From an uncultured Pelagibacteraceae bacterium (GTDB lineage: Bacteria; Pseudomonadota; Alphaproteobacteria; Pelagibacterales; Pelagibacteraceae): a stretch of DNA of 43,802 bases. Both the position numbers and the translations under genes were made by a program. Under the pieces are notes generated by a model, which worked only from the letters and a program-made list of their open reading frames with translations, was not told the origin of the DNA and ran no database searches. The stretch lies in NCBI GenBank assembly GCA_902538745.1, contig CACBGP010000005.1, positions 1 through 43,802 of the forward strand, in the 5' to 3' direction. Shown here piece after piece: positions 1-43,802 of this stretch (its first letter is position 1; every line of letters starts with the position of its first letter).

Positions 1-272
1 ACCGATCTTATAACCTTTGGAGAGTGTAGCATACCTATCTTAATTGCATCAGGTCTTATATCTTTGCACGTATAAATAATTTGATTGAAAATATCATTTG
101 GATCAATTCCAATGATTGATTTTACACCTATAGTATTTTGTGATGTTACTGCTGTTATGGCTGTCATTGCATAAGATCCAAGAGCAGTTACAGTTTTTAT
201 ATCAGCCTGGATACCTGCTCCACCTGAGGAGTCTGAGCCTGCAATAATCAAAATTTTAGAGTTCGACTTCAA
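1..272 (-). CDS. thiD: Hydroxymethylpyrimidine/phosphomethylpyrimidine kinase ThiD, C-terminus cut by window edge
   Basis: Reading leftwards from 272 the frame is open to the window edge, giving about 90 residues. They include IIAGSDSSGGAGIQADIKT, the N-terminal nucleotide/substrate-binding signature of ThiD, then TAITAVTSQNT and PDAIKIGML, all typical of the family. ThiD phosphorylates hydroxymethylpyrimidine and its monophosphate for thiamine synthesis. The start is a TTG at 272-270, one base after the glmM stop, so the gene is the last visible member of the glmM operon. No in-frame ATG lies near the conserved N-terminus, which makes TTG the best choice. A ThiE-like gene lies at 19133. Family assignment is secure; the rest of the protein is not visible. 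Confidence 0.9.
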   Translation of the reverse strand, partial: MKSNSKILIIAGSDSSGGAGIQADIKTVTALGSYAMTAITAVTSQNTIGVKSIIGIDPNDIFNQIIYTCKDIRPDAIKIGMLHSPKVIRS

Positions 273-273
273 T

Positions 274-1605
274 TTATTTTATCTTTTTTGATATAATCTT
301 AACACATTCAGATAAAAGTATTTTATTTTCACTTTCCCCCATAATTCTTATTTTAGACTCCGTGCCTGATTTTCTTACTAAAATTCTTCCTTTACCCTTA
401 ATCAATTTTTCCACATTTCTTATAGTTTTTTTTATCTCAGGTTTATTCATAATATTTTTATCTTTTACGTCGATATTTACTAAAAGCTGTGGCGTTTTTT
501 GAAATTTATCAAAAAATTCACTTGCTTTTTTTCCCTTCCTTAAAGCAAAAAGAGCCTCTAAGGCTACAAGCAAACCATCACCTGTGGTTGCAAATTTACC
601 CAAAATAATATGACCTGATTGCTCACCGCCAAGATTAAATTTATATTTTTTCATTTTTTCTTTAACATATCTGTCACCAACGTTAGCCCTAATAAATTTT
701 ATTCCCTTTGATTTAAAATATTTTTCTAAGCCGTAGTTTGACATTAAAGTTCCAACTACTCCTCCTTTTAACATTTTTTTATGTTTCCACCTCGTTGCCA
801 AAGCAGCAATAATTTGATCTCCATCTATAATATTACTTTTCTCATCACACATTATAATTCTATCAGCATCTCCATCTAAAGATATACCGATGTGAGCTTT
901 ATATTTTTTAACAGCTGATCTAATTTTTTTTGGAAAAGTTGATCCACAGTTTTGGTTTATATTTAAACCGTTTGGATTAACACCTATTGGTATTACTTTA
1001 GCTCCTAATGATTTTAATAATTCAGGCCCTACCTTATAACCAGCGCCATTGGCACAATCAATAACGATTCTTAATCCTCTTAGATTAAACTCTTTAGTAA
1101 AATTTTTTTGTAATATTTTAATATATTTTTTTGTTCCAGTTTCCAATCTTTTAACTCGTCCTAACTTTTTAGGTTGAGACAGGTGTTTTGAAATTTTTTT
1201 GTCTATAAGACTTTCAATTTTTTTTTCAATTTTATCTGATAATTTCATTCCATCAGGACCAAACAATTTTAAACCATTGTCATGGTGAGGATTGTGTGAA
1301 GCTGTAATCATTATACCCATATTAGCCTTCATTTCTTTTGTGAGCATTGCTAGCCCATTAGTCGGTAAAGGCCCAAGGGTATAAACATGCATTCCAGCTG
1401 ATGCTAAGCCAGAAACAAGAGCGGGTTCTAAAGTATAACCAGATAACCTGGTATCTTTGGCTATTATCGCAATTTGTTTCTTTTTTTTTTGAGATTTGAA
1501 ATAAGTTCCACTTGCAAGCCCAAATTTGAAAAACATATCTCCATTTATATGTTTGCTATTTATAGCTCCTCTAATTCCGTCAGTTCCAAAGTACTTCTTT
1601 GTCAT
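274..1605 (-). CDS. glmM: Phosphoglucosamine mutase GlmM
   Basis: The 443-residue protein has the standard length and domain order of alpha-D-phosphohexomutases. It interconverts glucosamine-6-phosphate and glucosamine-1-phosphate, feeding UDP-GlcNAc for peptidoglycan and lipopolysaccharide. Visible motifs are the phosphoserine loop TASHNP (Ser103), the Mg-binding loop DGDADR (244-249) and the C-terminal phosphate-binding RKSGTES (411-417). The N-terminal KKYFGTDGIRG is the GlmM rather than the PGM/PMM form. Its ATG overlaps the folP stop by one base (TAATG), and thiD follows after one base, so it is translated within the ftsH-folP-glmM-thiD operon found in many alphaproteobacteria. Confidence 0.97.
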   Translation of the reverse strand: MTKKYFGTDGIRGAINSKHINGDMFFKFGLASGTYFKSQKKKKQIAIIAKDTRLSGYTLEPALVSGLASAGMHVYTLGPLPTNGLAMLTKEMKANMGIMITASHNPHHDNGLKLFGPDGMKLSDKIEKKIESLIDKKISKHLSQPKKLGRVKRLETGTKKYIKILQKNFTKEFNLRGLRIVIDCANGAGYKVGPELLKSLGAKVIPIGVNPNGLNINQNCGSTFPKKIRSAVKKYKAHIGISLDGDADRIIMCDEKSNIIDGDQIIAALATRWKHKKMLKGGVVGTLMSNYGLEKYFKSKGIKFIRANVGDRYVKEKMKKYKFNLGGEQSGHIILGKFATTGDGLLVALEALFALRKGKKASEFFDKFQKTPQLLVNIDVKDKNIMNKPEIKKTIRNVEKLIKGKGRILVRKSGTESKIRIMGESENKILLSECVKIISKKIK

Positions 1606-2657
1606 TAATTTTTAATTAGTTTTCTAAAAACTTTAATTCCTTGCATTACTTCGTTCACATCATGAATTCTTAAAATCTGTATACCTTGCATCATTAAAAA
1701 TATTGAAGATGCTATCGTTCCACCAATTCTAGTTTTACTGTCATTCTCTTTAGAAATATCTTTGATAAATTTTTTTCTAGAATTTCCAACAAGTATAGGA
1801 AAACCAAGTGAATGAAAAATAGAAATTCTTTTGAATAGATTCATATTATGTTTCAAATTTTTTCCAAATCCAATACCTGGATCTAAGATTATATTATTAT
1901 GTTTTATGCCTTGAGATCTAATTAACTTAATTTTTTGCTCAAAATAGTCATAAATATCTAATAATTCATTTTTATAATTAGGATTTTTTTGCATATTCTC
2001 TGGCGTCCCTTTCGAATGCTGTATTACAAAAGGAATTTTATTTTTTTTAAGAACTGCTAAAGTTTTAGAGTCGTATTTAAGTCCAGATACATCATTTATT
2101 AGCCTAACCCCTAATGAAATACCTTTTTCCATGATTTTAGATTTTCTTGTGTCTAAAGAAACTGGTAATTTTTTTACAATTAATTTCAAAATCTTATTAA
2201 TTCTAAGCCATTCAATTTTTTCAGTGATAGACTTTGATCCTGGTCTGGTTGACTCACCACCAACATCAACTAGATCAGCCCCTTCCTTAAAGAGTTTTAT
2301 TGCATGATTTATTCCATTTTTTTTTGTGTTAAATTTTCCACCATCTGAAAAACTATCAGGAGTTACATTTAATATTCCTAATATATTTGGAATTTTTTTA
2401 AAATTTAAGTTAGAAAAGTTTTTTTTTTTTGAATTAATCTTTTTTAAATCTGAATTTATTTTGTTTCTCAAATTCTTAGGTAGTTTCTTGATTTGATCTA
2501 TAGAAATTCTTTTTTTTGATTTTCTAGTGACAATTTCTACGTTATCAAAAGATATCTCCTCAATCTGATGTAAAGATATAGTCTTTTTTTTTTTTACTAA
2601 TTCTTTTGAAAGATTACCATAATAGAAATTACACGCTCTTGTGTAATATCTTCTCAT
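1605..2657 (-). CDS. folP: Dihydropteroate synthase FolP with N-terminal extension
   Basis: The catalytic TIM-barrel of dihydropteroate synthase starts near residue 90. It shows NVTPDSFSDGG (97-107), DVGGESTRPG, LINDVSG and DPGIGFGK, which bind the pterin pyrophosphate. The enzyme joins 6-hydroxymethyl-dihydropterin pyrophosphate to p-aminobenzoate in folate synthesis. The first 90 residues form an extra basic domain absent from the short E. coli type; from memory many alphaproteobacterial FolP proteins carry a comparable leader, so it is probably a lineage feature rather than a mis-called start. The gene lies 6 bases after ftsH and overlaps glmM by one base. The cyclo-ligase at 12585 is a second folate gene in the same long block. 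Confidence 0.95.
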   Translation of the reverse strand: MRRYYTRACNFYYGNLSKELVKKKKTISLHQIEEISFDNVEIVTRKSKKRISIDQIKKLPKNLRNKINSDLKKINSKKKNFSNLNFKKIPNILGILNVTPDSFSDGGKFNTKKNGINHAIKLFKEGADLVDVGGESTRPGSKSITEKIEWLRINKILKLIVKKLPVSLDTRKSKIMEKGISLGVRLINDVSGLKYDSKTLAVLKKNKIPFVIQHSKGTPENMQKNPNYKNELLDIYDYFEQKIKLIRSQGIKHNNIILDPGIGFGKNLKHNMNLFKRISIFHSLGFPILVGNSRKKFIKDISKENDSKTRIGGTIASSIFLMMQGIQILRIHDVNEVMQGIKVFRKLIKN

Positions 2658-2663
2658 TATTTA

Positions 2664-4571
2664 TTAATGAACAATTTTTGGTTTTAAACCCATTGCTCCT
2701 AAGGCAGAACTTTTATCATCCTTGTCTTCTGGTTTTTCAGACAATTTATCTTTTGGATAAATATTCTTATTGATAATATTTTCAATTTCTTCTCCAGTCA
2801 AAGTTTCGTAAGTTATTAAGGCTTTAGCAATTTTATGTAAATCATCTATCTTTTCTGTTAATATTTTTTTTGCTTGATTATAGCCCTCATCAACAAGCTT
2901 TCTTATTTCTTTGTCAATTTTTTGTGCAACTGCTTCAGATACAGATTGGGTCTGTGTTACTGATCTACCTAGAAATACTTCCTCTTGATTTTCACCATAT
3001 TCAACGGGGCCCATTTCCTCACTCATGCCATACTTTGTTACCATAGCCCTTGCAAGTTGAGTTGCCTGATTTATATCAGACCCTGTCCCTCCGCCAGCAC
3101 CGGTAGTAATATCATCTTTACCAAAAATTAGTTCCTCTGCAACTCTGCCGCCAAAACACACTGCTAACCTAGCTTTAAGATATTTTATAGAGTAACCATG
3201 CTTGTCTCTCTCAGGCAAATTCATCACCATACCTAAAGCTCTTCCTCTTGGAATTATTGTTGCTTTGTGAATTGGATCGTAACTAGGCATATTAAATGAA
3301 ACCAGTGCATGTCCACCTTCATGGTAAGCTGTAAGTTTTTTCTCATCCTCTGTCATGACCATGGATCTTCTTTCAGCTCCCATCATTACTTTATCTTTTG
3401 CTTCCTCAAACTCCATTAAAGTAACTATTCTTTTATTTTTTCTTGCAGCTAATAATGCTGCCTCATTAACAAGATTTGCTAAGTCTGCTCCTGAAAAACC
3501 TGGAGTTCCTCTTGCAATGGTTCTTAAATTTACATCTGGAGCCATCTTAATTTTTTTTACATGTACTTTTAATATTTTTTCTCTACCTATAATATCGGGA
3601 TTTGATACAACAACTTGTCTATCAAATCTTCCTGGTCTTAGCAAAGCAGGGTCTAAAACATCAGGTCTATTAGTTGCAGCGATTATAATTACACCTTCGT
3701 TTGTATCAAACCCATCCATCTCTACTAAAAGCTGATTAAGTGTTTGCTCTCGTTCATCATTTCCCCCACCTAAACCTGCTCCACGACTTCTCCCAACAGC
3801 ATCGATTTCATCAATAAAGATTATACACGGAGAATTTTTTTTACCTTGCTCAAACATATCTCTAACTCTTGATGCGCCAACTCCTACAAACATTTCCACA
3901 AAATCTGAACCAGATATTGTGAAAAATGGTACTCCAGCTTCTCCAGCAATAGCTCTTGCAAGTAAAGTTTTTCCTGTTCCAGGTGGACCCACTAACAAAG
4001 CTCCCCTAGGAATTTTTCCACCTAGTCTACTGAATTTTTTTGGGTCTTTTAAAAATTCTACAATTTCCTCAACTTCTTCTTTAGCTTCTTCTACTCCAGC
4101 AACATCATTAAAGGTTACTTTCCCCTTTAGCTCATTCATCATTTTTGCTTTTGATCTACCAAAACCCATGGCTCCACCTTTGCCGCCTTGCATTTGTCTC
4201 ATAAAGAAAATCCATACTGCAATTAATAATAACATTGGAAACCAAGAAAGTAATACTCCAAACAATGATGGCATTTTTTCTTCAATAGGGGCTGCAGAAA
4301 TACTGACACCTTTTTCTGAAAGCTTCTCTATTAAGTTTGGGTCGTTGGGTGAATATGTTGTAAAATTATTACCGTTCGAATAAGTTCCTTTTATATTATT
4401 GCCTTGAATTTCTACATTCACAACCTCTCCATTTTCAACAGCTGTTAAAAATTCCGAAAATATTACTTTATTATTACCTCGAATGTTTGCTTGAGGATTT
4501 TTGAACATGTTGTAAAGACCTATAGTCAAAAAAACTATGACAGCCCACATTGCAATATTTTTGAAATTCAT
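2664..4571 (-). CDS. ftsH: ATP-dependent zinc metalloprotease FtsH
   Basis: This 635-residue membrane AAA+ protease degrades misassembled membrane proteins and regulatory proteins. Two membrane segments (about 7-23 and 106-124) flank a periplasmic domain. The AAA module has Walker A GPPGTGKT (195-202), Walker B IIFIDE (250-255) and a second region of homology with arginine fingers near 300-318. The zinc site HEGGH is at 417-421. The C-terminal tail (about 600-635) is charged and variable. It lies 66 bases after tilS and 6 bases before folP, a common alphaproteobacterial order. All key residues are present and length is typical. Confidence 0.98.
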
Positions 4572-4637
4572 AAGAGTAAAATAAGAATTATTTAAGATTA
4601 AACAAGTGGCAATTTTGGTTAATATTGATTAAAGCTA

Positions 4638-5663
4638 TTATTCTTTTGAGATAATGACCGTTTGATTGACCTTTTCGATCAAACAACTCCCCAATGTGCT
4701 CTTAGAAAACGAGCTTTTTTGAATTTCTTTGATAATTTTATCAATTTTTTTTCCTCTGACAGAGTAATATTTTTTACTTATAAAATTTAAAGAATCAGAC
4801 AAGGATCTAAATACTACCTCGTGAGGTTGTTTAAAAAATTTGTCGTTTAAAATTAGATGTTTTTTTTTATGTGAAAAAAAAGAATTATTTTCTAAATTTT
4901 TAGTAACATAATAATTAACAACATCATTTGATTTTTTTAAATTTTCAATCGTTTTTATAAATTTTTTTTTATCTAAACCATCATTTTTGAGCCCATTTAA
5001 AAGTTTTCTTATTCTCACCCTTTGGAACTTTTCATCATTATTTGTCGGATCTTTAACATAAAAATCAAAAACTTTTTTGGAAAGAAAAACTAAATCCTCT
5101 TTTTTTTGATTTATTAAAGGTCTTAAAATTGTAACATTTTTTAATTTAGTTTTTTTACTTAATGAAATTAAACCTTTTAGTCCACTACCCCTAAGAATTC
5201 TTATAAAAAAATTTTCAATTAAGTCCTCCTGATGATGTCCCAGCAATATATGCATTACTCCTAGCTTATTACATTTGGAAATCAAAAGTTCAAATCTTTT
5301 TGCTCTTGCTACTGATTGAATATTACTCTTTGGCTTTACTCCTTGCCAATATAAAATTTCAGTATTTATTTGAAATTTATTAAGTATTTTTTTTACATAT
5401 TTTGCCTCATTAGTAGACTCTGATCTTAATTTATGATCAATAATATAAAACTTAACTTTGAGATTTTTTTGAATTGAATAAATTTTAGATAGAAAAGCTA
5501 ATGCAAGACTATCTGGGCCTCCAGATACTGCGACTATAAAATTTTCATTAATACTTAAAGAATTCGCAAACTTTTTATAAATCTGGCTAATCTTTTTATT
5601 TTTTAATTTATTCTTTAAAACTTCAGGAATTTTGATTTTTACACTCAAATTTTTGAGACTCAT
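4638..5663 (-). CDS. tilS: tRNA(Ile)-lysidine synthase TilS
   Basis: The protein (341 residues) carries the PP-loop SGGPDS at 47-52, followed by HHQEDLIENFFIRILRGSGLKGL and RPLI, the core of the N-type ATP pyrophosphatase TilS. TilS ligates lysine to C34 of tRNA-Ile(CAU) so that it reads AUA; AUA is very common in this AT-rich DNA, so the function should be essential. It is shorter than E. coli TilS (about 430 residues) and has only a reduced C-terminal region. The start overlaps the cpoB 3' end by 41 bases; no later Met precedes the PP-loop, so the long overlap looks genuine. Confidence 0.93.
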   Translation of the reverse strand: MSLKNLSVKIKIPEVLKNKLKNKKISQIYKKFANSLSINENFIVAVSGGPDSLALAFLSKIYSIQKNLKVKFYIIDHKLRSESTNEAKYVKKILNKFQINTEILYWQGVKPKSNIQSVARAKRFELLISKCNKLGVMHILLGHHQEDLIENFFIRILRGSGLKGLISLSKKTKLKNVTILRPLINQKKEDLVFLSKKVFDFYVKDPTNNDEKFQRVRIRKLLNGLKNDGLDKKKFIKTIENLKKSNDVVNYYVTKNLENNSFFSHKKKHLILNDKFFKQPHEVVFRSLSDSLNFISKKYYSVRGKKIDKIIKEIQKSSFSKSTLGSCLIEKVNQTVIISKE

Positions 5664-6606
5664 ATTTAGCTTTTTGTATCACAGACTGATTTGCATCTGG
5701 ATATTGTTTTTCAACACCATTAATCATTTTACAACCTTGTTCTTTTTCTCCTATCTGAACCATTGATACACCTAACTTTAATAAATTTACAGGAGCCTTT
5801 TCACCTTTTGGGTATTTTTGATATCCCTCTAAATACGCAGATGCTGCATCGGTATAAAGTTGTCTTATTCTAAAGGTTTCTGCATACCAATATTGTGCAT
5901 TGCCAGCAAGTTTATGCTCTGGATTTGTTTGTACAAATTCTCTAAAAGCTCTTTCTGCTGTAGAGTAATCACCAACCTTTAAAAAGCTCGTAGCAAATTC
6001 GTACTGATTTTCTGGTGACTCGCTTGGAAGAACTTTTTCCTCAGCCTGAAAAGTCTCTGTAATTATTGTTGCAGTTGTATCAATTGATTGAGTTTGTTGA
6101 ACGGTTTCATTAGTATTCGTATCTTTATAAGATATTGAACCAAGATCTTGTGGTTGTGAGCTTCCAGGTAAAGTTTTATCTTTGGAATTTAGAGCCAAAG
6201 TTTTTTTATCATCATTGATAACCGTTGCATTCTCTAAATCCTGAAATCTAATTTGATTATCAGCTTGGACTTTTGACAATCTATTTGATAATTTATCAAG
6301 TTTGAAATTTATTTCCTCAAATCTGTTCGTTAAATTTTGAAATTGATTTTCAATTTCCGTGAGTTTTAATAGGTGTCTTGTTAATACATCTTCCGAATTT
6401 GAATCTAAGGACATATCTGTATTATTTATTTCATTATCTAAATTTGTTGATCCTGAATAAACTGCTCTCTCAAGTGTTTTAATATCTTTTTGTAACTGTT
6501 CTATAGTTTCATAAATGTTATGATTATCTGCAATTAAATTCGAAGAGAGTGAGAGATAGACTATGAATAAAACTTCAAGTCTAAATTTTCTAATAAACGT
6601 CTTCAT
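5623..6606 (-). CDS. cpoB: Tol-Pal accessory protein CpoB (YbgF)
   Basis: The N-terminus is a basic, hydrophobic signal sequence ending near LSSNLIADN, then a coiled-coil region rich in Glu, Lys and Leu (QLQKDIKTLE, QFQNLTNRFEEINFKLDKL). A C-terminal set of tetratricopeptide-like repeats follows (YEFATSFLKVGDYSTAERAF and two more). This is the CpoB/YbgF layout: a periplasmic partner of TolA that coordinates outer-membrane constriction with septal peptidoglycan synthesis. The frame opens at 6654, but those bases lie in the terminator stem-loop after pal, so I take the second Met (6606), which begins a proper signal peptide. It follows pal in the usual order. Confidence 0.9.
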   Translation of the reverse strand: MKTFIRKFRLEVLFIVYLSLSSNLIADNHNIYETIEQLQKDIKTLERAVYSGSTNLDNEINNTDMSLDSNSEDVLTRHLLKLTEIENQFQNLTNRFEEINFKLDKLSNRLSKVQADNQIRFQDLENATVINDDKKTLALNSKDKTLPGSSQPQDLGSISYKDTNTNETVQQTQSIDTTATIITETFQAEEKVLPSESPENQYEFATSFLKVGDYSTAERAFREFVQTNPEHKLAGNAQYWYAETFRIRQLYTDAASAYLEGYQKYPKGEKAPVNLLKLGVSMVQIGEKEQGCKMINGVEKQYPDANQSVIQKAKYESQKFECKNQNS

Positions 6607-6633
6607 TAGTAAGGTTATTATTAAAATAATGGC

Positions 6634-6672
6634 AAAAAAAAGACCCTTAAACATTGCACGTTTAAGGGTCTT
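6634..6672 (-). terminator. Rho-independent terminator after pal
   Basis: On the minus strand, 10 bases beyond the pal stop, a 13-bp perfect stem (arms 6660-6672 and 6640-6652) with a 7-base loop (6653-6659) is followed by a run of T residues (to 6634). The stem has five G-C pairs, unusual here. It separates tolQRAB-pal from cpoB-tilS-ftsH and is the clearest intrinsic terminator in the window. Confidence 0.88.
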
Positions 6673-6682
6673 AAATTAAAAA

Positions 6683-7162
6683 CTAGTTTGCTTTTACTGT
6701 TACAGATCTTCTATTTTTTGACCATGCTAAAGGATTAGACCCTGAATCAACTGGTCGTTCTTTTCCATAGCTTAAAACTGAAATTCTGTCAGAAGAAATT
6801 CCATACGTCATAAGATAATCTTTAGCAGCATTTGCTCTTCTTTCACCGAGAGCCAAGTTATACTCTCTAGTACCCCTTTCATCAGCATGACCTTCAAGCA
6901 CAATTGTGATCTTCGAATTTTTTCTCAAGTACGCAGCTTGTTTTCTTAAAGTCTCTCTTGAAGCTGTTGTCAAAACTGACTCATTTGTTGCAAAAAATAC
7001 TCTATCAGGAACTCCCGATGCTAAATACTCAACAGTATCTGTGCCAGTATAGACATCTCCTTGCATTTGACCTGTAGTTTTTTTTGATGTTGCACAAGCA
7101 GATAGCGCGAAACATGCAAAAACTATTAATAAAGTGTTTTTAAGAATTTTGTTTAATTTCAT
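6683..7162 (-). CDS. pal: Peptidoglycan-associated lipoprotein Pal
   Basis: The protein (about 159 residues) has a lipoprotein signal peptide ending in the lipobox LSAC, whose Cys is lipidated. An OmpA-like peptidoglycan-binding domain follows, with VFFATNES, LEGHADERGTREYNLALGERRA and the C-terminal KNRRSV. Pal anchors the outer membrane to the cell wall and interacts with TolB. The frame could begin at 7204, but the Met at 7162 starts the signal peptide and has an AAGGAG ribosome site about 6 bases upstream, so I choose it. It ends the tolQRAB-pal operon, closed by the terminator at 6634-6672; 85 bases separate it from tolB. Confidence 0.96.
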   Translation of the reverse strand: MKLNKILKNTLLIVFACFALSACATSKKTTGQMQGDVYTGTDTVEYLASGVPDRVFFATNESVLTTASRETLRKQAAYLRKNSKITIVLEGHADERGTREYNLALGERRANAAKDYLMTYGISSDRISVLSYGKERPVDSGSNPLAWSKNRRSVTVKAN

Positions 7163-7247
7163 TATTGCTCCTTGATCAATATTACTTATTCTTGACTTTT
7201 TCACAACTAATTAGATGTTTCAAGTTAAAAAATCAAGATAAATCAGA

Positions 7248-8591
7248 CTAATTGCTTAATAATGATGACCATGATGGGTCAGAGGCATCTGTAGGGGTTT
7301 TTACCATCCTCTCATTATAGCCTGTCAAATCAATGGACCATAATTTAGCAGAAAATCCCTCCCCTTTATCATCAGTTTTAGTTTCTCTATAAAATATTAA
7401 CACTCTCCCATTCGGTGACCAAGATGGTGCTTCTTGATAAAAATTTTCAGTCAAAAGTCTCTCCCCACTACCATCTGTTCGCATAACGCCAATATAAAAT
7501 TTACCTTTATGAAGTTTGGTAAATGCAATTAAGTCACCTCTGGGTGACCAAACAGGTGTACCATATAACCCTTTACCAAATGAAATTCTTTTAACATTGC
7601 TTCCATCACTTTTCATAACGTAAATTTGTTGATAACCACTTCTATCAGAATTAAAGCAAATAAACTTGCCATCTGGAGAGAAGGATGGAGAAGTGTCAAT
7701 TGAAGGGTGATTAGTAATTTTTTCTACAATACGATTTTCTAAATCCATGGTATAAATTTCTGAATTACCATCTTTAGCAAAACTCATGATAATTTTTTTT
7801 CCGTTTGGTGAAAAACGTGGAGCAAAAGTCATTCCAGGAAAATCACCAACAACTTCTTGCATCCCTGTCTCTATATCTAAAAGATATACCCGAGGTAAGT
7901 TTCTAAAGTAAGAAAGATATGTCACCATTTGACTAGTTGGGTTAAACCTTGGTGTTAAAACAAGTTCATTACCTAATGTTAAAAATTTATTATTCGCCCC
8001 ATCTTGATCCATTATCGCAAGTTTTTTAATACGTTTAGTTTTTGGACCTTCTTCTGCAACATAAATTATTCTTGTATCAAAATAACCCTTCTCTCCAGTC
8101 AATCTCTGATAGACTTTATCAGTTATTATATGTCCAACTCTTCTCCAATTTGTTGGAACAGTTGTAAAAGCCAGCGCAACCATTTCCTTTCCAGCAAGTA
8201 CATCCCAAAGTCTAAACTCAACTCGTAATTTTTCATCTATGTAACTAACTTTTCCAGTAATTAATGCTTGAGCCTTAATTAAATTCCAATCTTCAAATCT
8301 TGGCTTTAAGTTTGCAATATCTGGAGCTTGTAAAAACGCATCTTTATTCAATGGATTAAAAAGACCGGATGTTTTTAAATTTACTTCAATTATCTTTGAA
8401 ATTTCTTCACCAATATCTTTTTTTTTTAAAATCTTCTCAAAATTTTGTCTTGAATTTTCATCAATTGACAAAGGTGAGACTGCTATAGGAAGGGGATTCA
8501 GATTTCCTCTAGTAATGTCTATTTCAATAAGACCGAAACTTTTTGAGGGGATTATAATTAAAAAGAATATTATCTTTATTAGAATTTTCAT
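7248..8591 (-). CDS. tolB: Tol-Pal periplasmic beta-propeller protein TolB
   Basis: The 447-residue protein starts with a signal peptide (about 1-20). An N-terminal TolB domain follows (AVSPL, then [16 protein letters not shown] and [23 protein letters not shown] across 100-170), then a six-bladed beta-propeller. The blades repeat the pattern [21 protein letters not shown] (e.g. 265, 308, 352 and 395 regions). TolB links Pal in the outer membrane to TolA. Length and domain order match the family. It lies 9 bases after tolA. Confidence 0.97.
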
Positions 8592-8600
8592 AAATTTATA

Positions 8601-9410
8601 TCATCCTTCTAACATTTCTCTTGCATCGAAGTTTAATTGTAATTCTTTCCATCTTTCATAACCTGTAGTTGGAACTCTTAATGGTTGACATAATTTTACC
8701 GCTCTAAGTGCACTTTCTGCTAATACTTTATAAAAACCCTGTCCAGGCTTATTCATTCTTGCGTGATCTATTATTTCTGATTTAGCTACCGTCCCATCTC
8801 GTTTTAATTTCAATTTGATTCTAACTAATAAATTTTCATTATATGGTAATCCTAAAGGTATACTCCAACAACCAAATATTTGTGCCTTAAGGGCATCCTC
8901 CTCACTTAAAGATAAGCCTGCGTTCTCAACATTTCTTTTTTGATCTTGAGTAACCTTATCATTTTTCTTTGTAGTTTCAGCTGTTTCCTCTTTTGATTTG
9001 TCAATTAATGCTGCAATGTTGTTTGGATCAAAAAGTTCATCCTTTTCAAACTCTGAAACTTGCTTAACTTCATTGTCTACAACTTCAGGATTTTGCTTAT
9101 CCTCTTTGACCTTTTTTTCATTTTTTACAAGATTATCAGGCATTGGAACTGAGTCAGGTTTTATTTTTTTTATTTTCTTAGGTGGTGCCTGCTCAGATAC
9201 CAACTTTTCCTCTTTTTTTTTTACCTCTTCTATAATTTTTTTTGCTTTTGGAGCAAAAGGAATATTTGTTTTCTCGGTAATTTGTATAAGTTCTATGGAA
9301 ACAATTGGAGGAAGATCAATCGGTTTTTTTGATAAAAATGGTAAACTCATAGCGGTTAAAAATATAAATACTGCATGTAAAACTGAAGATATAATAACAC
9401 TTTTATTCAA
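8601..9410 (-). CDS. tolA: TolA, envelope-spanning Tol-Pal protein
   Basis: A single N-terminal membrane helix (about 7-25) precedes a long charged, Lys/Glu-rich region (about 50-165). The C-terminal domain contains IFGCWSIPLGLPYNENLLVRI and AESALRAVKLCQPLR; its two cysteines and the region before them fit TolA domain III. TolA couples the TolQ-TolR motor to TolB/Pal. At 269 residues it is shorter than E. coli TolA (421) because the linker is compact and lacks long Ala-rich repeats, as expected in a streamlined genome. It sits between tolR (4-base gap) and tolB. Confidence 0.93.
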   Translation of the reverse strand: MNKSVIISSVLHAVFIFLTAMSLPFLSKKPIDLPPIVSIELIQITEKTNIPFAPKAKKIIEEVKKKEEKLVSEQAPPKKIKKIKPDSVPMPDNLVKNEKKVKEDKQNPEVVDNEVKQVSEFEKDELFDPNNIAALIDKSKEETAETTKKNDKVTQDQKRNVENAGLSLSEEDALKAQIFGCWSIPLGLPYNENLLVRIKLKLKRDGTVAKSEIIDHARMNKPGQGFYKVLAESALRAVKLCQPLRVPTTGYERWKELQLNFDAREMLEG

Positions 9411-9414
9411 GTCT

Positions 9415-9831
9415 TTACCTCTCTTTATAAGGTTCTGAAATCAAAGCAACCTTTGTAAACCCCGATCCAGATAATAGACCCATTATCTCAAGTACTCTTC
9501 CATAATTAATCGTCTTGTCACCTCTAACATAAATTCTAGTATCAGTTCTATTTTTTGAGACTGCTAAGACTTTTGCAATTATTTTTTCATATTCAACTTT
9601 TGACTCTTGTATAAAAATTTCACCTTTTGAATTAATTGATAAAGTCAGCGGTTCAGCTTCCTCTGGAAGTGAGTCTGCAGAACTTTCAGGTAAATCAACT
9701 TGCACTCCAACCGTCAGCAATGGAGCCGTAACCATAAAAATTATTAAAAGAACAAGCATTACATCTACAAACGGTGTTACATTTATTTCACTCATAGGTT
9801 CTTTTGATGATTTATTAAACTTAAAAGCCAT
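9415..9831 (-). CDS. tolR: TolR, ExbD-family proton-channel subunit
   Basis: The 138-residue protein has the conserved start of ExbD/TolR proteins, SEINVTPFVDVMLVLLIIFMV, whose membrane Asp (in FVD) carries protons. A periplasmic domain ending in RVLEIMGLLSGSGFTKVALI follows. With TolQ it forms the proton-driven motor that energises TolA. It lies 3 bases after tolQ and 4 before tolA, so translation is probably coupled. Length is typical. Confidence 0.97.
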   Translation of the reverse strand: MAFKFNKSSKEPMSEINVTPFVDVMLVLLIIFMVTAPLLTVGVQVDLPESSADSLPEEAEPLTLSINSKGEIFIQESKVEYEKIIAKVLAVSKNRTDTRIYVRGDKTINYGRVLEIMGLLSGSGFTKVALISEPYKER

Positions 9832-9834
9832 TAA

Positions 9835-10524
9835 TTAAATAATAGTTAAAAATCTTTTAGAAAAATTTTCTAATCTCTGAGAATATTTAATTGAATCATT
9901 ATTAAATTTATTATAGGCGACAACTGCTGGTATAGCAGCCAATAAACCTAAAGCAGTAGCAAAAAGAGCTTCTGCTATTCCAGGTGCAACTATTGCTAAG
10001 CTTGTGTTTCGAGAAATCGCAATAGACTGAAATGAATTCATAATTCCCCAAACAGTTCCGAAAAGACCTATAAACGGGGCTGTTGATCCAACTGTAGCTA
10101 AAAAAGTAAAGCCTTTACTAATTTTGATGACTTGTTTTTCAATACCAGTCTCTAACAATGTTGTCATTCGAACGTTCAAATCAGTTTTTGATCTTCTTTT
10201 TAGTAAATTTTGCATCGCATCCCTAAAAATTAAAGCCATTGGATCTTCAGTGGTTGCAGGTAAATTATTATAAAAAGTTTCTGCAGACTTAGAGTTCCAA
10301 AACTTATTTTCAAATTCTTCGGTAGATTTATTAATTTTTTTGAAAAGTTTAAATTTTTCAAATATTACAGCCCATGAATAAATTGAGCAGGCAATAAGTA
10401 TTAAAATAACAGTCTTAACTACAATATCTGCTCTTATGAACAAATTCATTAATGAAAAATCAGCACTCGAAGCTAGTCCAACTGCTTGCGATGATATATC
10501 AGCTTCCATACCAGCTTCTGTCAC
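9835..10524 (-). CDS. tolQ: TolQ, MotA/TolQ/ExbB-family proton-channel subunit
   Basis: About 229 residues with three membrane helices (roughly 30-50, 135-160 and 175-200). The family signature is GLFGTVWGIMNSFQ and the third helix reads APGIAEALFATALGLLAAIPAV. TolQ and TolR use the proton gradient to drive TolA during cell constriction. The longest frame begins with GTG at 10524; an ATG five codons later (10509) is an equally plausible start, and neither has a strong ribosome site. The 36-base gap to the resolvase gene upstream is the first break of any size in that part of the block. Confidence 0.96.
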   Translation of the reverse strand: MTEAGMEADISSQAVGLASSADFSLMNLFIRADIVVKTVILILIACSIYSWAVIFEKFKLFKKINKSTEEFENKFWNSKSAETFYNNLPATTEDPMALIFRDAMQNLLKRRSKTDLNVRMTTLLETGIEKQVIKISKGFTFLATVGSTAPFIGLFGTVWGIMNSFQSIAISRNTSLAIVAPGIAEALFATALGLLAAIPAVVAYNKFNNDSIKYSQRLENFSKRFLTII

Positions 10525-10560
10525 TTAAATGTGTCATGATTTTGACTTATTTATTAAGAT

Positions 10561-11055
10561 TTATTCCTCAATTTTATAAGTTTCATAATAAAAACTGGCA
10601 ATTAATATAGCATCAGCCTTATTTGAATCTTTCTTTTTTGATAATTGTGATGAGAAATCTGGAAATATCTCAATAGCTCGAGTTCGACTAGCATCTTTTT
10701 CAGAATTGATTAGATTAAAATATCTTTTCCATTTTGCTGGTCTAACAAAGTACATCGGTAACCTCATTGCAGAACAAATACCCTTTATCACTCCAAAAGA
10801 CTGACCGAAGTTAAACATACTTGTTACTCCTTGACCAGGCATGGCTGTAACATGCTCTATTACAACTCTTGTGTTAGTTTCAGGATTGCTATTAATTTTT
10901 TTAGTAATTTCATTATAAATTTGAGCTCCATTAACCTGTTTTTTATTTTTTTTTCCTTCGTTCATGACAGGCATTTCGATTACATCTAAAATTTTTCCAT
11001 CTTTTAGAAAGCAAATTGAACCAGAAACACCCGGATCTATACCAATTATTAACAT
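10561..11055 (-). CDS. ruvC: RuvC-family Holliday junction resolvase, phage/plastid-like subtype
   Basis: The 164-residue protein has the RNase H-like fold signature GIDPGVSG with Asp7, a second acidic residue in VVIEHV (Glu67) and a C-terminal DSNKADAILIA (Asp143, Asp148). These fit a metal-dependent resolvase cutting four-way junctions. The AMPGQGVTSMFNFGQSFGV and RPAKWKRYF segments and the D-x4-D spacing resemble the phage and organelle RuvC-like group rather than E. coli RuvC, which has D-x2-D. The slot beside yebC is the normal position of ruvC, but ruvA and ruvB do not follow: tolQ does. The start is 3 bases after yebC. Confidence 0.85.
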   Translation of the reverse strand: MLIIGIDPGVSGSICFLKDGKILDVIEMPVMNEGKKNKKQVNGAQIYNEITKKINSNPETNTRVVIEHVTAMPGQGVTSMFNFGQSFGVIKGICSAMRLPMYFVRPAKWKRYFNLINSEKDASRTRAIEIFPDFSSQLSKKKDSNKADAILIASFYYETYKIEE

Positions 11056-11058
11056 AAC

Positions 11059-11781
11059 TTAGTTTGAAAACTCAGCATTTGAATATACGTTTTGAACGTC
11101 ATCATCATCCTCCAATGAAACAAAAAAATTTATTAAAGTTTCATGATCTTCTTTTGGAATTTGTACATTATTTAATGGAACCCATTCTATTCCAGTTGAT
11201 ATAAAATTACTAATTTTTTTCTCTAACTCTTTTTTAATATTATATATATTGACTACTGAACATTGAATTTCATGTAATTCTGTATTTGATTTACATTCAT
11301 CAGCACCAGCCTCAATAGCTAAATCTAAAATTTTTTCTTCTGAAATTTCATTTTTGTCAATTTTTATGACACCTAGTTGAGTAAAATTATGAGAAGCTGA
11401 GCCTTGTGTTCCAAGACTACCTCCAGATTTTTGAAAAATAGTTCTTATATTTGAAGCAGTCCTATTTTTGTTATCTGTTAATGTTTCTACAATAACAGCA
11501 ACTTTATTTGGTCCAAAACCTTCATATCTTAAATTTTCAAAATTCTCACTATTGTTTAATGATGATTTATTAATAGCCCGCTCAATATTATCTTTAGGCA
11601 TATTGGCGGATCTTGCCGCTTGTATAGCTGATCTTAATCTTGGATTCATATTTGGATCTTTATCTCCCAATTTCGCAGCGACCGTAATTTCTTTTGATAA
11701 CTTTGAAAATAATTTAGATCTTTCCTTATCTGCCTTCCCTTTTTTATGTTTGATACCTGCCCAATGTGAATGTCCGGCCAT
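11059..11781 (-). CDS. yebC: YebC/PmpR-family protein (TACO1 type)
   Basis: The 240-residue protein begins MAGHSHWAGIKHKKGKAD, the invariant N-terminus of the YebC/TACO1 family. It continues with the three-domain pattern (MNPRLRSAIQAARSANMPKDNIERA, YEGFGPNKVAVIVE, LTDNKNRTASNIR). Members have been described as transcription regulators and more recently as factors that relieve ribosome stalling on proline-rich sequence. The gene sits 3 bases after the ymdB-like gene and 3 before the resolvase, so it is co-transcribed. Family assignment is firm; the exact role in this organism is not shown by the sequence. Confidence 0.95.
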   Translation of the reverse strand: MAGHSHWAGIKHKKGKADKERSKLFSKLSKEITVAAKLGDKDPNMNPRLRSAIQAARSANMPKDNIERAINKSSLNNSENFENLRYEGFGPNKVAVIVETLTDNKNRTASNIRTIFQKSGGSLGTQGSASHNFTQLGVIKIDKNEISEEKILDLAIEAGADECKSNTELHEIQCSVVNIYNIKKELEKKISNFISTGIEWVPLNNVQIPKEDHETLINFFVSLEDDDDVQNVYSNAEFSN

Positions 11782-11784
11782 AAA

Positions 11785-12588
11785 TCAACTATTTTTTAAT
11801 TGCTCTCCAAAAATATAACTTTCAACTTTATTAGCTAAACCAGTTTCTGTATTACAATCAACAATTACCCCGCATAAAGTAGAATCTCCATTTGCTGGAA
11901 AATGTTTTTCAGAGTCTTTTTTCATAAATCTGTTTAATGAATTATTTTTGTTCATTCCAATTACTGAATCATAATCACCACACATCCCAGCATCAGTTTG
12001 ATATGCGGTACCGTTTTGTAAAATTCTTGCATCATTAGTTGGTATATGAGTGTGTGTACCTACTACAAGCGAAGCTTTGCCATCAAAAAAATGTCCGATT
12101 GCATTTTTTTCACTAGTAATTTCTCCATGAAAATCAACAACTAAATAATCAAAATCCTTTTTTAATTTAAACTTATTAATAAATTGATTTGCGGCTTCAA
12201 AAACATCATTACTTTTTTTCATAAAAACATTTCCAATTAAATTTAAAACTCCAATTTTAAAATTATTAACAGTCTTAAAAATTTCAAACCCTTTTCCTGG
12301 AGAGGGTTCAAAAAAATTTTTTGGTCTCAGTATTCTTTTTTCATTTTCAATAAATTGCATTATATCTTTCTGATCCCAAATATGATTTCCACTCGTAATA
12401 ACATCAACTCCACTTGTAAAGAATTTTTCACAAATTTTTGGTGTTAGACCAACTCCACTTTCGTCTGCATTTTCTCCATTTACAATTACGAAATCGATCT
12501 CTCTTTGTTTTTTTTGAGAAGGAAGATTTTCAACTAATTTTGAACATCCTGAACTTCCCACAACATCACCTAAAAATAATATTCTCAT
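11785..12588 (-). CDS. YmdB-family metallophosphoesterase
   Basis: The 267-residue protein shows the calcineurin-like metal-site pattern of the TIGR00282/YmdB family: FLGDVVG (Asp8), VNGENA, SGNHIWDQKDI, DFHGEITSEK and VGTHTHIPTNDARIL. The Bacillus YmdB protein is a 2',3'-cyclic nucleotide phosphodiesterase; for this gene I infer only metal-dependent phosphoesterase activity. Its ATG overlaps the upstream cyclo-ligase stop by 4 bases (ATGA). The order zapA, cyclo-ligase, ymdB-like, yebC is seen in other alphaproteobacteria. Confidence 0.92.
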   Translation of the reverse strand: MRILFLGDVVGSSGCSKLVENLPSQKKQREIDFVIVNGENADESGVGLTPKICEKFFTSGVDVITSGNHIWDQKDIMQFIENEKRILRPKNFFEPSPGKGFEIFKTVNNFKIGVLNLIGNVFMKKSNDVFEAANQFINKFKLKKDFDYLVVDFHGEITSEKNAIGHFFDGKASLVVGTHTHIPTNDARILQNGTAYQTDAGMCGDYDSVIGMNKNNSLNRFMKKDSEKHFPANGDSTLCGVIVDCNTETGLANKVESYIFGEQLKNS

Positions 12589-13130
12589 CCTATAATCTTT
12601 TTTTCTGTCACTACAAAATCAAGTTTTTTGTCATATCTGTTAAAAGGAATACTTTTAACTCTTTGAAAAGAGTATGCCAGTCCAATAAGAAATGGTTTTT
12701 TTTTTCTTTTTATTCTATGGATATATCTGTCATAGAAACCACCTCCATAACCTACTCTGTTCAATTTTTTATCAAAGCTTAATAAGGGTATTAACAATAT
12801 ATCTGGAAATTTTATTTTGCCAATACTCGGCTCTGGTATACCAAATTTATTTATAACCAATGGTTCATTGGAGCTCCATTGAATAAAATCCATTTGAGAG
12901 TTTTTTTTAATTTTTGGTAAAGAAATAATGTAATTTTTCTTTTCTAAATTTTCCAAAATTTGAATACAATCTAACTCATTATTGTAAGGGTAATATCCTC
13001 CAACTATTTTTCCTTTTATTCCTTTTTTTTTTAAAAGCTTGATAATATCATTATGATTAATTGAATTAACTTTTTGTAACTTATTTTCTCTAAGCTTTAA
13101 AAATTTTTTTCTAATTTGGGATTTTTTCAC
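12585..13130 (-). CDS. 5-formyltetrahydrofolate cyclo-ligase
   Basis: The 181-residue protein has the C-terminal ATP-binding signature RVGYGGGFYDRYI (125-137) and the early KKSQIRKKFLKLR helix of the family. The enzyme turns 5-formyl-THF into 5,10-methenyl-THF using ATP, recovering a dead-end folate. It lies 5 bases after zapA and overlaps the ymdB-like gene by 4 bases. In many bacteria the 6S RNA gene lies between zapA and this gene; here the gap is too small to hold one. Length and motifs are typical. Confidence 0.94.
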   Translation of the reverse strand: MKKSQIRKKFLKLRENKLQKVNSINHNDIIKLLKKKGIKGKIVGGYYPYNNELDCIQILENLEKKNYIISLPKIKKNSQMDFIQWSSNEPLVINKFGIPEPSIGKIKFPDILLIPLLSFDKKLNRVGYGGGFYDRYIHRIKRKKKPFLIGLAYSFQRVKSIPFNRYDKKLDFVVTEKKIIG

Positions 13131-13135
13131 AAAAT

Positions 13136-13579
13136 TTAAGACAAATTTTCTAAGTTCGCTTTTTTTACAAAATTTGAAATTTCATTTGTTGCTTCATCAA
13201 TTAATTTTTCATAATTTTGTTGACTCAGCTCAATTTCATTTTTTAAATGAATATGTTTTGTATTCAACTTATTAATTTCATTCTCCTTTTTGTCTCTATA
13301 TTCATATATTAAGGATTTAAGTTCTTTAAATTTATTCGACAAATCATTAAGCTCCTTTTTTTTTTGTTCAACTTTTTTTTGTGTCTCATAGTATTCATCC
13401 ATAATTTTAACCGCAGTAATAAGTAAAAGTTTATTTTCACCCAAATTGCCAAGATCATTTTTAATTTTATTAAACTTTTGATTTAATTGGATTAATAATT
13501 CCTCCAATTGTTCCTCTTGTCCATCTTCACAAGAAAGTAAAAATTCTTTGCCGTTAAATTTAATGCTTACGTTTGCCAT
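13136..13579 (-). CDS. zapA: Cell division protein ZapA
   Basis: The N-terminal globular part (MANVSIKFNGKEFLLSCEDGQEEQ, then LLLITAVKIMDEYYETQ) matches ZapA, which bundles FtsZ filaments at midcell. A long coiled coil rich in Lys, Glu and Leu (about 65-140) follows. At 147 residues it is somewhat longer than E. coli ZapA because of the extended coil. It overlaps the upstream coiled-coil gene by 13 bases and precedes the cyclo-ligase by 5. Confidence 0.9.
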   Translation of the reverse strand: MANVSIKFNGKEFLLSCEDGQEEQLEELLIQLNQKFNKIKNDLGNLGENKLLLITAVKIMDEYYETQKKVEQKKKELNDLSNKFKELKSLIYEYRDKKENEINKLNTKHIHLKNEIELSQQNYEKLIDEATNEISNFVKKANLENLS

Positions 13580-13890
13580 TCATCTATTTCATTTAACAAA
13601 ATATCTGTTTCTTGATTTAATTCATCAATTTTTTCTGAAAAATTTAATTGCTTTTGTTTTTCAATTTTTTCTTGTCTCTCGAATTCATCTAATTTTCTAG
13701 ATAATTCATCATGCGCATTAACTAAAGAAGTGTATTTTTTCTCCAGTTCTTTTTTTTCAATTTCTAATTGATTTTTTTGATCCTTCAAATTTTCAATATT
13801 TTTATTTATATTTGGGTCATTAAGATTTAAATTTTTTAATTTTGTTAAGGCCTCATTTAACTTTTTTTCTTTTTCACTAAAAAAATTCAT
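13567..13890 (-). CDS. Small coiled-coil protein, DUF4164-like, upstream of zapA
   Basis: The 107-residue protein is almost entirely predicted coiled coil, with heptad-like Leu/Ile spacing and many Lys/Glu/Asn residues (ENLKDQKNQLEIEKKELEKKY, LDEFERQEKIEKQKQLNF). It has no signal peptide or membrane segment. Its place directly before zapA, overlapping it by 13 bases, matches the DUF4164 coiled-coil protein found there in other alphaproteobacteria. A role beside ZapA in Z-ring organisation is an inference from position; coiled coils are too compositionally biased for sequence alone to decide. Confidence 0.75.
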   Translation of the reverse strand: MNFFSEKEKKLNEALTKLKNLNLNDPNINKNIENLKDQKNQLEIEKKELEKKYTSLVNAHDELSRKLDEFERQEKIEKQKQLNFSEKIDELNQETDILLNEIDEWQT

Positions 13891-13943
13891 ATATATATAT
13901 TTATATTATTAAATAGAATCTTCTTAGTCTAGACAGGATAATT
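13891..13943. promoter_or_regulatory. Divergent promoter region between zapA block and glycolysis block
   Basis: The 53 bases separate genes transcribed leftwards (first codon ends at 13890) and rightwards (tkt, 13944). The left part is an alternating AT tract with several TATAAT-like hexamers on both strands. An AGGA ribosome site (13935-13938) sits 5 bases before the TTG start of tkt. I cannot pick unique -35/-10 pairs; promoter placement is inferred from the divergence. Confidence 0.4.
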
Positions 13944-15947
13944 TTGAGTAAACAATACAGGGAATTAGCTAATTGCATTCGATTTTTATCAATTGATGCT
14001 GTACAAAAAGCTAACTCAGGTCACCCAGGAATGCCTATGGGTATGGCCGATGTGGTAACAGTTTTATTTAAAGATTTTTTAAATTTTAACCCAAATAACC
14101 CAAGTTGGGTAAATAGAGATAGATTTGTTCTCTCTGCAGGTCATGGATCAATGTTACTTTATTCACTTCTTTATCTCACCGGTTATAAAAGTGTTTCTTT
14201 GAATGATATTAAAAATTTTCGTCAATTAGACTCAATTTGTGCAGGTCATCCTGAATATCACCCTAATACTGGCATTGAGACTACCACCGGTCCTTTAGGG
14301 CAAGGGATATCTAACGCAGTTGGATTTGCTATTTCAGAAGAAATTTTAAAAAAACAAATTGGAAATAAAATTATTAATCATAAAACTTATGTGATTGCAG
14401 GTGATGGATGTTTAATGGAAGGGATTAGCCATGAGGCTTTAAGTCTGGCTGGACACCTTAAATTAAAGAATCTTATTATGCTTTTCGATAATAATTCTAT
14501 TTCAATTGATGGTCCCACAAACTTAGCAGTTTCTGATAATCATGAAAAAAGGTTTCGAAGTTATGGTTGGGATTATATAAAAATTAATGGGCATGATTAT
14601 AAAGAAATATCTAAAGCACTTAAAAAAGCTCAAAAATCAAAAAAACCTATCGCTATTTCATGCAAAACTACAATTGGTTATGGATCTCCTAACAAAGGTG
14701 GTAAAGCCTCTTCACATGGCAGCCCGCTGGGTGATGATGAAATAAAATTAGTTAGAAAAAAATTAAACTGGAGCCACAATACCTTTGTAATTCCAAAAAA
14801 ATTATCGAATGAGTGGAAATTAATCGGTGAAAGAGCAACTAAAAAAGCAAAAAAGCACGAAAAAATTTTAGGTAATGAGCTAAAAAAATTAGGTTGGTTA
14901 GGATGGTCAATATCTAATAAATCCAAAAAAGATTTTCCGCCAGGATATAATCTATCAAGAAATGACATTATTGGATCTATAGAAAAAGCGAAAACCGAAT
15001 ATTTAAAAAATCTAGAGCCAATGGCAACAAGAAAATGCTCTGAAAAATTCTTAGAGATTGTATCAAAACTTCCAAGTTTAATTGGTGGGTCAGCTGACTT
15101 AGCTGGTTCAAACAACACAAAAACTAAAAATCATAAAATTATAAAGTCAGGTGATTTTTCTGGAAACTATATTCATTACGGAGTAAGAGAGCATGCCATG
15201 TGTGGAATCATGAATGGTATTTCGCTTCATAGTGGTCTAATACCATACGGTGGAACTTTTTTAATATTTAGCGATTATTGTAAGCCATCAATTAGACTTG
15301 CGGCTATGATGAAACAAAAAGTTATATATGTTTTTACCCATGACTCTATTGGGCTTGGTGAAGATGGTCCGACTCATCAGCCTATTGAACAATTGGCAAG
15401 TTTAAGGTCCATTCCTAATTTAAATGTTTTTAGGCCATCTGACCTTATTGAAACTTTTGAATGCTGGCAATTAGCATTGGAGAGTAAAAATACACCAAGT
15501 GTGATTGCCTTAACAAGACAGGCAATCAAACCTGTACGAATTAAAAGTTCAACAAAAAATATGTCCTTATTAGGTGCTTATGAAATTTTTAGGACTAAAG
15601 ATGAAATAAAAGTTACAATTATAGCAACCGGATCAGAAACTAGTTTGGCATGTGAAGTTGGTCATAAATTAGCCACAGATGGTATTTATTCAAAAATAAT
15701 ATCAATGCCTTGTCACGAATTATTTGATCAACAAAGTGAAGGCTACAGAAATGAAATTTTATCAGAAACAAACCTTGTTGTGTCAATAGAGGCCTCTGAA
15801 ACAAGTTATTGGAAAAAGTATACAAACTACAATGGTTTAAATTTTGGAATTGATGATTTTGGAAAAAGCGCTCCATACAAAGATATTTATAATCATTTTG
15901 GGATGAGCAGTGAAAATATAGTTAAAAAAATTAAAGAGAAGTTATGA
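13944..15947 (+). CDS. tkt: Transketolase
   Basis: The 667-residue protein is a full-length transketolase, moving two-carbon units between sugar phosphates with thiamine diphosphate. The N-terminal part has [14 protein letters not shown] and [15 protein letters not shown]. The ThDP motif is [20 protein letters not shown] followed by NNSISIDG. The pyrimidine domain has [15 protein letters not shown] and [16 protein letters not shown]. The start is TTG at 13944 with AGGA 5 bases upstream; there is no in-frame ATG near. It overlaps gap by 4 bases (ATGA), so tkt, gap, pgk and fba are one unit. Confidence 0.97.
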
Positions 15948-16945
15948 GAATAAAAGTTGGAATAAACGGATTAGGTAGAATAGGTAGAATGGTTATTCGA
16001 TCAATTATTGAACAAAACAATAAGAATATTGAGATCAAACATATAAACAATAGAACAAGTTCAGAAGTAAGCTCAACACTTTTAAGATATGACTCCATAC
16101 ATGGAAAATTTAATGCAGAAATTAATTTTGATGAAAAACACCTTATAATCAACAAAAATAAAATTACTTATAGCCAAGAAACAGATCTAGATAATATCAA
16201 GTGGGAAAAATATGGTGTGGATTATGTTTTTGAATGTACTGGTAAATTTAATTCTAGAGATAAGTTAGAGCCTCATTTAAAAAATGGAGCAAAAAAAGTT
16301 ATTGTTTCAGCTCCGTGTAAAAATGCGGACAAAACAATTGTGTTTGGAGTAAACGAATTAGAATTAAAAAAAAATGATCGAATAATTTCTGCAGCGTCGT
16401 GCACAACTAATTGTCTCGCACCTGTAGCTTTTGTTTTAAATGAAAATTTTGAAATCGAAAAAGGTTTCATGACTACTATTCACGCATTTACAAGTGATCA
16501 AAGAATTTTAGATAATTCCCATAAAGATCCAAGAAGAGCACGATCTGCAAGTCAATCTATTGTACCAACTTCAACTGGGGCATCAAAAACTATTGGTGAA
16601 ATAATTCCTTCTCTTAGAGGTAAATTAGAAGGTGTGGCAATGAGGGTGCCAACTCCTAATGTTTCTTTAATTGAACTTGTATTTTGTACAAAAAAAAATT
16701 TGAGCGTTGAAAAAATAAATTCAGTTTTTCAAGGTTTTAGTAAAAAAAACAAAGTTCTTGAATTCACAAAAGAAAAACTTGTTTCTATAGATTTCAATCA
16801 CAATCCAGCTTCGTCAATTGTTGACGGAAGTTTAACGAATGTAATAGGAAAAAACATGGGAAAAATTTCAGCATGGTATGACAATGAGTGGGGTTTTTCC
16901 AACAGGATGTGTGATATTGCAGAACACCTTCATAAAATTTCTTGA
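15944..16945 (+). CDS. gap: Glyceraldehyde-3-phosphate dehydrogenase
   Basis: The 333-residue enzyme has the Rossmann start [17 protein letters not shown], the catalytic [10 protein letters not shown] (Cys153), then [11 protein letters not shown] and [12 protein letters not shown]. It oxidises glyceraldehyde-3-phosphate with inorganic phosphate. At the end of the second beta strand, where NAD-specific enzymes usually read IND, this one reads INN (Asn36), so strict NAD preference is uncertain. The ATG overlaps the tkt stop and the TGA overlaps the pgk start by one base. Confidence 0.96.
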
Positions 16946-18129
16946 TGAAATATATAAAGGATCAAGAATATCTCGAAGGCAAAGTTGTATTATTAAGACT
17001 AGACCTAAATGTCCCAATTAAAAATCAAGTGATTACCGATGAGACAAGGATTAACAAGATATTACCTGTCATAAATTTCCTTATCAAAAAAAAATCCAAA
17101 ATTTTAATAATCTCACATGTCGGTCGACCTAAAGGAAAGATAAATTATGATCTATCTTTAAAACCAATTTGTGAAAATTTAGAGAAAAAAATAAGTCAAA
17201 ATATTAAATTAATTAAGGAGAATGTTTATAAAATTAAAAAAGAAGACCTATTTAAAAACTCAAAAGATCAGATAATTTTTTTAGAGAATATAAGGTTTTA
17301 CAAAGAGGAAGAAAAAAATGATACTAATTTTTCAAAAAATTTAGCGGAACTGGGAGATATTTTTGTCAATGATGCTTTTTCTTGTTCACATAGAGCTCAC
17401 GCATCTGTAACCAAAATAACTGAATTTTTACCCTCGTTTGCGGGCTTACAACTTGAAACGGAAATAAATGCGTTAAAAAAAGTTACTACAGAAATAAAAA
17501 AACCAGTTACTTGTATTATTGGAGGAGCTAAAATATCTACAAAAATAGGTCTTATTAAAAACTTAATACCTAAGTTTGACAACATTATAATTGTTGGAGC
17601 AATGGCAAACAATATCTTAAATTATAAAGGTAATCCGATTGGACAATCTTTTAAAGAAGAGAATTGTAAATCAGTGATTGATGACATTTTTGAAACAGCA
17701 AAAAAAAATTCTTGTTTAATCAATTATCCAGAAGATGTTGTGGTGGGAAAAAGTATGGATGACAAGGAGGGCATAATCAAAGAACTTAGTGAAGTTTCCA
17801 GTGATGACTTAATTTTAGATATAGGACCAAAAACAATAAAAAAAATTAGAGATATCATTGAGAGAAGTGAAACAATCCTGTGGAATGGACCAGCAGGATA
17901 TTTTGAGAATCCAAACTTTGCGAATGGTTGTTATGAAATTGCAAAAAAAATCATTGAAAAAAAAGAAAAAAATCAAATTTATTCTATTGCTGGAGGAGGA
18001 GATACAATAGCAGTTTTAAATCAAATGAATGTAATAGAAAATTTCAATTTTGTTTCAACTGCTGGTGGAGCCTTTTTAGAATATCTTGAAGGAAAAGACC
18101 TTCCTGGTATAAAAGCATTAAAGCATTAA
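16945..18129 (+). CDS. pgk: Phosphoglycerate kinase
   Basis: About 394 residues with the family landmarks VVLLRLDLNVP, SHVGRPKG, FLENIRFYKEEEKND, NDAFSCSHRAHAS, GGAKISTKIGLI and the C-terminal IAGGGDTIAVL and STAGGAFLEYLEG. It transfers phosphate between 1,3-bisphosphoglycerate and ADP. The open frame begins with a TTG one codon earlier (16942), but ATG at 16945 is preferable and overlaps the gap stop codon by one base. fba follows 6 bases after the stop. Sequence and length are ordinary. Confidence 0.97.
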   Translation: MKYIKDQEYLEGKVVLLRLDLNVPIKNQVITDETRINKILPVINFLIKKKSKILIISHVGRPKGKINYDLSLKPICENLEKKISQNIKLIKENVYKIKKEDLFKNSKDQIIFLENIRFYKEEEKNDTNFSKNLAELGDIFVNDAFSCSHRAHASVTKITEFLPSFAGLQLETEINALKKVTTEIKKPVTCIIGGAKISTKIGLIKNLIPKFDNIIIVGAMANNILNYKGNPIGQSFKEENCKSVIDDIFETAKKNSCLINYPEDVVVGKSMDDKEGIIKELSEVSSDDLILDIGPKTIKKIRDIIERSETILWNGPAGYFENPNFANGCYEIAKKIIEKKEKNQIYSIAGGGDTIAVLNQMNVIENFNFVSTAGGAFLEYLEGKDLPGIKALKH

Positions 18130-18135
18130 ACTAAA

Positions 18136-19143
18136 ATGTCTGAATTAAATAACATTGCTTTAAAAATAATTGGGAATGGAAAAGGTATCTTGGCTGCAGA
18201 TGAGAGCACAGGTACTATGACCAAAAGACTTGATAGTGTCAACGTACCATCAACTTCAAAAAACAGATTACTGTTTAGAGAAACTCTTTTTAGTTCATCT
18301 AGTATGACTGATTGTATTGGGGGTGTTATTTTATACGATGAGACTATTAAACAAGTATCATCAAAAAAAAACAAGATTACTGAATTAATTACTGAAATGG
18401 GTTCTTTACCAGGAATTAAAGTGGATACAGGTGCAAAAGTTCTAGCAGGTTCACAAAATGAAAAAATTACAGAGGGACTAGACGGACTCAGAGAAAGATT
18501 AAAAGAATATTATAAAATTGGCGCAAAATTTACAAAATGGAGGGGAGTTTACATAATATCAAAAGATTACCCAAGTAAACTTTCAATAAGTTCCAATGCT
18601 CATGCTTTAGCAAGATATTCAGCACTAGTTCAAGAATGTAATATGGTACCAATAGTAGAGCCAGAGGTTTTAATGGATGGTGAACATTCTGCTGAAAATT
18701 GTTATGAAAAAACTTCGAAAGTGATTGAAAAGTGTTTTGAGGAATTAATTTTACACAAAGTAGATTTAAAAGGAATTATATTAAAACCAAATATGATTTT
18801 AGCAGGAAATAAGTCAAAAAATAAGATTTCAAGTGATGAGGTGGCACGGTTAACTTTAAAATGTTTAAAAAACTGTGTTCCATCAGAAGTGCCTGGAGTT
18901 GCCTTTTTATCCGGAGGACAGACGGAGTTAGAGGCAACAGAAAATTTAAATTTAATAAATAAGTATAATGATACTAAATTTATAATGAGTTATTCTTACG
19001 GACGAGCACTTCAACAAAGTGCCTTAAAATTTTGGTCAAAAGATATTAATAATATTGAAGGTACTCAAAAAATCTTTAACCATCGAGCAAAAATGAATAC
19101 ATTGGCTGCTCAAGGAAACTGGTCTAAAGATCTTGAGATTTAA
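18136..19143 (+). CDS. fba: Class I fructose-bisphosphate aldolase
   Basis: The 335-residue protein matches the animal/plant-type class I aldolase rather than the zinc class II enzyme. Motifs are LAADESTGTM (near 19-28), KWRGVY, VPIVEPEVLMDGEHS, LKGIILKPNM with Schiff-base Lys217, FLSGGQTELEAT and SYGRALQQSALKFW. It cleaves fructose-1,6-bisphosphate without a metal ion. It lies 6 bases after pgk, and the ThiE-like gene starts 11 bases before its end. Start ATG is the first codon and fits the family. Confidence 0.96.
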   Translation: MSELNNIALKIIGNGKGILAADESTGTMTKRLDSVNVPSTSKNRLLFRETLFSSSSMTDCIGGVILYDETIKQVSSKKNKITELITEMGSLPGIKVDTGAKVLAGSQNEKITEGLDGLRERLKEYYKIGAKFTKWRGVYIISKDYPSKLSISSNAHALARYSALVQECNMVPIVEPEVLMDGEHSAENCYEKTSKVIEKCFEELILHKVDLKGIILKPNMILAGNKSKNKISSDEVARLTLKCLKNCVPSEVPGVAFLSGGQTELEATENLNLINKYNDTKFIMSYSYGRALQQSALKFWSKDINNIEGTQKIFNHRAKMNTLAAQGNWSKDLEI

Positions 19144-19747
19144 TAAAAAAAAATTTGTCTATTTAATTTCACCATTAAAAATTGATAAAACTTTTTATCA
19201 GCATCTTGAAAATGTTTTGATGTATAAAAAAGTGAGTTTTTTTCAACTAAGGCTTAAAAATGAAAAATTTTCAAGAAAGATAATAATTGGAAAAAAAATA
19301 AAATTAATCTGTAAAAGATTCAAAGTCAAATTTTTGATAAATGATGATGTTTATTTGGCCAAAAAATTAAAAGCTGACGGTTGCCATTTAGGGCAAAATG
19401 ATATGGGTATTAATAAAGCAAAAAAATTGATTGGAAATAAGATAATTGGGATTACATGTCACAATTCTATAAAATTAGCTAAAGTTGCTATAAATAACAA
19501 AGCTGATTATTTAGCTTTTGGAGCTTTTTATCCGACAAACACAAAAAAAACAAAGTACAGGCCGCCATTAGCTATATTAAAAAAGGTTAGAAAGCTTACA
19601 AATATACCCATAGTAGCTATTGGTGGCATCAATTCTGAAAACTATAAAAAACTTTTGTTGAATAAGGCTAACTTATTAGCTATTTCAGGCTACGTTTGGA
19701 ATAATAAAAAACTTAAACCTTTTGAAGCAATAAAAAAACTAAAATGA
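19133..19747 (+). CDS. thiE: Thiamine-phosphate synthase-like protein (ThiE)
   Basis: The 204-residue TIM-barrel shows most ThiE landmarks: FFQLRLK, LINDDVYLAKKLKADGCHLGQND, GITCHNSIKLA, FGAFYPTNTKKT and IPIVAIGGINSEN. ThiE joins HMP pyrophosphate to the thiazole phosphate. The protein is very basic and the loops diverge, so a TenI-like paralogue without synthase activity is possible, but the diphosphate-binding and Mg-binding segments look intact. The start is TTG at 19133, inside the fba end, and the stop overlaps efp by 4 bases. Its position in a glycolysis operon with transketolase, a thiamine-diphosphate enzyme, is notable. Confidence 0.8.
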   Translation: MRFNKKKFVYLISPLKIDKTFYQHLENVLMYKKVSFFQLRLKNEKFSRKIIIGKKIKLICKRFKVKFLINDDVYLAKKLKADGCHLGQNDMGINKAKKLIGNKIIGITCHNSIKLAKVAINNKADYLAFGAFYPTNTKKTKYRPPLAILKKVRKLTNIPIVAIGGINSENYKKLLLNKANLLAISGYVWNNKKLKPFEAIKKLK

Positions 19748-20304
19748 AAATAAATGCTAGTGAAATAAGAGTGGGTATGTTGCTAGAGTATAAAGACGAT
19801 TTGTGGCAAGTTTTAAAGACACAACATGTAAAACCTGGAAAAGGTGGTGCTTTTGCTCAAGTAGAAATGAAAAGTGTGATTAAAAACACAAAATTAAATG
19901 AGAGATTTAGATCAAGTGAAACTGTAGAAAAAGCATCTTTAGAAGAAACTAATTTTAATTATTCTTACGAAGATGAAGATAACTTTTTTTTTATGGATCC
20001 TAAATCTTTTGATCAAATTCAAATTAAAAAAAGTATGATTGGACAAAAAGGGAAATTGCTGACAGAAAATCTTGAAGTAACCATCAGTTTTTATAAGGAT
20101 GACCCAATTTCACTAGATTTGCCTAATCAAGTCGAATGTAAAATTAACACAACTGATGCTACTCTAAAGGGTCAAACAGTATCTTCTTCTTACAAGCCAG
20201 CTACTTTAGATAACGGGTTAAGTATACAAGTCCCACCATTCATTGAAGCAGGAGACAAAGTAATTATTGATACAAGAAATTTAGAATACGTTAAAAAAAT
20301 TTAA
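19744..20304 (+). CDS. efp: Translation elongation factor P
   Basis: The 186-residue protein has the three EF-P domains. The N-terminal KOW-like part carries the tip loop KPGKGGAF with Lys33, the residue modified by beta-lysylation in the PGKG-type EF-P. The C-terminal signature is ATLDNGLSIQVPPFIEAGD(K). EF-P helps ribosomes pass runs of proline. A Lys at the tip points to the EpmA-type rather than EarP rhamnosylation route; no modifying enzyme is in the window. ATG overlaps the upstream stop (ATGA) and suhB follows 2 bases later. Confidence 0.97.
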   Translation: MKINASEIRVGMLLEYKDDLWQVLKTQHVKPGKGGAFAQVEMKSVIKNTKLNERFRSSETVEKASLEETNFNYSYEDEDNFFFMDPKSFDQIQIKKSMIGQKGKLLTENLEVTISFYKDDPISLDLPNQVECKINTTDATLKGQTVSSSYKPATLDNGLSIQVPPFIEAGDKVIIDTRNLEYVKKI

Positions 20305-20306
20305 AA

Positions 20307-21047
20307 ATGAATTCAATTTCAGCAAATTTAAATTTAATGATTAAAGCTTGTGAAAAAGCATCTAAAGTGCTTATTAGAGACTTTGGGGAGATTGAAAAAC
20401 TTCAAGTATCTAAAAAAGGGCCATTAGATTTCGTCACAAACTCTGATCTTAAAGCTGAAAAAATAATAATAGAGGAATTATCAAAAGGTAGACCAGATTA
20501 TTCAATTATAAGTGAGGAAAATGGTATAAAAAAAAATAAGGATAACAAAAATACTTGGGTAATTGATCCAATAGATGGAACAGTAAATTTCTTACACGGA
20601 ATTCCTCATTTTGCAACCTCCATTGCTTTAAAACATGAAAATGAAATAATCTCTGGTCTTATTTTTGATCCTATAAAAGATGAAATGTTTTATGCTGAAA
20701 AAAATAATGGAGCCTACTTAAATAATAAAAGAATAAGGGTATCAAAAAAGAGTAATATTAAGGAGTGTTTATTTGCAACCAGTGGAGATATTGAAAAAAA
20801 AATAGAATTTTCCTACAGAAGATCAGGTTCTGCTGCATTGGACATGGCGTACATTGCTTGTGGAAGATATGACGGCTATTTTCAAAAAAATTTACACTTA
20901 TGGGACATTGCTGCAGGACTAATTCTTGTAGAGGAAGCTGGAGGTATAATAAATGAAATCAACCTTAATAATCATAAGGATCTAAAAATAATTGCATCTA
21001 GCCCAGATATTAATGAAAAATTGAAGGAGAAAATAAGTATCTTTTAA
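20307..21047 (+). CDS. suhB: Inositol monophosphatase family protein (SuhB-like)
   Basis: The 246-residue protein has the lithium-sensitive phosphatase motifs: SEENG, WVIDPIDGTVNFLHGIPHFA (metal-binding Asp pair) and the C-terminal LHLWDIAAGLILVEEAGG. Members hydrolyse inositol-1-phosphate or related sugar phosphates; SuhB also affects rRNA antitermination in E. coli. It follows efp by 2 bases. Which substrate it uses cannot be read from the sequence. In alphaproteobacteria a gene of this family often lies beside efp, and the symbol is given on that basis. Confidence 0.92.
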   Translation: MNSISANLNLMIKACEKASKVLIRDFGEIEKLQVSKKGPLDFVTNSDLKAEKIIIEELSKGRPDYSIISEENGIKKNKDNKNTWVIDPIDGTVNFLHGIPHFATSIALKHENEIISGLIFDPIKDEMFYAEKNNGAYLNNKRIRVSKKSNIKECLFATSGDIEKKIEFSYRRSGSAALDMAYIACGRYDGYFQKNLHLWDIAAGLILVEEAGGIINEINLNNHKDLKIIASSPDINEKLKEKISIF

Positions 21048-21082
21048 TTGTTTTAAAATAATCTTTTGTTATAAAACATCGA

Positions 21083-21313
21083 ATGAAAAAAAAAATACAC
21101 CCTAAATACCATAAAATTAAAGTTGAAATGACAGACGGAACTCAATTTGAAACTAAGTCAACTTGGGGGAATGAGGGTGAGGTTTTGAAATTAGAAATTG
21201 ATCCAAAATCTCATTCCGCTTGGACAGGTGGAAAGCAAAAGCTGATGGATAAGGGGAGAATTAGCAAATTTAACAAAAAATTTCAGAATTTTAAATCAGA
21301 AAAAAAAAATTAA
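21083..21313 (+). CDS. rpmE: 50S ribosomal protein L31, cysteine-free type
   Basis: The 76-residue protein reads [20 protein letters not shown], then [22 protein letters not shown], the alphaproteobacterial form of bL31. The zinc-ribbon cysteines of the E. coli protein are absent. The 35-base gap from suhB contains a TTGTTT/TATAAA pair 16 bases apart, a possible but unconvincing promoter because it leaves only a 6-base leader. The stop is directly followed by the DUF1013 gene. Confidence 0.95.
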
Positions 21314-21880
21314 ATGTCAAAAGCTCCTTTAATGCCGATGGCTACAGCTTTATGGCTTGTTGAAAATACTACTCTTACCTTTAAACAAATAGCTGAGTTT
21401 TGCCACTTGCATGAGGTAGAAGTTCAAGGTATAGCGGACGGTGAAGTTGCAAAAGGTATCAAAGCATATAATCCAATTATCACAGGTCAACTTTCAAAGG
21501 AAGAAATTGAATTATCTTCTAAAGATCAAAATAGACCTTTAAGGATCAAAGATATCGATGTTGAAATCTCTAATAATGAAAAAAAAATTAAAAAATATGT
21601 TCCTTTGTCAAAAAGACAAGATAAACCAGACTCGGCACTATGGTTAATTAAACAGCATAACATTCTTAAAGACTCTCAAATTTCGAGATTAGTTGGAATT
21701 ACTAAAAATTCAGTAACTTCTATAAGAAATAAAAGTTACTGGAATTATAATAATTTAAACCCTAAGGATCCAGTGGCTCTCAATCTTTTTTCCCAAAAAG
21801 ATTTGATTGAAGCATTAGAAAAAGCTGAAAGAAGAATAAAAAGAGAAAAAAAGGAAAAAGAGAAAGCAAAATTAAAATAA
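21314..21880 (+). CDS. trcR: DUF1013 protein (TrcR family), RNA polymerase-associated
   Basis: The 188-residue protein has the conserved N-terminus PLMPMATALWLVENTTLTF, then QIAEFCHLHEVEVQGIADGEVA, a helix-turn-helix-like segment. A second, related module follows (SALWLIKQHNILKDSQISRLVG, ITKNSVTSIRN). The tail is basic (about 165-188). This is DUF1013, conserved in alphaproteobacteria; the Caulobacter member, TrcR, is reported to travel with RNA polymerase and affect cell-cycle transcription. I infer a similar role. It follows rpmE without a gap. Family call is strong; the specific function here rests on that homologue. Confidence 0.88.
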   Translation: MSKAPLMPMATALWLVENTTLTFKQIAEFCHLHEVEVQGIADGEVAKGIKAYNPIITGQLSKEEIELSSKDQNRPLRIKDIDVEISNNEKKIKKYVPLSKRQDKPDSALWLIKQHNILKDSQISRLVGITKNSVTSIRNKSYWNYNNLNPKDPVALNLFSQKDLIEALEKAERRIKREKKEKEKAKLK

Positions 21881-21892
21881 ATTAAATAAATT

Positions 21893-21961
21893 ATGAATAA
21901 AATTCATAGACATAAAATTATAAAAATGGTATCTACTCATTTTTTTGGAGGAATTTATTAA
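21893..21961 (+). other. Possible 22-codon upstream ORF leading into rpsU
   Basis: An ATG at 21893 opens 22 sense codons ending in TAA at 21959-21961; a second in-frame ATG lies at 21926. The rpsU ribosome site (21947-21952) is inside it, and its stop overlaps the proposed ATT start of rpsU (ATTAA). No ribosome site is obvious for its own start, and the 5' end is part of an inverted repeat (ATGAAT-3-ATTCAT, 21893-21907). Translation is unproven and the arrangement may be chance. Confidence 0.25.
21947..21952 (+). promoter_or_regulatory. Strong Shine-Dalgarno site that decides the rpsU start
   Basis: GGAGGA at 21947-21952 is one of the best ribosome sites in the window. It is 5 bases upstream (counting from the end of GGAGG) of the ATT at 21957. 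It overlaps the only standard start, TTG at 21945, so it cannot serve that codon; no other site precedes the TTG. Confidence 0.75.
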
Positions 21962-22151
21962 AATAGAAGTTAAAGATAATAATGTTGAGCAAGCTCTAAG
22001 AGTTTTAAAGAGAAAACTTCAAAGAGATGGATTCTTTAAAGTTATTAAATTAAAAAATACTTATGAGAAGCCATCAGAAAAAAAAAAGAGAATTCTGCAA
22101 GAAAATATAAAAAGAGTTAAAAAATTAAATAAACTTAAGAACAGAATTTAA
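21957..22151 (+). CDS. rpsU: 30S ribosomal protein S21, apparent ATT start
   Basis: The protein (64 residues from this start) reads IEVKDNNVEQALRVLKRKLQ, then YEKPSEKKKR and a basic tail, matching bS21, which sits by the 3' end of 16S rRNA on the small subunit. The only classical start in frame is TTG at 21945, giving four extra residues, but the Shine-Dalgarno GGAGG lies downstream of that codon and exactly 5 bases before ATT at 21957. The ATT start gives M-K-I-E-V, the usual N-terminal length for the family. The initiator tRNA gene follows 6 bases after the stop. Confidence 0.9.
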   Translation: MKIEVKDNNVEQALRVLKRKLQRDGFFKVIKLKNTYEKPSEKKKRILQENIKRVKKLNKLKNRI

Positions 22152-22157
22152 TAATAT

Positions 22158-22234
<77 letters not shown>

Positions 22235-22240
22235 ATCTTT

Positions 22241-22939
22241 TTAAATTTTAAATTTAGATTTTTTACTATCAACTAAAAAGGCTTTGACTGTCTCTTTGGT
22301 TAGTTGATCAAAAGTTTTCCCAAAATTTTCAATTTTTTCAATAATAGCAGGAGGCACTGTTATTATATGACAACCAATTTGTTTAGCTTGTAAATAGTTG
22401 TAAGGTTCTCTAACACTTGCCCACAATATTTGAACATTTTTGAACTTTCTTGCTAGCTTGATACTTTTAATAAATTCTGGTATTGGATCTTTTCCAGCGT
22501 CCCCTGCTCTACCTGCAAAAATTGATATAATTACTTTTGTTTTTTTATTAATAACTTTAAGAATTTTTTGGGTTTGTTTGGCTGTATAAACCGCAGTGAT
22601 GTTTAGTTTAATATTTTGACTATTTAATTTTTTAATAACCTTACCAGTAAATACATTTTTTGAGTTTACTACTGGTACTTTTACAAAAATATTTTTCCCC
22701 CAAGTATTTATCTTCAATCCCTGCTTAATCATATTTGCCTTATCATCTGCAAAAACCTCAAAGGAAATAGGTTTTTTTCCACATTTTTTAAGAATTTTTT
22801 TAGAGTAAGACGTATAATCTTTAGCTCCAGCTTTTCTCATCAAAGTTGGATTAGTTGTAAAACCCTTTACTATTTTTTTTTTATTGAATTTATTTACAAG
22901 TGAAAGGTCTGCAATATCACAGAATATTTTTGTGTTCAT
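22241..22939 (-). CDS. tal: Transaldolase / fructose-6-phosphate aldolase family protein
   Basis: The 232-residue TIM-barrel has the small-transaldolase motifs KGFTTNPTLM (25-34), the Schiff-base lysine in NIFVKVPVV (Lys87), then NITAVYTAKQ and SIFAGRAGDAG. The length fits the TalC/FSA subfamily more than the 315-residue E. coli transaldolase. It probably moves dihydroxyacetone units in the pentose phosphate pathway, complementing the transketolase at 13944; aldolase activity is the alternative. It lies 6 bases after pntB. Confidence 0.88.
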   Translation of the reverse strand: MNTKIFCDIADLSLVNKFNKKKIVKGFTTNPTLMRKAGAKDYTSYSKKILKKCGKKPISFEVFADDKANMIKQGLKINTWGKNIFVKVPVVNSKNVFTGKVIKKLNSQNIKLNITAVYTAKQTQKILKVINKKTKVIISIFAGRAGDAGKDPIPEFIKSIKLARKFKNVQILWASVREPYNYLQAKQIGCHIITVPPAIIEKIENFGKTFDQLTKETVKAFLVDSKKSKFKI

Positions 22940-22945
22940 TGTACT

Positions 22946-24343
22946 TTAAAGATTTTTAGTAATATCCTCAGTCATTTTTTTTGCATCAGCAAAAAGCATT
23001 AAAGTATTTTCTTTATAAAAAAGATCATTATCAATTCCAGCATATCCAGGTGATAAACTCCTCTTAACAAAAAGTACAGATTTACATTTTTCAACATCAA
23101 GCACTGGCATCCCATAAATCGGGCTTTGAGGATCTGTTTTTGCGACTGGATTTGTAACATCATTGGCTCCAATAACAAAAGCTACATCTGCATTGGCAAA
23201 ATCATTATTTATTTCCTCTAATTCGAATACCTCATCATATGGAACGTTTGCTTCAGCTAAAAGAACATTCATATGTCCAGGCATTCTACCAGCAACAGGG
23301 TGTATAGCATAAGAAACTTTGATATCATTTTTTTTTAATGTATCTACCATTTCTCTTAAGGCATGTTGAGCTTGTGCTACGGCCATTCCATATCCAGGGA
23401 CAATAATTACAGATGAAGCATTCTTCATTAAGAAAGCCGCATCATCAGCATTTCCACTTTTAACAGGTTTTTGCTCTTTAGATGATTTACTAGAGACATC
23501 GTCTGTAGCACCAAACCCACCTAAAATTACATTAAAAAAAGAACGGTTCATTCCCTTGCACATTATGTATGACAATATTGCTCCAGATGAACCCACAAGA
23601 GCTCCTGTAATAATTAACGCAGTATTTTCTAATGTGAAACCAATACCCGCAGCTGCCCAACCTGAATAAGAATTTAGCATTGAAATTACTACTGGCATAT
23701 CTGCTCCACCAATCGGGATTATCAGAAGAAAACCTATCAAAAATGAGATGCCCAATAAAATCCAAAATAAATTTGATGATTGCGTTGAGCATAACAAATA
23801 GATTAAAATAATTATTGAAATCAAAATAATTGCATTAAGAGGATGTTGGCCCTTAAATATAATAGGAGAACCAGACATAATTCCTTGTAATTTCAAAAAT
23901 GCAATTACCGATCCAGAAAATGTTATAGCTCCAACTGCAGCTCCAATCGACATCTCGATTAAACTTCCAAGTTTTATATTTCCAGGTGAGCCAAGATTGA
24001 ATGCAGTAGGATTTAAAAATGCTGCTATAGCAACAAAAACTGCAGCTAAACCCACTAGACTATGAAAGCCTGCAACTAATTCTGGCATTGCTGTCATTGG
24101 AATTTTATATGCAATAAAAGCTCCTATTGATCCTCCAGTTAATATGAAAATTACAACAAAAATAAAACCACTTGAAAAATTTCCAATAGATAAAAAGGTT
24201 ACTGTCACAGCAATTATCATTCCTAAAATTCCAAATAAATTTCCCTGCCTAGATGTTTCTGGTGATGACAATCCTCTCAAAGCAAGGATAAATAATACTC
24301 CAGACAATAGGTAAAAAACAGCGGATAAATTTTGGGAAATCAT
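22946..24343 (-). CDS. pntB: Proton-translocating NAD(P) transhydrogenase subunit beta
   Basis: The 465-residue protein has about eight membrane helices (roughly 5-260) and a C-terminal NADP(H)-binding domain (about 290-465). The domain contains VIIVPGYGMAVAQAQHALREM, HPVAGRMPGHMNVLLAEANVPY and VIGANDVTNPVAK. With the two alpha subunits it couples proton entry to hydride transfer from NADH to NADP+. The start overlaps the end of the preceding alpha-2 gene by one base. All canonical motifs are present. Confidence 0.97.
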   Translation of the reverse strand: MISQNLSAVFYLLSGVLFILALRGLSSPETSRQGNLFGILGMIIAVTVTFLSIGNFSSGFIFVVIFILTGGSIGAFIAYKIPMTAMPELVAGFHSLVGLAAVFVAIAAFLNPTAFNLGSPGNIKLGSLIEMSIGAAVGAITFSGSVIAFLKLQGIMSGSPIIFKGQHPLNAIILISIIILIYLLCSTQSSNLFWILLGISFLIGFLLIIPIGGADMPVVISMLNSYSGWAAAGIGFTLENTALIITGALVGSSGAILSYIMCKGMNRSFFNVILGGFGATDDVSSKSSKEQKPVKSGNADDAAFLMKNASSVIIVPGYGMAVAQAQHALREMVDTLKKNDIKVSYAIHPVAGRMPGHMNVLLAEANVPYDEVFELEEINNDFANADVAFVIGANDVTNPVAKTDPQSPIYGMPVLDVEKCKSVLFVKRSLSPGYAGIDNDLFYKENTLMLFADAKKMTEDITKNL

Positions 24344-24651
24344 TATTTTTCCTTTTTCTTTTTTTTGTACATTGCTAACATTCTCTGCGTTACTAGGAAA
24401 CCACCAAAGATATTTATTGCTGCCAGAGCAATTGCTAAAAAACCAAATACGCTAGAAGTATTAAAAACACTATGAGTATTTCCTGATAGACCGGCGATTA
24501 TAGCTCCTACAATAATTACAGATGAAATAGCATTTGTAACCGACATTAAAGGTGTATGTAAAGAGGGTGTGACGCTCCAAACTACATAGTAACCAACAAA
24601 AATTGAAAGGATAAATATGCTTAATCTAAATATTAGTGGATCAATTTCCAT
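24343..24651 (-). CDS. pntAB: NAD(P) transhydrogenase subunit alpha part 2 (membrane)
   Basis: The 102-residue protein contains three to four membrane helices and the conserved HTPLMSVTNAISSVIIVGAI. It corresponds to the C-terminal membrane domain of single-chain PntA. The split of alpha into two genes is normal in alphaproteobacteria. It lies 5 bases after the NAD-binding alpha-1 gene and overlaps pntB by one base, consistent with stoichiometric translation of the complex. Confidence 0.96.
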   Translation of the reverse strand: MEIDPLIFRLSIFILSIFVGYYVVWSVTPSLHTPLMSVTNAISSVIIVGAIIAGLSGNTHSVFNTSSVFGFLAIALAAINIFGGFLVTQRMLAMYKKKKKEK

Positions 24652-24656
24652 AGTTT

Positions 24657-25745
24657 TTATTTAATTAAAGTTTTACTTATAATCTCATCCTCTAAATTAA
24701 TTTTAATTTTTTTTTGTTCTTTATCATATAAATTTTCAACAAAGTTAAATACATTTTTTGCATATAAATTAGATGCAGAAATTGGTAATCTATTTAAAAT
24801 ATTACTCTCTCCCATAATTTTTACACCTTTTTTTTCTACAATTTTATTTACTTCTGTGAATGCAGTATTGCCACCTTGAATTGCTGCTAAATCATATATC
24901 ACAGATCCAGGTTGCATATTATTTATCATATGATCTTTAATTATTATTGGGGCTTTTTTACCAGGTATCAATGCAGTACACACTACAATATCAATTTTTT
25001 TTAAAGTTTCTGCTAACAATTCTTCCTGTTTTTTTTTAAAATCCTCAGAAGCTTCTTTGGCATAACCACCTTCGGTTTCAAGATTTTCAGAACCTTCTAC
25101 TGTTAAAAATTTTCCACCTAAACTCTCAACCTGTTCTTTAGATGCCATTCTTACGTCTGTCCCAAAAACAATAGCTCCCATTCTTTTTGCTGTTGCTACA
25201 GCCTGTAGCCCAGCGACACCAGCACCGACTACCAAAACTTTTGCTGCAGGAATTGTCCCAGCAGCTGTCATCATCATTGGTATTGCTTTTTCAAAATTCG
25301 CAAATGACTCAATAACTGCTTTATATCCTGCAAGGTTTGCTTGTGAGGATAAAATATCCATTGATTGTGCTCTAGTTATTCTTGGAAGAAGATCTAAGGA
25401 AAAAACATTGACATTTTTTTTAATTAAATTTTCTAATTTTTCTTTATTATCGTATGGATTTAAGACTCCGATTATTATTTTATTTTCTTTCATGAAAGGT
25501 GTCATTTCATCCGATAGAATACCTAATTGAATTACAATATCAGAATCATTTAATATTTTCTTATTGTCTTTAAAAAATTTTACTCCAAACTTTGAGTACT
25601 CATTATCATTTATACCTAAGTGTGATGCATAATTTTCTTCTAAAAATATTTCAAAACCAAGAGAAGTATATTTCTTTATAATCTCGGGTGTGACTGCAAT
25701 TCTTTTTTCAATATTATGATTTTCTCTTATTGATCCTATTATCAT
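24657..25745 (-). CDS. pntAA: NAD(P) transhydrogenase subunit alpha part 1 (NAD-binding)
   Basis: The 362-residue soluble subunit resembles alanine dehydrogenase. It has ENHNIEKRIAVTPE near the N-terminus, RITRAQSMDILSSQANLAGYKAV, the NAD-binding VLVVGAGVAGLQAVATAKRMGA followed by DVR, and GGNTAFTE. It binds NAD(H) in the cytoplasm and docks on the membrane subunits. Start ATG gives the standard N-terminus MIIGSIRENHNIEKR. It lies 9 bases after the small oxidase-subunit gene and 5 before alpha-2. Confidence 0.97.
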   Translation of the reverse strand: MIIGSIRENHNIEKRIAVTPEIIKKYTSLGFEIFLEENYASHLGINDNEYSKFGVKFFKDNKKILNDSDIVIQLGILSDEMTPFMKENKIIIGVLNPYDNKEKLENLIKKNVNVFSLDLLPRITRAQSMDILSSQANLAGYKAVIESFANFEKAIPMMMTAAGTIPAAKVLVVGAGVAGLQAVATAKRMGAIVFGTDVRMASKEQVESLGGKFLTVEGSENLETEGGYAKEASEDFKKKQEELLAETLKKIDIVVCTALIPGKKAPIIIKDHMINNMQPGSVIYDLAAIQGGNTAFTEVNKIVEKKGVKIMGESNILNRLPISASNLYAKNVFNFVENLYDKEQKKIKINLEDEIISKTLIK

Positions 25746-25754
25746 TCAAAAACT

Positions 25755-25865
25755 TTACAATAAGAATATCGCCATTAAAACTAAAACAAATATAACAGCG
25801 ACAGTTCCCCACAGCACAAATTTTGTAAAATTATTCCAAGTATTCTTGTGGTCCTCATTATTCAT
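25755..25865 (-). CDS. aa3-type cytochrome c oxidase subunit IV-like peptide
   Basis: A 36-residue frame begins MNNEDHKNTWNNFTKF, followed by one membrane helix (about residues 17-36). This matches the bacterial aa3-type cytochrome c oxidase subunit IV family: a short N-terminus with a conserved HxxTWxxF pattern and a single helix ending the protein. The family occurs in alphaproteobacteria, commonly near pntA genes in my recollection. It is a single-helix accessory subunit with no known catalytic role. It lies between rpmJ (5-base gap) and pntAA (9-base gap). Confidence 0.82.
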   Translation of the reverse strand: MNNEDHKNTWNNFTKFVLWGTVAVIFVLVLMAIFLL

Positions 25866-25870
25866 AAAAA

Positions 25871-25996
25871 TTATTTTTGTCTTGCTTTGTATTTCGGGTT
25901 AGTTTTGTTGATAATGTAAACTCTACCTCTCCTTCTAACTAGCTTAGAGTTTAAATCTCTTTTTTTGATTGATTTTAGAGAGCTTTTAATTTTCAT
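25871..25996 (-). CDS. rpmJ: 50S ribosomal protein L36, cysteine-free type
   Basis: The 41-residue frame starts [20 protein letters not shown] and ends [21 protein letters not shown]. This is the alternative (YkgO-like) bL36 form, in which the zinc-binding cysteines of the classic L36 are replaced. The match covers the full length, including the typical INKTNPxxKARQ ending. It follows the 5S gene by 26 bases on the same strand and precedes the oxidase peptide by 5. Confidence 0.93.
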
Positions 25997-26022
25997 AAAA
26001 TTTGTATTTTTTTAAAATTTTA

Positions 26023-26138
26023 GCCTGGCAATGACCTACTCTTCCATGTCTTAAGACAAAGTACCATTGGCGCAGAAAGGCTTGACTTCCGAGTTCGGAA
26101 TGGGATCGGGTATTTCCCTTTCGCAATAATTACCAGGC
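26023..26138 (-). rRNA. rrf: 5S ribosomal RNA, separated from 16S-23S
   Basis: On the minus strand the terminal helix is formed by GCCTGG at the 5' end (26138-26133) and CCAGGC at the 3' end (26028-26023). Inside it lie the invariant 5S segments CCCGATCCCATTCCGAACTCGG and GCCAATGGTACT. Length is about 116 bases. No 23S sequence lies upstream (26139 onwards): a glycosyltransferase gene ends at 26306 instead. The 5S gene is therefore detached from 23S in this window. Ends are accurate to a few bases. Confidence 0.95.
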
Positions 26139-26305
26139 AGCAAACAAATACATAAAATGATAAATATGTAAAGAAAAAGTTTCAAATATTCATTGAAATT
26201 TCCATAACTTTAAGAGTCAAAAGAGCTATGTAATTGTTAATTCTTTAATTGAAGCCATATTTAAACTTTTAGGACTTTTTTGGTTTTAATAGCAAGTATT
26301 TCATA
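26139..26305. other. Spacer between the 5S gene and the polysaccharide island
   Basis: These 167 bases hold no gene and no recognisable 23S sequence. On the minus strand a TTTACA hexamer with a TATTTG-like hexamer about 16 bases on lies 15-40 bases before 5S and could be a 5S promoter, but it is weak. This is the boundary between conserved and probably variable DNA. Confidence 0.4.
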
Positions 26306-27358
26306 TTATTTGAATTCATTTAATAAAATTTCTAAATACTCTTTATTTATAAAATTTTTAGTAAAACTTTTCTTGTAAACATTTTCTTCATAATTGGAAT
26401 TATCATAATATTTTATCAGACGTTCTAAATCTAAATTATTTTTAAAAAAAATTTTCTTTGTGCCCAAAATCTCTTTGTTAAAAGAGCAATCATATGCAAA
26501 AATTTTTTTTTTAAGATTTATAGCTTCAATTAGAGTAGGATTAGTCCCACCAACTTTATGTCCATGAATATAAAAATCAAAAAAAGATAAATAATTTAAA
26601 AGTTTTTTTTTATCGTATATTTCACCAATGTAAAAAATATTTTTTGAATTTCTTATTGATGGTAAAATTTTTTTTTTAAAAAATTCACTTTTATAACCGA
26701 TTATAAATAATTTATAATTATCAAGTTTTTTAAAAGTATTTACAATTAGCTCGACACTATTTTCCTCTAAGAGCCTTCCAATTAGATAAAATCTTTTAAT
26801 TTTATTATTTCTATTAATTATAGAATTACTATTTTCAAATTTTGAAGGGTAATAAATTGTTTTACCATAAGACTTATATTTAATCATATAGTATCTCTCA
26901 ATAACTTTCGAGTCGTAGATTTTTGAAATTTTCATTTTAGCAAATATAAATTCACAAATTTTAAAAAAGTTTTTTTTAATGAAATTGTTAGGCCTTCTCC
27001 ATTCTATACCATCTGGATTACAAATAATTTTACAATTAAATAATTTCAACAGAGGAAAAAAGATAGCAGCCCCATATCCAAAGAACAAGAATACACGCAC
27101 CCCACTTATAAACATCAATATTATAGTCACAAAATAATTAAAAAGTATTAATGGACCAGGGAGTCTAGGAACGTAAATTTGTTTAATATTAAAATATTGT
27201 GATTTTATATTTAAGTCTTTGACGCCAGTGCTTACAAAAAAGAACAAATTTGAATTTAATACTTTTTTATCTTTGACAAATTGATCTACAAATGTATCAA
27301 ATGCTCCATAATTAGCAGGTAAACCTCTAATTCCAATTATACCTAATTTTTTTGACAT
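26306..27358 (-). CDS. Glycosyltransferase with DUF1972 N-terminus (GT4-like)
   Basis: The 350-residue protein begins KKLGIIGIRGLPANYGAFDTF, the signature of DUF1972 rhamnosyltransferase-like proteins. A C-terminal GT-B domain follows, with FYLIGRLLEENSVELIV, FYIGEIYDKKKLLNYLSFFDFYIHGHKVGGTNPTLIEAI, the last containing the nucleotide-sugar-binding E-x-I. It probably adds one sugar from a nucleotide donor at the cytoplasmic face. The ATG lies 16 bases inside the end of the next upstream gene. Donor and acceptor are unknown; it is the island gene closest to 5S. Confidence 0.87.
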   Translation of the reverse strand: MSKKLGIIGIRGLPANYGAFDTFVDQFVKDKKVLNSNLFFFVSTGVKDLNIKSQYFNIKQIYVPRLPGPLILFNYFVTIILMFISGVRVFLFFGYGAAIFFPLLKLFNCKIICNPDGIEWRRPNNFIKKNFFKICEFIFAKMKISKIYDSKVIERYYMIKYKSYGKTIYYPSKFENSNSIINRNNKIKRFYLIGRLLEENSVELIVNTFKKLDNYKLFIIGYKSEFFKKKILPSIRNSKNIFYIGEIYDKKKLLNYLSFFDFYIHGHKVGGTNPTLIEAINLKKKIFAYDCSFNKEILGTKKIFFKNNLDLERLIKYYDNSNYEENVYKKSFTKNFINKEYLEILLNEFK

Positions 27359-28404
27359 TGAGAAAAATTTTTAAAAAAGAATACTATTGAACAATAAATA
27401 GCAACATACGAATACCTAAAATAAGATGTGAAAGTAGTACTATACAATGCAATTAAAACTAATAAAATTAATAAACCAATGTTCAAATAACTTTTTTTTG
27501 TTATATAATAAATTCCAAAATTAAAATAAATCATCATTAGCCCTAAGACTTTGAACAGTAAAGATTTTGTAAAAAATAAAAAAAGGCCAGAAAAAATCAA
27601 AGCTGGCCAGGTTATTATTTTATAAAAAAGTGCTAATGGAAAACTCGTATTTTGAAAATTTGGTATTTTATCGTAAACCCTGCCAGTCATATCTCTATAG
27701 TGCCAGCTTTCAAGAGATCCCATCAAATTTAAATTTGTATTTGAAAAAAAATTGAAGATTGATAAGTTTTTTTTCCCAAATAAATCAAATTCATAAAAAA
27801 ATAAGAATAGTAAAGATATTATTAATATTATTGTTGTTAGGATAAATTTCTTTTTAAGTCTAAAAAATTTTTTTATCAAATCATCACAATAAAATATCAT
27901 GTAGTAAAAAATTATATTTTTTTTTACAAAAATACTTAAAAGTAAAAAAGATACTTTTGAAAGAATATTTTTAAAATATAAAAAAGATATTATAAAAAAG
28001 ATTAATATTGTTTCTTTTAAAACATGACCTGCAAGATGTAACCTATAAGGATCAAAGAATAATATTGTGATTAATATGAAAATTTGAAATCTATTCAAAA
28101 AAAATAAATTGTTTTTCAATACCAAATTAAATACCATTAAATTTGTCAACCCAAAAATTATAAAATTAAAGATGATAAAATTTAAGTAATCATAATTTAA
28201 AATTCGTGCAAAAAAATAGAAACCAGTGTAAAATTTATCTATAAAAACTGATGCATGACTCTCATAATTCTTCAAATAATGTAACGAGTCGGGATGATAA
28301 AACTTATCTATGCCAATTAATCTTTCAATGCAAAAAAAAACTATACAAATTAATATTGAAAAAAAAAATACTTTGTAATTATTTATTTTGGATAAATCTT
28401 TCAT
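27343..28404 (-). CDS. Unrecognised polytopic membrane protein in the polysaccharide island
   Basis: About 353 residues with roughly nine or ten hydrophobic helices and few soluble loops. A short N-terminal loop reads FYHPDSLHYLKNY, and a longer central loop (about 220-250) contains ESWHYRDMTGRVYDKIPNF. The layout resembles an EpsG-like or Wzy-type polysaccharide polymerase, but I see no diagnostic motif and cannot exclude another membrane role. I chose the second Met (28404); the frame also allows 28410. The start lies inside the preceding gene, whose stop is at 28379, and the end overlaps the glycosyltransferase by 16 bases, so the three genes are translationally coupled. Confidence 0.75.
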   Translation of the reverse strand: MKDLSKINNYKVFFFSILICIVFFCIERLIGIDKFYHPDSLHYLKNYESHASVFIDKFYTGFYFFARILNYDYLNFIIFNFIIFGLTNLMVFNLVLKNNLFFLNRFQIFILITILFFDPYRLHLAGHVLKETILIFFIISFLYFKNILSKVSFLLLSIFVKKNIIFYYMIFYCDDLIKKFFRLKKKFILTTIILIISLLFLFFYEFDLFGKKNLSIFNFFSNTNLNLMGSLESWHYRDMTGRVYDKIPNFQNTSFPLALFYKIITWPALIFSGLFLFFTKSLLFKVLGLMMIYFNFGIYYITKKSYLNIGLLILLVLIALYSTTFTSYFRYSYVAIYCSIVFFFKNFSQCQKN

Positions 28405-29224
28405 CAACATAGCTAAGAGAGAAATATGAAATTATAAATAAAATTAATAAAAAGTATGAATAGGAGTAAATAGATAAAATCATAAAATATATTAAAGCTG
28501 TAATAAATAAAATTTTTTTGAATTTAGTTATTGTCATTATACCTCTTATCTTTAAATCGAATATCTTTAACTTAATTGATAGAAATATCTGAAATGATAT
28601 ATAAAACAATTTAATTAATTCATTTATTGACACTAATGCAATTACATACAAACTTCCAAAATAAATAATACAAGTCGAAAAAACGTATAAATTTGGTCTT
28701 TTAAGTTCTAGTTGATTACTCGAGTGTATCTTAAAGATATAAAAAACTAGTATACAAATACATAAAAATAGAATTTTTATATTAATAACCAAGTATAAAG
28801 TAAATTTATCAAAAAATAGTAAACAAGAAAGTAATAGTAAAGAAAATTTTATGAATAAGTTTGATTTAAGATATTTTTTTTGCGAAAAAAAATAATCCGC
28901 GTAAATTAATATTAAAGTATAAAGCCAAATTAAAAATGTTAGACTACCCAATGTAAAACAATAAATTGTTGAGAATATAAAAAATATTAAAAAAAATTTT
29001 GTATCTAAAATTTTTTTTTGAGAAAATAATAAAACTACAAAATATGAAAAAATTCCATTTGCAAGTGAATAATTTAAAAAAAAAAGTTTACTAAATTCAC
29101 TTGGAATTAATAAAAGAAAAACTAAATTTGATAAAAAAAATAAGAAATAACTAAAAATATTTATTAAATGTTTATTATTTTCTTTTTTCAATTGGAATAA
29201 ATTTCTTATATTCAAAGACATCAC
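28379..29224 (-). CDS. Unrecognised polytopic membrane protein
   Basis: The 281-residue protein is almost wholly hydrophobic, with about nine helices and very short loops rich in Lys, Asn and Ser. The first 18 residues (MMSLNIRNLFQLKKENNK) are amphipathic and basic. I recognise no family. Its start directly abuts the stop of the O-antigen ligase-like gene and its end overlaps the following membrane gene by 26-32 bases. Function in export or assembly of the surface glycan is only suggested by position. Confidence 0.7.
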   Translation of the reverse strand: MMSLNIRNLFQLKKENNKHLINIFSYFLFFLSNLVFLLLIPSEFSKLFFLNYSLANGIFSYFVVLLFSQKKILDTKFFLIFFIFSTIYCFTLGSLTFLIWLYTLILIYADYFFSQKKYLKSNLFIKFSLLLLSCLLFFDKFTLYLVINIKILFLCICILVFYIFKIHSSNQLELKRPNLYVFSTCIIYFGSLYVIALVSINELIKLFYISFQIFLSIKLKIFDLKIRGIMTITKFKKILFITALIYFMILSIYSYSYFLLILFIISYFSLSYVDERFIQNK

Positions 29225-30538
29225 TTAATTATTTTTTTTTAAGTATAAAATCCCTAGAGGATAAAAATACAATATACTAATCCAATTATTGAAAAAATTA
29301 CCACTCGTTATAAAAGGAAATAAGTTAAAGAATAAGGAAATTAAAATAATTTTTTTTTCAAAGCTTACTTTGGAATAAAAAAGAATCAATGAGATGTAAA
29401 TAAAAATCGAAAATATGAATAAACCTCCGAATAAACCTGTTTCAGAAAATAGCTGAAAATATATATTGTGTGGATGCGTATTTGAACTTTTTATATTTGT
29501 AAACCCAGGGTAATTAAAATCTTTCGGACGATCAAGAAATGCTGCATGAGTTCTAATCAAAAGGTAATCGTCAGTTTGACTAATATACCTGTAGGATTTT
29601 GGTCCAGAGCCAAATATTAAATTATCCAAAAATATTTTTTTTGAAGCCTCAAAATATAATGTGTATTGTAAAGGTAATAAAGTATCATTTCTCGCAAGAG
29701 CGCGAGGTTTTCCGTTTACTTCAATCTCTTTGTAATATGGTTTGTTATTTTTATAATTAAAATTTATTTGAGATAAAGTTTGATCAATTAACCTAAATTT
29801 TACAGACTCGTTGTTTTTGATAATAATAACAAAACTCGTTGAGGTTAAAATTACGAAGGTAAATAAAAAAATTAACTTTTTTTTAATATCGTATTTCCAT
29901 ATCAAAAACAATATCGATAGGAATAACAAAAATAAAAAAATTGATGCTCTTTCACCACTAATGACGATAAGTACAAAAGATAATAATAAAATGAAAAAAA
30001 ATTTATATTTACTTTTTTCTGAAAGAAAAATTAGAGCTATTAGGAGTGGACATAGTCTCACAATATAACTTCCTAAAACACTTTCGTCCCCAAAAAAACT
30101 TGTTATTCTGCCAGGTGGATTGGAAAATCCTAAAATATTTTTCCCTAAAATTAATTGGATTAAACCATCAATAAACAATAAAATGAATGTAAATAAAAGA
30201 ATATTTTTTAAATTTTTAATAAATTTTTTATCATGATTAATTAAATATTTTATTAGTAATAAAAATATTCCAAACCTAAAATAAAAAATATTTTTTATGA
30301 ATATTTTATCTAAATAATCGGATTGTAAGCAGCTGATAATTACGATTGTATAAAATAACATAAATAAAAAAAAATAATTATCCTTTAGTAAAACAAATTT
30401 TCGCTCACGCACGATGTATATCAAAAAGAAAATGCAAGAGGCTGATAAAGCTAAATCTGCAAGAAATGGCCCTGTAATTAAGAAAAATGGAATAGATAAT
30501 ACTAGAATATTGAAAATATTAAGCTCAGTTTTACTCAT
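29225..30538 (-). CDS. O-antigen ligase/polymerase family membrane protein (Wzy_C domain)
   Basis: The 437-residue protein has about ten to twelve helices and a large periplasmic loop (about 235-365). The loop contains FGSGPKSYRY and NTHPHNIYFQLFSETGLFGG, the hallmark of the O-antigen ligase (WaaL) and Wzy-type polymerase superfamily. It either transfers the finished polyprenyl-linked chain to lipid A-core or links repeat units; the sequence does not decide between them. It starts 13 bases after fcl on the same strand and abuts the next membrane gene. Confidence 0.88.
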   Translation of the reverse strand: MSKTELNIFNILVLSIPFFLITGPFLADLALSASCIFFLIYIVRERKFVLLKDNYFFLFMLFYTIVIISCLQSDYLDKIFIKNIFYFRFGIFLLLIKYLINHDKKFIKNLKNILLFTFILLFIDGLIQLILGKNILGFSNPPGRITSFFGDESVLGSYIVRLCPLLIALIFLSEKSKYKFFFILLLSFVLIVISGERASIFLFLLFLSILFLIWKYDIKKKLIFLFTFVILTSTSFVIIIKNNESVKFRLIDQTLSQINFNYKNNKPYYKEIEVNGKPRALARNDTLLPLQYTLYFEASKKIFLDNLIFGSGPKSYRYISQTDDYLLIRTHAAFLDRPKDFNYPGFTNIKSSNTHPHNIYFQLFSETGLFGGLFIFSIFIYISLILFYSKVSFEKKIILISLFFNLFPFITSGNFFNNWISILYFYPLGILYLKKNN

Positions 30539-30551
30539 TCACAATTTTAAA

Positions 30552-31487
30552 TTAAACTAAATTTCTTTTCAAATAATCATTAATCGTAATTGATAATCCC
30601 TTTTTCAGTGATGTTTTAGGTCTCCAGCCGTAACTTTTTGCAAGCGATACATCTAAGACTTTTCTCATTGTTCCATTAGGTTTAGTCTTCTTATAGACAA
30701 TTTTAAAATTAACACCTAAATGTTTCATTATAAATTTAGCATAATCAGTGATACTTTTGTCTTTTCCTGTTCCGATGTTAATTAAACTTTGTGACGTTTT
30801 TTTTTTTAAAAAAAAGATACATGCATCAGCAATATCCTCACTATAAATTAATTCTCTTAAAGGTCTGCCGTCCCCCCAAATACTAATTTCCTTTTTTTTG
30901 TATCTTATCGCATCTATAATTTTTTTAATTAAAGCAGGAAAAAAATGAGACTCTATTGGGTCGTAATTATCATTAATCCCATAAGCATTACAAGGCATTA
31001 AACATTTATAATTTAGTTTATATTGTTTGTTGTAGCTCTGGCAAAGACTTATTCCTGCTATCTTAGCAATAGCATATGGTTCATTAGTTTTTTCTAGATA
31101 GCCTGACAATAAGTATTTTTCCTTAATTGGTTGTTCACTTAATTTTGGATAAATACAACTTGAACCTAAAAATATTAGATCTTTGACTCCAGTCAAATAG
31201 CTTGAGTGAATAACACTATTCTGTATAGTTAAATTATCATATATAAAATCTCCCCCAAATGTATTATTTGCCTCTATGCCACCTACTTTAGCTGCTGCCA
31301 AAATAACAGCGTCAGGTTTGATTTTTGAGAAATATTTTAAAACTTTATTTTGATCTCTTAAATCCAAAAGTTTTCTCGATCTAGTAAAAATTCTATTGTA
31401 ATTTGAGTTTTTAAGTTTTTTTAATATTGCAGATCCAATAAGCCCATTGTGTCCAGCAACATAAATTTTAGATTTTTTGCTGATCAT
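30552..31487 (-). CDS. fcl: GDP-L-fucose synthase
   Basis: The SDR protein (about 311 residues) shows the NAD(P) motif AGHNGLIGS, LAAAKVGGI, FLGSSCIYP, NEPYAIAKIAG (YxxxK catalytic pair), and PCNAYGINDNYDPIESHFFPALI. These identify GDP-4-keto-6-deoxymannose 3,5-epimerase/4-reductase. With gmd it makes GDP-L-fucose from GDP-mannose. I use the ATG at 31487, which begins the conserved N-terminus; the frame extends to a TTG at 31502. It overlaps the gmd end by about 20 bases. Confidence 0.95.
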   Translation of the reverse strand: MISKKSKIYVAGHNGLIGSAILKKLKNSNYNRIFTRSRKLLDLRDQNKVLKYFSKIKPDAVILAAAKVGGIEANNTFGGDFIYDNLTIQNSVIHSSYLTGVKDLIFLGSSCIYPKLSEQPIKEKYLLSGYLEKTNEPYAIAKIAGISLCQSYNKQYKLNYKCLMPCNAYGINDNYDPIESHFFPALIKKIIDAIRYKKKEISIWGDGRPLRELIYSEDIADACIFFLKKKTSQSLINIGTGKDKSITDYAKFIMKHLGVNFKIVYKKTKPNGTMRKVLDVSLAKSYGWRPKTSLKKGLSITINDYLKRNLV

Positions 31488-32517
31488 CTTTATTAAATTC
31501 AAATTCGTATGCCACCATATCCTTGATCAGTTGATGAATGTTGTATTTTGGTTTCCATTTTAAAACTCTTTTAGCCTTAGCATAACTCCCTTTTAATGAA
31601 CTAACTTCTGCAGGTCTAAAGTATTTTTTATTACATTCGATGATCAAATTATTTTTTTCATCATATGCTTTTTGATTAATTCCTTTACCTTTCCATTTAA
31701 TTTTCATTTTTAACTCTTTGGTTACAAAGTTTATAAATTGTTTAATGGTATATTGCTTGCCTGTACAAATTACAAAATCGTCAGGTTTTTTTTGCTGCAT
31801 AATTTTCCACATTGCCCTAACATAATCTTTAGCATGTCCCCAGTCTCTTTTTGAGTTTATATTTCCAAGAACAACTTTTTTTTGTTTTTTTAATTTGATT
31901 CTACAAAGACCCTTGATAATTTTTTTTGTAACAAAATTTTCACCTCTTAGTGGACTTTCATGATTAAATAAAATTCCATTACATGCAAAGAGATTATATG
32001 CCTCACGATAATTGACTGTTATCCAATGAGAGTATAATTTTGCTACGCCATAAGGGCTTCTTGGATAAAAGGGTGTTTTTTCGCTTTGTGTTGCCTCTTG
32101 AACTTTACCAAACATTTCTGATGTTCCTGCTTGATAAAATTTAATTTTTTTTTTTGATTGAACGATAGCGTCCAAAATCCTCAATGTTCCAAGAGCATCT
32201 ACATTAGTTGTATACTCTGGTAATTCAAAAGAGATACCAACATGCGATTGAGCTGCAAGATTATAGATCTCATTTGGTTTAATCTTATTTATTAATTTAA
32301 AAACATTTAACGAATCTGAAATATCACCATAATGCAAATAAAAGTTTGTTTTTTTGATTAGAGGATCTTTGTAAATATCATCTATTCTATAGGTATTTAA
32401 CGTAGAATGTCTTCTTTTTACCCCATGGACAACGTAATCCTTATCTAATAAAAACTTTGAAAGATAGGCACCATCTTGACCGGTCACCCCAAAAATTAGT
32501 GCAATTTTTTTATTCAT
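31468..32517 (-). CDS. gmd: GDP-mannose 4,6-dehydratase
   Basis: The 349-residue enzyme has FGVTGQDGAYLSKFLLDK, GVKRRHSTLNT, NLAAQSHVGISFELPEYT, GTSEMFG and SPYGVAKLYSHW with the YxxxK pair, ending in RPAEVSSLKGSYAKA. This is a standard Gmd, producing GDP-4-keto-6-deoxymannose. It lies downstream of the 465-base region holding gene remnants, so its transcription probably starts near 32520-32600; a TATAAA-like hexamer there is not convincing. fcl follows with overlap. Confidence 0.97.
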   Translation of the reverse strand: MNKKIALIFGVTGQDGAYLSKFLLDKDYVVHGVKRRHSTLNTYRIDDIYKDPLIKKTNFYLHYGDISDSLNVFKLINKIKPNEIYNLAAQSHVGISFELPEYTTNVDALGTLRILDAIVQSKKKIKFYQAGTSEMFGKVQEATQSEKTPFYPRSPYGVAKLYSHWITVNYREAYNLFACNGILFNHESPLRGENFVTKKIIKGLCRIKLKKQKKVVLGNINSKRDWGHAKDYVRAMWKIMQQKKPDDFVICTGKQYTIKQFINFVTKELKMKIKWKGKGINQKAYDEKNNLIIECNKKYFRPAEVSSLKGSYAKAKRVLKWKPKYNIHQLIKDMVAYEFEFNKDDQQKI

Positions 32518-32600
32518 TTAACTGATATTACTGTTTAAGATTTTTTATACTTAAAATTAAATTAATCAAGAAAATAAGTTATTATATCAATCAATTTTAA
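32518..32600. other. AT-rich leader before gmd, no gene
   Basis: I see no gene in these 83 bases. On the minus strand several TATAAT-like hexamers occur (for example TTGATTGATATAAT near 32590). One of them may be the gmd promoter, but no complete -35/-10 pair with normal spacing stands out. Confidence 0.3.
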
Positions 32601-32978
32601 TTAGATTTTATTTTTTGGTATAAAAAAAATATTGACACTATTTTTAGAATATTTCTCTAACTTATATCTTCCATTTATTAACTTTTTAATTTCGTTATCG
32701 TTGAATTTTTTAAATATATTTTCATCATACAGATAAGAATAGCAAAAATATTTTTTTTGAGTATTTCATAAATTTTAAAAAAATTTTCCCTATTATATTC
32801 AGATAATATTATTGGAAAATCTCTTTTCATTTTTTTTGAATAATATTTTGAGCGCATAATAATCTTTGTCGTGGGGTAATAGCATTTTAAGATAGTATAA
32901 ATTGTTATAAATAAAAATTTGTAAAAAAGGTATTTTTTCATTTTTATTTATAAGCTGATATTTAATACCAGATATCAT
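32601..32978 (-). pseudogene. Gutted FkbM-type methyltransferase remnant
   Basis: Three frame pieces read leftwards as one decayed gene. Piece 1 (ATG at 32978, 3 bases beyond the upstream UbiA-family stop) gives about 52 residues including LKMLLPHDKDYYALKILFKKN, like the N-terminus of FkbM-type methyltransferases. Piece 2, in another frame from about 32840, reads KRDFPIILSEYNRENFFKIYEILKK. Piece 3 (32750-32601), reached by one base change in an A8 run (32751-32758), reads YFCYSYLYDENIFKKF and ends VNIFFIPKNKI. The C-terminal pieces match FkbM ends. The SAM-binding core (motif I and the DxEG region) is absent, so an internal deletion plus a frameshift is inferred. Confidence 0.7.
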
Positions 32979-32981
32979 TTA

Positions 32982-33824
32982 TTACTTACCAAAAAATATA
33001 ATCAAAAATAAAACGAAAAAAGCGAAAGAGATAGAAAACTTATCTTTCATACAGTATATGAATGGATCATTTTTGATCTCACCCTGATAGGCCTTTTTTC
33101 TTAGATAAAAAATCCAAGCTGAAAATGAAGTAATTATAAAAAATACAATTATAGTATCATAAAATAAAACTCCATCTCCTAGAAGAAAATAATAAAACAG
33201 AACTAAAACTGATATGAAAAAAAAAATATAGAAAATAAAATCAATATTTGTTTTGTTGTAGTATCTAGACTTATAATATAGACTGCCTGAAGTTTTTAAC
33301 TCACTCATTCTTTTTAGAGCCAATAAAGTTAAAAATAAAGAAAAACTAATTAATACTAAATAAAATGATGAACTTATTCCATAAATATGTTCTCCAGAGT
33401 AAACCCTTAAAAAAAGCATTGATGAAATAAAAATTATATCAATTAAAAAATATTTTTTAAAAAACATTGAATAAATCACACTCAAAAAAAAATAAATATT
33501 TATTATTATTAAAAAATTTATCGATATTAAAGAAGCTAAGATATTAGAGAGAATAAATAAAATACATGAAATAATTTTTGCGTTTTTTATTAATATTTGA
33601 CCAGATTGAATAGGTCTTAATTTTTTTTGTGGATGCTTTATATCTTTTTTAAAGTCTAATAAATCATTAATTATATAACCAGAAGACGCAATTAAACAGA
33701 ATGAAAAGAATGAAATATATACTTTGTAACTTATTAAAAGTTCATATTGGTGAATAAATATAGCGTTAGAGAAGATTAAAAGATTTTTAACCCATTGCTG
33801 CACTCTTAAAAGAGAAAGAATCAT
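32982..33824 (-). CDS. UbiA-family prenyltransferase, decaprenyl-phosphate phosphoribosyltransferase type
   Basis: The 280-residue protein has about eight or nine helices. Its start (SLLRVQQWVKNLLIF) and first Asp-rich motif (NDLLDFKKDIKHPQKKLRPI) match the phosphoribosyl-transferring branch of UbiA enzymes, such as mycobacterial Rv3806c. That enzyme makes polyprenyl-phosphoryl-5-phosphoribose from PRPP. The second helical half has ALKRMSEL, also shared with it. I infer that it starts polyprenyl-phosphate pentose synthesis used by the DprE1/DprE2 pair at 38597-40581. Aromatic prenyltransfer is less likely given the RVQQWVKN and HPxKxxRPI pattern. Its start overlaps the methyltransferase stop by one base. 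Confidence 0.88.
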   Translation of the reverse strand: MILSLLRVQQWVKNLLIFSNAIFIHQYELLISYKVYISFFSFCLIASSGYIINDLLDFKKDIKHPQKKLRPIQSGQILIKNAKIISCILFILSNILASLISINFLIIINIYFFLSVIYSMFFKKYFLIDIIFISSMLFLRVYSGEHIYGISSSFYLVLISFSLFLTLLALKRMSELKTSGSLYYKSRYYNKTNIDFIFYIFFFISVLVLFYYFLLGDGVLFYDTIIVFFIITSFSAWIFYLRKKAYQGEIKNDPFIYCMKDKFSISFAFFVLFLIIFFGK

Positions 33825-35053
33825 TATTTAAAAATTTTGGGAGAAGGAAGTGGTATAATAAACTTTCCTTTATATCCTTTGTTTTTTAACTTTTTTATTA
33901 AGGTTTCATTAATATGCCATGAAAACATTAAAAGATAATCTGGCTTAAGTTTATTTAAAAATTTTTCAGATATAATCTTAATATTATTAGCTGGTACGAA
34001 TTTTCCAATTTTATGAGATCCCTCAATTTCAAAAATAAATTCGCATAAATCTGAATTAATACCTGCAAAATGTATTAAAGTCGTTGATCTAGATGGTGCA
34101 CCAATTGCCATGACAGATTTATTACTTTTTTTTATTTTTTGTAAAAGATTTAATAATTTCACTCTATTTTCAAAAATTTTAAGTGTAAATTTTCTTAAAT
34201 TTTTTTCTGTTAACATCTTTTTTTCATATTTTAAAATTGACTTAACACTTTTTTTAATTTTGTATTTATTTTTATTACAAGCAAACACCCTTATTGAGCC
34301 TCCATGTGTTTTTATTTTTTTTATATCGAAAATTTCCATATCATTCTTAGCAAACAATTTTTTCAAGTGAGTGACTGAATAATATCTTAAATGTTCATGA
34401 TAAATGGTATCGTATTGAAGAGTCTCAATTAAGCTTGGTAAATAATGACTTTCAGAAACAAAAATACCTTTTGTATCAAGAATCTTTTTTATATTCTGAA
34501 CAACATCGTTAACATTATCTATATGTGCAAATACGTTGGTTGCTGTAATTATTTTACATTTACCAAATTTTCTTTTTATTTGATTTGCTGTTTTCTTATT
34601 GAAATAATCAATTATTGTTGGAATACCTTTTTTAATTGCTTTTTTGCCAATATTTTCTGGTGTTATTCCTAAAACTTTTGATTTATTTTTGAAGTTTGAC
34701 AACAAGTTTCCATCATTTGACCCTATGTCTAATATAAGATCATTTTTTGAAATAAACTTTTGATTGAACAAGTGGTCTGATAATTCCTTGAAATTATCTC
34801 TAAGAATTTTAGTTGTGCTACTTGTATATGGATAACTTTTTGGGAATAATATTTTTTTATCAATGATCTCTCTTAATTGGAATAATTCACAATTTATACA
34901 TTTAACCAAACTTAGAGGAAATAATTTGCTATCAGTAGCACTCTCTTTAGTGTAGTCATTTACAGTTGGTTGGTATCCTAAAAAAACAATATTTTTTAAA
35001 TTTTTTCTTTTACAAAATTGGCATTTATTAATAATTTTAAAATTTGATTTCAT
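33824..35053 (-). CDS. SAM-dependent C-methyltransferase acting on nucleotide-linked sugars
   Basis: About 409 residues in the TylC3/NovU-like three-domain layout. A zinc site comes first (CQFCKRKN and CINCELFQ, about 10-55), then a SAM domain (LILDIGSNDGNLLSNF). The motif YDTIYHEHLRYYSV holds the catalytic His/Tyr cluster, and a C-terminal Rossmann-like domain follows (VMAIGAPSRSTTLIHFAG, FEIEGSHKIGKFVP). Members methylate carbon 3 of 4-keto-deoxy sugars. I place the start at 35053 because ATG there overlaps the upstream stop by 4 bases; the frame extends three codons further to 35062. Confidence 0.92.
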   Translation of the reverse strand: MKSNFKIINKCQFCKRKNLKNIVFLGYQPTVNDYTKESATDSKLFPLSLVKCINCELFQLREIIDKKILFPKSYPYTSSTTKILRDNFKELSDHLFNQKFISKNDLILDIGSNDGNLLSNFKNKSKVLGITPENIGKKAIKKGIPTIIDYFNKKTANQIKRKFGKCKIITATNVFAHIDNVNDVVQNIKKILDTKGIFVSESHYLPSLIETLQYDTIYHEHLRYYSVTHLKKLFAKNDMEIFDIKKIKTHGGSIRVFACNKNKYKIKKSVKSILKYEKKMLTEKNLRKFTLKIFENRVKLLNLLQKIKKSNKSVMAIGAPSRSTTLIHFAGINSDLCEFIFEIEGSHKIGKFVPANNIKIISEKFLNKLKPDYLLMFSWHINETLIKKLKNKGYKGKFIIPLPSPKIFK

Positions 35054-35988
35054 GAATACCAATCTATAGTTTTAATTAATCCATCTTGTAAAGAGGTTTT
35101 TTGTTTATAACCAAGTTTTTTAATTTTTGATATATCGGGAAGTCTATAATTAATACTTCCTTTTAATTTTTTAGATTTAATTACCTTTAAGTGCTTTTTA
35201 TTCATATTTTTTTTAATCATGTCAGTTAAATAGTTTATTGATATCGGCTCAGAATTTCCAATATTGTAGATTTCTAAATGTTTCCCTTTATTCATTACTT
35301 TTTGAAATGCATCATAAAAGTCATCAATAAAAATGAATGATCTTACCTCTTTCCCTGAACCCTGAATCATAAATTTTTTTTCATTTTTGCTTATTTTATC
35401 TATTAATTCTGGGATCACATGTTCATTTCCCATATTAGGCCCATAAACATTATGTGGTCTAAAAATTATCAGTTTTTTAAAAAATTTTTTTCCAAAGTTT
35501 ATTCCCATTAATTCAGTCAAAATTTTTCCCCCACTATAAGAAAATCTTGGATTATGGATATCTGGAATTTTTATTGGCTCTTTTTCTGTGGTAGGTGTTT
35601 TAATTGGCTCATTGTAAACTTCGGAGCTTGAGGCTAATATTAATTTTTTTACTTTTTTTTCTTTGCAAGCATCAATTATATTCGTTAATCCTTTTATTCC
35701 GATTTCTAAAACTTCATCTGGTTTAGAATAAAAGAATTTTGTTCCATTAACATAAGCTAGATGGATCACAACATCATTGGTTTCTAAATATTTTTTGACT
35801 TTTCTGAAATCTCTAATATCGCCTTTTATAAATTTAACATTCTTTTTTTTTAAATCAGATAAATTCTTATATCCTCTATAGTTATTATCAAAAATTTTTA
35901 TAAAATTATTTTTATTTTTGGCAAGATTTTTTGAGATTATTCTTCCAAGGAAACCTGTTCCACCTGTAATAAAATAACTTTTGCTCAT
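35050..35988 (-). CDS. NAD-dependent sugar epimerase/dehydratase
   Basis: The 312-residue extended SDR has ITGGTGFLGRIISKNLA, DNNYRG, GDIRD, the SSSEVYNEP strand, FSYSGGKILTELM (YxxxK pair) and RPHNVYGPNMG. It converts an NDP-sugar, most likely by 4-keto formation or 4-epimerisation; the exact substrate cannot be read from the sequence. It sits between the GT2 gene (4-base overlap) and the C-methyltransferase (4-base overlap), so it may supply the keto sugar that is methylated. Confidence 0.87.
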   Translation of the reverse strand: MSKSYFITGGTGFLGRIISKNLAKNKNNFIKIFDNNYRGYKNLSDLKKKNVKFIKGDIRDFRKVKKYLETNDVVIHLAYVNGTKFFYSKPDEVLEIGIKGLTNIIDACKEKKVKKLILASSSEVYNEPIKTPTTEKEPIKIPDIHNPRFSYSGGKILTELMGINFGKKFFKKLIIFRPHNVYGPNMGNEHVIPELIDKISKNEKKFMIQGSGKEVRSFIFIDDFYDAFQKVMNKGKHLEIYNIGNSEPISINYLTDMIKKNMNKKHLKVIKSKKLKGSINYRLPDISKIKKLGYKQKTSLQDGLIKTIDWYS

Positions 35989-36686
35989 TTTTTAAATATT
36001 GATGAATGGTATAAACCATAAAAATACCACTTCAGATATTGTCTAGACCATTTCAAAATTTTAAATTTACTCGAACCAACTGTTCTCTCTTCCCATTGAG
36101 CAGGAATTTCACAAATTTTAAAATTTTTTTTCTTTGCTTTCACTAACAATTCCAACGAATAAGCAAAACCTATTTTTGACTCGATTTTAACATTTCTAAC
36201 TAATTTTCTCGAAAACATTCTTAATCCATTGCTAGCATCTCTTACAGGAATACTTGATAACAAAAATAAAGATAGTGATACGAATCTAACAATTATTGAT
36301 TTAATTATTGGACATCCTTTCATAGAGCCACCTTTCATAAATCTACTACAAACCACAACATCAAATCCTTCATTATTTTTCTCTAACATCTGATTAATAA
36401 GTTTAACATTTATAAAATCATCCGCTGGATAGACAATAATACAATTAGATTTTCCCGAATAAATACCTGTTTTAACAGCCTCACACGGACCTGAGGATAT
36501 ATTCTTAATTAATTTAAATTCTATGTTAATTTTTTTAATTTCATCTAAATAATTAAATAAATCATCATCATCTTTATCATAACATATATAAAGCGTTACT
36601 TTATATTTTACATGTTTTTTTAACTCTTTAATTAAAGTCAATAAATTTGCACCATCATTATATACTGGTATTACAAGGTCGATCAA
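35985..36686 (-). CDS. Glycosyltransferase family 2 (dolichol-phosphate mannosyltransferase-like)
   Basis: The 233-residue GT-A protein starts IDLVIPVYNDGANLLTLI, has the donor-binding YPADDF (DxD equivalent), SRFMKGG, RDASNGLRMFSRKL and QWEERTVGSSKFK near the C-terminus. This layout is common to polyprenyl-phosphate mannose or glucose synthases and other GT2 enzymes. No C-terminal membrane anchor is apparent. It may load a sugar onto the polyprenyl carrier or extend the glycan. Both ends overlap neighbours by 4 bases. Confidence 0.9.
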   Translation of the reverse strand: MIDLVIPVYNDGANLLTLIKELKKHVKYKVTLYICYDKDDDDLFNYLDEIKKINIEFKLIKNISSGPCEAVKTGIYSGKSNCIIVYPADDFINVKLINQMLEKNNEGFDVVVCSRFMKGGSMKGCPIIKSIIVRFVSLSLFLLSSIPVRDASNGLRMFSRKLVRNVKIESKIGFAYSLELLVKAKKKNFKICEIPAQWEERTVGSSKFKILKWSRQYLKWYFYGLYHSSIFKK

Positions 36687-37420
36687 TTTTTTTTACCTAA
36701 AATTTTCTTCATTTTAACTAAATTCATTGTAGTTTTTTTTGCCATAATAAATTTATTATTTTTAATAATATTTATCCAGTTTGTTTTTTTAATGTTTTTT
36801 TGTAATTTAATCATTCTTCCATAATTACTATTTTTTTTACTACCAATATTTATGGTTCCTCTAAATTTTTTTTGAAGTAATAAATTTATTATTTTAGGTA
36901 ATTCATAAATATTGATTGCAGAATTAATTATATCAATTGCATAATTTGGAAATTTTTTATCAGGTATAAAAAATCTAGTTCGAATGATTATGTAATTTTT
37001 TGTTAATTTTATTATTTTTTCTGAGTGATATTTTGTGCAACCATATACATTATATGGTAAAAGAGTATCAGTTTCTTTATTATCATTTGAATTAAACCCG
37101 TAAACGGCATCTGATGAAATTTGCACAATTAGAACTTTTTTATCTTTTACTGAATTTACAAGGTTTATTGTCCCATCAATATTTATTCTCTTAGCTTTCA
37201 GCGGATTTTTTTCACAATCATTTTGCCTAGCTACAGCCGCACAGTTTATTATAATAGATATATTATTATCTATAATAAATTTATTAAGCTCATTTTTATT
37301 TAAAATATTTATTTTTTTTTTGGTAGGTGCAAAAATATTTTTAAAAATATTGGACTGAACAATTAATTTACCTAAATTACCTGATCCACCTAAAAGTAAA
37401 ATGTTGTTTTTTACTCCCAT
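36683..37420 (-). CDS. RfbD-like NDP-sugar reductase (SDR)
   Basis: The 245-residue protein has NILLLGGSGNLGKLIVQS, INCAAVARQNDCEKNPLKAKRIN, ISSDAVYGFN, NVYGCTKYHSEKI (YxxxK pair) and RTRFFIPDKKFPN. This is the dTDP-4-dehydrorhamnose reductase (RfbD) superfamily. It probably reduces a 4-keto intermediate made by a neighbouring dehydratase. It is shorter than canonical RfbD (about 295), mainly in the C-terminal half. It overlaps the upstream dehydrogenase by 10 bases and the GT2 by 4. Confidence 0.85.
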   Translation of the reverse strand: MGVKNNILLLGGSGNLGKLIVQSNIFKNIFAPTKKKINILNKNELNKFIIDNNISIIINCAAVARQNDCEKNPLKAKRINIDGTINLVNSVKDKKVLIVQISSDAVYGFNSNDNKETDTLLPYNVYGCTKYHSEKIIKLTKNYIIIRTRFFIPDKKFPNYAIDIINSAINIYELPKIINLLLQKKFRGTINIGSKKNSNYGRMIKLQKNIKKTNWINIIKNNKFIMAKKTTMNLVKMKKILGKKN

Positions 37421-38565
37421 ATATTAACGAAAAATTTTTTTTTTGGGATTTTCAAATTATTATAAATTCTATGTGGTATTGCTAAAATTATAATATCTGA
37501 CTTTTTTATTAATAATTCAATTGGTGTATTATTTTTGAATTTGTAATATGGATCATTGGCAAAATATTTGACATTATTTTTCTTTAATATTTTAATCAGG
37601 TTTAATGATAAAGAGTCTCGTACATCATCAGTTTCAGCTTTAAATGATAATCCTAAAACTCCAATTTTTTTCTTTTTCAGATTAAACTTTTTTTTTAGCT
37701 TATCAAAGATAAAATTTGGCAAACCGTGATTAATCTTCATTGCTATTTTGCCTAATAAAAATTTATGATTAAAGAAGGAGGATAATTGCATTGTGTCTTT
37801 AGATAAACAAGGACCAGATGCAAAGCCAGCACTTGGGATAAAATTATTCCTTTTATACCCATACCTCATAGTATTTCTGATTTTCCCATAATTTAAACCC
37901 ATTTCCTCACACATCATATAAAACTGATTACTTATCGCAAAGTGGACGAATCTAAAGGAATTTGAAAAAAGTTTAATTAATTCAGACTCTTCTACAGATG
38001 TTACTATTACCGTTTTACAAATTTTCTTAAAAAGTTTTTTTGAGAGTAAGATTGAATTTTTATTAAATCCCGATACTATTTGTGGAAGTTTTGGAAGTTC
38101 TATTAGAGATTTACCTTGTACAATTCTTTCTGGGCAGTAAGTAATGTTATTCAATTGAAATTTTTTTTTAATTTCTTGCATTGCGCGAATATAAATTGAG
38201 CTTCTTACAATAATTTGCTGACCTGGAAGAATATTTTTTTTAATTTTTTTGAAAATATTAAATAAATCTCTCTTATCTGGATTAAGTTTTTTAGTTATTG
38301 GAGTTCCAATACATACAATTATAAACTTTGAATTTTTTATTTCAGCTATGTCTTCACTATATGAGAGATTTTTTTTGTATTTTTTCAAAAAAATTGAAGC
38401 TAAATCCTCTTTAAAAGGGCTAATGCCTCTTTTAATCAAATTTAAATTGTAAGCATTTTTATCAATTAATTTTACCTTTAATTTTTTTGATGCAAATATT
38501 AAACCTAATGGAAAACCTACATGACCTGCTCCACCAATAATTGAGATGTCATATTTAAATTCCAT
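37411..38565 (-). CDS. Nucleotide-sugar dehydrogenase (UDP-glucose/GDP-mannose dehydrogenase family)
   Basis: The 384-residue protein has the NAD motif SIIGGAGHVGFPLGLIFA, VCIGTPITK, YCPERIVQGKSLIELPKLPQIVSG, a central ESELIKLFSNSFRF with the conserved Lys, and the catalytic cysteine loop GFASGPCLSKDTMQL. These residues support four-electron oxidation of an NDP-sugar at C6 to a uronic acid, near the WecC/TviB group. It is the first gene of the coupled leftward cassette, starting 31 bases from dprE1-like on the opposite strand. Confidence 0.92.
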   Translation of the reverse strand: MEFKYDISIIGGAGHVGFPLGLIFASKKLKVKLIDKNAYNLNLIKRGISPFKEDLASIFLKKYKKNLSYSEDIAEIKNSKFIIVCIGTPITKKLNPDKRDLFNIFKKIKKNILPGQQIIVRSSIYIRAMQEIKKKFQLNNITYCPERIVQGKSLIELPKLPQIVSGFNKNSILLSKKLFKKICKTVIVTSVEESELIKLFSNSFRFVHFAISNQFYMMCEEMGLNYGKIRNTMRYGYKRNNFIPSAGFASGPCLSKDTMQLSSFFNHKFLLGKIAMKINHGLPNFIFDKLKKKFNLKKKKIGVLGLSFKAETDDVRDSLSLNLIKILKKNNVKYFANDPYYKFKNNTPIELLIKKSDIIILAIPHRIYNNLKIPKKKFFVNIWE

Positions 38566-38596
38566 TTTTAAAATTATAATTTATAAGTTAAGTTAA
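38566..38596. promoter_or_regulatory. 31-base divergent promoter with palindromic -10
   Basis: The space between the two divergent starts contains ATTATAAT (38573-38580), which reads TATAAT on both strands: 38575-38580 on plus and 38578-38573 on minus. A TTATAA follows at 38581. Upstream -35 matches would fall inside the genes and are weak (TATTTA at 38552 for the plus strand). Leaders would be very short. Confidence 0.4.
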
Positions 38597-39898
38597 ATGA
38601 GTATAAGTTATAATCTAAAAAGCTTTGGCAACAATATAAAAATAAACAGTAATATAGAGTTTTTAAAAAGAAATAGAAATAATTCTTTACAAAATTTAAA
38701 AATTACAAATTCTATTACAAGAGGTAAAGGAAGTTCCTATGGAGACTCTAGTATAAATAAATCAAAAACATTCTTGTCTGAAAATTTAAATAGAATAATT
38801 TTTTTTGATAAAAAAAAAGGGATTATTTCGTGCGAAGCAGGAATTACTATATCTAGTATATTAAAATTAATAGTTAATGAAGGTTGGTTTCTTCCAGTTA
38901 CACCGGGTAGTAAAAAAATTAGTTTAGGTGGAATGATAGCCTCAAATGTGCATGGAAAAAACCAGCACTCAGAAGGATGTTTTCACAATTTCATACACTC
39001 TATTGAACTGCTTTATAAAAATAAAAAAATTCTTTATTGCACAAAAAAAAATAATAAAGAAATATTTGATTATACCATTGGAGGAATGGGCTTAACAGGT
39101 ATAATTTTATCTGCAACTTTTAAATTAAAAAAAATAAAAAGTAATAAAATTACTCAAGTCACTAAGGTTTTGAACAGCGTAGATAAAATCATATATGATA
39201 TGAGTAATAACAAAAGTGAATATGCTGTTTCATGGATTGACTTTAATGATCAAAATAATAGAGGAATAGTATTTTATGGAAATCATAGTAAGAAAAAAAA
39301 TAATTCGGAATATCTTGAAAATTCAAAAAAATTTTTCAGAATTAATAATCTTTTTTTAAATAATTTTACAATTAGAATTTTCAATAAACTTTATTTTTAT
39401 TTAAATCTCATCTTAAATAACAAAAAAAGAAGAGAAATAAATCTAAATCAATTTTTTTATCCCTTAGACAAAATTGATAATTGGAATTTAATGTATGGTA
39501 ATAATGGTTTTTTTCAATATCAATTTACTTTACCATTTAAAAATTGGAAAAAAGCATTAACTGAAATAAAAAAAAAATTCAAAGAACATAATGTCATAGC
39601 TTATTTATGTGTAATGAAATTAATGAAGAATGAAAAAAAATTAATGTCCTTTTCCGAAGAGGGTTTAAATTTTGCAATAGATTTTAAAAATAACTTAAAC
39701 GCAAAATTATTAATGAATGAATTAGATAAAATATTAATTAGATATAAAGGATTTGTATATCTTGCTAAAGATTCAAGATTAAATTCTAAAAACGCAAAAA
39801 AATTAGTTAAACATTACGAATTATTTAGAAAATTTAGAAAAAAAAATAATTTAGATAAAATTTTTATTTCTATGCAGTCAAAAAGGGTTGGGTTGTGA
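38597..39898 (+). CDS. dprE1: DprE1-like polyprenylphosphoryl-ribose 2'-oxidase
   Basis: The 433-residue FAD protein (PCMH-type fold) shows TRGKGSSYGDSSIN (41-53), GITISSILKLI, LPVTPGSKKISLGGMIASNVHGKNQHSEG (HGKN at 119-122) and GGMGLTGII. The C-terminus carries YLAKDSR with Lys391. Position and order match mycobacterial DprE1, which oxidises decaprenylphosphoryl-beta-D-ribose at C2' en route to D-arabinofuranose. The C-terminal strand equivalent to the one bearing the benzothiazinone-target cysteine (Cys387 in M. tuberculosis) reads NFAIDF, with Ala360 instead. Followed by a DprE2-like gene overlapping by 4 bases. Confidence 0.9.
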   Translation: MSISYNLKSFGNNIKINSNIEFLKRNRNNSLQNLKITNSITRGKGSSYGDSSINKSKTFLSENLNRIIFFDKKKGIISCEAGITISSILKLIVNEGWFLPVTPGSKKISLGGMIASNVHGKNQHSEGCFHNFIHSIELLYKNKKILYCTKKNNKEIFDYTIGGMGLTGIILSATFKLKKIKSNKITQVTKVLNSVDKIIYDMSNNKSEYAVSWIDFNDQNNRGIVFYGNHSKKKNNSEYLENSKKFFRINNLFLNNFTIRIFNKLYFYLNLILNNKKRREINLNQFFYPLDKIDNWNLMYGNNGFFQYQFTLPFKNWKKALTEIKKKFKEHNVIAYLCVMKLMKNEKKLMSFSEEGLNFAIDFKNNLNAKLLMNELDKILIRYKGFVYLAKDSRLNSKNAKKLVKHYELFRKFRKKNNLDKIFISMQSKRVGL

Positions 39899-40581
39899 AA
39901 AATAAAAAAATTCTTATTTTTGGATCTGGTTCAGATATAGCAATTGAACTAATTAAACTTTTAGAAAAAAACAACACAATAATAAAAATTTCCTCAAAAA
40001 AAAATTCTAATTTTAATAATGATAACAATCGTGAATTTTATAGTACATTTCAAGATTACGAGACCGTAGATAATATAATTAAAAAAATTGATGAGATTGA
40101 TCTTGTTCTAATTTTTAATGGTATGCTTAAATCTTCTAAAGAAAAAAAATTTGAGAAAGAGCGTGAGCTAAATAATATCAATTTTCTATACCCAACTTAC
40201 ATAATCTCTAAAATAATAGATAAATTTGAAAATAAAAAAATTCATATCGCGGCCATCTCTTCGGTAGCAGGAGAAAGAGGGAGGTTTAAAAATACAGCTT
40301 ATGGCTCAAACAAGGCAGCATTAACAAATTATTTATCTAGTATAAGACAGAAATATTCAAATATAGATGTCACGACAATTATTTTGGGAACAGTAAAAAC
40401 AAAAATGACTAAGGAAATCAAACAGCCTAAATTTTTAATTGATGATCCAAATGACGTAGCTAGAATGATTTTTAAAGGTTTATCTAAAAAAAAAGAAATA
40501 ATAATTTCAAATAAATGGAGATTAATAACTTTTTTTATTAAAATTATACCAGAAAAAATATTTAAAAGATTAAAGTTTTAA
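39895..40581 (+). CDS. dprE2: DprE2-like NAD(P)H reductase of the arabinofuranose pathway
   Basis: The 228-residue short-chain dehydrogenase has ILIFGSGSDIAIEL, VLIFNGML and the catalytic segment SSVAGERGRFKNTAYGSNKAAL (split by YxxxK). It ends NKWRLITFFIKIIPEKIFKRL, closely like the C-terminus of mycobacterial DprE2. DprE2 reduces the 2-keto intermediate to give decaprenylphosphoryl-D-arabinose. It starts with GTG overlapping the DprE1-like stop (GTGA) and ends 1 base before the GT-C gene, so the three are coupled. The pairing with DprE1 and the AGER segment make this more specific than a generic SDR. Confidence 0.9.
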   Translation: MKNKKILIFGSGSDIAIELIKLLEKNNTIIKISSKKNSNFNNDNNREFYSTFQDYETVDNIIKKIDEIDLVLIFNGMLKSSKEKKFEKERELNNINFLYPTYIISKIIDKFENKKIHIAAISSVAGERGRFKNTAYGSNKAALTNYLSSIRQKYSNIDVTTIILGTVKTKMTKEIKQPKFLIDDPNDVARMIFKGLSKKKEIIISNKWRLITFFIKIIPEKIFKRLKF

Positions 40582-40582
40582 A

Positions 40583-42157
40583 ATGCAATTAATTAATATT
40601 TTTTTAAATCAAAATAAATTTCTTTTAGTATTCATTATTATATTAAAAATTTTTTTTCTTTTAAATTTTTATTTAGTTGACGATGCTTATATTGTGTTCA
40701 GATCAGCGTATAATTTTGGTAATTTTGGTGAATTCTCATACAATTTAGGTGAAAATTTTTCTGGAGTGACCAGTTGGTTATATGGTTTATGGACTGGATT
40801 GATCAGTGTAATTTTTAAATCTAATTTTATAGCCATAATTACAATAATAAATTCATTCCTCTCATTGGTTTCTTCTCTACTTTTATACTCAATATTTATT
40901 AATTTGAACTCAAACAAAAATAATACAAAAAATCCTCTATTTCCTCTCTTATTTTTTATCAATCCGGCGATTTGTACAATTGGAACGATTGGTCTAGAAA
41001 CATCATTTCTAGTTTTCTTTATAACTCTTTTTTTTTATAGTTTTTATGTTAAAAAAAATAAAATTCTCACCTTTATATCTGGAGTTTTAAGTATTTTAAC
41101 AAGAATAGAATTGTTTTCGTTATTTTTAATTTTTATTTTTTCATCTATATTTAAAAAAGAGAAAAACCTATTATTAATAACTAATATTCTAATTTTCGGT
41201 ATTATATTAAATTTAGTAGGAAATCTCATCGTTAATGGAAGTTATTTTCCTCAAACCGCTATTTCAAAGTTATCTACGCTGACACCAGACAACACATATA
41301 TTTTTTTTGAAATTATAGAGAGATTTTCTAAAATTTTTTTCTTGGATCAAAGTTATTTTATTGGATTTAAAACAAAATTTTTTCCAATATTTTTTAATTT
41401 TTTGGTATCCCTTTTAGCTATCTCAATGCTCCTAAAATATATTTTTTCAAATATTTATCATATCTTAATAAAAGAAAAGCTTACTGATTTAAGCCACATC
41501 AATTTCACTCTCTCATTAGCTGTATTGGCTATTCCATCAGCATATATAATTTCTGGTCAAATATGGGAATGGTATTTTTTACCCTTTTCATTTTTTTTTA
41601 TTATTTTGTTCTCGAACTATTTAATGAGTTTAAAACAAAATATATTAAGAGATTTTATAATATCGATTATGGTAATTATTATTTCATCTATAAATTTTTT
41701 TGTTAAATACAACATATCTTTCCAAGAACATAATTTTCGCTCTAACGTAGGAAAATTAATCAATTTAAATGCTGAAAACAAATCTACTCTTTTTTTAGAA
41801 CCTGCGGGATATATCCCATATTTTGCAAAAATTAAAACTATAGACACAGTTGGATTGTCTTCAAAAAAAATAAGAGAATATAGGACTAATGATAATATAG
41901 ATTGGTGGTTCGATTTTGTAGAAAATGAGAAACCAGATTTTATAGTTGATAGAAAAAATATTATGGCTGGATCAACAAAAGATGGATATATAATATTTAC
42001 AAAGGAACAAAATAATTGGATAGAAAGTAATTATAAACTTTTAAAAAAATTTGATTATAATGAATATTTGGATAATTATAAGTTTCGACACTCAATAGAA
42101 AAATTTATTATTAAACTGGGCTCACATTCTAATTATTATGTATTTAAAAAAATTTAG
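40583..42157 (+). CDS. GT-C membrane glycosyltransferase, AftB-like (probable arabinofuranosyltransferase)
   Basis: The 524-residue protein has about ten membrane helices. An acidic pair follows the first helix: VDDAYIVFRSAYNFGNFGEF (Asp33-Asp34), then LGENFSGVTSWLYGLW. This DDAYI/F..FR..xNL..G.G..xNxGE pattern is shared with GT-C enzymes that use polyprenyl-phosphate sugars, such as AftB. A C-terminal soluble periplasmic part (about 385-524) follows. Its place right after the DprE2-like gene makes a polyprenyl-phosphoryl-arabinofuranose donor the best guess. The donor identity is inferred from the neighbourhood. It overlaps the next gene by 20 bases. Confidence 0.82.
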   Translation: MQLINIFLNQNKFLLVFIIILKIFFLLNFYLVDDAYIVFRSAYNFGNFGEFSYNLGENFSGVTSWLYGLWTGLISVIFKSNFIAIITIINSFLSLVSSLLLYSIFINLNSNKNNTKNPLFPLLFFINPAICTIGTIGLETSFLVFFITLFFYSFYVKKNKILTFISGVLSILTRIELFSLFLIFIFSSIFKKEKNLLLITNILIFGIILNLVGNLIVNGSYFPQTAISKLSTLTPDNTYIFFEIIERFSKIFFLDQSYFIGFKTKFFPIFFNFLVSLLAISMLLKYIFSNIYHILIKEKLTDLSHINFTLSLAVLAIPSAYIISGQIWEWYFLPFSFFFIILFSNYLMSLKQNILRDFIISIMVIIISSINFFVKYNISFQEHNFRSNVGKLINLNAENKSTLFLEPAGYIPYFAKIKTIDTVGLSSKKIREYRTNDNIDWWFDFVENEKPDFIVDRKNIMAGSTKDGYIIFTKEQNNWIESNYKLLKKFDYNEYLDNYKFRHSIEKFIIKLGSHSNYYVFKKI

Positions 42158-43349
42158 TTTTAAAGATAAAACTTTTTTAAAAACCAATTATTGGTTTTTT
42201 TTAATTCCCTGTATTTTAATTGGTATATTTTCTGCTTTAAGATGGCCTAGTGCGTGGACTGCGACACATGCGCTTTTTGATTACAGTCAAGGTTTCTCAA
42301 AAAGAAGTTTTTATGGTAATTTTTTGTCAGTTTTTTTTGATGAAAAAGTTAGCTATTTAGAAATAACCATAATCAACTTCATTATTTTTTTTATTTGGTG
42401 CTCTTTAATAATACTATTAATTAGATTAATAATTAATAAAAATCTTATCGATTTTAAGGTTTGTTGTCTATTTTTTCTTTCCCCAGCTTTTATTTTTCAG
42501 GTTCATACAATTGGATATCTGGAGCATGTTGCTTTTCTTCTTTTTACTATAAATTTGTTTGTGAGGAATTTTTATTTTCATTTGATCATAAAATTTTTTA
42601 TCATTTTATTACTTCCTTTCATTCATGAGGGACTACTTTTGATGATAACCCCGGTGGTTATATTAGACACATATTTATTTTTAAAGAACAAAAGTAAAAA
42701 GATAAATTTAATAATTACTATATTCATTATGATTTCAATTGTTGGGACCTGTGTTAATTCTCTTTCAAAAAAAAATGATTTAGAATTAACTCAATATGAA
42801 AAATACATTAGTAAAAAAGCAAAAGATTTTAATCCTAGAGGTGACAATATAGAGACATTGACTAATGATATATTTAAAGTCCTAAATATAATGTACGGCT
42901 ACTGGACAAACCCAGCACATTGGACAAAGTTATTTATGGGAATTATTTTTTTAATGCCTCTCCCAATCTTTCTTTCATTTATTTTGATAAAATCAATTAG
43001 GGAACAGAGAGGGAAAATAAGTCAGATACTTTTTTATAGCACTATATTCAGTTGTTTTTCCCCAACTTTCTTAATATTAATTGCCTTTGATATTTGGAGA
43101 TGGTTTGCACTTTTACAATTCACTACATTTCTAACAATATTTATATTTTGTTTTAGAGAAAGATTAAAGTTCAAATATACAAATTATTCTTTTATTTTTA
43201 ATTGTCTTTTTGTTATGACTTGTTTTACTTCAATTCCTTTATTTGATGAATATGAAGTTAATAAACTTCCATTTTATAATCATCTTGAAAATATTTGGTT
43301 CATTATAAAAAATAATGAATCTTTTTTGCAAATTCCCTGGCACAGATAA
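42138..43349 (+). CDS. Unrecognised polytopic membrane protein, possible second GT-C enzyme
   Basis: The 403-residue protein has about ten helices. A conserved-looking N-terminal loop reads WTATHALFDYSQGFSKRSFYGN, with HTIGYLEH, FIHEGLLL and FDIWRWFALLQ farther on. Acidic and histidine residues at membrane boundaries are what one expects in a lipid-linked sugar transferase or polymerase, but no family motif is clear. It overlaps the AftB-like gene by 20 bases, so it belongs to the same rightward unit. The stop is followed by a convergent FkbM gene 12 bases away; no terminator is obvious. Confidence 0.72.
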   Translation: MYLKKFSFKDKTFLKTNYWFFLIPCILIGIFSALRWPSAWTATHALFDYSQGFSKRSFYGNFLSVFFDEKVSYLEITIINFIIFFIWCSLIILLIRLIINKNLIDFKVCCLFFLSPAFIFQVHTIGYLEHVAFLLFTINLFVRNFYFHLIIKFFIILLLPFIHEGLLLMITPVVILDTYLFLKNKSKKINLIITIFIMISIVGTCVNSLSKKNDLELTQYEKYISKKAKDFNPRGDNIETLTNDIFKVLNIMYGYWTNPAHWTKLFMGIIFLMPLPIFLSFILIKSIREQRGKISQILFYSTIFSCFSPTFLILIAFDIWRWFALLQFTTFLTIFIFCFRERLKFKYTNYSFIFNCLFVMTCFTSIPLFDEYEVNKLPFYNHLENIWFIIKNNESFLQIPWHR

Positions 43350-43361
43350 ATTATCAAAATA

Positions 43362-43802
43362 TTATTCTTTTTTATACAAAATATCTTGAAAATGAAAAGT
43401 GGGGTAAATAAACTTCTTAGTCAATTTAAAATTATTTTTTTTTAAAATTAATTCTATTTTTTTAAAATCATAAGACTTATATTGACTTAGCATTTGTCTT
43501 TCTATCAATACAAATTTAATTTTCTTTTTTAAACTTTTTAGTGATCCTTGCAAAACTTCAAGCTCATATCCCTCAACATCAATTTTTAATAAACAATCAT
43601 TAATTCTATAATTTTTAAAACAATTATCTAATTTCTTAATTTTCACCTTATAATCATTGGTAGAATTTTTGGTTGAGTTTAATAATAATCTTTTTATGAA
43701 AGTAAAATAATTATTTTTATATTCTGAAAATGTTGATGTAGATGTAAGGCTATTAATGTGAAGAATTTTTTTTTTATTATGATTACCAAGGCCAACATTA
43801 AA
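43362..43802 (-). CDS. FkbM-family methyltransferase, N-terminus beyond the window
   Basis: The minus-strand frame is open from the window edge (43802) to 43362, 146 residues. It begins FNVGLGNHNKKKILHIN, a typical post-motif-I FkbM segment, and goes on to LLKIDVEGYELEVLQGSLKSL, the DxEG signature, then IKFVLIERQML. The family transfers methyl groups from SAM, often to sugar hydroxyls. A start at 43646 is possible in frame but would remove conserved sequence, so the real start lies outside. It converges on the plus-strand cassette. Confidence 0.9.
   Translation of the reverse strand, partial: FNVGLGNHNKKKILHINSLTSTSTFSEYKNNYFTFIKRLLLNSTKNSTNDYKVKIKKLDNCFKNYRINDCLLKIDVEGYELEVLQGSLKSLKKKIKFVLIERQMLSQYKSYDFKKIELILKKNNFKLTKKFIYPTFHFQDILYKKE

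Follow-up and report, generated by a model that had tools for sequence, protein, structure and literature searches.

A probable FkbM-type methyltransferase pseudogene with its middle deleted in a SAR11 surface-glycan island

The window, by which we mean the whole stretch of 43,802 nucleotides analysed here, is contig C5 of an 852,500-base genome from an uncultured Pelagibacteraceae bacterium, which was assembled into 39 contigs and is 73.6% complete. On the minus strand, the remains of a gene lie between a UbiA-family prenyltransferase gene upstream and gmd, encoding GDP-mannose 4,6-dehydratase, downstream, in an interval of 464 nt with a GC content of 17% (Table 1). The remnant ends 83 nt before gmd, gmd is followed by fcl, and genes on the same strand run on to position 26306, with the 5S rRNA next; the remnant is therefore not at the end of the cassette, where a sequence-only reading of the window had placed it. 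Within the gap, an RNA search returned only a sub-threshold U6-like match (E 0.41), no terminator-like site was detected, and there were 5 promoter-like sites, where shuffled sequences averaged 5.9. The UbiA-family protein resembles decaprenyl-phosphate phosphoribosyltransferase, under the NCBIfam cut-offs, and its gene shares one island of the window with a DprE1-like gene (38597–39898) and a DprE2-like gene (39895–40581). As a set, the three suggest a decaprenyl-phosphate arabinose-type pathway, on the strength of NCBIfam matches that are all below the cut-offs.

Table 1 Features of the remnant and its surroundings in the window, in order along the minus strand.
Feature	Position	Strand	Evidence or remark
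Further FkbM-domain gene, 146 open codons	43362–43802	-	PF05050, 53.5 bits; runs off contig end
UbiA-family prenyltransferase, upstream neighbour	32982–33824	-	PF01040, E 1e-19
N-terminal FkbM piece, 52 codons, frame 0	32823–32978	-	Profile 7–59, 65.0 bits; 35/52 residues identical to L046, 35/52 to L044
87-codon ORF, accidental frame over the out-of-frame N-terminal piece and the first C-terminal piece	32678–32941	-	
Approximate deletion joint	32814–32823	-	About 147 codons missing, with frame change
First C-terminal piece FPIILSEYNRENFFKIYEILKK, other frame	32753–32818	-	Profile 201–238, 22.7 bits
A8 run (T8 on the plus strand)	32751–32758	-	Reading goes back to the frame of the N-terminal piece
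Second C-terminal piece KYFCYSYLYDENIF...NIFFIPKNKI	32604–32753	-	Profile 228–277, 34.7 bits; stop at 32601–32603
gmd (GDP-mannose 4,6-dehydratase), downstream neighbour	31468–32517	-	PF16363, E 4.6e-137
5S rRNA	26023–26137	-	5S-side border of probable HVR2
pntA sRNA	25808–25869	-	Marks the 5S-side border of probable HVR2 together with the 5S rRNA

Both ends of a gene survive in the remnant, on a single strand and in their proper order. Starting from the UbiA side, an ATG at 32978–32976, 3 nt past the UbiA stop, opens a frame of 59 codons (MISGIKYQ...NNII) that stops at 32801–32799, and the first 52 of these form a FkbM-like N-terminus. The C-terminal part, 32818–32604, is split in two: the stretch FPIILSEYNRENFF, which is FkbM-like as the sequence-only reading had proposed, lies in another frame than the N-terminal peptide, and the frame shifts again at the A8 run before the closing NIFFIPKNKI, also as first described. 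No extra stops occur inside the 124 aligned codons.

The resemblance of these pieces to FkbM proteins was measured with a profile HMM of 15 distinct SAR11 homologues, 14 of them full-length; L043 was included though shortened by a frame change. Left out were L047 (labelled Saprospiraceae), L068 (lowest identity) and the non-SAR11 loci L053–L058, as well as L011, L012, L014, L059–L062, L066 and L067, which were treated as duplicates on the basis of equal match identities and spans; L043 and L049 were in turn left out of alignment A2. The three pieces match the profile collinearly, with 65.0, 22.7 and 34.7 bits, and the best of 500 dinucleotide-preserving shuffles of the region scored 6.9 bits, so the matches lie far beyond chance. 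That AT-rich intergenic DNA merely happens to look like FkbM ends is an idea invited by the very low GC content and by the weak AT-rich DNA matches that are common in these genomes; against scores of this size, collinear and on one strand, it is so improbable as to be negligible, and we ruled it out by the comparison with the shuffles.

The homologues came from a search with the C-terminal piece, in which 71 of 397 genomes, counting the own genome, had a match. Many of these matches are short, interrupted, AT-rich frames and some lie in open frames (for example L021, L025 and L038); three open homologues (L011, L012 and L014) founded a first profile, and all three, the ones scanned among the 15 homologues of the larger profile, are PF05050 FkbM proteins. 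With this three-founder profile, 10 of 399 congeneric genomes gave a match at E ≤ 1e-25, and the named genomes gave 19 loci, namely 12 labelled Pelagibacteraceae (L040–L046 and L048–L052), L047 and 6 distant ones. The two ends of the remnant share homology with a single set of PF05050 proteins and match the same FkbM genes, which bears out the proposed descent from a single FkbM family.

The closest named counterparts, the FkbM methyltransferases of AG-918-E02 (L046) and AH-287-G21 (L044), have N- and C-terminal sequence in common with the remnant, but theirs are open genes of about 270–280 codons, whereas the remnant has lost about 147 codons and its frame. The nearest relative by DNA, G501, which we judged to be the same gene as L044, is 77% identical over 146 nt on the N-terminal side (E 1.5e-26) and 67% identical over about 194 nt on the C-terminal side (E 2.3e-5); this second match, alone no better than the AT-rich background, gains its weight from the collinearity and the protein match. 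The gap between the two end matches is 461 nt in G501 and 18 nt in the window.

The missing middle contains the part that a working enzyme of this family would need. The pieces align only to residues 1–52 and 203–273 of the 274-residue L046 protein, and profile positions from about 60 to 200 have no counterpart in the window. Nine of the 15 homologues were given to the core-length comparison, in which 147 codons are missing relative to seven of the eight measured relatives and 146 relative to the eighth, L044 yielding no length since the pattern was not found. Both DVGG, which begins at residue 57 in L046 numbering, and IDVEG, whose last residue is 185, fall in the lost part, and nearly all of the PF05050 match goes with it; in the 279-residue L011/L040 protein that match spans residues 59–215. 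The SAM-binding core with these two motifs is thus absent from the remnant, as the sequence-only reading had said. In a predicted model of the intact L046 protein (13 sequences, pLDDT 85.6), the central strands, from E54–58 to E176–181, fall within the lost part. The best solved match to this model is the FkbM structure 2py6 from Methylobacillus flagellatus (E 9.6e-8, TM 0.50, rmsd 10.5), also the sole PDB sequence match at E ≤ 0.01; the fold match is weak (TM 0.50 by query, 15% identity) and concerns the intact relatives, not the remnant. Judging from the predicted fold, the leftover ends would be unable to bind SAM in the usual way.

The position of the joint can be approached through the relatives. 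One residue ahead of the D of DVGG, L040–L043 carry RDF and five other relatives carry similar triplets; the residues that precede the proline on the C side are different ones in the relatives, mostly rich in K and N. In the window, RDF stands directly before the C-side proline, but in the C-side frame. This places the joint, approximately, at 32814–32823, in or beside A-rich sequence and with a frame change. The ancestor would have been a SAR11 gene for a FkbM-type SAM-dependent methyltransferase, probably a sugar O-methyltransferase, in a surface-glycan island near the 5S rRNA. An internal deletion of about 441 nt, perhaps by a slip between A-rich short repeats, would have removed the SAM-binding core, and the frame changes near the joint and at the A8 run would keep the two ends from being read as a single protein. 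The surface glycan of the cell would then no longer receive the methyl group that this enzyme supplied. The FkbM family is still present in this cell, because the genome holds three other PF05050 places, including one where the contig with the remnant ends.

With intact homologues elsewhere and disabling lesions here, the locus is very probably, as far as its sequence tells, a pseudogene of a FkbM-type methyltransferase that has lost its middle in a surface-glycan island. The one genome in which it occurs belongs to a set of 399 genomes of the genus, drawn from a larger group, that were searched by DNA with two candidate places scored per genome. At least 340 of the 399, the own genome included, had some DNA match at E ≤ 0.001; among the matches listed, none of the other 398 genomes had the same remnant, only the own genome matched it whole, and the next best match to the whole remnant covered 146 nt. 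As no other searched genome showed it, the remnant might be a variant of one cell or an artefact of amplification or assembly. If whole-genome amplification or assembly had made a chimeric join between A-rich repeats, the true gene would be intact, and three observations point that way: the assembly is fragmented and incomplete, the remnant was seen in a single genome among the matches listed, and the named relatives carry AG- and AH- isolate names, with MAG in some titles. Isolates so named are presumably single-amplified genomes. Such an artefact would have to account for the frame change at the A8 run as well, which is separate from the one near the joint, and 24 other ORFs of the window stay open across 87 A/T runs of at least 8, a control that is weak against homopolymer error since these ORFs were chosen for being open. 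Nor does the window have another gap of at least 200 nt free of ORFs, apart from the 5S region, by a measure that the remnant itself escapes. We consider an artefact unlikely, and the pseudogene the better account of the locus.

One open frame does run across the remnant. The 87-codon ORF covers part of it, as had been noticed, in a frame that is accidental. Its first 38 residues are similar to L044 and L040/L011, and weakly to L045, but only as a shadow left by FkbM DNA read in the wrong frame; its middle is the true C-terminal piece; and its last 22 residues gave nothing convincing among 154 loci. In L044, the one relative in which it was checked, the matching frame contains a stop, so conservation of the ORF, which would have spoken against a pseudogene, was not seen there. 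A scan of the ORF against Pfam found no family at E ≤ 0.001. On this sequence evidence it is an accidental frame and no conserved gene, liable to be wrongly annotated as a hypothetical protein. A new role for the remains as a small functional protein, whether this ORF or the 59-codon peptide, is very unlikely: both frames are open, and the start of the peptide just past the UbiA stop would permit coupled translation, but the N-terminal part of the longer frame is a shadow, a stop cuts it in L044, it has no Pfam match, and it occurs in no other genome among the DNA-search matches listed.

The pseudogene looks young. The root-to-tip distance of the surviving ends is 0.852, within the 0.744–1.131 of the 15 homologues, in a tree with support of 30–55% near the remnant. 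The pN/pS of the pieces is 0.45–0.58 against seven relatives, compared with 0.14–0.59 in the 21 pairs among those seven, and this slightly high ratio says little about the date, because synonymous sites are near saturation. The remaining ends have diverged no further than functional genes have, which suggests a recent loss. The earlier proposal of a recent loss thus agrees with ends that have no excess divergence, which fit it but do not date it.

The surroundings can be compared with those in relatives. In L046 (AG-918-E02), an intact FkbM gene ends 61 nt before the start of gmd, followed by fcl and then the 5S rRNA, and its gmd, 74% identical to that of the window, is the most similar among those compared. 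The FkbM gene and gmd are separated by the 5S rRNA in L040 and L041, and by an epimerase gene plus the 5S rRNA in L042 and L043; exact synteny rests on one locus, L046, because the 5S rRNA intervenes in four of the five loci with a close gmd. Downstream of the FkbM gene and on the same strand, the 5S rRNA is found in 9 of the 12 named SAR11 loci. On the upstream side, a search of 150 genomes with the UbiA protein at E ≤ 1e-20 gave six with a match, including the own genome, the five others being 31–37% identical, and no UbiA relative at E ≤ 1e-10 was found in L040–L052. In this sample, the UbiA neighbour is therefore peculiar to this cassette, and the intact homologue that had been expected after the same UbiA gene was found on the gmd side, in L046, and not on the UbiA side.

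The gmd–fcl pair stands on the island side of the 5S rRNA in L046 and in the window and beyond it in L040–L043, there between the 5S rRNA and the pntA sRNA where the latter is seen; among these loci, gmd–fcl or the 5S border has changed place. In L040, 467 nt free of ORFs (5841–6307) lie between an open FkbM gene and the 5S rRNA, and a comparison with the proteins of the window and of the other loci gave nothing at E ≤ 0.01.

HVR2 is described, in passages of PMC2217521, as the SAR11 island between the 23S and 5S rRNA, and the 5S rRNA of the window likewise flanks this kind of surface-glycan gene island. Because the 5S rRNA flanks the island, the remnant probably lies in HVR2, about 6.5 kb from the 5S rRNA and not at the end of the island; no 23S rRNA was found within the window, and the contig ends at 43802. 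The same passages report that genes turn over and that a hypothetical gene has a 13-nt repeat deletion, whereas here a methyltransferase has been gutted. According to a part of PMC4033161, the island is exchanged between strains via homologous recombination.

As gene loss, the remnant is real but unremarkable: it records a single step in the turnover of a streamlined genome's variable surface island and points to no new mechanism. Its interest is modest, and stems from a passage in the review PMC4285135 that refers to Giovannoni et al. 2005 and reports strain HTCC1062 to be free of pseudogenes. The statement of the sequence-only reading that such losses are uncommon in SAR11 would have this passage, on one strain, behind it. 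On a bolder reading, FkbM genes that lie close to the 5S end of HVR2 would be inactivated time and again, in independent events, so that methylation of the surface glycan is diversified in an on/off manner under pressure from phages. It draws on the deletion in the window together with L043 (AG-898-G21, 4977–5735), where a C-terminal frame change cuts the open frame to 252 codons, compared with 280 in its close relative L042. We hold this reading to be speculative and rather improbable. A literature search for work joining FkbM methyltransferases with phage and polysaccharide O-methylation found nothing. Among viral contigs, the best 80 of 261 matches include no close relative of the gene, the top ones being 32–33% identical, with two short segments at 40%. 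A relative 41% identical to the SAR11 FkbM proteins is present at L047, on a contig labelled as a Saprospiraceae MAG, which reflects either transfer or mis-binning.
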